From the NCBI GenBank assembly GCA_020740775.1, contig JAHEWK010000013.1, forward strand, positions 1,984,001-2,048,000: a stretch of 64,000 bases of DNA, written 5' to 3'. This DNA comes from Ilyonectria destructans. Lineage: Eukaryota; Ascomycota; Sordariomycetes; Hypocreales; Nectriaceae. Below, in pieces: positions 1 to 64,000 of the stretch; position 1 is the first letter of the stretch; every line of letters starts with the position of its first letter. The translations under genes were made by a program, and so were the position numbers. Below the pieces are notes generated by a model. The model ran no database searches. It was not told the DNA's origin and worked only from the letters and a program-made list of their open reading frames with translations.

Positions 1-29
1 AGGCGCTGTCATGCTGATATAGACAAGCT

Positions 30-579
30 CTAACCCAGTCGCGACTCTTCCTCCTCGGCAGCGGCCTCTGCTGCTTCTGCCTGGGCTTGTAGTGCGGGTG
101 CGTGCTCCGTTGGGATGCGAACAAGAGTCTGAGGAAGAGGACCTGTCGCATCTTGGGCGTCGTCGGCAGGAGCGTCGGAGTTCGGTTTCGCAAGCTTGGC
201 TGTTGGTTACGCGTTAGACCATGAAAACGCGTATAGTATGGGAAAGACATACAAGAGGCCATGTTAATGGCACGCAGCACATTATGCCAGTTTCCCATAA
301 CGACCGCAATTGCTACCCAGAGTTAGTCTCTTGACGATGGAAGCCTGTGGCATGCATAGACATGCCTTCAGTCCCGTCTGACAGAGTTGACAGCTTCTTC
401 TCCAAAGCCTCCATCTGTCCCGCGACTGCAGCACTCAAATCCCGGAGTTCTCTCAAGCTCTCCAGTTCGGCCTTCTTCTCCTCGATGCGCGCGAGCAACG
501 CCGGTGACTGTCCCGTTGATGAGGTCGAAGCGCTCGGCGCGCGCATATGGGACGAGAGGGATCGCGTATGGTAAGACAT
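30..579 (-). CDS. DAD2: DASH/Dam1 complex subunit Dad2
   Basis: Outer-kinetochore DASH/Dam1 complex subunit, which couples kinetochores to spindle microtubules in fungi. Exons 579-366, 312-253 and 199-30 join in phase to 147 aa, a normal Dad2 length. After a Ser/Thr-rich start comes a coiled coil (ARIEEKKAELESLRELRDLS, about residues 31-50). The family signature GNWHNVLRAINMAS follows across exon 2, and the tail is Ala/Glu-rich. The start at 579 (MSYHTRS) was preferred because the seven upstream in-frame codons look non-coding. Intron 1 begins with GC rather than GT: the only in-phase join is after CTGAAG, giving GTE-AIAVV. Intron 2 is an ordinary GT-AG. The gene is divergent from SGO1, with 329 bp between the two starts. 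Identification is confident from the conserved core; the GC donor is inferred from phase and family alignment. Confidence 0.9.
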
Positions 580-908
580 GTCGGGCTGGTTGGTTCGCAA
601 TTCAGCGTTTATTGCAAAATAGTTCCCGGCTCTCGAGCTCGTAGCCGTGGAATATCGCGTTCGGGTGGTGGGGTTGAACGTGGGGTTGATCCGTGAGGAG
701 GCGGTACCCCGGCAACGAGAGGCCCAAGCGACTATTTTGCGCTACTCCCAAAACAGACGATAGTAAATAATGACACAACCAAAAATTCCCACTTTCAGAC
801 CGTCTGTTACCAACCACTCCGTGACTCGACCGGCGCACTTGCGACCTTCATCTACTGCTCCACAGCAAAACACCAAGTTGAATAGCCGATACTTCTGCAT
901 TATGAGCT
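580..908. promoter_or_regulatory. Shared divergent promoter region DAD2/SGO1
   Basis: This 329 bp stretch separates the start codons of two divergently transcribed chromosome-segregation genes, so it must hold both promoters and both 5' leaders. I see no long ORF of its own and no clear named operator. A bidirectional cell-cycle promoter is an inference from the arrangement only. Confidence 0.5.
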
Positions 909-2988
909 ATGGCTAGGCTGAACGAACCCCCAGTGTCTACGGACAGCCTTGAAACGCGTAAGTATTCACATGCTTCCCCCCCCAACTCCCCGACACAACA
1001 CTGACCGCGAGCCACGATGCAGTCCGCAAGAAGCTACTACGCCAAAACCGAGATCTTGCCAAATCAAACAACGTGCGAGCGCTCCGAATCCGTGAGCTTG
1101 AGAATGATTGTGCCTGCATGCTCTCTGAGAACCTCGAACTGCGCAGTCGCATACTCGAACTCGAGAGAGAGCTCGAGGACAACGACACGCGCAGAATTGC
1201 CGACCATGCGTTGGCAATCAAGGAGAAACTGGAGTCGCAGCTGACGGAATGGGGCATTCTCCTTGCCGGCCTGGGTCTGGAGCCGCCTATGAAGCGACAC
1301 TCTCCCCAGGTTCGAAGGACCGCGAAGCCCAGATTGAGCTTCAGCTCGGCTCGACCCAGTCCTTCTCAGAGACGATTGCGAGATATCGCCCGAGACATTG
1401 AAGAATTGGGACATATCTCAGAGACCAAGTCTCACCCAAGGATGTCGATGAAGTATGTTATTACTCTCGACTGAGAAAATAAGTTAAATGCTAACAACTT
1501 CAAAGCCCCGAACAGATTTTGGCTCTTCGATCCGAGGCAGATTCCGCCGACTCTCCAGAGCTTGGCCCGCCTCCCATGTCTCAATTCATCGATGAAGACC
1601 CCGTTAAAGTCGATTCCCCCAGTCGACCCAATCCCGCACCTCCCCAAGAGAGTCCCATGGCCAAGATGGAGCCACCAGTCACCTTCGAGTCTCCCTGCAG
1701 TATCAAGATGGTGGAAAGATCCCCCTCACCTTTGAAGAAGATGGAACTCCCAGCGCCGTCCCGGGAGACCAAGCCAGAACAACCTGCCCTCCCGGATATC
1801 CCAGCACCCCAGCCTGCAAAGGCCGGTTCGAAACGAAAGCTTGCCGCTAGAGACGACATGGTAACCGCCAAGCCGCCCAGAGCCAACAACGAAAACGAGC
1901 CGCCCAGAACTTTGGCCGACAAACCATCGATCCGTGAGAAGGCTGGAGGCAGGACCCTGAAGGAACTTGCCAGCATGAGAAAGGACGCCCGCGGGAAAAC
2001 AAACACGGCCACTACTGCGAGGAAACCCCTTGCCGCGAAGAGCACCAACAACGATATCACTTCTCCCAAAAAGACTTCAAAGGCAGTGGTCACTGATGAG
2101 GTTGCGGCAGCCAAGGCCGACCTCGTCAGGTCCAAGGCGTCTCAAGAGCGACCCAAGTCCAAGGCTGTGCATCCAGCTCCCGTTATCATTGAGACCGTTA
2201 TCAACCCCCAACCCACCGCACCCGAAGTGGCGATTGTGCCGTGCGACCTGGGAGCTCCTGTTGTCGAGCTCGCCCTCCTCTCGCCGAGTTCCCCCGAGAC
2301 AGTGACCACCGATGAAGGCCCCCGTGGAGCCACGCCACCGCCCGCGGACATCAATTCCAACCGAGAGCCACCCAGACCGAGCCGAAGAAGTAGAGCAGCT
2401 GTTAGCTACGCGGAACCAAATCTCCGAGACAAGATGCGAAGACCGACCAAGGAACTATACGATGCTGTGGCAGGAGATGGAAGATATGCGCGACGATCCA
2501 GTCAAGTCGAGCCGAATGCCCCTGATTCCGTCAAGATGAAGCGGGAGATTGATCTCGAGGCATCCTGGAGGAAGCTGCCTCCTGCTCCCACACAACTAAA
2601 CGATCAGTCGCATGATAATGTCCCAGCGAGCCCTTTGGCTGGAAAGGGATTGTCGCCTCTGGAACTTCCCCGATCTGCTGCTAGAGAAAAGGCCCGGCAG
2701 ACGTCGATGCTTGTCACGGAGACGGTCATAGACCAAAATGACGACAAGGAGGTGGGAGATGAGAAGAGGAACGAAGCAGCCAACCCGGATTCTTCCAATG
2801 CGAGCGAGGTCGATATCTACGAGTTTACACCCTCTTCGCCCCAGCCGGAGAAGCAAGCTGTCACAGAAGCGAGGAAGAAGGCAGGTGGTCGAAGGGCATC
2901 CAGGAGAGTCTCGTCTGCGGTTACCAACGAAGACGGCCTCGCAGCCCAGGATCGAGCCTCGTCGAGGCGGCGGAGTATGATGCTGTAA
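909..2988 (+). CDS. SGO1: Shugoshin, centromeric cohesion protector
   Basis: Shugoshin recruits PP2A and protects centromeric cohesin, and takes part in chromosome biorientation. Exons 909-957, 1023-1452 and 1506-2988 give 653 aa. The N-terminus (about residues 17-85) is the family coiled coil, beginning RKKLLRQNRDLAKSNN and followed by Leu/Glu-rich heptads. A long disordered Pro/Ser/Lys-rich middle leads to the basic shugoshin C-terminal motif near residue 450 (RPSRRSRAAVSYAEP, then NLRDKMRRPT). In the family this motif reads phosphorylated histone H2A at pericentromeres. The first exon is only 49 nt and was found by phase: CTC spans the junction and restores ETLRKKLL. Both introns are GT-AG. 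The divergent neighbour DAD2 acts in the same process. Both family domains are visible, so the call is strong. Confidence 0.92.
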
Positions 2989-3361
2989 TGACACACGATG
3001 GCGAAAGCGGAATTGCATAGAGCACTGGGCGTTTTTCGGGAGTGTGTTGCCTTATTAACGCTGATAAGACTTCTTATGGCGATCATTCAGACTGGTTCAA
3101 TGCCCAAGATACCAAAGCGACGGAACTTGTTTTTTCAATGTTTGTATTTACATCTGCTACTTGCTCTTTCTTCAGACACACCACCCAATTGGAAATGTTG
3201 GCATTGCGTCTAGCCAATGATGATTTCTTGGAAAACAAGTGCATCCCCTCTCTTGTAAGGGGAACCCTGCTGTGATTCCTCGGAGGTTTGTGTGGGTATA
3301 GATTTCATGGTTGCATCGCTGAATGTCTCTTTGTAAGATTCCCCTTCCTGCTTCCCTCGTA
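2989..3361. other. Convergent 3' intergenic region SGO1/VPS29
   Basis: This 373 bp stretch between two stop codons of convergent genes should hold both 3' UTRs. It is T-rich on the plus strand just after SGO1. No coding signal or RNA gene is seen. Confidence 0.5.
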
Positions 3362-4080
3362 TCATGACGAGGCAGCCGCGGGTTCCACTGGTTTTGTGTA
3401 TGTCACCTTCTCGACTGCTACGGTCTCATTGCCCTTGTCGTCCTTCCTCAATTGGTAAACATATAGGGTGAGCGAGATACCCTGGACCTAAACACGTAGT
3501 CAGTATCGCCGGTCGGCGTAAATCTACCAGTGAGGTACTTACATCCATCAAACAGAAACTCGGCGTCGGCTCCTCTCCCTCCTTGCTGAACTCGGTCGAG
3601 TACGCTCCCGTGGCACTTCCAGGGTTGACAAAGAACTTGTCCATGTACTCGAAGGCGTCGAAGCGGTGGGTGCCGCCAGAGCAGAGGACGTCCACATCCA
3701 GCTTGTTCGCCTCAGCGAGCAGGAGATCTGGCTCGTTTGAGACCAAGGTGAAGCCTTCGAGGAAGCCGATGCGCATGCCGCCGTGGGTGACGACTTGCGT
3801 CAGCGGGAGGGAGGTGGCCTCGACGTCATAGCGGCCCTTGACGATCTTCAAATCAGGCGCAATCGATCGCAGGTACTCGTACGTGTGCTTGTCGGTCAGG
3901 TTTCCGAGGCACAGCGTCTGGCCGATCTTGCCGGGGGCGAGGAGTTTCTTGAACTGTCGGTGGTGTTAGCTACCCTGAAGCCTGCGGCGGCGATGCGCGG
4001 GAAGGTCGTGCCTTGGCGGGGATGTCCAGCGCCCGATCGGGGATGTGCAAGTCACCAATGACGAGGATAAGGAAAGCCAT
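3362..4080 (-). CDS. VPS29: Retromer subunit Vps29
   Basis: Retromer core subunit for endosome-to-Golgi recycling, with a metallophosphoesterase-like fold. Exons 4080-4012, 3953-3543 and 3487-3362 join in phase 0 at both junctions to 201 aa. The start reads MAFLILVIGDLHIPDRALDI, and the family blocks LCLGNLTDK, THGGMRIGFLEGF, GGTHRFDAFE and FVNPGSATGAY follow. The tail is a short Ala/Ser-rich extension. The first intron (58 bp) starts with GC after CCCGCCAAG; no usable GT donor gives the conserved IPAK-FKKLL join. The second intron (GTAAGT to TTTAG) is standard. One family position usually read as Trp before GGTHRFD is Ser here (LCSGGTHRFD). The gene is divergent from RRP12, with 376 bp between the starts. 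Confidence 0.93.
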
Positions 4081-4456
4081 GATGTTCTCTCTGACGCCGT
4101 GAGAGAAGCAAGGCTGTGGTGAATTCGTGATTTGGATCTTGTAGAGAGACAAGCGGATGAGCTGCCAGCCCCCCTTGAGCTCCACGAGGCTGGAGGGGCA
4201 GGCACCTGGTGGGCAGGTAGGTCCGTGATCGGATACAGCAATACCGCCATACCGGGGATAGCCGGTGTGGCTCAGCGCCCCAGCCACCCGGCCACCCGGC
4301 CACGCTCCAATCGGCAAGCTTATCTTATCAGGCCAGCGGGGTGCGATAAGCAATTTTCAGCGTCCAGCGTAAAAAAATTGGGATTTTACACAAAGCCGGG
4401 GTTCTACTTCACCGAACAATTCTAGGCGCCGCTTTGCGATCGAATTGCTCGACAAG
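4081..4456. promoter_or_regulatory. Shared divergent promoter region VPS29/RRP12
   Basis: This 376 bp stretch lies between the start codons of VPS29 and RRP12. It has an A-tract on the RRP12 side near 4371-4379 and GC-rich short repeats (ccacccggcca) near 4284-4304. No named regulatory site could be assigned with confidence. Confidence 0.4.
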
Positions 4457-7400
4457 ATGGCGACCCCTTCTCTGGCTGAAAAGCTGGATAAGATCAAGTC
4501 CCCTGGTCTTCAGAGCCAGCAACGGGTACGCTTCCATCACTTCCTTGACCGGGTTGCATTTGCTTGAGAAATCGTTCGTGGGCTAACACAGGCAAAATAT
4601 TTAGTATGTCGTCGTTCTGCATGCCGTCGAGTCGACTTTGAAGGACCAGAACACGGCCGCGACCCCGACGGAATACTTTGCCGCGCTCCTCGCGCTCCTC
4701 CAGCAGGCGAACAGCAATGACAACATCAACCTGGAGCTGGCCACGCCAGCCGTCTACCTCCTCGACGTCGTTACGCCCTTTGCCCCGCAGCCTCTCCTCC
4801 GCGCCAAGTTCACCCAGATCCTGACTCTGCTGGCCCCCATACTCCTGTTGCAGGATGCCGAGCCCATGCTGCTGCGATCATCAATCGGATGCCTTGAGTC
4901 ACTGCTTCTCGCTCAGGACTCTGCGTCGTGGGAGCTTGGTGTCACACAGATTGGACCCCGACGTGCGGTTGCTGGACTCTTGAACATGTCCCTGGATCAC
5001 CGACCCAAGGTGCGAAGAAGGTCTCAGGACGCATTGAAGAAGGTCCTGCGAAACCCTCCCCCGAGCCCCTCGCTGGACCACCCCGCTGCCGACATGTGCG
5101 CCCAGACGGCTATGAAGAACCTGGACGACCTGGCTGGCAAGATTGCCCAGTTGCGAAAGGGAAAGAAGTCTTCCGACACTACCCACGAGCCGGCCATGAT
5201 CCACGCTCTGCAACTGGTCAAGACGGTAGCATCCGCGAGCGGCGGATGGCCCAGCAAGAAGATTGAGTCGCTGTGCGAACTGCTGCTCGGAATTGCCAAG
5301 ACCGGAAACGAGTATATGACGATGGCTTCTTTCGAGATCTTCGAAATGATCTTCGAGGGAATGAGCGACGAGCTTTCGTCTGCCAAGCTGCCGCGTCTGA
5401 TGGAGATCATCTCTGAGCTCCGCCCGGCTGCCAACGACACCCAGCTCGTGCCCCCGTGGCTGGCGATTTTGTCGAGAGGATACGATGTTTCGGCTCAGAT
5501 GGAGCCAGAGGAGACCTTCCAGAACATCCCCAACTTGTTCGAAATGATTGCGCAATTCCTCGAGTCACCCTCCGAGAACATTCGAATTTCCGCGTCCGAG
5601 TGTCTGGTTTCCTTCATGGCCAACTGCGTGCCCCGTCAAGTTATCCTCGAGCCTTCCATCTACGACGAGAAAACCCTGGAGAAGATCGCAAAGACAGCCG
5701 AGTCACTGTTGACTGTTCAGTACCAAGCCGCTTGGTTGCAGACCTTCACCGTTTTGGGTGCCATGTTTGATGCCCTGCGATGGAGGGCTTTCCCTATTAT
5801 GCTGAACATCACGAAGACGATTGGCGAAATCCGAGAAAATGGATCTTTCCGCAACAAGAAGGATGCGGATGAGGTGATCGGAAAGGCCATCCGGGCAATG
5901 GGACCCGAGGCCGTCCTTTCGGTTCTCCCCCTGAACCTTGCGAAGCCCGCCAAGGGACAGCCGGGACGAGCCTGGATGTTCCCTATTCTGCGAGATTATA
6001 CCAGCAACACCAACCTGGCCCACTTCAAGAGTGAGATGGTGCCACTCAGTGAACTGATGTTCCAGAAGGTGTTGAACCACGGCCAAGCCGAGAAGACAAT
6101 GGAGCTCAAGATTTACGAGACTGTGGTACAGCAAATCTGGTCCATTCTTCCTGGTTACTGCGATTTGCCTCTGGACTTGACCGAGGCATTTGACCAAGGT
6201 TTCGCGGAAATTCTGGCCAACCTTCTTTACAAGCAGGTCGACCTGCGACTGGATGTCTGCAGAGCCCTCAAGACTATGATCGAATCGAACAAGGCTATCG
6301 CTGAGATCGAGGAGGAGGAGGAGGACCTCGTCCTCCAGAGCCGAGTTAGTCGTGCTGCCGCTAAGAAGAACCTCGAGTTTCTTTCGCAGTACGCTGGCAA
6401 TATGCTCGCCGTCCTGTTCAACGTTTATACCCAGACTCTTCCCCAGAGCCGAGGCCCCATTTTGCAGACCATCAACGTCTTCCTGAGCATCACCCCCAAC
6501 CAGGAGCTTATGGAGACCTTCGACCGTGTGAGCAAGATGCTAGCATCCGAGTTGGAGCAAGCCTCCAAGGAGAGCGAGAAGGATAAGAAAGAGAAGAAGG
6601 AGAAGACACAGAAATCTAAGGATCACATGCCGTCAACAGCACAGACCCTGATGGATCTCGTCATCACCATGTCCGTTTATCTCCCCCGCGAGAGCTTCTC
6701 TGCACTATTCGAGATCGCCGCCGTTATCATCTACAAGCAGGACGAGCCTCAATTGCAGAAGAAGGCATACAAGCTCATCCCTCGCCTGGCGGATTCTGAG
6801 ATCGGCAAAGCTGCACTCCAAGAGAGGAGTGTCGAGTTGCAGAACCTCATCTTTTCCAGCACCGAGAAGGTTTCTGCCCCTGCCCGACGAGAGCGCCTCG
6901 CTGCAATTACAGCCCTCCTCCCCTTCATCCCTGATACTTCCCTTCACTTTATCCCTTCCGTGCTCAGCGAGGTTGTCATATGCTGCAAGGAGAACAACGA
7001 GCGTGCCCGAGAGACGGCATACGAGCTCTTGGTCCAGATGGGACACCGCATGGCTGGCGCCAACGGCGTTCCCATTGACAACACTAAGGTTCCCCATATG
7101 CCCAAGGATGCCCCCGCTGGTACCGCCAACATTGAGGAGTACTTTACAATGGTTAGCGCCGGTCTGGCTGGCAGCACCCCCCATATGATCTCTGCCTCCA
7201 TCACTGCCATTAGCCGGCTGTTGTACGAGTTCCGAGAGGGCCTCAGTGAACAGACCCTCTCTGACCTGGTGCAAACCATGGATCTCTTTCTGACCTCCAA
7301 CAACCGAGAGATCGTCAAGAGCTGCCTGGGCTTCGTCAAGGTCTGTGTCATTGGCCTCCCAGTGGAGCTTATGCTTCCCCGACTGTCTACTCTCGTGCCC

Positions 7401-8306
7401 AACCTCATCGTGTGGAGTCATGAGCACAAGGGCCACTTCAAGGCCAAGGTCAAGCACATCCTGGAGCGCATGGTCCGCCGATTCGGATACGACAACATCC
7501 ACCAGAACTGCCCCGAGGCCGACAAGAAACTAATTGTCAACATCCGCAAGACAAAGGAGCGATCCAAGAAGAAGAAGGATGCCGCAAAGGCAGGCGGTGA
7601 CGACGACAGTGATGATGATGAGGGTCAGGGCAAGCGACAGTTTGAGAACGAGTACGACCAGGCCCTGTACAGCAGTGACTCTGACGGCTCAGACGACGAC
7701 GATGACGAGGACGCACCCAGACAAAATAAGAGGGCTCAGAAGGGAGGCAAGACTTATATCGTCGAGGACGAGGACGAACCCCTTGACTTGCTTGACAAGA
7801 AGGCCCTCGCCAATATCTCCTCTACCAAGCCCATGAAGCTCCGCAAGCCGACCCGCACTAAGGCCAAGGTCGACCTCGACGGCAAGCTCATTCTCGGCAA
7901 GGACGACGACGAGGCCATGGATGTCGATGAGCCCGAGGCCTCGGGAGTGGGCGCCTATGTCGCTGCCCTCAAGGGCAAGGACGTTGCCAAGCGTGGCCGT
8001 GGCGGCAAGCTCAAGTTCTCCAACCGCCGCACCAACGATGACGATGACGACGAGGAGATCGACGACATGAACGCCGACACTGCCGCTGCCGTCAAGAGCA
8101 AGATGAGCCCCCGGGGCAACGGCCGCTTCCGTGGTGGACGTGGCGATGGCTTCCGCGGCGGACGCGGTGGTCGTGGAGGCCGCGGTGGCGGTGCTCGAAG
8201 CGGCAAGGGCGGCATCTCAGCAGGTCGCAAGGGATTGGGCGTTGAGAAGAGGCATGGGCCGTCTATGGGGGGCGTGGGCAAGGGACGGGGCAGAGGGCGC
8301 AACTAG
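4457..8306 (+). CDS. RRP12: Ribosomal RNA-processing protein Rrp12
   Basis: HEAT/ARM-repeat factor needed for nuclear export and maturation of pre-40S and pre-60S particles. A 69-nt first exon (4457-4525, MATPSLAEKLDKIKSPGLQS) joins at 4605 to a single long exon ending at 8306, for 1256 aa, in the usual fungal Rrp12 range. The acceptor at ATATTTAG was chosen over an AG 13 nt earlier because only it keeps phase (QR-YVVVLHAVES). Most of the protein is alpha-helical repeat sequence with the NUC173-type core in the first half. From about residue 1000 the tail becomes Lys-rich, then Asp/Glu-rich (DDDSDDDEG and similar). It ends in an Arg-Gly-Gly stretch around 8140-8200 nt, typical of nucleolar RNA-binding factors. 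No defects are seen. Confidence 0.93.
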
Positions 8307-8777
8307 ATGCCTTGTTTATACCCATTCGATAAATCAGGTTCCGGCAGGTGTTCAAAATTTACAGTCACGTTTAAGTATTCAGGTCAATCAAAGTATACAT
8401 AGATCATTCACAAGCACATTTCACAATCCTTTGCAAGATAGGCCCGCCAGTTCCGGAGGGAATCCTCCGAGCACGATGTGAAATTCGTATCATCTATTCT
8501 ATACAATAGTCCGTCAAACAATCCTTTCCATCCACACTGGGTATCATTCCGTCAAGTCGTTGTCCCATTCAACTGGTTCAAACATGAATCCAGTAAAACA
8601 CGAAGCCTCATAGTTATCATCACATCATCCTCCCCTACTAATACCATTTAAGCGAACATAAGCCGCCAACGCCTTGATGCAGTCCTACACTGTCTGGAGT
8701 GTAATGCTGAGAGGGAAGCGAAAACAAGGACAAGCCACAGGCTCGTAGTACGCAACTGTGCCACGCAGCTCGGGTGA
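8307..8777. other. Convergent 3' intergenic region
   Basis: This 471 bp lies between the RRP12 stop and the stop of the DUF2293 gene. It is AT-rich with short A/T tracts as expected for two 3' UTRs. No coding signal is seen. Confidence 0.5.
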
Positions 8778-11490
8778 TTATTCGAGAACAATAACGTCCT
8801 CAGGGCGATGTGGGTGTAAAGGGTGTCCTCTTCGGGGGTTGAATTGGTTGTCTATTGCTGGGGGCTCATTCCCAGTGTGCCGATACACCGGTTGAACATA
8901 CGGAGGACCCATGGACAGGCGCTCGTTTTGCCGTCTATACACAGTTAGGTTCTCGCTCCAGTTTGGTAGAAACATCACCACGTACACTTCTCTGTATGGT
9001 TCCTGGCGGGGCTCACCCGACACTGGTCGAGGTTCCAATCTCGGTCTCTGAATATAAACAGGGTAGTGACTTCCGTCAAGACCTCGACCATGAACTGGAT
9101 TGTTCGGTGCTCGTTGCTCAATGACAGCAGGATCTGCAAGAATTGGGCGAGATTGACGACCAACTGGCAAGGGACGCGCGCTCGCGATCGGAATGACCTC
9201 GACTCTAGCACTTCCTTGGCTCTCCCTCAAGATCCGCGACCCCTCCTGCCAGGAAACAACACGATGGGGTTCCGGTGCTCTCCGGACCTCATGAATTGGC
9301 TGTCGGAATTCAATAATCTTAGTGGTCCGAGGTAGTGGATGAGCACCGTCTGGATGAGGAGAAACCCGTTCATAGAACCCACCCCGGTCTTCCATAAAGA
9401 TGGGGTTAGACTGGTCTCCTGGTCTTGGGACATTTTCAAAGAGCCTCCGAGTCGGTGCCAGTGCTGGCGGCTGATTAGACTCAGGGGCTCGTCCGTCAGA
9501 GCGATACAAAGGAGAGACAGAAATAGGGTATCCATTGCGAGGGGATACGTATGTCTGTTCATGGGGGACATTTGGCATCTGCCTGTGGTGATCATCATAA
9601 TAGCCAGCCATGGGGTTGGCTCCCGGCATAGGCTGATCCCCAGTCACGCGTCGGTTGGGGAAAATGGGTTTATCCCTCATCATGACCCCTCCTCTCAAGG
9701 GCGAGGGACCTCTTGGGGAATACTGCATGCTGGAACCAACGGGAGAGCCATTCCCGAAGCCCTGACTTCTGGGCGGTACGGTACGGACAAATGACGGTCT
9801 CATAGATTCGGGAGACACTGGTTCGATGGAACGTACCAGCATGTCTTGCAGACGGTTGGCGACCCTAGGGACCGGCTGATGCGAAACTTGACCGCTGGGA
9901 TGAACAGGAGACATTACCTTCTCATGCACTGGAGGCCTTGGACGGGGAGAATACGAGTGTCGCGTAAGGTCCATAGGCTGACCGCCGTAGGATGGTGGTT
10001 GCACAACGTACCCGTTCTCAGTCGGCACAGGCCCTGCATCTTTGGAAATAATCCTAAGCTCCGAAGGGGCGGGGAATTCGTGCGGTGTATACGCGGCAGC
10101 AGGGCCGGGCGCGAGCTGGCGGTGAAGTGGGTAGCTGGGAGGTATGTCCATGGGAGAAGGCTGGGGTTCTGGATCTTGTTCTTCGCGATACCGACGTATT
10201 GCTTCTTGCCAGGCATGGTATCTTTTGAATCCGCGCTGCCCTTTCTTGTCCGAAGGATTCTTACGGTTAGCTTTCTTGACCTTGCCATTTGACTTGGCTG
10301 GAGTTAAGGGTCCGTTGTTGTTATTTGTGGCTCTGGGTGAGCGTCTGCGACCAGGAACAGCTTGGCCGGAGACATTACTCTCAACCCGAGTGGGGACGGC
10401 AGCTTTTGGTGGAGGCTCAATCCCCTCGATGGAGGACTCATCGGTTTCTTGACCGGAATCTTCATCCTCAGAGTCAGAAATTACGACCACTTCCCGGAGA
10501 ATCTCATCCAGCTGGTCTCGACCAGTCTCCTCGTCCCCTCGCCACTTGACGAGGGTGTCCAGGCATAGACCCTCGACGACCTTGCGGGCATTCTGCCAGG
10601 TGGTTTCCCTTAGCAAGGTGTCATATCTGGTGTGGGTATGGCGGATGTGAGCGAGCACTGCAAGCTGAACTCGCCGGGCGAGTGTGATGTCTTCCGAGAG
10701 TCCTACTGGTTTCTCGCCTTTGAAGGTGGTTCCCTAGGGCCATAAATATTCGTCGCCTGTAGGTTTACATTAGGGAGGGAGAACAAACCCGTCTGAACGC
10801 ATGCTCTATAATCATCTGACGATCGGTGTTTGGGACCCGGGGAAACAAATCTCGGATAGCAGCATCTACCTGTGCATCATATTCTTCCTGGGATTTTGGG
10901 ATGGGCTCGGGTGATCGTCCAGATGCTGGCACCACGTAATCCAAGGCTTGTCCAAGAGCGGCTCGTGCTTCGTCGACAATTATTTCCCTGATATGGTGAC
11001 CGATCCGATGAACCTGGTGAGCGAGATGATTCGAGTCGACTTCCTTCGAATTCTTTAATAGCAATGAGGTCAGTAACCATAGGTGTAATGTAGCGAGGAA
11101 GGTTACCACATACCGAGACGATAAAAATCATGGCATCCTTGTCGCGAGACAGCTCTTTACATGCTGTTGTTAGTTCAGGGTTGCCGATGGGAACAAACTC
11201 GAAGCCTGGTGGTGGCGATTTTCTGGTCGTGATCTGGAGGTGGTGAGTGATGCTGATGTGCGAGGCGGTCGAATATCGCTTTATACCTGATACTCAAGCT
11301 TCTTCTTCTTATCTTTGTTTTCGACAAACTCGAAATACGAGTGATGTTTCGTTTTTGGGGCGTCTGGTTTGGCGACAAAGCCTTCGGGCACAGGCGCCTT
11401 GCGATCGTACTGGGACCTTTGGGCTCGCTTGTGCCTCTCCTTTGGGCCGCCCGCCACTGCGGCGGGCACGTTTCGTCTCTCTCTCCCCAT
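8778..11490 (-). CDS. DUF2293 domain protein with disordered tail
   Basis: Fungal protein of unknown function. Exons 11490-11287, 11233-11114, 11052-10789 and 10733-8778 all join in phase 0 to 847 aa. The DUF2293 domain spans about residues 160-250 and crosses the third intron. Its visible blocks are FPRVPNTDRQMIIEHAFRR, VGLSEDITLARRVQLAVLAH and IRHTHTRYDTLL. The N-terminus is Arg/Lys-rich (MGRERRN). After the domain comes an acidic patch (SDSEDEDSGQETDE) and then about 550 residues that are Pro/Arg/Ser-rich, low in hydrophobics and probably disordered. An in-frame ATG at 11505 would add five residues; 11490 was preferred as MGRERR is a more usual opening. The family has no established function that I can name, and the acidic and basic low-complexity parts only hint at a nuclear role. 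Confidence 0.82.
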
Positions 11491-14400
11491 TTGTACAGTG
11501 ATCATAAGCTTACCATGGTGGTGATAAGTAACAAGGATCCGGGTTGGTGGGCAGACGGCACAGGAGACAGCGTTGTGAAGGACGCGATTATCAACTCCAA
11601 GCGACCTTCAAGGTCAAGCAAGGAAGCTTCGGTGAGGTGTTTCTCTGGAAATCCCCTCGCGCAAGGCTGGCGCCTGCAAAGCAACAAGCAGAGAAATCAA
11701 AAGCAAAGCGCGTTGCGAAGGACAGCTAGAGAGACAACCACAGGTTGTTTCTCTTGGCACAAGTCGCGACGAGATACAGACACTTTAGAGCGCGATGACG
11801 CAAAGTAGGATCCAGGAACGCGGTATGGCGATACGGAAAATGGGCGGCGAAGATGGAGATGGAGAGAAGATCGGGCAAGCTTGCAGTTGGGCGCGACTGG
11901 TAAGGCGTCGGCGAGGTGCAGGCAGATGCAGGCGAATGGAGACCTTGAACTTCAACCTGACATCAGGCTGAAAGTTCCCATCAGGCTGGAAACGGTCACC
12001 AGACTGATCACGGGACCGTTTTGCCAGTCTTGCTTGGATTGGTTGGCATGCTCACGTGAGCCTCATCACGTGATTATACACTCTTGGCATGAGCACAGCC
12101 ACTTAGGTTTGCCTCTACTATTGAATTAAATCGCTTGGAAGGGTTACGATGTGTGCTAGCGTCGTTCAAAGCCTCCTTGCATTACAGGGCGGAAGCAATT
12201 CAGCAATGCCCCTTTGGAGGTTGACAAATATCTGAGGTTTCTGTAATCTCTCTGGGGCTGGATGAATCTCAAGGAGTCGAGGGGGAACACTGGATTGGCT
12301 GGGTGGGTAGAGAAGCATCAAGCTTCCATCTGGAAGGGCAGACTTTCGTCCTCCCCTGGCAGAACGCCTTGTTCATGCTCGCCCGGAGCCACTGCCAAGG
12401 GTCTCCTATATCTTGAAGAGCTGAATTGTGGAGCCGGGGCAATGAATGCCAAATGATGACCAGTTCGTGGCAGAGTCTCTTACTACATGGAACAAGCCCC
12501 ATTTGACAGGTTGACAGATCTGGACAAATGACCGATAATGGCGGTGATTACCGGCGGCTGGGGGCAGTGTGATGTTCGTCCGCCGATCAATAAGTCTGGA
12601 CCGACTGGCGGGAGAGCCATCTCGTGGGGAACTGTTTGAGAAGGGAATGGGGTCTGGTCCGTGAGGTGAAGAATATGCCATATGCTAAGGAGGAGGAGAA
12701 TGTTTGGAAACAATCCCCTGATTTAATGCAAGTTCGGGATGTGGGCGTGCGTGGCCCAGGCAAGATTGGACGAAACCTACCCTCTCATGATGCTCATCGT
12801 CAGGGGCGGTGGAGATCTGACGGAGATTGACGTTCAGGGCAGCGGTCCTGGGACCAGTGCGCATCTATTTTTGTATGGGGGGCGGAACTACGGCGGCACG
12901 GTACACAGTACGTTGCCTCGGCGTGGCGATGAACCTGGAACAGAGATGAGGAGAGCCTGAGACGTGTGATGGCGTCCACCGACCGAATGGTGAAGTGGGC
13001 CCGGCACCTGTTTCACCAATGCCGATTTTCTAGATCTCATGTCCAACAATCGACCAATGCTGGGGTAGAATTAATCAATCTGCTATTGAATATCGGAATG
13101 GTGGGAGTGTCAAGAGAGGCAGCCGGCGATCCACTACGTCGTTACGTGTGGAACGTGGGAGAGCACTGTGTTTCGTCTCCCGGTGTGGTGAGTGAGTGGC
13201 ACAGGAAATTATCAGGCCAGCAAATGTCAACAGTGAACACGAGGCAGCAGTGGATGAATGATCGACAGCGGTGGGTTGGTTATGGGCTGGTGGTGTCTGT
13301 TGACTTGTGGTGGCAGTGCTAACAAACTTTGATCCGGTGGCGGCTTGGATTGTTATTCCCGCTAAATTATTGCTTTGGATCACCAATTCTCCGACGATGG
13401 ACAGCATTTCGTCATAGAACCTAAGGAAGAGCCAAAAAGCAACGCAGGAGCCCCTACGACCGTGCCATAGAAAAAAATCATAATCATGCTGCTATGGAGT
13501 GCTGTGGATATGTGGGCGAAAATCCCTGGGCGGGGCCGTTGAAGAGCCGGACGGCGTCGCCGGCATGGGATGTGGGAGAGCATCGGGACGGGTGCTAGAC
13601 CAGAGCAAAGGCCACCGACCAGCCAGTGAGACGTCTCGAGCGGCGGCGGAGATGGCAGTTGTAGATTGAGGAGGGGAGGATCATGTCGGCATATCTCACG
13701 AAGGTTTGGGTAGATCATTTTGCTTGAGTCTGTCTGGGTCTGGGCAAGTCTTGGGCCATTCGGGGGCCATCGGCGTTTGAATGGCTGTTCTCGCCAAAAG
13801 AGAGAGTTCTATCGTGTACAGCCACGTTTAGTGCTCGCGGAATGAGACAGAATGAGGACGAGCAATAGAATTGATAGGTTGACAAGTACCGACAACACGG
13901 AGCATGGGAAGACTTTGGTGGGTGGATACATGTACCAGGAACGGGCAGTGGGCGATGCCTGAGCGTTTGGCCGTATGCTGACCGGCTGTTCGGCCCCCGT
14001 CGCCCAGCCGGAGAGCGAGCAATACGATATCACGATTAAGCCCCCAGCCTGGCTTGTTGACATCGGGTCGGGTTGCATTCCAGCTGGCGCAGGTGGCAGA
14101 GACTCAAGAGGGTCAGAGAAGCACGTCGAAAGCCTTTCCATTCAGAGTTATCGCCGAGGTGCGCTGGCGGCCGCAGAATGACTACTCATCAGGCTCATCT
14201 GGAGTGATGGTGAGCAGGAGTCGCAGGACGCTGGGGTCGTTTATCTGGTTCAACCGGGGTGGGGAATGGGTGTTATGTCTGGAGTCGTAATCCTGAATGC
14301 AGGTAGGGAGCAGAGCGCTTGGGACTTGACTGTTTTGAGGGCAGGCCTCGCGGCCACGATCAGCCTCTCGTGGGGACTGCCCGTCTCTCTCTCGCGAGTG

Positions 14401-15326
14401 GTTGTGATGGTCGTGATGCGGTTCGTATGGGTGTCCTTTGCAGCTCGTGAGAGCGCATTCGCAGCGCAGCAGCGCCTACAGAAGTGCAGACAGAAGTGCA
14501 GATGCCCATCATCACAACAGCTATCCACCCACATCCACCCACCCATCATCACCACAGCCCTCGCGTTGGTCCCAAACGGGCAGCAGGCGTCGTCATCCTC
14601 AGGCCGCAGTGTAGCCAGTCGCAGGCCCTTTGCGCCGCCAGCTCGGCCGCCCATTCGCTGGCTCGCCGGTGGATGCTCTCATCTGCCCGCTGGTCTCGCT
14701 GGTCGTCGCTGGCTCTCTCGCGGCCTCTCCCGTTCGCTCGCCCTTGACTCGCCTGGGACGCACCACCGGCGAGCTGACGCGTCCTCTGTCGGACCCCCGG
14801 CGGCTGATCCCTGCGCTGCCGGACAATGCCCTGGAAACCTCGGCCAGGGTCACACCCCGGTGCCCCCCGCCCACCCTGGCGCTCTGGCATCAAGCCTGTT
14901 AGGGGGCTTCCAAGGGCCTTCCACACGCCGTCAGTGGCTCCTCCGGTGGCTCCCCAGTGGCTCCTTGGCGTCTGCCCGTCCCAGCGCAGCAGGTGGTGGT
15001 GCGGAGGTACGTACTCCAAGGGGGCCAGTCGCCAAGGCATCCATTCCATTGATAGACATTAGCCCCCCAGTTCTGGCCTGATGCCATCTTTCCTTTCTAT
15101 TCTCCAAGAAAGCCCAACTTGACAATTGTCACCAAATACATCAACTTCACGAACTCAACCACAGCCATCGTACATCTTTCAGCCTCATCACCATCATCGA
15201 GCAACTTGATTCGAATCCTTCATAACCAGCTGCGACTCTCCATCAACCGACCGTCGTTTCTTGTCTCCTCATCTCGCTTCCGGCCTTCCGTCGCCGCTTC
15301 CATCAATCCTCTCCATATACATCAAC
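11491..15326. other. Long gene-free region upstream of the bZIP gene
   Basis: A 3.8 kb interval between divergent starts of the DUF2293 gene and the bZIP gene. The open frames in it, including one of 271 codons at 14266-15081, have erratic composition, no family resemblance and overlapping rivals on the other strand. They are not called. Visible structure: two CACGTG palindromes (12053-12072), short CATCAGGCTG-type repeats near 11960-12000, and a C/T-rich stretch of clustered GCTCC/GCTCG words at about 14620-15000. The last of these probably belongs to the promoter or long leader of the bZIP gene. Confidence 0.5.
12053..12072. promoter_or_regulatory. Paired CACGTG E-box palindromes
   Basis: Two CACGTG cores lie 14 bp apart (12053-12058 and 12067-12072), each inside a longer palindrome (CTCACGTGAG and TCACGTGA). 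TCACGTGA is the preferred site of Cbf1-type bHLH factors in fungi. They lie about 560 bp upstream of the DUF2293 start and 3.2 kb from the bZIP start, so DUF2293 is the more likely target. Function is inferred. Confidence 0.4.
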
Positions 15327-17069
15327 ATGTCGGCTCCGGCCCAGAACGTCGACATCGACGCCCTACTCGACCTCACCGAGTACGACGCCGTCTCTAACTA
15401 CCAGTCGCCCGCCAACTCGGTGTCGCCTTCCGCTACCTCCAAGGCTACTTTCACCAGCCCCGTACCGGTCGCCATCAACGCGCCCGCCATCAGCAACTCA
15501 CAGTCCATGAGCGGTCCTAGCCACAACTATGACATGTACCGACAACAGACGGGATTCGTTCCCGGCGCCATCGCCAACACCATGGCCGTGAACCAGACCA
15601 ACAACACTGGCTACCAGGACTTCGGCAGCCTGGATTACCTCTCCACCTTCAGCCCGGAGAACGAGGGATTCGACTTCAACACCTCACCGTCCCAAAACGC
15701 CATGGAAATGGATTTTGAGTCTCCCGCCGACTCGCAGCAGTTCTACACTGTCAACCCCAGCAACATCGAGGAGTCCAGCCTGCCCTCGCCCCCAGTCCTG
15801 CCCACGCAGACCAACAACGTTGGCCGTCTCTGGCCTGGTGCCCACTCTCAGGCTGCCCTGGCTAAGGCCCAGGCCCAGCAGCGACAGCAGCAGCAGCTCA
15901 TCCAGCAGCAGCAACAGGCTCAGCGCCAGGGTGTTCAGACCAAGGGCCGCGGCAAGGCTCCCCAGCCCGCCGACCCCATTGTCGAGCAGAAGATCACTCA
16001 GCTCCTGAACTCAATGCGCGCTAAGCCCTCTATGCCCGAGTCCGCAGGCCAGAGCCCCGTCACAAACCTTCCTCGTTCCAAGAAGGAAGAGGAGGAGATG
16101 GATGAGGACGAGAGACTCCTGGCCAGCGAGGAGGGCAAGAAGCTCAGCTCCAAGGAGCGTCGCCAGCTCCGAAACAAGGTCTCAGCCCGCGCTTTCCGAT
16201 CCCGCAGAAAGGGTAAGATATTCCCCTACACCCCTCTATTCAATAAGTACTAACACGATGCTACAGAATACATCACTCAGCTCGAGGCTGAGATTGCCAA
16301 CAAGGTCAACGAGAACGGTGACCTCCGAACCCAGAACCGCGCCCTCATGGATGAGAACAAGCGCCTGTCTGATCTCACTCGCATGCTTCTGTCGTCGCCC
16401 TCTTTCTCCAACTTCCTCGACCACCTCAGCAGCAACCCTGCCACCATGAACCAGGCTCCTCAGCTGAAGGCCGAGGCCCAACAGCAGCAGGCTCAGCAGC
16501 CCAAGGACGTCAACCCCTACGGCTCTCAGCAGTCCCAGCAGCAGATCGGCATGGCTATGATTCCCGAGCAGAGCATGGACTTCTCTATGCTTAGCATCGA
16601 TAACAGCGCCTACAACTTCCAGCCTCAGGTCTTTGTCGTCGACACCCCTGATGTCCCTGCTTCCATTGATGCCGACATCCTCTCCGGAAAGTCGTCCAAC
16701 TTTGTCGAGGCCTCGTTTGACTCTGATGAGGAGAAGGTCGAGATGCCCGTCATCGAGCGACCCGTTGAGAAGACTCAGGTTACCGAGTCGACCGAGGTCG
16801 ATTCCGAGTTTGAGTCTGACCCTGAGTTCGCCCTCTTCCACTCTGAGCCTGCCACCTCCTCGCAGCCCAAGGAACTCGACACCGACTGCCTTTCTCACAT
16901 CGACCTCTTTGCTGGCGTCGAGTCCGAGAAGGCCCTCGCCCGATTCGAGCTCGTTGATGCTAGCGAAGAGGAGGCCACGGCCGCTATGGCTATGGCTCGC
17001 GTGCAACGCATCAGCGCCAACGTCGACGCTGTTGTGTCAAGGTTAGAGCTTCTGACGATGGATCTGTAA
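15327..17069 (+). CDS. bZIP transcription factor
   Basis: Nuclear DNA-binding regulator. Exons 15327-16212 and 16267-17069 give 562 aa. The bZIP sits at about residues 272-330. The basic region KERRQLRNKVSARAFRSRRK has the N-x7-R contact pattern (NKVSARAFR) and is cut by the intron just after RRK, resuming as EYITQLEAEI. The zipper runs on through NENGDLRTQNRALMDENKRL. The N-terminal half is Ser/Pro/Asn-rich with a poly-Gln tract (residues about 185-210). The C-terminal half is acidic and probably an activation region. The intron has a perfect TACTAAC branch point and CTACAG acceptor. The start is the first ATG in a strong context (CAACATGTCGGC). The basic region resembles fungal bZIPs often labelled BACH2/MeaB-like; I do not assign a specific orthologue or target pathway. 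Confidence 0.9.
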
Positions 17070-17829
17070 CAGATCAACATGTCAACTTGGTGTTACGGGT
17101 GTAGGAGTGGAGATTCTCCTCTAGACGAGGACAAAAACTAGCGAACACATTTCCTTTGTAAACTGTCGTGTGCATATCAACTACCTAGGGACTTGGGACG
17201 GATTTGGCGTTAAGGGAAGATCAAAGGATGGGCTACCTGTGCAGGTGTTTCTGCATAATTTGCTTGATACGGGCAGATGACGAGTGATGACGCGAGGATG
17301 GTTGTGTATACTTAGATAGACTGGCCTGTCGCCGCTCGATAAGAAACGAAATTTCTCAAAACAGAAGCTCTTGTGTAACGCAACGCTGTGACACTGATGG
17401 ACACTGACTGTGCTTAGTGTAATTGTAACAGTATGTACTCCGTAATGGTATGGAGAGTATGGGGATAATGGCGGGCTATTGCTGCTGTACTGCAATCCTG
17501 ACCAGGGTTGTTGGCTCCATGAGATCCACTTATTGGCGCTGTTGGTAAAGGACTTGTGGTGTGAGAGTCCGGTTCGGTTGTCAGCCAGGCTGACCGTCGC
17601 AGTCGCACGCTCCAATGATTCATGGATGTAAAATCCCCCGCCCAAAGCTGACATGGCCCTTCGGGACAGATCCTTTTCTCTGTTCCGGAATGTGAAACAC
17701 CTACCGCTCACGACTACCACTGCATCGGCGACTTGTAGATGGCGTGAGAGGAATCGGAATCGCCCCCGCACATTGGCTGGTGTACTTCAACAGCAACGGG
17801 CTTGTTACTCAGCGGCCCCGGCGTCATCC
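17070..17829. other. Intergenic region bZIP/HET gene
   Basis: This 760 bp stretch contains the bZIP 3' UTR and the promoter side of the HET gene. An open frame continues upstream of the chosen HET start back to 17653 and is discussed with that gene. Nothing else is recognisable. Confidence 0.45.
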
Positions 17830-19738
17830 ATGGCCGATGTGCTCCCGCCGGAGGAGACCCGGGATACTCGGGGAATCCAGGCTCCCGCCGTGTACGAGTA
17901 TGCTCCCTTCGAAGACAGCTTCTCGGTGCGCATCCTCACCTTGGAACCGGGCTCCGCCGACGAGCCGTTGGTTGGCCGCCTCACTGTCGAGAATCTCGAC
18001 TTCGACCCCCGCTACGAGGCCATCTCCTATGTCTGGGGCACCGAGGGCCGCTGCTCCGAGATGCTCTGCGATGGAAGGCCGCTCCCGCTGACGAGGAGCG
18101 TCGAGGCTGCGCTGCGGCGCATGCGGCACGCGACGCTGCCTCGGCGGCTGTGGGCCGACCAGGTGTGCATTAACCAGGACGACATTGCAGAGCGCAGCCG
18201 CCAGGTCAGCCTGATGAACGCCATCTACAAGGGCGCCGAGCACATCTTGGTCTGGCTGGGCCATGACGACGAGGACGTCGCGAAAGATGCCGTCCGCATG
18301 ATCCATCACTTGCGGGATGTGTTTGAGGACGAAGAGAAGCACGACGCCTTCAAGTTGGCGCACTCGGAAGAGCTTCTGCAGCAGGACGGGGATTTATGGG
18401 TTCCGCTTTCCAAGTTGACCAAGCTGCAGTGGGTGAGTTATACAGACAATCGTAGCCTAAAATCGGGGAAACCACGTCTGACGAGCATAGTTCAACCGCA
18501 TCTGGATTGTCCAAGAGATTGGCACGACGACTGCGGCAACACTGTACTGGGGCGACGCCGAGCTGGACTGGGATGTCCTCTCTCTCGTGGCTGGAGTTCT
18601 CAACCAGCACTATCACTACTTGCGGTCCCGATTCTCCATCCTCACTCCAAATATCCGCTATCTGCACCGGCGCTTCGTCGAGCCTGACGATGAGGACCAG
18701 GATGAGATCAACCAGAACCGCTCTAGCTTCGTCTACCAACTCCATCGTGCGCGGCATCTGCGGGCCAAGGACCCTCGTGACCACGTCTATGCATTCCTCG
18801 GTCACTTTTCTATCCACACGGGGGGTAGGTCACTCGCGAAACTGAAGGCAGATTATAGTCGACCCATTGAGGATATCTTCTACGACGTTGCCGCTCGAGA
18901 GCTCACGGATGGAGAATCACTACTTATTCTATCTGCGTGCCGCGCGTTACCATCTGGACCTAACAAAAAGGCCACCCCCAGTCCAAGCCTGCCATCGTGG
19001 GTTCCGGACTGGCGCATCATTCCAATGCATCTCCTCGCTTCGCCCATAACCCCCCATCGGGCATCCGGAGACACCCAACCCAAGCTCTGGATCGATGACA
19101 CAAAGCGGGCATTGAAGGTTCGCGGAGTGCAAATCGATAAAGTTGCTCGTGCATCGTGGACCTTGTTCGGCAAGGCTTTCCAGATCCGCCGTAGCAATAT
19201 TAGGAGGCTCCCCATCCAGGTTTTGTGGCAGGACGTCTGCCGGCACAAGCGCTTCACCCTCAAGCAACCATACCCCACTGGCGGCTCGGCCTTCTTTGCG
19301 TTCATGCAGACGCTCACGAACGCGTCCATCGTGGCAGACCTCTCGCGGCCCTACGAGAGCATCCCCAAGTCGGAGTGGCTAGCCAACGGCGCCGCATACT
19401 TGGTGCGCGCCCTGGGCGATTCGGATCTGGTGGCGCCGGATGTCCGAAAGGTGGCTTCCGACGGCGATGCTTTCCGGTGGAGCCACGAGGCGACGCTCGT
19501 GGCGCGATATCGTAAGTTTGCCGTGACGGACGGCGGACTGTTCCTCATCGGACCGGAGATGATGGAGTGGGGAGATGTAGTTGCCGTGCTGTATGGCGGG
19601 AGGACGCCCGTTGTCTTGCGACAGCGGCCTGACGGCGATGGGTGGACGCTGGTGGGAGAGTGCTATGTTCACGGAATCATGAACGGAGAGGCAATGGCAG
19701 GCGATGAATTGATGGGGGAGGAGTTTACTATTCTGTGA
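17830..19738 (+). CDS. HET-domain protein (heterokaryon incompatibility type)
   Basis: HET domains act in fungal non-self recognition and programmed cell death; many copies per genome have unknown triggers. Exons 17830-18432 and 18491-19738 join in phase 0 (QW-FNRIWIVQEIG) to 616 aa. The three HET blocks are clear: YEAISYVWG near residue 62-70, LWADQVCINQDD near 113-124 with RSRQVSLMNAIY after it, and WIVQEIG just after the 58-bp intron. The family block RxxKDPRDHVYAFLG is also present (RHLRAKDPRDHVYAFLG). No NACHT, ankyrin or WD repeats are fused to it. The frame stays open upstream to an ATG at 17653, which would add 59 Arg/Ser/Thr-rich residues. The internal start was preferred because homologous sequence begins later, but this is unsure. 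It borders a retroelement relic and looks like accessory content. Confidence 0.88.
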
Positions 19739-19980
19739 GACTTGGGGATCACATATGAAGAGGTGGGGATCACCCTTGAAGAAATGGACGGATATACCCT
19801 TGGCCATTGGCTTGGCTTGTGGCGATAGGCAAATTGCAATGCTCGCCGTGTTAAATTACATACGTTACGTGCCGAGTGCGGCCAGGTCAGTGCCTGACCG
19901 ACCATGGTCGACTGTGCATTAGTTGGTTAGCCGGATAGTATTCTGGGGAAATAAGATGATGAATGGAATTTAAGTACACG
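19739..19980. other. HET gene 3' flank
   Basis: Short flank after the HET stop, with two similar 14-bp words (cttggggatcacat, ggtggggatcaccc) near 19741-19773. Nothing coding is seen. Confidence 0.35.
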
Positions 19981-20205
19981 TCAACTTTCATCCGGAAGCG
20001 GCTCGGTTAGATTTAATCTGTGACAGAGATCCCTGACCTGGTCACCGTGGGCGGCGACGGCATTCCGAGAGCACGATTCAGTATCTGGACTGTCGGTATC
20101 GGCATATACAAATACACCGTATGCGTGGAACCGCTGCTGGTTATACTCGTAGTCCGTACGGGTTGCCGTGGGGAACTTGCGCACTATAAGTAGCCCATTG
20201 CACAC
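19981..20205 (-). pseudogene. Possible orphan 3' exon of a broken gene
   Basis: A 74-codon minus-strand frame ends in a proper stop at 19981. Its composition looks coding (RTDYEYNQQRFHAYGVFVYA and an acidic tail), and a plausible acceptor (TACTTATAG) sits at its upstream end near 20190. No matching upstream exon is visible: beyond about 20230 the DNA turns AT-rich and then becomes a retroelement relic. I read it as the surviving last exon of a gene truncated by that insertion. No protein family is recognised, and it could be a chance frame. Confidence 0.28.
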
Positions 20206-20334
20206 AGTCTAAACAAGTTCTCAGGCATATGGCTAACCTTTATTATAAAATAATGTCAAATTTGTTCAGAGAGGGGCAAGATACTAAGGATTAGACTTAT
20301 TCACTATCCTCTACTAAAGGCTATATTAGTCCTT

Positions 20335-20770
20335 TACTTAAGATGATCTTAAGACTGAGGCATTTGCTTATGTCTGCATAGACGTATTAGCAATAGGAAA
20401 AGGGGGAATCCTACTTCGACTGGACAACACTATGGCTGGAGTACCCGTCACCGACAACAACTGAAGTAAGGCCAGAATCATCATATGGCTGTCTGGAAGA
20501 TTGAACGACGCAGAACAACGATACACTTTCAGAGAAGGAGATGCTGGCAGTAGTGAGAGATATATAGGAATGCATATGGCCCCTAGATTATTCTCTACAT
20601 CCGATCAAGGCGTGCACCAATCACAAAGGAATTATCTTATCTGTAGCTAATGCTATGGAGACCTATAGAAAGGTCTCAAGATGGATTGATATCCTGGGAG
20701 AATTTATTGCTGGTACATTCATCGACCTAACACTAGCAAGATTATTAAAATAGCAGATGGAATGTCGGTG
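20335..20770 (+). mobile_element. Decayed Ty3/gypsy retroelement fragment (RT-RNase H region)
   Basis: AT-rich stretch whose plus-strand translation, across several frames, follows the RT/RNase H segment of Ty3/gypsy polyproteins. The pieces in order are: KTEAFAYVCIDVLAIG (compare the KTDASAYAIGAVL-type RNase H opening, from 20351), LNDAEQRYTF at about 20500-20530, and after a frame change EKEMLAVVRDI (from about 20533). Next come CTNHKGI (about 20613-20633), RKVSRWIDILGEF (about 20668-20706, the RRQARWxEFLxEF block) and a final ARLLK near the usual KADALSR site. At least two frameshifts and several stops are present, some consistent with TGG to TAG. No LTRs, integrase or gag were found. Clearly dead; the elevated A+T would fit repeat-induced point mutation, but this was not measured. 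Confidence 0.6.
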
Positions 20771-20802
20771 ACTATATTTATCTGTGAACCACAATATCTT
20801 GA

Positions 20803-22775
20803 TCAAACCTCCAGACATGGTCTCTTTTTAAAGACCAATTCCAACGGTCCCGGCAACAAAAACAACTGATTCCGAGATTGCTCCACCACTGCACTGCCAT
20901 CTTCCTCCGGTGCAAACACAAAGTCGCAGAGCCACACCGTATACGCAACCACCAGCCTCAACGTCATCATCGCTAGTCGCTGGCCAACGCAATTAAAAGG
21001 GCCTGTCCATATGTGTTAGCACAAGTCCTTCGCGCGTACAATGGAAGACGTGAGATGAATATTTCAAGACTCACCGGTAGAGAAAGGGTGGTACGCCCGC
21101 TTGTCGAGCACCAACTCCGGCTGCGAGGTCCATCTCTCAGGGATCCAGTCTCCTGGGCGGACAAAGTATCGTTCGCAGCGGTGGAAAGACCAGATCGAAG
21201 ACGACATGTACACATCGCCGGGTATATAAGTGCCGTCCAGGACAATGCCCTCGGGTGGTGTCTTCTTGGGCCCGTTGGTGCATGTCGGGTTGTAGAGGCG
21301 CATGGTCTCGTTGATCACTGCGTTGAGGAACGGCGCGGAGCGGGTGAGATCTGCGTTTGTAAACCCGTCTTTTTGAGAGCAGTTGAAGAGGGGAGCTAGC
21401 TCGGCGCGGAGGGTATCGAGGGTGCCAGGTGATAGAATGAGGTGGCGGAATAAGAACGTTATGGGTGAAAAGGACGAGTCTCTTGGTGAGAATGTTAGTA
21501 AGGTTTACGACAGTGCGTTCGAGTCTGCTCACGCTGCGCCAATGAGAATTGCTCCGGCGTCGCTTTCCAAGTGCTCATGTGTGAAGAAAGCTTTTGGCTT
21601 ATCCGACTTGAAGTCCTCAATGAAGTAATGGATGATATCCTCCTTTACTTCCGTGTCCTTCAAATTTCGTGAGCAATAACCACACCAGACAGAGGGGGAA
21701 CCTACCTTAAGACGCTGCGCGACTAACCTCTTAGAAAGGCTTTCGAATCCAACCAGATCACTTGATGCCGGTAGTGGCAACCGCTTAGAGAGAGTGATCA
21801 ACCAGGGCTGCTGGCCAGCGTCTGCCATCATCTTGAAGAGCGACTGGATATATTGCTGGTAAACGCTCTTTTTGCCGGCGCGCACCCCGCCGAAGTCGAC
21901 TGAGAAGCCAACATGACCTGTTATATCGAACGAAATGAGTGAAGCGAAAAGCGTCCAGTTGATGGGCCGGCCACTGAGTTCGTCGACCTTGGCGAGCCAC
22001 TGGTGGATGACATTCCGGATGGGTTGTTCGCGCGCCTCGATGGCTAGATAGGTGATTAACAGGTAGTACTTTCGCAAGAGTCATGAAAGTCACCTTTTCC
22101 ATTGAAGGCCTTGTCCCAAACCTGTCGACGGGCACGATGCTCCGCCTTGTCGGTGATGCCGTCGAGGTTGAGCACCCGAGAATGGCCATACTCCATCGTT
22201 GCGTAAAAGTTCCCCTTGCTGCATTTGGACTGCAGCCCATGGACCTCAGTCATGGCGTCTATCGCAGTATGGAGAATTTCATTCGGCCCTGTATTTCTCG
22301 TTTAGGCACAATGCCAGTCTATGATGCAGGAGTGGGTGCACAAACCGATGCGGACAAAGTGGCCATATTCGTGAAGCAGCCTGTCGTACTCCTCATGTGT
22401 CTTTCCATCACGGTTCGCATATAATCCGTATACTTTCGTGATGCTGGCCCAAATTGGGCCTGGAAAATGTCGCAATCGGTGAAAGAAGACGCGATATAAG
22501 GTGATACTCGTGAACAGTGCAATCAAGTACACGGTGAAGACGAGGAATGACGCTCGAAGTCCTGACAACGCACCCCGCTCAACGATCTCCAAGGGCACAA
22601 GCGTCAACAATGCGACGAAATGACCAAAGAGAACCCTCATGGCGTTTCTATCGTCGGTCCAGTGGATGAAGTAGAGTCCGTGGGCAAGAAGTCCGATGAA
22701 GGCCGCCCCTAGGCACTGCACTGGCAACGGCTGGTTGACCGTGCCGGCAACATATCCAAGGTCGTATCCCGGCAT
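20803..22775 (-). CDS. Cytochrome P450 monooxygenase
   Basis: Membrane-bound haem monooxygenase of the fungal secondary-metabolism or xenobiotic type; the substrate is unknown. Six exons (22775-22346, 22288-22094, 22043-21706, 21657-21533, 21481-21075, 21002-20803) give 564 aa. The N-terminus has three hydrophobic segments, then HFPGP. The I-helix is DAGAILIGAADSSFSP, with DSS in place of the usual DTT. Also seen are ExxR as NETMR (Glu421, Arg424), PERW, and the haem loop FSTGPFNCVGQRLA with Cys503. The loop has Phe at the usual Arg position, a known variant in some fungal CYP families. An upstream ATG at 22835 would add 20 residues. The gene ends about 30 bp from the retroelement relic. Its upstream neighbour is a phosphatase-like gene, and no synthase gene is present, so there is no evidence for a biosynthetic cluster. 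Confidence 0.9.
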
Positions 22776-23549
22776 AATGACGGAGGGCTTTTGCGAGGTT
22801 TTCTTCTGTGACTGCCTCACTGCACTGATCGGCATCTAGGGCCTTGGGGTAAGCGTCCATCTTTATACGTCCAGTTCTGCCGCTCGCCACTCCACCAACG
22901 GGCCGTGTTTCAGATTTCCGGGGCTCAATGAATGCACACGGCACGGCAAAACATGATCGAATGGCCGAGACGGAATGGGAATGTCTCAAGCGGCATTGGT
23001 ACGCTGCCGGGGGACTGTGACCTGATTGTTAGCTTGTAGGGTTGCAGTGGAGGTTGCAGTGGGATTGTGAGCCGGAAAGGGTTTTACGGGTTAAGTATGC
23101 GGCAGACATTGAGTCGCCTCGGAATGTGTGCAGATATAAAGATGTTCTCAAATACCCCTTGTCAGGTACGCCGGGGCGCGTTTGTGTTACGGTTGCTTTA
23201 ACCCAAACTGATATACCGCAAAATTTTGCTTTCATTGCTCACATCTAACCCTCATGTCAATCATTCGAGAAAAGGAAGAAGTGCATATAACATTGATTGT
23301 ATTTCGTATGATCATGATAGTATTTATGATTGACGGTACAATCATATCAGTTTCTTATTGTATAAGATGTCGTGGATAAGCCAACGGGGAATCTGTCTGC
23401 AGCCCCAACGCCAATCCAAGTCCCAGGTCATAAATGAGCAAGTCATAATGATCGTAAGAAGCAAAGGGTATCCATATCCATCCAATTCCATCCTAGTCCT
23501 GCCAGCCAATGCCCGCCCATATCATGACATCCCATTGTCATATATATTG
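22776..23549. other. Intergenic region P450/phosphatase-like gene
   Basis: This 774 bp stretch holds the P450 promoter and the 3' UTR of the upstream minus-strand gene. It is AT-rich at 23230-23380. No coding signal or RNA gene is seen. Confidence 0.45.
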
Positions 23550-25361
23550 TTAAACACTCTCATGCTCCTTGACCGGCGTCGCGCCCATGACACTAATATC
23601 ATCCTCATCATCATCAAAAGACCTACCCCTCTCCCGTGGCAGATCCTTTGGTGTAATACCCATCGCCTCGACAGACGGTAACTGTTTCCCATCTCTCAGC
23701 TCCCAGCTGCCGACTCGCTCGTGGTGGAAGCCTTCATTTGTCACAGCCACGTCTTTATCGCCATCCTTCCTCTCGGGCCCCTTGAATCCTGCGACAGGCG
23801 CAGTCGGTTCTTCTTTGATTGCTTCACGCTTTAGACGGAGTCCAGCGAGGCAATAAAGGGATCCCGCGATTAAAGCAATGACCACGCCCATGATGACGGC
23901 GCCGACAACGCCCGCAACAACGGGATCAAGGCTATCCGGGGTGGAATCAACACCGTCGTCAGTCCTATAAGAGTAGAAACACCACGGCGCAGCCGTAGAA
24001 TCGCAAATGCCACACCAATCGTACACCGACCGTCCAAGCTCCTGCATTGTCTCGGCGAAATCCGAGTAGGGAACGAGGCCATTTTGGGAGCCCGAATCAA
24101 AGAAGGGTTGCATCTCGAACTTCTCATCTGTGTCCGCAGTAGCACGGTAGTAGAGCCTTACTGAGAGATCATTGAATGAGGGTAGCAGATCTGGGTTATC
24201 TGAATCCTCCCCATAGAGCTCAAAGATGAGTGCGGCGCCGGGATTTGGAAGAGTGGAAAAGGGACCATCCACGATGCTCTCGGGGGTGAGTAGACCGGAC
24301 AAAGCAATGAAACTGATGATAGGATCGAATGAGCCAAACATGAGCGTCAATTTTTCGCGGCTGCCGTTCCATTGGAGGTTGGTAATAAACTGCCGCACCA
24401 CCCGATTCGCGAACGTGCGGCCGGCGACGGAATAGAGAACCTGTTTGGTTTGAGATTCAACAGAGTCTGAACCATCGGCATAGCTATTCTTGATCCGCTC
24501 CATGGAAGCCGCGTAGGAGCCTAGGATGTTGAGAATGGCGGTTCCGTTGGTGAGACCGTCATGCACAGTTTCGTTGTGAGTATACATGTAGTTGACGTAG
24601 TCGTATATCTCGTAGGCATTCCAGAGGTTGGCATCCTCGAGGTTGATGGTCCCGAAGAGTGGATACGTCGAAAAGAGTAATTGGTAGTTTTCATAGGTTG
24701 CGTTGTAGAATTTCTGCATTGTCGGATCTTGGGTCAGGTTCCCGTTCATCTCAGACTCCCAGTTGGAGCACCTGAGATTTCCTTGTATACTGGAGTACTT
24801 GTTAGCATGGGTGTTGGATCAACCAGCCCGGGAGGCATACGCAGTCGACTGGGGGTCAAGAATGCTCAGTGTGCGAATATTTGGGTACTGGTATCCATTG
24901 AGCGGATAATCAGTGATGTTACCCCCTTCGGAATAATCGCGAGCAATGTCAGATTCATCCCCGTCGGTCCCGAATGCATTTGCGGAGGGAGGATATAATC
25001 CCTGGAAGAAGGCCATGGCTCCAGCTGTGACGGACTCTTCCGACTGGGAGGTCAAGTCGAGGACGGTATTGTCAATCTCGTCGGCGGACATGCCCTGGAG
25101 ACGGGCGACCTCAATGCCGTCGTAGTCAGGGTCGCTCACATTGGTCAAGTAGCGGGCGCGGAATGCTCGTCCTTGTCGCCGCATCTGCTGAGCTCCTTCG
25201 GGAGTCAGCATCCAGCGGTCGCTAATGACGGGCGTCCTCTCGCCGCTGTTGATGAAGGCGACAACGGCCCAGACCTTTCCGCTGTCGGTTCCATTACTTG
25301 ACTGCGCCCAGACGCCGGCGACGAGGGCGTGGGCGACGGTAAGACATTTCCACAATGCCAT
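23550..25361 (-). CDS. Membrane-anchored histidine acid phosphatase-like protein, catalytic residues lost
   Basis: Branch-2 histidine phosphatase fold protein. Exons 25361-24841 and 24789-23550 (51-bp intron, donor GTATGC in phase 2) give 586 aa. It has a signal peptide (about residues 1-19), a luminal or extracellular domain with many Asn-x-Ser/Thr sites, one transmembrane helix (about 462-491) and a 95-residue hydrophilic tail with acidic DDDEDD. The family motif RHGxRxP appears as NSGERTP (residues 38-44), so the Arg and the nucleophilic His are Asn38 and Ser39. The distal HD motif appears as FD (Phe328-Asp329). Both catalytic histidines are thus missing, and acid phosphatase or phytase activity is unlikely. 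A sensory or scaffold role is inference. An alternative acceptor 18 nt downstream would remove six residues at the junction. Confidence 0.83.
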
Positions 25362-26025
25362 TCTGAAGACTCAGCGTCGTGCTTCGTATGGAGGGTGACC
25401 AGGGATAATGGCAGACGCAACAACCTAGGCTTGCGAGAAGAGTGAAGAGAGGAGAAAACCCATTTAGAGGTCCGCGAGAGGGACGGCACGCAGTTTAACT
25501 CCGACCTGCGAGCCACAGTTCTTAGTGATCGTCATCCATTGAAGCAATTGCCTGTGCTTCCCACCCATCCACTTGACCTCGCCAACCTCGCCAAGCCCAG
25601 CGCCTCGCATGTCCCAAGTACAAGGCCAGGCGGCACGATGGGTATGAGGCATCTTGTCATTGGGACCCATGGCATGCTACCGCCAGGTTTATCCTGCCGA
25701 TAGGCTTGGGAATAGCTGCAAAAGGTAGCAGGGCTGGGCATGCGGGGAAGCAGACCAAGCATGCGAAGTGATAGCCCAGTGGCGCGATAAAGCTGAGGTG
25801 GGCACCCATCGGAGGTGGCCACGCCGTGAACAGACAAGGCAGCGCGAGCCAACGTGGGTTCGACCCAATCACAGGTGTTCTGGTTTACGTAGGTGCTGCA
25901 CGCCTTCTGCAGCCCGGCAGCGATAAAGGATGACGGGGTGGAGAAGTGGCTGGGCGTGGTTGGCGTGGTTGACGCTGTGAGACACGAAAGTAGCAGAGCG
26001 GCATGTATCTGGTTGGACAGCCCAA

Positions 26026-26058
26026 AAGCAAAGGCAAAGGCAAAGGCAAAGGCAAAGG
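26026..26058. repeat. GGCAAA hexanucleotide microsatellite
   Basis: About five consecutive copies of the hexamer GGCAAA. On the minus strand it would encode alternating Phe-Ala, which explains a spurious long frame there. Confidence 0.85.
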
Positions 26059-26267
26059 TACGAGGACAGCGAAGGCTTCTTCCCACAACCCACACAAAGA
26101 GGGGAGCGATGCTTTGTTCATTCCGGAAGCAGGACGGACGCAAAAGAAGGGTGCGCTCCAGGGTGGAAAACGAGAGTTAGTCGACGGCGATGGCTTCAAG
26201 GTTTAAGCCTAATCCGACAATACGGCAGCGTCGGCTCAGAGTTCGCTCAGAGCCGGCCGCTGAGATT

Positions 26268-26333
26268 AGACAAGCCCGGCAGTAATCAGACAAGCCCGGC
26301 AGTAATCAGACAAGCCTGGCAGTAATCAGACAA
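26268..26333. repeat. 20-bp tandem repeat, 3.3 copies
   Basis: The unit AGACAAGCCCGGCAGTAATC occurs at 26268-26287, 26288-26307 and 26308-26327 (one C-to-T change in the third copy). A partial copy follows to 26333. The near identity implies recent amplification. No function is evident. Confidence 0.9.
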
Positions 26334-26739
26334 ATCGCTTCTGCGTCTGTATCGGTACCCGAAGCCGAGACATTACCGTCACGAGGCAGATAACGCACCC
26401 CGGCCATCCACTCACAGACGGCAACCGCTTGGCTGCTTAAGTACTTATTAGGCGGTTGGTTTTGACTCGGCGTTGGTGGGTTTGTATTGGAGTCATCAGC
26501 CGGCAAGCTGACAGCCTCTAGACAGACATGGGGGAGTGGGGGGGATGTGCGGAGGCGGTCATCCCTCCAATGATGCAATATTGATGACTTTGCAGAAGAG
26601 GGTGGGAGAGGAGCGGCATATCCCATGTGCACTTTGCGATGATTGATTGTTTTCTCACACAAGCTCGTATTTATTTTACGACTCTATGATGTGTTCCCGC
26701 CGAAGTTCCCATTAGGTTTGTCATGGAGCTGGCTGCGAT

Positions 26740-26747
26740 TGACGTCA
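26740..26747. promoter_or_regulatory. Consensus CRE (TGACGTCA) palindrome
   Basis: Perfect 8-bp ATF/CREB-type bZIP site in a gene-poor region, about 460 bp upstream of the tRNA gene. No protein gene start is close, so its relevance is doubtful. Confidence 0.25.
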
Positions 26748-27202
26748 CCGAGAGCGAACTCGACATACCACCCGATAAGACAACCCCTCCATCGTATCTT
26801 GAATGGACCTCGTCATCACCCAACCTCTTACCTGGCATATCTATATTTAACCAGCACCAAGCTCACCGACTGACTGAGAGCTACTGCAGCATTCCTGCAC
26901 CGGACCCTAGCGCATTTTCTCTAGGGTAGGTGCTGCAAGCAGGTAAGCATGTTGACAACCACATTACGCAGACGGCAAACATATTCCACAGAGCATTATC
27001 CAATATGCTCCAATCTCAACACATCCAATGTGAACCACTCACTCTGAGTCTTCTCCCTTCTTCATGCACCCACTAGGGAGTAGTCTAAGCTCGACACCGG
27101 GACTGGAAAAATCTTCAACTCAATATATCCCGCATTAAATTCTCCCGAATCCATCCCACAACGGGCACAACCAATCATGGGAAGTGGATCACCACTTCAA
27201 TA

Positions 27203-27273
27203 GGTTCCATGGTCTAACGGTTATGACTGCGGATTCTGATTCCGCCAGCGAGGGTTCGACTCCCCCTGGAACC
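27203..27273 (+). tRNA. tRNA-Gln (anticodon CUG)
   Basis: Acceptor arms GGTTCCA and TGGAACC pair fully. The anticodon stem GCGGA/TCCGC encloses the loop TTCTGAT, giving anticodon CTG, which reads CAG (Gln). The A box TGGTCTAACGG and B box GGTTCGACTCC match the Pol III consensus. A T-rich terminator (TTTCTTTTT) follows at once. The T-stem has one A-C mismatch. There is no intron. The RNA is 71 nt without CCA. Confidence 0.93.
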
Positions 27274-27282
27274 TTTCTTTTT
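27274..27282 (+). terminator. Pol III terminator of tRNA-Gln
   Basis: T-rich run TTTCTTTTT directly after the tRNA acceptor stem, as expected for RNA polymerase III termination. Confidence 0.7.
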
Positions 27283-29462
27283 GCTGTTCAGCAACTCTCC
27301 GTGGTGAGGCTCAAGTGTTGGGAACTCTGACTCTCTGTTTGAGCCGGGAAGGTCCATAATCTGACAGACAAACCCTGCTATGTATAGGAACAACTATTAA
27401 GTGATTCATGGCTGATTTGCCGTTATTTGGAGGATGACAGTCATTGTTGTTATGCTTGACCGAATCACAGACAATTAGCAGAAATGTGACGAAGAAGATG
27501 ATGAATCTAGTAACTAACCATGTAAACAACAATTGTTAACTCGTGTGTTATTGACCGCTCCTTTTAAGTGTTCAGTGAATAAGAGCGAAACTGCTCCCTA
27601 GACTTTTAGTGAATACATAGCACCAAGAAATCCAGCATTTGTACGTGGTTGTAGAAACCGGACAATATCCTAGTAAGAACAAACAAATAAACTAGCAACT
27701 GGACATTTAAACACTGCCGACAGTAAAGCAACAATACGTCAGACGGATCCAACCGTCCAGCCCCTGTGTCCATGGCACTAGCCTCATTGACCCTAGAACC
27801 AGCCCCTGGACCCTGGAACCAACCGTCTTGCCTAAGGACGGGACAAAAGGGGGGAATGTAGAAAAATCCGGATATCACAGATTTGAACGTTTCGCATTTA
27901 AACACATTCGAGAGTCTTAAGAATTAGATCTCTTGTCCATAAATCTTGCCGAAGATAAACAAACGAGGCGTTCTGCCACCATATACAGTCCAAAATACCC
28001 AGGAGTCCAGCGGCCCCGATGTAGCTTATCATAGATTGCCGAGATAACACTTGCACATGTTGTAACAAAGAAGGATGCGATGAGGAACTATGTGTGGGAC
28101 AAGCAAAGGCCGTGGGCATTAAATGAGAGACAACAAAGCGGCAACTGGATGCACAAGGGCGGCGATGACGAATAGGAAACATTGGGAAGCGTGTACGGAA
28201 AGTAGGCATGTGCGAGACAGCGCAGTCGAAAACAATACATGACGACTGGCAGAGCTACGCTATAATTATGTGGGTGCCGGGCAGACGGTAACTGGCTCAA
28301 GTCATCTGGTGGATGTGGAGATGGAGCAGGCCTGAGTCATCTAGACGAGGGAGGAGCAGATCAAGATGAAGATCAAGAGGAGTAGATGGACTGAGGGCTG
28401 GAAATGTGGGATACGTGATTCGAATAACCAAGAATGTATCAGTAAGCTATAGGAGGGAGATGATAATGTGTCGAGGCCGGGGCGACCGGGGTTTGTCCGG
28501 CAGTGGAGGATCTTCGATGAACCCCGGCTTGGCTGACGACGTTGAAATCTTATCAATCTGATCAACGTGCATCACTGAGCCAGGGGCAGGACCTGACTTA
28601 TGGAGAGCCCGGGATCTTGGGCCCGGATCTTGCGCGAGTGCGAGTTCTGCCTCAGGCAAAAGAAGGCAATGACAAGCGAGAAATTCCCCGAGGCGGCTTG
28701 GTACCTGGTTTTATTGAATTTCCTCTGTAATTGCTGTACCTCGGACAAAGGTAGAGAGCACAAGCTGCCGTGGTACCCTCCTCCTGAGCCGATGGCGCGT
28801 GAGAGCCACCAGTCGTAAGGAGGCAACTATGCAGCTGGCAGAATGTGCCGCTTTGAATTCCGTGCCTGGCGAAACCTGCTCTTGGCTGGCATTGCGTATT
28901 GCATTGAACAGGACAAGTCTCTGTCTCCCTGCCTGGGTCTCTCAATGCAATAAGTTAATACTCCGCCCACACTCGGCTGGTACTCCGTGCTTGCGTATCA
29001 GTGGAACCCCCCGAAAATCGTACCACTGGATCGCTCGTTCGGCCGTTTGTAGCGACGCGCGCTGGGGGGTGCCCTGTAGCCCTGTTCTTCCGGGTTCGCA
29101 GGGCGGCCAGCCACTGTAATCTTAGGGTACCCGGCAAGTACCTTTCTGCGGGAAGCGCGCACAGAGAGTACCGAGCTACCCACCTGCCGTTGAAGTCATT
29201 CCCTAACAATTTCTCCACATCACCTGGCCCTCCCGTTATTCTGGCTGGCGACACACACCCAACACTTGTACTTCAACTACACCACACCCTTACGAGTCGT
29301 CGCTCCGTCCAGACTTGCTCGACGCAACGCCCTCCCTGAGCGCTCTCCCTCTCTCCGCATACGAGCGCCAATTCGCCATCGCCCGCTGCGGCCATCAGCG
29401 TCTCCCAGTCGACAATTCTTCCCTCAATGGCCCCGTCGCAAACAGCGACGTGATCGCCTACC
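27283..29462. other. Gene-free region upstream of the JmjC gene
   Basis: A 2.2 kb stretch with only short incoherent frames on both strands. The first part (27400-28400) is AT-richer; the last 250 bp is C-rich with pyrimidine tracts (for example ctctccctctctccgc at 29341-29356) and is probably the promoter and leader of the JmjC gene. No further tRNA or element is seen. Confidence 0.5.
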
Positions 29463-32400
29463 ATGTCGACGTCGACTGACGCCGCCGGTCCTGCAGTCGA
29501 TCCAGCGCCCCCTGCCGGTGACTCCATCACAGCCCTCGCCTACGACGACATCGACAGCGCGAACCAGCTACAGGCCGAGGCTAAAGCCGAAGTGCAGAAG
29601 CAGGCGCAAGCACAGGCGCAGGCCAGCTTCCTGCACTCGCCGCCCGACAGCAACAATACCGTCAAATCGGACGCTTCCGACTCCGAACTCAGCGAACTCG
29701 ACGAGGAACCCATCCTGAGCGATGCGCCTATGCCCCCGCCCGCTAGCGACGACGGACAAGATGATATCGGCGAGGTGCTACCAGACCATTGGTCTGGCAC
29801 AGTCCCCGTCTTCAAGCCGACCATGGACCAGTTCAAGGACTTCAAGCGCTTCGTACGTTTGCCCGACCGTCCGCACGCTAATTAATCTCTTTGTGCTAAC
29901 CTGTGGAATTGCAGATGGAAACAGTCGATAGCTACGGAATGAAGTCCGGCATCATCAAGATCATCCCACCCGAAGAGTGGAAGGAATCGCTTCCTCAACT
30001 TGACGAACTCGTAAAGCAGGTTAAAGTTAGAGAACCGATCAAGCAGGACATCATGGGATCCAGCGGCACTTATCGACAAGTCAACATTCTCCATGGCCGA
30101 TCTTACAACGTTCCACAATGGCGCCAACTTTGCGAGCAGAGCGAACACCAGCCTCCCGCCCGTCGCGGCGAACGAAGAGCCAATGCCGACAAAGTTAGAC
30201 CTTCACGGGCTCGAGCTGCCGCTCCTAAACCTGCAAACCCAGGAACTCCCAAGAAGAGAACACGAGGTCGCCCGACTAGAGGCAAGCAGGGAGCTAAAGA
30301 AAAGCTCATCCAGGAGGAGACAGAGGGAGAAGGAGGGGAGGACAGACAACTGACGCCAATCTCGCCCAAGCACGAAACAGAGGAGATCGAAAAACCTGTC
30401 GAATCCATTGAAAAGGACCCGGGTGAGGCCATTGACGAAGCCGACTGTGCGCCTACAGTGGGCAGAATGGGCATCTCAAGGCAGGCAAGGCCCAAGACCC
30501 AATCCATCTCAGCACGTCGCAAATACAGTCGCCGCGAGGGATCCGCCATGATCGACGAGGCTGCATTCAAGGACTGGGATTACCGGATGGATATTTCCGA
30601 GTACACCCCAGAGCGCTGCGAGGAGCTTGAGCGGGCGTACTGGAAGACTTTGACCTATGCCCCTCCCCTCTATGGCGCTGACTTGATGGGAAGTCTGTTT
30701 GGCGAGTCGACGGAGATGTGGAACTTGAACAAGTTGCCCAATCTCTTGGACGTTCTTGGCACCAAGGTCCCCGGTGTCAACACGGCATACCTCTACCTGG
30801 GAATGTGGAAAGCGACTTTTGCCTGGCATCTCGAAGATGTCGATCTGTACAGCATCAACTACTTGCACTTTGGCGCCCCGAAGCAGTGGTACAGCATCTC
30901 CCAAGCCGACGCCCGCCGTTTCGAAGCGGCCATGAAGAGCATCTGGCCCCAGGATGCCAAGGCATGCGATCAATTCCTTCGACACAAGGCTTTCCTAATC
31001 TCGCCCCAACATCTGCTCCAACATTACGGGATCAAGGTCAACAAATGTGTGTCATATCCAGGAGAATTCGTCGTCACATATCCCTATGGTTACCACTCCG
31101 GTTATAACCTGGGATACAACTGCGCTGAGGCTGTCAATTTCGCACTTGATTCGTGGCTTGATATGGGCAAGATCGCCAAGAAATGCGAATGTGCACAGGC
31201 GCAGGATAGCGTGTGGGTCAATGTCTACGAGATTGAGCGCAAGCTGCGGGGCGAGGAGACGGAGTACGAAGAGACTGAAGAGGAAGACGATGGTGACGAA
31301 GACCAGTCCGGACTGCCGACTCCGCCAGCCAGCCATGGTGTTAAGTTCAAGGAAGAAGGTCTCAAGCGGAAACGTGGCCCTGGTGAAAAGGGCCGCAAGG
31401 TCAAAGTCAAGAAGATCAAGCTTCGCATCAAGACCAAGGCCGAGCCACCTTGTTGCTTGTGTCCCAATGATTACCCATCAGCAGAGTTTCTGCCCACAGA
31501 TGACGGACGAAAAGCTCACCGGCTATGTGCCTTGTATCTCCCCGAGACGTACATTGATACGGTTGACGGCCAGGAGGTGGTATCGAACGCAGCGCACATT
31601 CATAAGGATCGTCTTGACCTCAAGTGCCTGTACTGTCGTTCGAAGCGTGGAGCCTGTTTCCAGTGTTCGCAGAAGAAATGTGCTAGAGCGTATCATGCGA
31701 CATGCGCAGCCGCAGCAGGTGTTTTTGTTGAAGATCAAGAAGTCCCAGTCTTTGGTGAAGATGGTAAAGAATACAAAGAACAGGCGTTCGAGTTCAGTTG
31801 TCGATTTCATCGGACGAAACGGGACAGGAAACTCGATGGGGATGCACTGGAAGCGGACCCACGAATCCAGGCAGCTGCCGCCGCTCTCAAGGAAGGCGAA
31901 ACTTGCCAGCTGCAATACCTGAAGGGCGAAATCTTTGCCGGCTGTGTGGTGGAGAATCGCGCTGACGAGCAAACGCTTCTCCTAGACATTCTGCCAAACG
32001 GGTATGCAACGCCCACCAAACCCTTGCAACTCAAGCTAACTCCAAAAAGTAATCGTTTAGAAGTCGAGTGGAAGTGGCTGCTGCTACCTCATCCTGCCGA
32101 TTACAACCTCCCCAAAGCCTCTGCAAACGCCATCCCAATGCCGACCTCACGAAAGGCCAAGGACAAGCTGAAGGCTACGCGGCAGCAAGATGACAAGCCG
32201 AGAAAGGATGACCCCTTCGCTGAAGGCTACACCTGGTCAGAATTCCACCTCCAGGATGTGAGCAACAAGGATCAAGTCAAGATCGACTTCACCAAGCAAG
32301 ATCAGATTTGGCACTACCTCGGGAAGACGTCAACAGAGGCCAGGGCGCAGTATACCGAAGATGCATCCCGGCCACGTCACAACCCCAAGGGCAACTTCCT

Positions 32401-34060
32401 GGATACGATCCCGAAACCACCGAAGCCGCCGAAACCAGTCTCGACAGCATACGTTCAGCAACGTCCGATGTACGCGCCTGTGGCGTCGTATGGAAGCCCA
32501 TACTCTGCCCTGAATGCCGCGGGTGCTGTTGGTGTGATGCCTACGACTTCAGCTTCGGCTCGCCCCATGAAACCATACGTCTACAAACCAAGAAAGCCCG
32601 TGGATTCCAACGTTAGTGGCATGGGTGTGTTCGCAGCGCAACAGTTCAGCCCAGCAGCTCCCTCAACTGCCCAACTCACCCGTCCTGCGTACCCCCAGCA
32701 TCCATACGTGCAAAACCCAGGACACCAGAACACGGGCCAGTATTCGGCACAACGATTTGACATCAAAACCCCACAAGCCTACATGCCTCACACAGCAGCA
32801 CAGCCTCAGCATCAGTGGCAACAACGCGTTGTTGCACCCGGTCCAGTTGCACCACATCGTGCCCACCACATTCCTTCTGCGGCGCAGCCGTCGCAGCAAC
32901 AACCTGCGCCAGCGCAACCCAGGCCACAAGCTAGAGCCGCATGGCAGGTTCACTCGTCGATCTACCAAAAATATCAGTTCTTCCAAGTGAATCATAACAG
33001 GTATGTTGCTCTCGATGTACAAGAGGCTGAGATCGCGCTAATCCATTCTAGGGACTCGACAAAATACAGAACTCCATACTCTCCATGGGGTGGCTTCACC
33101 AACGGATATGAGGGCAATCTGAGAGCACATCTCATGAGCAACCAGAACGAGCTGCTTCGAGGAGCCAGCATAGGAACAGGAGCACACCGTCAACCAAGTT
33201 ACAGCGCAAGCCCTTACACGACGGCCGGTTTCAACCGTGCTCCCGCGCCTGGAGGCCATCTCCAACAACCGGCTCCCTCGCACGCATCTCCCTACAGAGC
33301 AAATCCCTTCACGCACAATCCGCGGCCTGGATCGTCATCGTCACAGGTACCGGTACCCGCGACTCTCTATCACCACGCCCGGGCTTCGATAAAAGCGCAG
33401 TATCTTGTACCAGCACCGGCCTCGCAGCAGACCGTGAGGCCAGAACCTCAGTCCAGCAAGGCAAAGCCGGCCCCGGTGCCGGCTCAGAAGTCTTACAAGG
33501 TTGGAATCCTCACCACTACCGCCGTGCCACAGACAGACTAACAAACAAACTAGATTCCACCTAAAGAATCCCCAGTACCCTTACCGGCTAACTTCCTGGC
33601 CGCCATGACCACGACATCAAACACGCATACGGCGGGTTCGAATATGGCGTCACCTCAGGCCTCCAAACACCGTAGCCCTGGTGATCCACAAGCATCACAG
33701 GAACCTCAAACCAAATCATCTCCAACGATATCAATCCCTGGAGATACAATCAAGGTCTCGACAACGCCTATCCCCACCCTACAGGTGTCAAGCACAACGT
33801 CCCAATCCGGAGCTGCGACACCGGCAACATCCTTGCCAGTATATAGTTCCGAACAGGGCAAGGTGTTAGACACCATAACTGCACAGCCTGCCCAGAGTCA
33901 TCTGGAGGCAAAGAACCAGCCACTTTCTCAACCAACTGCAGGCAACGCAGCGATTGAGCCACAGGATTTCCCTGATGTTCCCGGGTGCGAATCTATGGAG
34001 TTCGTTGAAAGGCTGATGCAGAACCTCCGACGGGTATCACAACAAGGTGGGACTACGTAG
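29463..34060 (+). CDS. JmjN/JmjC histone lysine demethylase, KDM4/Rph1-like, with extended PHD
   Basis: Fe(II)/2-oxoglutarate demethylase of the KDM4/Rph1 type, expected to act on H3K9 or H3K36 methyl marks. Exons 29463-29852, 29915-33000, 33052-33499 and 33554-34060 give 1476 aa. JmjN (about 113-155) begins VPVFKPTMDQF and crosses intron 1. JmjC holds the iron triad His435-x-Glu437 (HLEDVDLYSINYLHFG) and His524 (YGYHSGYN). The block after it reads NCAEAVNFA where KDM4A has NCAESTNFA. An acidic and basic linker leads to a Cys/His-rich extended PHD (about 643-770: CCLCPNDYP, CLYCRSKRGACFQC, AYHATCA, FSCRFHR). The last third is Pro/Gln-rich. The 51-nt intron 3 is stop-free and could be retained. 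Intron 4 removes a stop at 33539 and joins SYK to IPPKESPVPLPANFLA, so the gene runs on to 34060. Confidence 0.88.
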
Positions 34061-34794
34061 ACGGTCTCAAATAGCACCCTACGCATGTGTGTTTTCACAT
34101 GGGGAGTTGGGTGGCGAGACTACCGATTACCTGCTTGGGCCTCGCATCACAAGCAGGATGTATAAATGAGATGCGATCTCTGAGATGGCGTTTTAGGGGT
34201 TCGGCGGATTCTTCACGGCAGCATTTTTTCACTTGCGCATTCAGAAGGACGAAGGGGGACGAAAGCAATACAACGAAACAGGCGTCGTCATACCCGAGCT
34301 TTGGAACCAGGAGCGGTGTGTCCTGTGTAAGGCGGTTTTGGTGCATGCATGCATGGAGGGAGAGCTTTGGAGCATTAGTGGATCCATGATGTAGATCAAT
34401 GAAAGACTTTACGATCGAAATGATGAATATTTAACTGAAATTAGACTTGTGGTAGTGTTCTTGAATAATTGTTGCCCTCGAACCAGGCCTTGGGTATCGC
34501 GGGGACAGAGTTGAAAACGTGGGTGGATTGAATCTGAATATCGGCATATATACAGCGACTCTTCGTCTCTAATTGTGGTTCCGGGATTTCGACATGATTC
34601 TCTTTCATTCCTTCTCATTATCGCCTTCCTAGTCTTCCTTATCCCTCCTTGCGCTTTTCGATTTCCTAATCTTCTCGTTTGGAATCGCCGTCCACACGGG
34701 GGTGACATAGCACCCATGCAACTGCTTCAAACGCGACTTGGTTCTCTCATTGTAACGTACTATATGGTGGCATCACTTAGCCCACCCTTAAAAA
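34061..34794. other. Convergent 3' intergenic region
   Basis: This 734 bp lies between the stops of the JmjC gene and the minus-strand F-box-like gene. No coding signal is seen; a short ATGCATGCATGG run occurs at 34344-34355. Confidence 0.45.
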
Positions 34795-36294
34795 TCACAA
34801 CCGGGGACAATTAATGAGATCTCGCTCCCAAAATGCCACCTTCACCTTGTCCATCAACGCCGGGTAGTCCTTCGCGCCATTCTTGAGAAGCTTGCGACTG
34901 GGACTCTCAAACATGTCCACTCGCATCGTTTGCACGAATCCACGGCCTCGAAAACGCGCCGTACGGGTATTTCCACGCGTTGACTGGAGTCGGAGCTCAT
35001 CTTTGATGAACTCCTCGATGGTAGGCAGCGCGTATCCATTGTGGTATAGGTCGTCGTCGTCGAAGAAGGCCCACGCTCGCTGGCGGTACATTCTCCGGAA
35101 CGCGTGACTGAGGCTGTCGTCCCGTCGCACCGAGTAGAAATCTGGCATCAGCCTTCGCCACAAACCAGAGCCGTCGTCACTAAGCCACAGTATCGTGTGC
35201 GGGTAATATCGCAAGTGGTTCAGTCGGCAGCCGAAAGGTGCTCGTCCAGGGTGTTGGCATGTGACTTCGCTGTAAAAGCATTCTAGGAAGCGGGAACACG
35301 AGGACATTTCAGACGTCAACAGGGACATGACGAGGTCAAAGCCGCATCCGGCCAGACGGTCGATATATGAGTGTCGAATTCCGAAAAACGACTGTGGGTC
35401 CTGACTCTCCATGTGCATCTCGGGGTTGAACTGGAGATGATCAGGGAACACGAACCCCGGCTGACGATCATCATCTACTGAAATCGGGTATGAAGACACA
35501 TGAAGATCGATATCAGTGCTTTGAGGAGTCGCGATGCGGGAAATGATGGCACCATACAACGTCCGCAGATATTCATGGACGCACTGAAGCATTTCCGGAC
35601 CCGAGGGCTCACCGATATCCATACTGTTCAGGTCTGTATCAAAGTTCTCGTAGTTTTCAAGCTCATCCCAGACCCAGTCCTTCGTGTCCCGCCATACCTT
35701 GGCCTGTGGCGATGGTCGCAGCGGGTTCAGCTTGCACATCAGTTCGTATCGAAGGAATGCTCTCATTAGCCGCAAGCGTTCCACAGCGTGTAAGTCATGG
35801 AGACGAAAACCGTCCTTGCACTCATTGAGTCTCTTGAGGCGCTCAGAAAGGGAGGCGTGTGACCAGGCTGGGAGCGAAGCATATGCCCGTGGGAGGTACG
35901 AGCTTGTAGCCTTGTTGATATAGTCCTCCATGAACAAATTCAAGCGGATGACCAGAGAATCAATGGCCAAGAGAACATCTGGGTAGTTTTCGTTCAACGG
36001 GTTTGGGAGGGCCTTCCGTCCCCATTGTGTGAGATGGTCGTGCACAAGCCCGATTTGCTGGTCGTTGGCGAGGTCGTCCTTCTTGGGGAATGTGACGATG
36101 GCGATGGCGTCTTGGAGGAGATCGCCGGGGAGATCTTTTCGAACGAATGGCTTGAGAATGACAACATGTGATTGGATGCGTTGTTGGAACAGGGCGGGCG
36201 AGGCGTGGCTGGCGCTGATGACTTCGGAGCGGGTGGGGAGGTCGCAGAGGATCATGGTCCGGAGCTCGGAGGCAAGACGGTCGAATGGATCCAT
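34795..36294 (-). CDS. Hypothetical protein with F-box-like N-terminus
   Basis: Intronless gene of 499 aa. The first 40 residues (MDPFDRLASELRTMILCDLP, then a Ser/Ala-rich helix and ALFQQR) follow the pattern of fungal F-box-like openings, in which an LP-x-E/L-x-x-I/L start is followed by SxxASPxL. The match is partial. The remainder is helical, Trp/Tyr/Arg-rich and without a recognised domain, like many lineage-specific fungal proteins. An upstream ATG at 36333 would add 13 residues (MSFYIYPYVSDST); the second ATG was chosen because the pattern begins there. It is divergent from a kinase gene. A substrate-adaptor role in an SCF ligase is only a guess. Confidence 0.68.
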   Translation of the reverse strand: MDPFDRLASELRTMILCDLPTRSEVISASHASPALFQQRIQSHVVILKPFVRKDLPGDLLQDAIAIVTFPKKDDLANDQQIGLVHDHLTQWGRKALPNPLNENYPDVLLAIDSLVIRLNLFMEDYINKATSSYLPRAYASLPAWSHASLSERLKRLNECKDGFRLHDLHAVERLRLMRAFLRYELMCKLNPLRPSPQAKVWRDTKDWVWDELENYENFDTDLNSMDIGEPSGPEMLQCVHEYLRTLYGAIISRIATPQSTDIDLHVSSYPISVDDDRQPGFVFPDHLQFNPEMHMESQDPQSFFGIRHSYIDRLAGCGFDLVMSLLTSEMSSCSRFLECFYSEVTCQHPGRAPFGCRLNHLRYYPHTILWLSDDGSGLWRRLMPDFYSVRRDDSLSHAFRRMYRQRAWAFFDDDDLYHNGYALPTIEEFIKDELRLQSTRGNTRTARFRGRGFVQTMRVDMFESPSRKLLKNGAKDYPALMDKVKVAFWERDLINCPRL

Positions 36295-37005
36295 TGTGGA
36301 GTCTGAGACGTAAGGATATATATAAAAAGACAAAGGGATATATATAGAAATAAAAACAATGGGATTGTTCTTTGTGTGGGTGGGAGTAGTGAGACTAGAT
36401 AGTATGTGCGCCGATGTGCGAGAAGCGCAATGGTGTATATAACGAGAGTGTGAAATGAATGACGGGAAGACCTGCCGTCAGTGAATGGGAATTAGATGGT
36501 GCATGTATTCAAGAGCGAAGAACAATTGCTGAAAATTCTATTGTTGGTGGTGAATCAATGGCTTTTATACATCTCTGAATAATAGGACCGGATCGGGCTG
36601 AGAACCTGGAAGACGGCTTCGCGCCTATTGTACTCCATTACACAGCGGAGCCAAGGCCCACAAGGTCATGGCAAACTGAACAAGGAAACTCAATACCATT
36701 GTTCAAATGATCTTCTGATTCACCTTGGAATGTATTGATGTGAGGGTCAAGTCGGCAGGAGGTGATGAGATACATAAATTCGACTTTCCTCCTGAACTTC
36801 CCTCACGAAGATTCACTCCTTTGCAGACGCACTCATTCACCATTCTCTTTGCTTACGAAACGACCTTTCATCATCGCTCATCGTTGAGTTTACTACCTTT
36901 CATCTGCTCTAGCCCCGAAGGCTTGGTTTGGGTTACCCGTGTAACCTCGACCAAAGTTTGCCAAACCGTGTGTGCGCCAACAACGCAAGGTCACCAACGT
37001 CTATC
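36295..37005. promoter_or_regulatory. Divergent promoter region F-box-like/kinase
   Basis: This 711 bp lies between divergent start codons. It is AT-rich next to the F-box-like gene (TATATATA-type runs at 36316-36350) and pyrimidine-rich next to the kinase. No named site is assigned. Confidence 0.4.
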
Positions 37006-38013
37006 ATGGCCGACATGGGGGCAAACGACACGGAACCCAACAGTCTCGCGGTCCAAACAGCCAACGCCAACCTTTGGACCAGCGATGACGAAGATCAGTC
37101 CGAGGTTCGCAATCGCGATTTCGCTCCCGGACCGTATAGCCGTGGCGCACTCTTGGGGAGTGGCGGCTGGTGCGTCGCCTACAAGGTGCGCAGACTCCGC
37201 GATGGAGCTGTGTTTGCTGGAAAGACGTCAAAATTTCCGGAGCAGTTGCAAAAGGAACTGGCCATCCTCCCGTCTTTGAGTCATGTGAGTAGAGATGAAA
37301 GCCTAAAATGATGACGAGCTAACAGTTGTGGGTAGAATCACATCGTCAAGTACATCGACTGGTACGAAGACCACGCCGCGCCGCTGGGCACCCTGCTGGT
37401 CACGGAGCTTTGCCTCGGAGGGACACTACAAGACCGCATCAACTACTCACCCAACGGCACTGGGCTCAAGGAAACTCTCCAAGTAGTTGTCCAATCAGCA
37501 AAGGCCCTTGAATACCTTCATGGCAAAGGCTTGATCCACACCGATGTGAAGCCTCGAAACATCCTGATCCGAACCTGGAACCCGGTCGACATCGTGTTGG
37601 CAGATTGTGCAGATGTCAAGCCTGCCGCCTTCACTGGACGAGCCGTTGGAACGGAGGCCTACTGGTCACCTCACATTGCTAGATATAAGCGACATGGTGG
37701 GATCAGCGACGACGTGTGGGCGCTGGGGGTTACACTGCTTGGGATGATGTCGCAGTGGCCTACGCTGCGCACGACAGAGGATTTGAAGAAGTATCCTACA
37801 CTTTGCTATGAACATGCTCAGACGTTGAAGGAGCTGAACCAAACCAACGGCATTGTGCGGCTCGCTAGCAAGATGCTGGCCTGGGAGCGAGCGAAGAGGT
37901 TTACAGCGGCTGAGTGTGTTGCTTTTGCTACTCAGATGCTCGCTGAAGACACCGGGAGCAACGAGTTTGGTTTCAAGACCCCCAGGGACTTTAAAAACAT
38001 CGCGTTCTGGTGA
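37006..38013 (+). CDS. Atypical protein kinase
   Basis: Ser/Thr-kinase fold protein of 318 aa from exons 37006-37284 and 37336-38013 (phase 0, LSH-NHIVKYIDW). It is close to a bare kinase domain. Visible motifs: Gly-rich loop LLGSGGWCVAYKV, ATP lysine in FAGKTS (Lys73), C-helix Glu in LQKELAIL, catalytic loop HTDVKPRNIL (Asp163, Lys165, Asn168), metal site ADCADV (Asp183, Asp-Cys-Ala instead of DFG), and WSPHI where an APE/SPE is usual. The acidic residues for catalysis remain, so activity is possible, but HRD, DFG and APE are all altered. It has no regulatory domain. It belongs to an expanded, poorly studied fungal kinase group; I cannot name an orthologue. Confidence 0.82.
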
Positions 38014-38672
38014 TGGTTGGGGCGAGGGTCGATGCATAGAATGAACGTGTTTGTGGGGGTTACTACATAGACCTAAGAGCACGATAAATCAGATCTCGGT
38101 AGCCGAAATAAAATTGGAGTCGAAGTTGTCATGACATTGTTTCGCGAATAAATTGTATAGGTTGCATCAACGCCTCCATCTCCGGCGTCGGCCGTCGGCG
38201 TCATCGGTGTCGTCGGCGTCATCGGCGTAGGGTGGGAGGCGGAATTAGCACGCCAGAGGCTATCGTCGGATGCCAGCCGGCCGCCGACACTTTCTCCCAC
38301 TTCAACGGCTGCCGAGCTCCATCTTTGGTGAGCCTGTGAGCGAGTGTGGGGTTGTCGAACCAATCCACGCGGAATAGAAATCGTTCTCATCATTGGATGC
38401 AATGACGCAATCCCCTCGGATCTCGTCAACCCCACCGTATTAGTCATCCGGCTCACTGCCGGCACGGCGATGTCGCACACTCGCAGCCACGGCGACCTGT
38501 CGTCTGGCGCCGGGTTTGCAAGCCATTCTCCGCGTGAGCGTTCTGCTGTGGAGTTGACGAATTGGACCCAATTGAGGAGCAGCCAGAAATTGTGCTTCTC
38601 GCAGATACAGCGACGCTGGGCCAGGAACACCTCTCCTCTCTCCCGTGACTAATACTCTGACGGCGTGTTTTA
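38014..38672. other. Intergenic region kinase/aminotransferase
   Basis: This 659 bp contains the kinase 3' UTR, a G/C-rich imperfect repeat at 38182-38229 and the promoter side of the aminotransferase gene. No coding signal is accepted. Confidence 0.45.
38182..38229. repeat. Imperfect GTCGGCGTCATCGG repeat
   Basis: Two identical 14-bp copies (38194-38207 and 38212-38225) lie within a run of related CGGCGT words. Low-complexity, no evident function. Confidence 0.7.
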
Positions 38673-40277
38673 ATGTCGCGCTCCATCTTAACCTTGTCCT
38701 CAACCCCCTCCCCGTTCCGGACTGCCCTTCGAACTATCCCCTCGCGTTCCATCTCCAAGGCATTCTCAACCAAAATGGGCGAGACTCAGAAGCTCAAGCC
38801 CGCCGCCAGGGTTTCCGGCAAGAGGCAGGATGTGTGGTGAGTACCGAGAGTCGGGCGTCATGGCCTCGGCGCTCTCCTGGTGTAAATGAACTCGCTCTAA
38901 TCCGCATATACAGGACCATCATCAACGAGGCTGCGGCTGCCTCGCCCAACCAGCCAATTGTGAACATGGGCCAGGGCTTCTTTGGCTACAACCCGCCCAA
39001 GTTCATTCTCGACGCCGCCAAGGATGCCTTGGACCGCGTCGATGCCAACCAGTACTCGCCCACCAAAGGCCGTCCTCGATTGAGAAAGGCCATTGCTGAT
39101 GCGTACTCGCCATTCTGGGGTCGCCAAATTGACCCTGAGACTGAGGTCACCATCACTACTGGTGCCAACGAGGGTATGCTGAGTGCCTTTATGGCATTTA
39201 TCGAGGAGGGAGACGAGGTCATTGTCTTCGAGCCCTTCTTTGACCAGTGAGTGAGATGGTGTTCCCGGCTCGAATAGTGCTGACATGGTGCAGATACATC
39301 AGCAACATTGAGATGCCCGGTGGCAAGATTGTCTATGTCCCCCTACACCCCCCTGCCACAGGAGCCACGAAGACGTCGTCTGCTGCCGAGTGGTCCATTG
39401 ATTTTGATGAGTTGGAGAAGGCCATCTCTCCCAGGACCAAGATGATCGTTATCAACACCCCTCGTGCGTATCTTGTCTGCATAAACTAGATTGGTCGCTG
39501 ACATTTTCTAGACAACCCCGTTGGCAAGGTGTTCTCCAAAGAGGAGCTACAGAAGATCGCATACCTTTGCGTGAAGCACCAGATTATCATCCTATCAGAC
39601 GAGGTGTACGACCGCCTTTTCTACGTACCCTTCACTCGCATTTCCACCCTATCCCCCGAGGTCGAGAAGTTGACCCTGACCGTGGGATCTGCGGGCAAGA
39701 ACTTTTATGCCACTGGATGGCGTGTCGGTATGTCGAGATGGTCCCTTCAAATAACGATGCAGGCGTTGACAAGAGTCCAGGTTGGTTGATTGGCAACCCT
39801 GAACTGCTGCAACACGTTTCGGCAGCTCACACCCGTATTTGCTACTCCTCCGTGTCTCCCCTGCAGGAAGCCGCTGCCGTTGGCTTCGAGCAGGCCGACA
39901 AGTTCGGTTTCTGGGACGAGGCGATCAAGGAGATGAGGGGCAAGGTCGACCGCCTCAACGAGGTGTTTGACGAGCTCAACCTTCCCTACTCGGACCCCGA
40001 GGGCGGCTACTTTGTGCTCGTGAACATGGCCAAGGTTAAGCTGCCCGCGGACTACCCCTTCCCACCGCACGTTGCTAGCCGCCCGCGAGACTTTAAGCTG
40101 GCTTGGTTTCTGATCCAAGAGCTGGGCGTCGCGGCCATCCCGCCGACGGAGTTCTACACTGATGCCAATGCGCACCTGGCGGAGGACTACATCCGGTTCG
40201 CTGTTTGCAAAACGGACGAGGTGCTAGAGGAGGCCAAGGAGCGACTGAGGGGGCTGAAGAAGTACATCCAGGAGTAA
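38673..40277 (+). CDS. BNA3: Kynurenine--oxoglutarate/cysteine-S-conjugate aminotransferase
   Basis: PLP-dependent class I aminotransferase that turns kynurenine into kynurenic acid. Exons 38673-38836, 38914-39246, 39294-39463, 39512-39727 and 39781-40277 give 459 aa. The first 34 residues are rich in Ser, Arg and Thr and lack acids (MSRSILTLSS, then FRTALRT and SRSISKAFSTK), a typical mitochondrial presequence. A second in-frame ATG follows at once (MGETQKLKP) and would give a cytosolic form. Conserved blocks: NMGQGFFGYNPP, TITTGANEG, INTPHNPVGKVF, LSDEVYDR and the PLP lysine in GSAGKNFYATGWRVG (Lys285). The last intron splits RVG-WLIGN. All junctions are in phase. Kynurenine pathway specificity is inferred from overall similarity to Bna3-type enzymes. 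Confidence 0.9.
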
Positions 40278-41393
40278 GTGATGGTAGTGGCTTCAAGAAC
40301 AATAAACAATAAACCGCAGAGGGAGCTATATGTTTTCGAAGGTACCTGATATAGATCTACACGACAACGAATAGACGCTATATGTGAGTACTGGTTTGCC
40401 TTCCACTTGGTGGGATAGTGTCTCTTTGACTGGGAGGAGATGCTGATGTCAGCGCTTCGACACGTGTACGAGGCGTCAGACTGCACTGCTGCCGCTGTAA
40501 CGTCTAGAGCCTTAATCTGTGGCTGGTGAGAGCCAGGGTCCTACAAGTGCCGGCATGTGGGCAAGCAACCCCTTGCCCCTGGACGAGGAGGCCCTTGTTG
40601 AAGCCGCATTTCGGCATTATGAGTTTGCGAGTATGATGCTAATCACATGGAGATGTTTAAGCACAGAAGACGAGCAATTAAAAGCCTTCTGCGTGAGAAC
40701 TTGTAATAAATTTTACCCAGAACCGATCGGGGCCTTGACAACACCGTCTCGGGCGGTGCCTGGAGACAGAGGCTCGAAGGTGGAAGTCCCCGATCGTGGA
40801 GATGCCCTATCGCCCACCGGAGCCGGCCGAGGCGGGTGGATCCTGTAGGCCTGAGCGCCCTGGAGCGTGGGGAAAGGAGCTCTTCCCCGCCCTGAGCCGC
40901 CTGTGGCATGCGGTGCAAATCTAGCTTATCAGTGGCAATCTGGTTCTTAGTACTGGCCGAAAACCACCAGGACAGGGCTGATCGGCACCGTGCTGTTTGC
41001 GCTTCGCACGCGATCCCTTCTGCTTTGGCCTGGTTGACATATCTTGAGCTTCCTGTTGGAGCAAGGACAGAGGCGCCGCCGGGGGGCAACAAGCGGGATT
41101 GTTACTGCTCCGGCGTAGTCGACATGACGCAGCGATTTCGGTTTTGGGCCTACGATCCGTTATCTAACCTTGCCTTATATAGCAGTTCACCGTAGGGTAT
41201 GACAGCCGACGGCTCGTGAGATGTCGCCTCGCTACCGCTGACTCCATTCTTCCCGGCTTCATCCTCAACATAAACCCGATTGCCCGCACCGCTTTGTTCG
41301 TCGCGGCCTCCTTTCGCCCTCGCACACTTCGGATTTGCTTCTGGGCTTCGTGGCCCCTCTTACCTTCACCGTCCTGAACCTGTCTGCATCGCC
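40278..41393. other. Intergenic region aminotransferase/xanthine dehydrogenase
   Basis: This 1.1 kb has no supported gene. The downstream 250 bp is the promoter of the dehydrogenase. One TTATCT (AGATAA on the other strand) lies near 41159-41164 and is a candidate GATA-factor site of the kind used for nitrogen control. Only short frames of odd composition occur otherwise. Confidence 0.4.
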
Positions 41394-44300
41394 ATGGCGC
41401 CGAGCGCCATCTCCCCCGTGCGGGACCCCAATCCTGAGCGGTTGGCGACGCTGACCTCCAAGTTCGACGACACTCTACGATTCTATATCAACGGAACCAA
41501 GGTCGTCCTCGACGAAATCGACCCGGAGATCACCGTGCTCGAGTATCTACGAGGTATTGGGCTGACGGGAACCAAGCTGTAAGCAGCCCCTCCTTCGACT
41601 ACCTCACCGTGATTGCTGATGCTGATCTCTCTAGTGGCTGCGGTGAGGGTGGTTGCGGTGCCTGCACCATCGTGGTCAGCCAGTTCAACCCAACGACGAA
41701 AGAAGTCTACCATGCAAGCGTCAATGCCTGCCTCGCGCCTCTCGTCAGCTTAGATGGCAAACATGTCATCACCGTCGAGGGTATCGGCAGCAGCAAGCAA
41801 CCCCACCCTACTCAAGAGCGCATTGCCAAGTCCAATGGCAGCCAGTGTGGTTTCTGTACGCCTGGCATCGTCATGAGCCTATACGCCTTGCTCCGAAATA
41901 ACAGTACCCCTTCAAAGGACGATGTCGAAGAGGCCTTTGACGGCAACTTGTGTCGGTGTACCGGCTACCGATCCATCCTCGACGCAGCCCAGACCTTTAG
42001 TGTTGATACACTCTCCGGCAAGTCCAAGCAGGGCAGTGGGTCTGGGTGTTGTATGGATAACGGAAATGGGCCACCTGAGGGAGGATGCTGTATGACGAAG
42101 CAGTCTACAGATGAAAAAGCCATCAAGAGGTTCACGCCTCCAGGGTTCATCAAGTACAACCCAGACACGGAACTCATCTTCCCCCCCGCTCTAAAGAGAC
42201 ACGAGATGCGGGCACTTGCGTTTGGCAACAAGAGAAAGCGGTGGTATCGACCAGTTACCCTCGACCAACTTCTCCAAATCAAGAGTGTCTACCCAGAAGC
42301 GAAGGTCATCGGTGGAAGCACCGAGACCCAGATCGAAACCAAGTTCAAGGCGTTGCAGTATCCCGTCTCCGTCTACGTTGGAGACATCGCTGAGCTACGA
42401 CAATACAGTTTCAAGGATGATCATCTTGAGATCGGCGGAAACGTCATCTTGACCGACCTGGAGAAAATCTGCGAGCATGCCATACCTCATTACGGGCATG
42501 CGCGTGGACAAGTCTTTGAAGGCATGCTAAAACAACTGAAGTATTTTGCGGGCAGACAAATCCGAAACGTCGGAACACCTGCTGGAAACCTGGTGACCGC
42601 CTCGCCCATCTCCGACTTGAACCCAGTGCTCTGGGCCGCAAACGCTGTGCTGATCGCCAAGTCCGCCACCAAAGAGACAGAGATTCCAATGTCGCAATTT
42701 TTTACTGGCTACCGAAGAACAGCTCTACCACAGGATGCCGTTATTGCATCAATTCGTATTCCAGTCACCTCGGCGAAAGGGGAATTCTTCCGAACCTACA
42801 AGCAAGCGAAGCGCAAGGATGACGATATTGCAATTGTCACGAGTGCACTGAGAGTGAAACTGGATGATGAAGGCATTGTCCAGGAGTGCAACCTCATTTA
42901 CGGAGGTATGGCTGCGACGACTGTTGCGGCTAAGATAGCCATGGACTATCTTGTAGGCAGGCGGTTCGCAGACTTGGAGACGCTTGAGGGGACTATGGGA
43001 GCACTCGGCCGGGATTTCGACATGGCTTTCAGCGTTCCAGGTGGCATGGCATCATATCGAAAAGCCTTAGCACTTGGCTTTGTATACCGATTCTACCACG
43101 ATGTCTTGGCGATTCTGGATGAGAAATCTGATGCCATAGACAACCAAGCCATCAACGAGTTGGAGAGAGAAATTTCCGACGGCAAAGTCGACGAAGATGC
43201 AGCAGCCGCGTACATGAAGGAAGTCACAGGAAAATCCAACCCCCATGTCGCTGCGCTGAAGCAAACGACGGGCGAAGCACAATACACTGACGACATCCCC
43301 GCCCTAAAGAACGAACTCCACGGTTGCTATGTGCTGTCAAAGAAGGCTCACGCCAAGATCAAGTTTGTTGACTACAGTCAAGCAGTAAATATGCCTGGGG
43401 TGGTAGAAATTGTGGACAAGGACGACATGCCTTCTGCGGAAGCCAACAAGTTTGGCCCTCCTAATTTTGACGAAGTCTTTTTTGCCGAAGACGAAGTCTT
43501 CACTGCCGGTCAAGTCATTGCGTTGGTTTTGGCAACGACGCCTGCTAAAGCCGCAGACGCAGCGAGGGCAGTCAAGGTCGACTATGAGGAGCTCCCCTCA
43601 ATCTTGACGATTGAAGAAGCTATCGAGAAAGAAAGCTACCACAACTTCCATCGAGAGATCAAGAAGGGTAATACAGAAGAAGCTTTCAAGGAGTGCGACT
43701 ATGTTTTTACCGGAACAGCCAGAATGGGCGGCCAGGAGCATTTCTACCTGGAGACAAATGCCTGTCTGGTTGTACCGAATCCCGAAGATGGCGCAATGGA
43801 GATCTTTGCTAGCACCCAAAATGCCAATGAGACGTAAGTGTTTAGTTCCCCCGACGGAGATAACGAGCTAACTGGGAGCAGACAAGTCTTCGCGGCCCGG
43901 GTCTGCGAGGTACAGGCGAACAAGGTCGTAGTCCGTGTTAAGCGACTTGGTGGTGGCTTCGGAGGCAAGGAGAGCCGATCTGTATTGCTCAGCTCAGCGC
44001 TGGCGCTTGCAGCGAAGAAGACCAAGAGACCAGTTCGATACATGCTCACACGCGAAGAAGACATGGTCATCAGTGGCCAGAGACACCCCTTCCTTGGCAA
44101 ATACAAAGTGGGAGTCAACAAGGATGGTAAAATCCAGGCCCTGGAGTGTGACATCTACAATAATGCGGGTTGGACTTTTGACCTCAGCGCTGCTGTGTGC
44201 GAGCGAGCGATGACCCACGTTGATGGATGTTACAACATTCCGAATGTGCACATCACAGGACGCCTTTGCAAGACCAACACAATGTCAAACACAGCGTTCC

Positions 44301-45604
44301 GGGGCTTTGGTGGACCCCAAGGCATGTTTATCGCCGAGACTTACATGGAGGAGGTGGCAGATCGGCTTGGCATGCCTGTTGAAACCTTGCGACAAATTAA
44401 CATGTACGAAGATGATGGCCAGACACACTTTAACCAAGGCCTAGGGGATTGGCATGTGCCGTTGATGTACAAGCAAGTCCAGGACGAGGCGGCCTATACT
44501 CAACGGAAGGATGCTATTACCGAGTTCAACAAGGCAAACAAGTGGCGAAGGAGGGGCATCGCAATCATCCCGACCAAGTTTGGCATATCTTTTACGGCGC
44601 TGTTCCTGAACCAGGCAGGTGCTCTAGTGCACATATACCACGATGGATCTGTCCTGGTCGCCCATGGTGGGACTGAGATGGGCCAAGGCCTTCACACCAA
44701 GCTCACTCAGATTGCGGCACAGGCACTGGGAGTACCCCTGGACAATGTCTTTATCTCGGAGACGTCAACCAACACGGTTGCAAATGCATCAGCAACGGCT
44801 GCCTCGGCGTCATCAGACCTGAACGGATACGCCATATTCAACGCTTGCAAGCAGCTCAACGAGCGCTTGGCACCGTACCGGGAGAAGCTTGGCTCGGGGG
44901 CGAGTATGGAGCAGCTCGCGCATGCAGCTTACTTTGACCGTGTCAACCTTTCGGCCCAGGGTTTCTACAAGACGCCAGAGATTGGGTATGACTGGAATAC
45001 GGGCGAAGGCAAGATGTTCTTCTACTTTACCCAAGGAGTGGCGGCTGCTGAGGTAGAGATTGACCTACTCACTGGAACTTGGACCTGTTTACGGGCAGAT
45101 ATCAAGATGGATGTGGGACAGTCTATCAACCCAGCCCTCGACTACGGGCAGATTCAAGGAGCGTTTATCCAAGGCCTAGGACTCTTCACCATGGAGGAAT
45201 CACTCTGGATGCGGAACGGGCCGATGGCAGGAAACCTTTTCACGCGGGGACCCGGAGCCTACAAGATCCCCGGATTCCGGGACATTCCCCAGACGTTCAA
45301 CGTGTCTCTACTCAAGGACGTGCAGTGGAAGGAGTTACGAACGATCCAGAGGAGCCGAGGAGTGGGGGAGCCACCATTCTTCATGGGAAGTGCGGTATTC
45401 TTTGCAATTCGAGATGCGCTGAAGTCGGCTCGGTCGAGCGCTGGTGTGGCTGCTAAGGTGGGAGACGATAATGATCCGGGATTGTTGAGGCTGGAGAGCC
45501 CGGCAACACCCGAGAGGATCCGGCTGGCGTGTGAAGATGAGATTATGCGCAAGGCGAGGGTTATGCCGAAGGAGGGTGAGAAGAGCTTTTTTGTGGCTAT
45601 CTGA
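41394..45604 (+). CDS. hxA: Xanthine dehydrogenase (purine hydroxylase I)
   Basis: Molybdo-flavoprotein oxidising hypoxanthine and xanthine to uric acid in purine catabolism. Exons 41394-41578, 41635-43833 and 43882-45604 give 1368 aa, close to Aspergillus HxA. The first 2Fe-2S domain has GCGEGGCGACT (Cys64, 69, 72) and the second QCGFCTPG plus NLCRCTGYR. A Cys/Gly-rich insert with two Cys-Cys pairs precedes the FAD domain, which carries VIGGSTETQIE and AGRQIRNVGTPAGN. The molybdenum domain shows QEHFYLETNA, GGGFGGKE, AFRGFGGPQGMF and the catalytic Glu in RGVGEPP (Glu1291). All cofactor residues I can check are present, so an active enzyme is expected. Both introns are GT-AG and split a codon. 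Assignment to HxA rather than a related hydroxylase is by overall similarity. Confidence 0.95.
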
Positions 45605-48600
45605 TGGAAGGGGTGTGAAGCCCCGGAGGGATGGACGGTAGTTGAGAGTGCGGGGGAGGAGTAACCGTGACAGGTTGGCCCGATCCAATTAGGACAAGGC
45701 TAGATCAACGATGACGGTTCGGCTGGAAAGTTCGGTTTCATGGTTCAAGGGTTTGTTTCTAGGTAGGGCCAGGTTGTTTGCTTTTTTGGAGGGAGGGATG
45801 CATGTACGACTGAATGAATGCAAGGTCACGGGCATTGAAGCTCGGAACTCGGAGTGTATCTGAGATGATGCCTCGGCGCCACAATGTCCCGAGGGACAGC
45901 CCCAGCAGAGCATATCAAAACAAACGGGAAAAGAAAACATGTGCTGCGTATGTTATTGATGACGTCCAAGTATTCCATGTAAGTGTTCGTATGCGATTAC
46001 TATGTGTCTGCCTGGACGCCTTGGCTGGACGAAGGACGTAGGTGGATATAAATTGTGCATCAACGCGGGCTGGTCTGAGTGGACGGGTTCAAGTCACCGG
46101 GTGTATTCGTACGAAGTAAACAGAACAACAACCAACATGCATCTTGGAGTCGGTGGCAAAGCATGCGCGGCCAGCAGCTAGTGGCCGTCGGTGGGCGTTT
46201 GATTGAGTTGTTTTACGGCCTGCTCCATGTTCCACTGTCAGCCACCCAGCCTCCCCGGTGCAGTAGCCGATATGCAGGTGCAGGAATTAGAAGAGGCGGC
46301 TGCAGATTTGCAGATTGCAGGCTGTGCATGGTGTGCGCCAGGTCAAGCAAGGTCAGCATCATGAAGATTGGCAACAGATGTTGGGCTGCAATGCCTAGCG
46401 GGATTAATTATGGAGGGGGCGGAAAAACAAAAGAAAAAAACAAAGGCTTTGTGCAGTTTTGCAGGCGGACCATGCCATTGTCAGAATCGGATGGATGTCT
46501 TGCATGGCATCGGGTCAGCGGGCGTAGGTACTGTGTCGCGTGTGGGTGTGCAGTGATGGCCTATGGAGGGCGTGCAAAAAGGAAATGCACGCATCGTCTG
46601 GGGCATTTGAGGAGGGCTTGAATGGATGGATGAATTTGCAAGGGTGTGGAGGAGGAGGAAGATCATTCAGGCACCAGATACCTCTAGGCAAAAACCACCT
46701 ATGTCCATCGAGACATACGCAGTACTACGCTGTACACGCTGGAGAGTGAGTGTTGAGGCGCGAGAACCATAGCCGTGCATCGCCGGCACCCGGGATGGAC
46801 TCTAGGAGAAGCCGAAAATGGTGAGGGGGAGCGGTGAAGATCTCTAGCAATGGTGAGAGACGAGGCCCTAGAAAGAACTCTTCTTCGTCGTGGGTTGAAT
46901 CAGGTTTGGCTGCCCAGGTTGACTGCCCAGGTGAGGCATTGCCCCCTTGGGTAAGGCGCAGAAGCCGGCTGCGGCCTGCGTCGCCGGAAGTAATTCACTC
47001 GTACTGTACGGAACAGTGGTCCGTAGGCTGTATGGTACCCTGTATTTGTACCCTGTGGTAAAAACAACGAAATGGGCAAATTTGGGAATGAAATTTGGGA
47101 ATGGTTCCATGCCCGTCTAGGCCTGTACGATGTGCACAATGTGTCTCTGGTCTGAGCTGTGGACATTGCTACAGAAATCGTACCAGGCCCCATCTCGTCC
47201 ATCAGCAATGGGACAAGCAAAAATCATGCCAGAAATCCCCAGCGCGCGCAAACACCGTCAAGAATGGCCTGACGCCGCCAATGACGAATCGGAAACCTGG
47301 GGCGTCAGCAGATTTTTGCTTCCGCTGCTGCTTCGGCTATCTCGCGGGCCCCCCGCAAGTGCAAGTGTGTCTTTGCTGGTCTCTTATTCCCTGGTGCCTT
47401 CTTTGGGGTCGATGTTTCCCAGCCTTTTTTCTTTCTGTTGTAGCAGCAACTCCCCTTTATCCCGTTCGGTCCCGATTCGGGGAGGCTGAGCCGGAAGCAG
47501 GGCCAGTTGTGTGTGTTCGGTGGTGTGTTTCCGCGCACCCTGCAAGCCGTTTGCTTGATCGATCGACGCCATCCGGGGTACTGTGCAAGGCGCGAGTGAG
47601 TTGGCACTGTATGGATGAGAAGCCGGGGTTGGGCGACGAATGGGTTAGGTTATGTTATGTAAGGCCTGCTGTACGATTCTGGATTTCTGCAGCGCGAACA
47701 GGCCCAGAAGAAGGCAAGTGGGGAACCTCGGTGACGCCTTGAGAGAGGTCACTGGAAGTACTTTGGTGTGCGCAGGAGCACGTTAGGAGGCCTGACGCAA
47801 AACACTGCGAACCAAAACTACATGCGACGCCGACGCTTGCCTTCGCCGGTGGATGCTCGAGGGAATGGGTAAACGGATCGAAGTCGCCTGGAACCGCAAT
47901 CTTTCCAGGCTAATTAACAGGCGATATACGGAGCGCGTACAGGGCTTTTGGAGGGGCACTGCTCACCGGGCGGCCAGGCGGGGAGGGTCGTGGAAGCAAG
48001 GTGAGCGGGCTTCTCTGTGCTTCCCTCAGCCCCGCCATCAGCCACCAACCTGCTGTTGAGCCTGTCGTCGCGGCCCCCTCTCTAGCGCTGTTTAGTGCTG
48101 TGGCCGCCTAGGCGCCGGGGGTAATAGTCCTCCAAGGACCTGGGTGTTCCCCGTCAAAGTGCCCCGTCAGAGTGAGTGCCCCAACCCTTGCTGAAAAATA
48201 CTGTCCGGGTACGTATAATCGGTACAAGACTCTGTAGAAACGTCATCTGGTCTGGTCTCAGGCCTGGCCAGATGGCTGTGGTCAATGCCCATGATGCCAT
48301 CCCATCAGACGGGGGAATAGCGGAACAGCCAGCTACCCGGCGACTCTCTCGTCTCGCCGAGTACTGGACGGAGTACCGCGCTCCTCGTTCTAAACCGCCG
48401 TCTACATAGCACACTCTACCAAGTAAGTTTAGTAGGCTCTCTCTCTCTTTCTCTCACTCCCGCGGCGTTGAACGGTCCAGCGCTCCACTCCACTTGACGA
48501 CTGAACCAACCCACTCCCCTCCGTCGTCCCTCTCGTGCGGTGCCGCCTCCCCCCCCACAGCCCATATTAGTCCACAGTCCACAGTGGTCAATCACGTCCA

Positions 48601-49050
48601 GCCCATTCCGGCCCCAGGTCAGGCAGGTCAAACTTCACCGCGGGTCCTCGAGACCATTCTTTTGCTTCTCCCCGAGCTCGCCCAAGGCTCCGACGCATCT
48701 GCCTTGTTGCCCCTGGCCTCTCCTTCTCGCCGCCAGCCCGTCGCACCCGCTGCGGCCTCAATTCCCCTCGTCGACCTTCGCACACCCGCGCCCCGTCGAT
48801 CGCTTCCCTTCCCCGCGGGCCCCCGTCACGCGCGAACGACGCCCGACGACAAAAACGAGACCGGCCCCAGCCGCGCATGTGCTCGCAGCCCGCGGACCGC
48901 AATTGCAACCGACCCCCCGACCCGCGGATGGGTGGTTGTTCGCTCGCCTGAGCCGTAGACCTCACTCCAAGACTGCAACGAGCCGCAAATGATCTGCGAA
49001 CCCGACGCCCCATTGCGTAACACAGAGACCCAATGGAAGCATAGGACAAC
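45605..49050. other. Long gene-free region upstream of AcuK
   Basis: A 3.4 kb interval. The longest frame (215 codons, 47095-47742 plus) has no family features and a rival on each strand. The last 650 bp is C/T-rich, with a pyrimidine run at 48431-48457, and is probably the AcuK promoter and long leader. No RNA gene or element is seen. Confidence 0.5.
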
Positions 49051-51548
49051 ATGACCGACCGGAACCCCGCGGCCATGGGCAAGAGCGGCAAGGCGGGCGA
49101 GCGAGTCAAAGTGGAAGACGGCAAGGGGAACGACCGCGACAAGCCCGCCGCTGGCGCTGATGTCGCGCCTGCCAACGCCCACAAGAGCCCCAAGAAGAGA
49201 CGCAAGGTGAACCACGGTACGCATTCCCACAGACTGAGCCTTTCCCCTGCTTCTTGGAGTCACCGCGACTGTCCCCCGCGAGCCGCGCTCGAAGGATCAG
49301 GTCGCGTTGGAGTTGCCGTCTTCTGTGGTGTTGCCGGAGTGTGGTTGCGGCTGAAGAGCGGCGGCAACCACATCGCAACCCATTGAGCCCCAACTCCCGC
49401 ACGCCTGCCGCCGAGAGAGCGCCGGGGGCATGTTTAATCGAGAAACGAACTTGGGCTGACATTGCGGGGCGTCTGCGCTCCTACAGCTTGCGTATATTGC
49501 CGACGATCTGTAAGTCAATACCGGATGAAGATGCGCAGGCGCAATTGGCTTCGGCCGCCGTGCCAGAGCGCTCCGAGGCGCTCGACTATTTGTCCTGCGC
49601 CTTTGTGAGGCGACACAGCGCCTGCGGGCTTTCCTTCCCCCTTTTCCCTTTGCCTGCATTTACATCGAGTCCTTGAGAGGCGTGGCTGACGGGCTGTTTC
49701 TTGTGCGCGGTTAGCACATGACTTGCGATCTCGTATGTAAGATCTCGAACGAGTTCCTCGCCTCCGTGGGCGCCGCCTCTATTGCCTCGCGGCGGCGGTG
49801 GTGGTGTTCGCGGAGACGGGAGGGCTTGTTCGCATTTTCCCCCTTGAAAGCCATGCGCTGACAGCGTGGATAGGAGAGACCATGTACGAGATGTATCAAA
49901 CGCAACATCGGGCACCTCTGCCATGACGAGCCCCGCGATACCGACTCCAAAAAGGCCAAGAGCATACAGACCTCCTCCGTCGTCGATGAGTCTGACGCCC
50001 AGTCCGATATAGCCCGCAGCTCCATCTCTAGTACCATGGGCCCACCACCCCCAAACTTCGATGGGACCAGACGCAAGTCAGGGTTCGCCGCTGGGGGCGT
50101 GTTAGGACAAGGCAACCCGCTGCCCCTTGTGCAACCGGGGCCTGTCTCCGGCCTGCAGGGAAATACGTTGAACAACGGTAACAACAATGCGAATCAATGT
50201 ACGTCTTGAGCACCCTTTGTCCTGCCGGGACCTCCCTAAGGGGGGCCGGTCTGTTTTCTTTTTTTTGCTTGTTTTGATTTTTAACCCACTGCGGAGAACG
50301 GGAGCGGCCGTCACCGACTTATTGACCTTGGCCATATCGACTGACACGCCACTTAGTCGCTGGCTTCCAAGATGCATGGATGACGGCTCAGAACCACTTC
50401 CATGACATGCACAGCTACCACCCCAACTACATGATCGCGCCCGAGGTCACTCACGAGTTTAGTCTACTCAACGACTTTCTTCATACTAGCTTACTAGATG
50501 ACGGTGGAGTGCCGTCCGATGATCAACAGAGCCCGGCATTCAGACGGTCGAGCCAGTCGGAAATGCTACCCGCCTTCGGTAACAACAACTCGCTGCAGCC
50601 CGGGGGCGTCAACCCGGCAAACATGTCAGGGGGACCTATGCTGCCCCCGCCGAACCTCGAAGGCAAGAACATATCGAGGCCGGGGAGTGTAGTGCCTGCC
50701 GACAAGGCCCGTGAGTACTACCTCCAAGCCGCTGACCCCTCAGGCAACGACACACCCGAGGAGCGTATGGCTCGCGTCCTCAAGGCCAAGTATGACGCCG
50801 GCCTGCTCAAGCCCTTTAACTACATCAAGGGCTATGCCCGTCTGGGCACCTATCTAGATAGCCACATCGCGCCGTCGTCCAAGCAGAAGATCCTGCGAAC
50901 CATCAACCAGTTCCGGCCCAAGTTCCGAGAAAAGGCGCAGGCCTTGACGGACATGGAGCTCGTATACGTTGAGATGTGGTTCGAGAAGCAGCTCATGGAT
51001 TACGACCGCGTCTTCGCCAGCATGGCCGTGCCGGCGTGTTGCTGGCGGAGAACCGGAGAGATCTTCCGGGGTAACAAGGAGATGGCCGAGTTGATTGGCG
51101 TGTCGGTGGATAAACTGAGAGATGTGGGTTGTCCCCGCCCCCGCCGTCTTGGCCCCTTGAGGCTCCTCCCCTCGGGGACGAGGGCTAGCGTTCCCGGTTG
51201 ACACTTGCTGACTCTTTTTCGACGACACAGGGCAAGATTGCGTTGCATGAGATTCTCACAGAAGAGTCGACGGTCCGGTACTGGGAAGAGTTTGGCACCA
51301 TCGCCTTCGACCCGGCCCACGAGACCCTCTTGACAGCGTGCTCGCTCAAGAACCCTAGCTCATCGTCGAGCCATCCGATTGTAAAATGCTGCTTCTCCTT
51401 TATGATCCGACGAGACGATCATAAACTGTACGTTCCACGCGCTCCCTCTCTTCACCGGTTGCGAGACTAGTTGCTGACTTGACTGTAAACCAGGCCGGCC
51501 TTGATCGTGGGCAACTTCTTACCACATGACCCGCCTCCCCAGCAGTGA
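49051..51548 (+). CDS. acuK: Transcription activator of gluconeogenesis AcuK/Ert1
   Basis: Zn2Cys6 regulator that activates gluconeogenic genes (PEP carboxykinase, fructose-bisphosphatase) on non-fermentable carbon. Seven exons (49051-49216, 49487-49509, 49715-49732, 49874-50198, 50357-51123, 51231-51427, 51494-51548) give 516 aa. The zinc cluster spans residues 57-85 with spacing C-x2-C-x6-C-x5-C-x2-C-x8-C and is spread over exons 2-4. The 23-nt exon 2 encodes CVYCRRS and the 18-nt exon 3 encodes HMTCDL. Exon 1 ends in a basic patch (KKRRKVNH). The PAS-like C-terminal region is typical of this family (GDTPEER-type linker, FNYIKGYARLGTYLDSHIAP, MELVYVEMWFEKQLMDYDRV). The first four introns are 141-270 bp, far longer than elsewhere here. 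Start choice at 49051 is the first reasonable ATG. Confidence 0.9.
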
Positions 51549-51980
51549 GGACGAGGATTATTTCTCGTAAGAGATTACGGTATATATGGCCCCGCGTAGT
51601 ACACGCGGGGAGGGATTCAGAGACGGGTTCGGAGGCTATTGATTAGCATTGCGACAAGCGGAAGTGGAAAGAATTATTTTGGGGCGCAAGGGCGGATTGC
51701 ATGCGTACATATTGTCTAAGAAAGGCTAGATAGCAGGGCCTGTCTAAATCATCAACATCGTTGTCGTGGTTATTGAAGTATTCGCCATGTTCATTTGGCG
51801 TTGTGGGTTGTGTTCCGGGGGAAGGCGCATGCGAGGACGCTCTTGCCAGTCCAATGCAGCTGGCTGATCAGGCGCCTGTTCCACGTTGCCGAACACCAAC
51901 ACACAATCCATTTTGCAATTCTGCAATGTCGCATTTCTACCAAATACACACAATCTTATATCGGTCACCACGTACGGAGA
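51549..51980. other. Intergenic region AcuK/ZIP4
   Basis: This 432 bp carries the AcuK 3' UTR and the ZIP4 promoter. No coding or RNA signal is seen. Confidence 0.45.
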
Positions 51981-54900
51981 ATGGCACCCGCTGATCCAGT
52001 TGCCGTGGGGCGTGACAGAAAGATCAATGCCATCCTAGGTTGACATTATCCTCCCCTTGTGCGCTTCCATTTTTTGCTGATTAGAATCGTCAAAGACTTT
52101 GGCAAGGAACTTCTCTCGACGCTGCCGAACTCCCGCGATTCTACTTCGATCGAAGCTCTCCTCGCTGATCTCAACCACAACATACACACGGCTAATGCCT
52201 TGCCGCTGAAGACGACCAGCCTCTCCCCTCAGACCGCGAAATCCCTCAAAGACTGCGGAAGGAAGTTGTGGAATGAGTGTATCAAGGAAAGGAGGAAGAA
52301 GAATGATGGGTTGGCGCCCGGGAGGGCAAAGTTATTGGTGAGAACGAGGGTGTTTGCCTTTCTGATTCATGCACTGGCGCGAGAGAACCATCAAGGGAAG
52401 AGAAAGAGGGACGATGAAGAGGAGGTCGTGTATCTGATGCACTTGGCCTTGACGGTTGGGAGGCTTTGCGTCGAAGAGTCCGACCTGGACGGGGCACGAC
52501 TGGGGTTGCACAAGGTTGCCGACTACATTGAACAACTAAAGTCGATGGACCGAAATTCTCACGATGATCCAAGCCTGAGGAGCAGGTTTGAAGCAGAGTA
52601 TTTAACGATGCGCACAGCACTGGTAGGGTTGACCCTTTCTTTTACGAATTCTACTGACAACTGGACAGTCGTGGAAGGAGGACCGACTCGATGTAGCTGA
52701 GCACATGTACAGCAAAGCGGAATCCCTTCGACAGCATCTCGATCCATCTTCTGCCGAACACATGGCAGATACTCTGCAACACATCGGAAGCGACCTCTCA
52801 TCGAAGGGCGATTATGCAATGGCTCTTAAATGGCTCCGTCGAGCATACGAGATGATTAACGGCCAGGAGTTGGAACGTCTCTCGGCAGAAGGATTGGAAC
52901 TGCGACTAGCAATCTGCCACCACCTCGTCCAGGTGCTTCTTGCCATTGGATCTCCGGAGCATCTCCGAGAGGCTGATGACTTGGTGGCGTATGTGGAGTC
53001 GGAAATAGGAGACAAACCGGTAGTCTTGCACTGGAAACTGGAAATCCTGCAGAAGTCACCGAGCGAGGTGTTCGACACGGATGCCTGTGCAAGTATCCTG
53101 CGGCGGATGATCCGGTCCGTCGACTTTTCAGATGCAGCCCTCGGCTTTCTTCTTCACAATATCAAAAATCTACACGATAGGAATTCCCGACTCACAATGG
53201 GATTACTTGATGAACTGTTGCTGACGAGATTGTTACCATCGGGAAATCCGGATTGGATTGGAAAGGCTCTTGTACGGCGTGTATGGATGAGCTCGATGGA
53301 CCCGGAATCCTCCAATGCCGCCACTGAACTAACGGGCCTTCTTATGCGGATCCCACACGATTCTAGTAACTTGTTGGATGCCGATGTCACCATCGCTGCT
53401 CTGTCGGTATGTCGAACCCCCTTTCGTGAGAGTCCCTAACTGACCCTCAAAGCTTATATGGAAAAAGCTCGATGCACTCTACGCCAAGAAACAGTACAAA
53501 GCAGCAGAGCTTTGGTGTCGGGTCGCACTGCACGCAGTATTCTCGAATTGCGGCGAGGCAAACCAAGGGAAATTTAGCAGGAAACTCATTATATGCGCAA
53601 TCGCCTGCAATGACATTGATGCTGCACGGTCGGCCTTTAATGACATGCCGTCGAATGTACAAGACGACCCCTTGACGAGGTACCTTATGTTCAAGGCCTC
53701 GCTCACGGGCTGGGACCATGAACTTGGCTGCCAAAGTATCGAACACCTCAGTAGATCCTCCGACAAGGAAAAGAGCCAAGATATCCTCTATGCGTGTGTC
53801 AGGGAGGCACAGCAGGTCGGGGATAGGTTATGTACGTTGGCAGCGCTGAAAGCTGTAGTGGACAAGTGCGACTCAGGAGAGTCCTCAAGATCCCACTTTC
53901 CCTCAATTCTGAGATGTACAATCCGATTGATCCACCTGATTGAGAGTCAAGAAGGCGAAGTCCTGAACCAAGACCTTGAACTTGCCGAGGATACCTGTAA
54001 AATCTTCGAGAAAGGTTTGTTGTTTCTACTAAGCGTTCTGGACTAGACTAACAAGTTAAGCTGCCGAAAATTCAAGATTGGACACAAGAGATGGGGATGG
54101 GAATAAGGCGTTTACCGTACCTGAGTTGGAGTGGTTTCGAAAGAATGCTTACAACATTGGCGTCAAAAAATGCCACGTCTAGGGGCTGTGGCATCTGGTT
54201 CGGATATTCAGCTCATGCCTCACATTCATTGAATGTTTTCCTCAAGACATCCCCTCGAAGGACATATCTGGTATCCAAATCATGGAAATGCGGTGCCACT
54301 TTATCATTTCTGCAGCTCTCGTATCGCAAGCGAGGACGGAGGACAAGGTGGAGGAGCAACTTCAGCGCTATGTGGAGATGCGACAGCACATTGCATCATT
54401 CGACAAGACTTTCGCACTTGTTTCTCAAAAGGATTCAGATTCAGATGATGGACCCGCCATGGGAGATATGCTAGCAAAGCTGTCGACACTGTTTGTGTTT
54501 GATTTTGAAGGTGCCGTTTGCCTGAAGGGTTGGGACGACCTGGGTCAGGTTGTGAGGAAAGCAAGAATTTGCAAGGATGAGTTAATGTACAAGGCCATGG
54601 GAGACTCCTTGCTGAGAAGCCAAGCTCCAGGGAAGGGTAAGGGCCTGCCCAGCGCAAGAGAATCAAAGATGGGCTTCGTTAACTCTCGCTGCAGTGCTGT
54701 ACGCCACAATGCGCGCCATCATCAACCAGATTTTCGAGCTCGAGGACTTCGACAACCAGAGGCTCGCAAAGTATGTCCGCTGCATGTTCCAGGCGATTCT
54801 GCCCCTAGACGACAACTTGGCGTTGCAGGTGGTTGACCAAGCCCTCCAAATCGCCCGCGAGGGAAGCCAGGTATTTGATTATCAACCTGCTGGACTCGCT

Positions 54901-55151
54901 GGCTTTCCTGCCTCGCACTGACGTATCCCCCACAGATGCAAAAGCCGTTCCCGGGAGACGAACTCGACTGGATTGTCGCGACTACGTTTAACCACGCTAT
55001 CGACATACTGGCGCGGGGCGACGAGCCCCTGTGTCATCAATGGGCCCTCAAGGCGCTCGACATGGCAGAGTACATGAGTGATGGCGGCGATATGCGGAAC
55101 GTGCTTCAGGAGAGGGTCGTTAAGCTTGGTTTTAGCAAGGACACGCACTAA
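51981..55151 (+). CDS. ZIP4: Meiotic crossover protein ZIP4/SPO22, with one in-frame TAG
   Basis: TPR-rich ZMM-type protein that promotes crossover formation and synapsis in meiosis. Exons 51981-52038, 52096-52622, 52669-53406, 53453-54014, 54061-54636, 54695-54870 and 54936-55151 join in phase to 950 codons. The body is helical repeats: MADTLQHIGSDLSSKGDY, ALKWLRRAYEMI, PELEWFRKNAYNIGVK, LAKYVRCMFQAILP and QWALKALDMAEYM. Exon 1 was joined at CAAAG|AC to give NAILDFGKELL; this junction is the least sure. Codon 669 (54180-54182) is TAG between CHV and GLWHLVRIF, where related proteins have Trp. The frame is the same before and after, so it is a point change, not an indel. Read genomically the protein stops at 668 residues. 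The TAG lies in a hairpin loop and may be edited in mRNA; alternatives are a recent null allele or sequencing error. Confidence 0.85.
54170..54194 (+). promoter_or_regulatory. Hairpin around the ZIP4 TAG, candidate A-to-I editing site
   Basis: ATGCCAC (54170-54176) and GTGGCAT (54188-54194) are perfect reverse complements, giving a 7-bp RNA stem with an optional G-U closing pair. The 11-nt loop GTCTAGGGGCT holds the TAG, with the adenine at 54181 preceded by T and followed by G. This is the loop-plus-UAG context reported for fungal sexual-stage A-to-I mRNA editing. The structure is seen in sequence; editing is inferred. Confidence 0.55.
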
Positions 55152-55642
55152 TTAGATGCTATTCAGAGTCACTTTCTCGGGTGTAGAAGTCAGATAATTT
55201 CAGTTCAAATTCCCATAAAACACCAATGTCGTCTTGCCCAGGACGCCGACATTATCCATTTATGCAGCCTGATAAGGTTCGTATATATCCCTCTATTTAT
55301 CGCATCCGCTTCAAATACGAGCAGGTTCCGCCTAAACGCCGCGCTAGCTCTCCGCTCTCTCCCATGCTCCCTCATATCCCTGTGCTGCGTCTCGCTGCGG
55401 GTATGATATCTCCTTCTTTTGCCCGCAAGCTGCCTAATAGCAGCAGAACGCGCGGTCACAGTGATAAATCACCGTATAATAATAATAATAGCATGCCCAA
55501 CCAAAACAAAACCGAAGTATGGTGAAACGCTCATATAAGGGGGTATTTCATTAAGGTAGGCGGGTGAATGCCAGGCATGCGCTCATCGATAGATAGACAT
55601 TAAGCTCCTCTCTATTTTTTCGGAGCTGGGGTGATTGGGCTT
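55152..55642. other. Convergent 3' intergenic region ZIP4/Zn2Cys6 gene
   Basis: This 491 bp lies between two convergent stops. It holds a TAA trinucleotide microsatellite at about 55475-55491 and no coding signal. Confidence 0.5.
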
Positions 55643-58174
55643 TCAGATTATGTTTGCAATGCTCAGACGGTCCTTGGAGTTCCCAGGGGCGCTCCCGCTC
55701 GCGCTCTGATTGCTGCCGGTTGCCGGGCTCGCTCTTCCGCTGGCATCTCCCAGCCTTGGGGCCTCGGATCCGAAGCGTGGGACTTCGCCTAGCCGAGGGA
55801 TTTCCACCGCTGGGCCAGGCGTCTCGCTCTTGATCGGCGGGGGCAACGTCCACGTTGGGTTCGAGGGCGTGGGAGTGGGCGTCACGTTTCCCGCAACGTC
55901 CAGCCCGCGGACGGCGGCCTCAAGCCTCACCCATCCGCCCCATTCCCTATCCTCCGTCTCTGTCAGGCCTGTTCGCGTCTCCGAGCTGACGAGACCGCTG
56001 CTTGCTCCTGCGGCCTGCGATAGCACGGGGGAGGAAATGGGGGGGAGTTGTGCCTCACGCTCCAGACCGGCCCAGAGCCAGGAGGCGTCTGGGGATGCTT
56101 GGAGGTCCGCTGACACGTATGCCAGCAGATCTTCATCTCGTGACAGCATTTGGAGGATAGAATTGTGATCGATCGACGGGCGTGGGGCGCCAAAGGGGGG
56201 AGGGGGTGCACTCCGGGATAGGTAGTTGGCGAATTCGGCCTTTTTCGTCCCCAAGGTGGAAACGAAGAACGACAAGAATCGGCCACATGGAGTTGCAACA
56301 TCTCTCCGTGTGCTTATCGAAGCCAGGGCTCTGATACATGTGGTGGCGTGGTCTAGATACCCTGTGAGAAGTAGAAATAGAGTACATCGGAAAATGTGCG
56401 TTGTGAGGAGGGCCGTTGCTCCGTCGGCGAGGAGCGAAGTGTTCGATCGGTGCAGGAGAGAGGCAGTCTCGAGAGCCACGTGCGTGCAGCTCTCTACAGA
56501 GGCAAGTCGGGCTTCGAGGGGGTAGCCCGGATCAAGGTGGTGTCGGTGGAGGAGCATTCGAGCGTGGAAGAGGTATGCTAGGGGCGCAAGGAAGTGAGGC
56601 GCCAGCGGAACGGTGCTAGAAGGATCGCAAGCTGGCGGAAAGGTGCCGAGACACTTATTGAAATGCTCTTCGAAAGTTGACAGTTGGACCGATGACAATG
56701 CTGGTGGCGTCAGAGCCGCGAGGAGTGCCGTGTAAGACCTGACAACGTGGATAACAGCAAGCAGCGAATGCGTTAGGGGCTCTGCACCGTTGGGCACCAG
56801 CATACCGCCTTCATGAATATACTGATCGTCTACCCCTGCAGGCAACGAAACATCGCAATCCTCGTCGTCGATCAAGACTGGCCGGCCGAGCTCAGTAGCG
56901 AGAGTCCTGTCCAGGATGTAGATGGTCCACCACGTCCTCCGGCGCATCTCGCCCTCGATCACTGGCCACGGCCCCGACTCAGAGTAAAGTCCAAGGTCTT
57001 GGCCGACTCGGACTGCCCTGCCCAACCATGTCCATGCTGCGGATTTCAAATTCATCTCGTTGAGGCATAGGGAAATCAAAGCTAGCGCCCTCGCGTTATC
57101 TAGCCCGAAGTCGTCGTTCCAAGGGTCAAGCATCTTGTTTGCCATTTCAAGGAACTCAGCGGGCTGGTAGAACGAGGCTGATTGCGATGCAGAACCGAAC
57201 AGACTGCCAGCAGCGAGAACGGAGAAGAAGAGTGAAAGCCATGTTGGCGACGCCCTGGCCAAGCCACTGCTGGAGTATAGGTTTTCAACTGCCGCTCGGA
57301 ATGTTGGGAAGTGTAGAATCGGAAACATCGCATGGGATGATGTGTAGTAGCCGTGTAGTAGCTGGTCCACGACGTGCCGCGGAGGAAGTTCCGGCTTTGG
57401 GGGGTTGAAGGACGCCAGACCTGCAGTGCGGTATTGCGCCGGAGGCTTCCAGACGCCCTTCGAGAAGTTCCGCACGTTCGCTCGTGCTCTGGCCAGTTCC
57501 GGGACAGGTGCCGGTCGTTTTCGTCGCTTCGGTTCTGATCCGATCGCTGGTAGTAGAGGAGCTGGTTGATCTGGCGCCTCCATGTCCAAGTCCATCGACC
57601 CGTCCTTGTCTTGGAGCATCCGCCGCAAACCATTGTTCTCCCTCTTTACCCGTTCCATCTGCTTCTCCAGATCCTGGACCTGCTTGATCGACGACATGCG
57701 CCGGTTTGTCTCCTTGGTAAACTGGCACTTGACATTTCGGCTGGAGCACTCGGAGCAACTCGTCGTCTCAGTGGCATCGCACTTGACCTTCCTCTCCCGG
57801 CAGGCGTCGCAACTCGGATCCTTTCTGCGTTGGCGATAGGCCCGTTTCTGTCCCTGTGAGCCGGGGAGATGGGCGCTTGAAGGGCCCGGGGTGCTCGTTA
57901 CAGAATCAGTCGAGGCAAGAGACTCCTGCCCCAGGGACGAAGACGTGGCCATTGGGGTGTACGGTTGGAATCCCTGGCTGACTGAAGGAAGATGCGGGAT
58001 GCCAATCGGCTGGGGCGTCGGCGCCGCATTTAATCTTGGGTTGGCGCTCATTACTCCGGCAAGATACTGCGACGAAGGCCTAGGCGAGGTAGCAGACGAG
58101 ACTGAAGAAGAGTCGTACGATCTGGTGGACAGATTTGGAGATCGAGCATAGGGATTCTGTGATGAAGAAGCCAT
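55643..58174 (-). CDS. Zn2Cys6 transcription factor with fungal_trans domain
   Basis: Intronless 843-aa nuclear regulator. The zinc cluster is at residues 122-150 with spacing C-x2-C-x6-C-x7-C-x2-C-x6-C (CDACRERKVKCD is the first half), preceded by a basic KRAYRQRRK. A coiled-coil dimerisation segment follows (QVQDLEKQMERVKRENNGLR). The fungal-specific transcription factor domain occupies roughly residues 280-560. Its landmarks are HGYYTSSHAMFPILHFPTF, WLGRAVRVGQDLGLY, RRRTWWTIYILDRTLATELG and the RPxLIDDEDCDV block. The tail is Pro/Ser/Gly-rich. The frame extends to an ATG at 58279 (35 more residues, Pro-rich); MASSSQNPYARS at 58174 was preferred. No target pathway can be assigned from sequence. 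Confidence 0.88.
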   Translation of the reverse strand: MASSSQNPYARSPNLSTRSYDSSSVSSATSPRPSSQYLAGVMSANPRLNAAPTPQPIGIPHLPSVSQGFQPYTPMATSSSLGQESLASTDSVTSTPGPSSAHLPGSQGQKRAYRQRRKDPSCDACRERKVKCDATETTSCSECSSRNVKCQFTKETNRRMSSIKQVQDLEKQMERVKRENNGLRRMLQDKDGSMDLDMEAPDQPAPLLPAIGSEPKRRKRPAPVPELARARANVRNFSKGVWKPPAQYRTAGLASFNPPKPELPPRHVVDQLLHGYYTSSHAMFPILHFPTFRAAVENLYSSSGLARASPTWLSLFFSVLAAGSLFGSASQSASFYQPAEFLEMANKMLDPWNDDFGLDNARALALISLCLNEMNLKSAAWTWLGRAVRVGQDLGLYSESGPWPVIEGEMRRRTWWTIYILDRTLATELGRPVLIDDEDCDVSLPAGVDDQYIHEGGMLVPNGAEPLTHSLLAVIHVVRSYTALLAALTPPALSSVQLSTFEEHFNKCLGTFPPACDPSSTVPLAPHFLAPLAYLFHARMLLHRHHLDPGYPLEARLASVESCTHVALETASLLHRSNTSLLADGATALLTTHIFRCTLFLLLTGYLDHATTCIRALASISTRRDVATPCGRFLSFFVSTLGTKKAEFANYLSRSAPPPPFGAPRPSIDHNSILQMLSRDEDLLAYVSADLQASPDASWLWAGLEREAQLPPISSPVLSQAAGASSGLVSSETRTGLTETEDREWGGWVRLEAAVRGLDVAGNVTPTPTPSNPTWTLPPPIKSETPGPAVEIPRLGEVPRFGSEAPRLGDASGRASPATGSNQSASGSAPGNSKDRLSIANII

Positions 58175-61100
58175 AGTCGAGTGCCCTTTGGGGTCCCACC
58201 CTCTGGCGGGTTGGTTGAGGGGGCTCTCCACGGGTTCCCCAACGGGACGGATACCGGGCAGCCGATGATGAACGATCATGCAAACTACTCTGGACTAGAA
58301 TCTGGGAGTAGGGTTAATTATACACGAGAGGACCTCCCACGTCTTGCCCTTGACCAAGATGGACGAGCCGGCGAGGAGGACGCTACTTGTTTGTCAAGCG
58401 ACCCTGGGCTGGGGCCCGGAGCAACACCGCGGCCGACGTCTTCTGACACGGCGAATAGTGCAAACCCCGGCTCAGCAATGGGGGTAGCTTGAAGATAATG
58501 CAGGGCTGTGTAACCCAACACCTCTCTGGTCGGATGTAAGCCTTTGGGGCTCTGGTGTCGTCCAACCCGGATCACAGTTCGAAGAATCCCAGACAAGATT
58601 ACGATACCGGGAACGGGTGGCTATGCCGTGTGGCGTCGTGTTGATCCCAAGATGGCATCTGGGTTCAGGCCAGTAGGTCCAGCAAGAAGAAGAGAGCCTG
58701 CACAAATCGAACCTGGCAAGTAGTCGAGTGTTGGTGTCCTTCCAGGAGTGGCAGGTTAGTGGTCTTCCTTGCCACCCAGCCACAGTGTTGTTGGAAGAGT
58801 CGGGAGGTGAGGCGGAGACACGCAACGCACAAGGCTAGGGGGAGGCGGCGTAAGTTTGGTACGAGAGTGGGAATAGAGGGAAATGTTTAGAAGAAGATGG
58901 CGTCTGCAAGTAAGTATATTGCTGCCCATCCATCAGTCGCCGGGTACAGCAACAGCACCGTGTTAGTGGCGCTGGTCCGTGATCCGGGGCTCTCCGCTCC
59001 TTAAAGCAGATTCGGAAATATTATCTGGGCCAGGTAGGTATGGGAAATGGGGGGCCGGAGGGGAGGAGCCAGACCCTTGATAAATTGGCTGAGCAGGGCT
59101 GTTGAGATCAGCCAGGGCCGCTAACGTGTTTCGAGCGGAGTTGGGCATCCTGGTGGAAGTCACCAGTAAGAACCCCAGATCCTAGTCATCCTTGGAGGTG
59201 ACGGGTCCAACAAGTGCTTGTTTCCAAGCTGAAGGAGAGCTGTCAGGACCCACGAGGTGAGGCATCTTGGAGGAGCCCTAAGGGCCCCCGGTGCTTAGTA
59301 TCTTCGCTATCAATCTCCTTGTAGATGGAGGCCGGATACAACGCAAGGCTCCAAGGTATGGCTCTCCCGCCGAGGGGTGCATTGGATGATTGGGCTCCGC
59401 CATGTCATGTACAAGGACGATAGGAGATAAATCCCAGTGCGGCTCGACAGCCTGTACCAAGCCGTCGGCATCTGGCCCGTCTTGGGGCTTCGGCGGGACT
59501 AGTTTGGGGGAGTGATGTGCACACGGGACCCATTGGAGGATTTGGGATTATGGTCTGGTGTTAACTGCTATGCCATGTGTTACCCCCGGCCCCTGGTTCG
59601 CCATCCTTCAGTCAACATGTTGCATGACTCTGAAGATCCGAAAATGATTCCCTCGTCGGCTTGGAAGCCACGTTCCCAATGCTCTCTTGACTGCAGGTCA
59701 TGGACATGACTTTGACCCACGTGCTGACTCAGGATCAACGCTGGGTTATACAGAACGCGGCATATGGCTCGGCCAGCAGCGTGGTCGGGTTGGGCGTTTG
59801 CTCGGATGTAGCCGTGGGAATAGAAGTGACTGAGGCTTGACGAAGCATAGGATACACGCACGGTAAACCCCGAAGATTCCCTCCCAGGTGAGTGTTGAAT
59901 GTAACGTGATGCCATAGCCAAATGGGCGTGTACTATGTAATGAACATAGCTCGTTCCTCAATCTCGGCTTGCCCTACTCGTGGAGAATTAAAGCCACTGA
60001 TTGAGTTAGAGCGCTTGGAACTCTGATTCATGGTCTCCATGTCCTCCGTGGTCTCCTTGCCTTCCTTGCCAGACGCGTGGCGTCACCAGCCGTTGAATGA
60101 AGGCCCGGGGGGATTGGAATGGGGACTGGGATGGGGACGGAGCCAAAGACGGGGCCTAGGGCGGGTATGGCTGACCTCGCTGGTGGCTTCTTAGACGCCC
60201 AAAGACCATGCCCTTAGCCGATTCGAGGCCCTCGCCCGAGCTGTGGCTAGGGTTGGTCTGCTTGGATGACTCCAGGAAGCCTGCAACTTGCCGTTGGGCA
60301 CACGGCCTGCCGAAGCCTGTGGGTTCGGCCATGGTGGTTTCCGAGGGGGTGCCACCCTTCCATGTGTTCGCCAATGGCACAGTTGTATCCGCCGCCTTGG
60401 GTGGGAACATGATGACGAGTCCCCCAGTAGGGGTCGTAGTGGGGATTCGGGCTAGAGCCGAGTGAACCGCCGGGAGGGAAGGGCTGGACGGGCGGCTCGC
60501 CGGGGTCCCGTGGTCGAGGAGGAATCTCGATGTTTGCTAGGGACGAATGGTACTGCACGGAGTACACACTAGTGGCAGGCGTCCGCTAGGCATGGTCTGA
60601 AGTACAGGGCCGCCTTGCATGTAACAGAGCGCCAGGGCTGTTGGATGCGCAGCACCGGGCGACGCAGACGCGAATATGGTTTGCCTCGAAGCAATCTGGC
60701 ATCAGATATGTGGGATCTGAGGGCGCCAGGGCTCCGAGGTGCGGTCGACTTGGCACATAGTCGCACACGGCACGGGAATGTCTCGCCTTCAATATCCCCG
60801 AGGTCTTGAGCCTAGGCTAGAGAAAAACGGGCATGGGAGATGCTATACGCGGAGCCCTGGTGGTGTCGTGGCCCCGGAAGCGAGCCTCAGGGACGTTGAT
60901 CTTCTGACGCCGTCGTCGTGTGGGTTATTAGAACCGCGTCTGACTCTCTTGGTGGGCGGCACGAGCGCTTGGCTCCTTAAAGACGCTGCCGATGAAGGGG
61001 AATGAATTGCCTTCCTGGGTACCGACTCAGCGAGACTACTCCGCGTCCGGCCGGGTGCTGGAAACACGCCGCCGAGAAGCGAGAGCGGGGCCGAGTCGCC

Positions 61101-64000
61101 GACTGGTTCTTAGAAGGTGACGAAGAAGAGCCTTCCTAACCTTAAAGTCACAAGGAGGCCGGGGACAGTTTGCGCTAAGTTGAGCTGGAAAGTGGGAAAG
61201 ACAGGATGGACGGGCCTCTGCTGCACGGTGCACCGGCAAGTTACCGATGGTTAGAGGCACAGCAAGCGCCGTCAACTAGAAGACTGGGAGTGGTGTCAAT
61301 TTTCGGTGATCCCTAATGCCCATGTCTTAGGTAGGTAGCTTTGTGGGCTGAGATTGGAGCTGGGTGACAAGTGACGAGGGGTTGACGATGTTGGAGCATG
61401 TTGGAGCTGCAGACTTCGCAGATGGAGATGGGGGGCGCATGCCGAGTGGACGCGCAGCCAGCACCCCGTAGCCTGATTCTTCGGCGATGAGCGGCGGCAA
61501 AATCGATCATCTTGACTTGGGATTGGCATGTTGGTTGGTAAATTTAGTTGAGTTGGGAATGGTCATAATGACGGGAGGTGGGCGGCCGAACCGATACGCT
61601 CCTACCTCAGGTAAGTTAGTGAGCCTGCTTGCTTGCACCGGCGTGCGCGCCTTCCGTGCCAGTGTGCACCCTCCACCTTTCACAGCACCTCCAGTCCCTT
61701 GCCCGTCATTTCTTGGACGCCACCCCACGTACCCTACCCAATTGCCTACTGCGTATGGAGTACAGCGTAGTACTACGAACATAGTACAGCCGTAGTTGAT
61801 TCGGACCACGCCCTGCAGACATCACAGCCAGACAGACGATGACTTTAGCGAGCGATCTCAGTTACACCTCCCGCGTCCTCAACACCAATTCAATATTCTC
61901 CCTAGCCCGCAGCCTATCACGTTGTTGTCATAGACGGACTACTTACCAATGAAGGTTGACAGATGCATGCGCCCCTACCGAGGGAGGAGAGCAATCAAGC
62001 AAGGGGTGCCTACGTACACATACTACGTACAGTACAGTAGGAGTCGCACCTTCCCTTGAGCAAGTGCCATCATGTCCAGCTCCGTAAATGGGCAGGAGTG
62101 CGACTTCGCAAGCGCAATCGGCGCCTGCCCCGTAACCCAACTTGCCTGTGTCCTCTGTCCTGCATCTATCCTGTTCGATTCTTACCCAATAGATGGATTT
62201 TCTATTCGGGTGGATGCGAAGCCTGGAAACTCCTGAGGCTGGCGTGGCCTGCCAACTTTGAAGGAGCCCTTGCCCTGGAAGCTGGCGGCGCCTCTTGCAG
62301 CATCGTCGCCTTCAAAAGCCTTGGAAACTCCACATCTTTGCTGCCAGCCCCGGTCCCTTCCATGCTTCCTCTCCCTGCTGTCTCTGCTGGGGCCGCTCCT
62401 TGACCACTCCTTGGCCTCTCCCTGTGTCCTCGACTCGACCACAACGGGCTTTGCCACGCCAGCCCGGAGCGACGATCAAACGCACACCCCGACACTGGAC
62501 GCGCCCCCTCCCGTCGGCCCATACCAACGATTCTGGCCGTCAAAGTCCCCCAAGGGCGCGCGGCAAACCCAGTTACACATCCAGGGCCACCAGCGCCATC
62601 GCCACGCCTCGCACCGTTTCGCACTCGCTCGTTGGAGAGCCTCCGTCCGTGTGCTACGTCCTGCTAGTTACAGCTCCGGGCCTTAAGGAGGAGAAAGTGG
62701 GCTGGCCAACGTGCTACGTGCTACGTAACACGGTTGAACCGCCTCCACTTAAGACTCCCTAGGCTGTCGAGGTGCAGATGCGACGGATGTCCGACCCGAC
62801 TTCGAGAACAAAATACTCTGGCCCGGTCTGTTGTCCGGAAAAGGGCAGAAGCGACAGAGACGCCGGCCCTACGGCTGATGTGGAGCTCAGCCACTTCCCA
62901 CCCGCCATTGGATGCAAGCCGGAAGCGCGATGCGTCGACTTGCCCTGCCCTCCATTCATCTCTTTGGCTGGCTACTCTGTACATAGCAGTAACCCCATGC
63001 TAATGCTCGGTACAGTACCCGTTAGCAGCACTATTCTCTTGGCTGTCGTCGACCCAACGACACGGCGGCCCGTCGCGTCGCTACCTGGAGGTTCAACGAG
63101 CCCCTGCCATCAACGTGTGTCAGGGCGACGCACGCAATCACACCTTATCCAGCCTCCCGGACTGCTCTGACCACGAAGTACGTACCCCCAACTCCAACAG
63201 GCCGGCTTGCCCTTGGTGATGGCGACGGGTTGGTGGCCGTCAAAATGAGGCCCCATGCGGGTGTCCTTCCCGTCATTGGGTCTTGCCTCCTAGTGGGGCG
63301 ATGTTGGCCCGCCTTGTGCACGTTGAATCTGGGATGGGCCCCCTTATCCAACCGAACGGTTCTTTTACCGGACGTGGTGATCGGTTCCCACAGAACCTCC
63401 CACTTCCCATCACGAATGACACCCGACGGCCGATACGTACAACATCCACTCCCGTTGACCAACCCGGCCGATGGCCAAGACAGGGGGAAGAGGGTCCAGC
63501 ACCCTGTTTCGTCCACGTGCCACTATCACGTATGATCACTCATGCTGTGCCAGTCATGGCTGCGGGACAAGCCACGCCAGCGCGGGCTTGAGTCTGGTTG
63601 CATCTACCCGCTGATCTCCATTCCGGCACATAGAGTCTCACGCAGCTTGGTGAGATGTCACTGTGAAAGTGCACGCCTGTGGCAGCCCACCGTCTTCCAA
63701 TGCACAGGACTTGATATTGCTCGGTTAGGCCAGCGATCTGCGAAAACTGTTCCTCATTATTCAGCTCGCCCGGTACGACATGGATCTCTCGTTTCTCGCC
63801 GGCGCCGGCATTGCCCATATCTGGCAAACTGCCGACAGAGCTTGGGCCTGGAGGCTTTCGTCAAGTTCATGCCGATTCTTGCGCGCTAGTCGTTTTTATT
63901 GAGACATTCTAGCCGCCAATGGCTGGGGACATCTTTTCCCCATCTGCCTCCCCACAAGAGGGCCTTGACACGGTCCACCATCCATCGACTGCAACCCACA
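58175..64000. other. Long gene-free terminal region
   Basis: A 5.8 kb interval running to the window edge. No frame exceeds about 155 codons. The longer ones (62202-62762, both strands) overlap each other in several frames, and I could not build a spliced model around any of them. Composition is fairly GC-balanced and does not look like decayed transposon. TACGTA/GTAC-rich words cluster near 61750-61800 and 62005-62040, and a small inverted repeat lies at 62999-63026. It may be promoter space for a gene beyond the window, or hold non-coding RNA that cannot be seen by eye. Confidence 0.4.

Follow-up and report, generated by a model that had tools for sequence, protein, structure and literature searches.

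The ZIP4/SPO22 gene of Ilyonectria destructans is interrupted by a single in-frame TAG at codon 669 (54180-54182, forward strand; coordinates refer to the window, the whole 64-kb stretch of DNA analysed here), and the best explanation of this codon is, with high probability, sexual-stage A-to-I editing, in which Tad2-Tad3-Ame1 would convert UAG to UIG and the ribosome would decode it as UGG (Trp). The initial annotation had proposed such editing at this site, and its proposal is supported by a position that is occupied by Trp alone in homologues, by the apparent recurrence of the stop in related fungi and by the presence of the machinery genes. The proposal stands up but has a precedent, since UAG-to-UGG editing of FGRRES_01563, the SPO22 ortholog of F. 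graminearum and thus the same gene in a different genus, was reported by Liu et al. 2016 (PMC4817773). For the species studied here, we infer both the editing itself and its restriction to sexual tissue.

The gene spans 51981-55151 on the forward strand, with exon borders set from GT-AG consensus and homology, and comprises seven exons (51981-52038, 52096-52622, 52669-53406, 53453-54014, 54061-54636, 54695-54870 and 54936-55151), the third encoding most of the SPO22 domain according to the profile match, the fifth containing the in-frame TAG with its candidate edited adenosine at 54181, and the seventh ending in the terminal stop codon. As first annotated, the model is in phase except for this one TAG: the joined exons amount to 951 codons with the end stop, codon 669 is the only internal stop, and neither a second one nor a frameshift occurs in the 950 codons of this gene model. 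Two introns lie downstream of the TAG.

For the comparison with homologues, the 7995 candidates sharing the most words were scored, giving 126 matches, of which 120 were listed and examined. The expectation of a Trp at the TAG held throughout, as the residue opposite codon 669 was Trp in all 52 listed models that have one, and 68/120 had no residue there. Among the 65 listed models with Nectriaceae names, six carried Trp (five of them F. oxysporum), nine ended exactly before the codon, 13 skipped a segment and resumed exactly at residue 670, and 37 had other gaps or ends. The 52 other named models in this list comprised 43 with Trp and nine without a residue (eight Trichoderma gaps and one partial model), and three further listed models, from unnamed sequence, all had Trp. 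Assignment to the Nectriaceae was by genus name, with a taxonomy look-up placing Ilyonectria, Mariannaea, Cosmosporella, Stylonectria, Cylindrodendrum and Dactylonectria in the Nectriaceae, Sordariomycetes. The difference between Nectriaceae and other models (Fisher p = 1.6e-16) is descriptive only, because the compared models are related.

The exact ends before codon 669 were found in models of Neonectria magnoliae, Cosmosporella, F. duplospermum, F. heterosporum, F. culmorum, F. poae and F. musae, in one model of F. lateritium and in one of F. falciforme; Cosmosporella was counted from its tail, its differing last residue falling outside the local alignment. Exact resumption at residue 670 points to a TAG at codon 669, because an intron end needs AG, which a Trp codon cannot supply; P0084, one of the 13 such models listed, skips a far longer stretch and is a weaker case. 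Along ZIP4, positions were omitted most often at codon 669 (57/109 spanning models); sampled positions 635-695 formed shoulders of 15-54 omissions, residues 425-500, adjoining true intron 3, gave a second hump of 14-25/120, and the remaining sampled positions had 0-11. Gaps alone were considered as proof of a stop and dropped, since two T. virens models that are 98.6% identical differ at this codon, one having Trp and the other a gap; single gaps thus prove nothing, and the argument relies on the models that end or resume exactly at the site. The gaps in the eight listed Trichoderma models count against reading gaps as stops, as does the gap in P0028, from Fusarium sp. MPI-SDFR-AT-0072, which shares about 97% identity with models of F. 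oxysporum. An alignment of ZIP4 from related species, suggested in the initial annotation, indicates recurrence of the TAG in Nectriaceae as read from gene models, with Trp otherwise the sole residue among the matches listed, and a stop at codon 669 seems to be common to the Nectriaceae relatives. Public ZIP4 models of this family need care, as 59/65 of those listed lack a residue at codon 669.

The stop could instead form the end of an alternative intron, an in-frame GT...AG stretch of 66 nt (54117-54182, forward strand) apparent in the sequence and in the I. robusta model, whose removal would leave a protein 22 residues shorter. Its GTACCT...TAG ends are intron-like, the frame is kept, models of I. 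robusta, D. macrodidyma and F. fujikuroi lack these 22 residues, and both editing and alternative splicing are reported for the FgBUD14 stop (PMC11156358). Splicing would, however, remove an ELxWFRKNAYNxG block that is recognisable in Trp-bearing models, which run straight across the stretch; no CTRAY branch motif occurs within 54117-54182, and introns at editable stops are treated in print as annotation errors (PMC4817773, PMC11169179). Splicing is accordingly improbable. Ribosomal readthrough of the UAG at some rate, with no edit, would account for coding sequence preserved on either side of the TAG, but it explains neither the Trp-only residue nor why the editing context is matched in full, and editing of the SPO22 ortholog is already on record; we consider it very unlikely.

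We regard each of the two remaining explanations as scarcely credible. A genuine nonsense mutation or an assembly error, leaving ZIP4 broken in this strain, would take a single G-to-A change from TGG to TAG, but the same codon is avoided in the model from another genome, that of I. robusta, the closest among the matches listed (93% identity in the search, 97% over the tree columns), the nine exact ends in the list come from other Nectriaceae, and the gene is otherwise free of stops and frameshifts. Alternatively, the 668-residue truncated protein could be the working product and its tail dispensable. The SPO22 domain (PF08631, residues 195-468, E 2.2e-74, whole profile matched) lies wholly upstream of codon 669, and a Pfam profile search found no match in the 281 residues that follow the stop, as a dispensable tail would have it. 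Against this, the tail is conserved about as much as the preceding part, or more, in genera whose models bypass codon 669. Counting aligned positions only, identity at residues 700-950 exceeded that at residues 1-640 in 15/16 models compared (85.3 versus 78.1% in D. macrodidyma, 80.9 versus 74.5% in N. ditissima and 72.2 versus 59.5% in F. fujikuroi), the exception being I. robusta (94.8 versus 97.2%). A tail that is never translated would look different, and the region past the TAG, being about as conserved as the region before it, is thus probably translated, as editing of codon 669 would allow.

As initially described, a perfect 7-bp stem holds the TAG in its loop, and T precedes (-1) and G follows (+1) the adenosine; pattern search and folding place the stem at 54170-54176 paired with 54188-54194 on the forward strand, enclosing an 11-nt loop. 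The pattern ATGCCAC-N(3-15)-GTGGCAT occurred once in the window, at 54170-54194, and in none of 100 shuffles. The folded 25-mer gained three extra inner pairs, leaving UAGG as a tetraloop (-11.7 kcal/mol). The pair probability of the hairpin was 1.00 in 31- and 41-nt contexts; in longer contexts it faced a competing stem, with probabilities of 0.57, 0.72, 0.22, 0.57 and 0.51 at flanks of 25, 30, 40, 60 and 100 nt. Across the folding contexts, stem probability thus ranged from 0.22 to 1.00 and the probability that A54181 is unpaired from 0.59 to 1.00. The bases from -2 to +4 around the adenosine (C,T,[A],G,G,G,G) are the preferred ones at 6/6 positions, by the preferences defined for edit sites of F. 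graminearum (PMC9600606). Over both strands of the window, 6/981 TAG trinucleotides lay inside a stem of at least 7 Watson-Crick pairs with a loop of at most 11, and 1/981 combined such a stem with the preferred base at all six positions.

The weight that the initial annotation had placed on this hairpin was reduced by a control in which the protein was kept fixed and synonymous codons were drawn at random in 3000 trials. A stem of equal length formed in 417/3000 recodings (14%), an equally stable 31-mer in 296/3000 and all six preferred bases in 891/3000. The stem is largely a by-product of the protein, because Cys-His-Val before the site and Trp-His after it go a long way towards building it alone. 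The hairpin as proof of selection was therefore dropped; it is by itself weak evidence, which fits editing without demonstrating selection for it, and over 62% of published edit sites, hence not all, lie in hairpin loops. Five F. oxysporum models (P0009, P0010, P0012, P0038 and P0044) have Tyr in place of His at residue 673 (GLWYL versus GLWHL), a codon that is part of one hairpin arm in the Ilyonectria gene; with Trp669 and Tyr673, F. oxysporum may have lost the stem as well as the stop.

The genome assembly (71.7 Mb, 74 contigs) was searched for the editing machinery. DUF726 matches were found at three places, one of which is an Ame1-like gene (G000:C34:1653109-1654156) with M500, V501, S531, E546, R548, D589 and H629 at the published spacing; in the two paralogs, positions 500-501 read AH and SL, as against MV in the Ame1-like gene. 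TAGs inside these two paralogs were rejected as candidates, both being just past splice-like borders. Tad3 (on C5) has H114, M120, H130 and P178 at exact spacing, with Val replacing the catalytic Glu, and its H343 and M359 are displaced from the fixed offset by one residue, which a length difference of a single residue would produce. The residues compared are those described as critical for editing in Ame1 and Tad3 (PMC11087585), the check covering all but V408 and V82, which lie across introns. Tad2 (on C12) is present with HAE and PCxxC motifs. Identified by motifs and residue spacing, Ame1, Tad2 and Tad3 are predicted to include an editing-competent Ame1-Tad3 pair, an interaction said to have arisen in Sordariomycetes (PMC11087585).

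In the proposed mechanism, Ame1 would recruit Tad2-Tad3 to the mRNA in developing fruiting bodies, A54181 would be converted to inosine, UIG would be decoded as UGG (Trp), and full-length ZIP4 would be made only in sexual development. The unedited transcript would yield a 668-residue protein with the SPO22 domain and without residues 669-950, a short form that is presumably without function. Alternatively, unedited transcript in other tissue could decay, as is possible because two introns follow the stop. The proposed course of events between Ame1 and the protein is drawn by analogy from work in F. graminearum (PMC11087585, PMC11156358). One Spo11-type exon was found in the genome. A genome search with no working positive control gave no match to the MAT1-1-1 alpha-box (PF04769), so that a sexual cycle of this strain is only presumed, a point against editing, and one for Hop2 (PF07106), also lacking a positive control, gave none; this could reflect a strain of the opposite mating type or genes hidden by introns.

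The published F. graminearum edit cannot be equated with codon 669 for certain, since the models skip two segments: FGSG_01563 (P0068) lacks 427-507 and 662-704 in the numbering of P0024, and the edit could therefore lie in 427-507 instead. The F. culmorum model, the nearest row to F. graminearum on the tree, ends exactly before codon 669, and the edited codon of F. graminearum is likely to be the same one. Six F. graminearum models (P0061-P0063, P0067, P0068 and P0070) also skip a segment around Trp462, a gap seen in 23/120 models listed. A second editable stop around residues 427-507 (about 53362-53650 of the window) is possible in the F. graminearum group; the skip adjoins true intron 3, so mis-modelling is possible too.

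Several genes resemble ZIP4 in that an in-frame UAG is restored to Trp by sexual-stage A-to-I editing, namely PUK1, AMD1, FgAMA1, FgRID and FgBUD14 (PMC11156358). Edited stops elsewhere are often not conserved between species, as with PUK1, of whose stops only the first is described as common to N. crassa and only the second to F. verticillioides (PMC5381528), whereas the ZIP4 stop seems to be family-wide. A parallel in annotation scars is CHE1, whose verified, conserved editable UAG in Fusarium is reported with truncated models, false introns and late starts (PMC11169179); unlike the editing proposed here, that of CHE1 is described in hyphae, where oxidative stress increases it, and only closely related Fusarium species are described as sharing the stop.

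A quick tree was built from 51 selected rows (the window and 50 of the 120 models, including three of the five F. oxysporum models), with the columns of codon 669 left out. After I. robusta, the nearest relatives by tree path were Cylindrodendrum, Dactylonectria and Neonectria. A clade of 40 rows (SH-aLRT 100) contained every stop and exact-resumption row of this tree, and the only Trp-bearing rows within it were F. oxysporum, P0024 and P0004. P0024 is labelled F. lateritium and was placed beside F. poae. P0004, from a 4.9-kb contig (source 'lgn'), has no introns and extends upstream in frame; on both grounds it may be a transcript, in which case the Trp could represent an edited base. With gap rows excluded, the distribution of Trp and stop over the 75 informative rows takes four changes, a number that matches one gain and three reversions.

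The ZIP4 UAG probably, though by no means surely, arose once near the base of the Nectriaceae, was kept by nearly all members as a DNA-encoded block on full-length ZIP4, lifted by sexual-stage editing alone, and reverted in F. oxysporum, where the Trp of the five models looks like a reversion. The stop seems to be retained in Cosmosporella, Neonectria, Dactylonectria, Ilyonectria and many Fusarium, and not in F. oxysporum. F. oxysporum has no known sexual cycle. Nor is a sexual stage known in F. culmorum and F. poae, whose models end exactly before codon 669; stops kept in these two species count against the editing reading. If the proposed history is true, the ZIP4 UAG would rank with the oldest and most broadly maintained editable stops of fungi, and the F. 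oxysporum reversion would be a natural test of whether selection keeps such stops. Whether restorative stop editing is adaptive or the outcome of a neutral ratchet is debated (PMC12754623, PMC5381528), and a stop in a crossover and synapsis gene would provide a replicated case for this debate, testable with the DNA of relatives. Among the titles and abstract openings of the literature searched, no report of family-wide conservation of the ZIP4 stop was found; its age and retention across the family may be new, as may its loss from F. oxysporum, with no priority claimed.

Elsewhere in the genome, the AMA1 ortholog (L036) carries an in-frame TAG (G000:C6:1159471-1159473, reverse strand; AATAGGAAGC) in an N-terminal linker, with coding sequence on either side. 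The I. robusta model begins after this TAG and those of D. macrodidyma and Neonectria ditissima skip it; in the first 90 of 120 models, and in a poorly aligned stretch, Trp occurred at its position only in five Trichoderma and one Seiridium. AMA1 is a second candidate, because FgAMA1 is described as an editing target (PMC11156358). FgRID is likewise described as edited (PMC11156358), and the matched parts of the RID ortholog had no in-frame stop, which counts against the editing reading. A search for the PUK1 tandem stop with a guessed pattern (GAY TAGTAG ...) gave 8 matches versus 14 for the reversed control and was dropped; it did not locate PUK1.

Many public models fuse ZIP4 (51981-55151) with an upstream ERT1/acuK-like gene, whose region occupies 50326-51548 of the window, and the fused products are about 1150-1470 aa long. 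Read in the frame that fits the AcuK C-terminus, the probable end of the AcuK protein, LIVGNFLPHDPPPQQ, meets a stop at 51546-51548, upstream of the ZIP4 start at 51981. The AcuK-ZIP4 fusion looks like an annotation error, because this stop lies well before the ZIP4 start.
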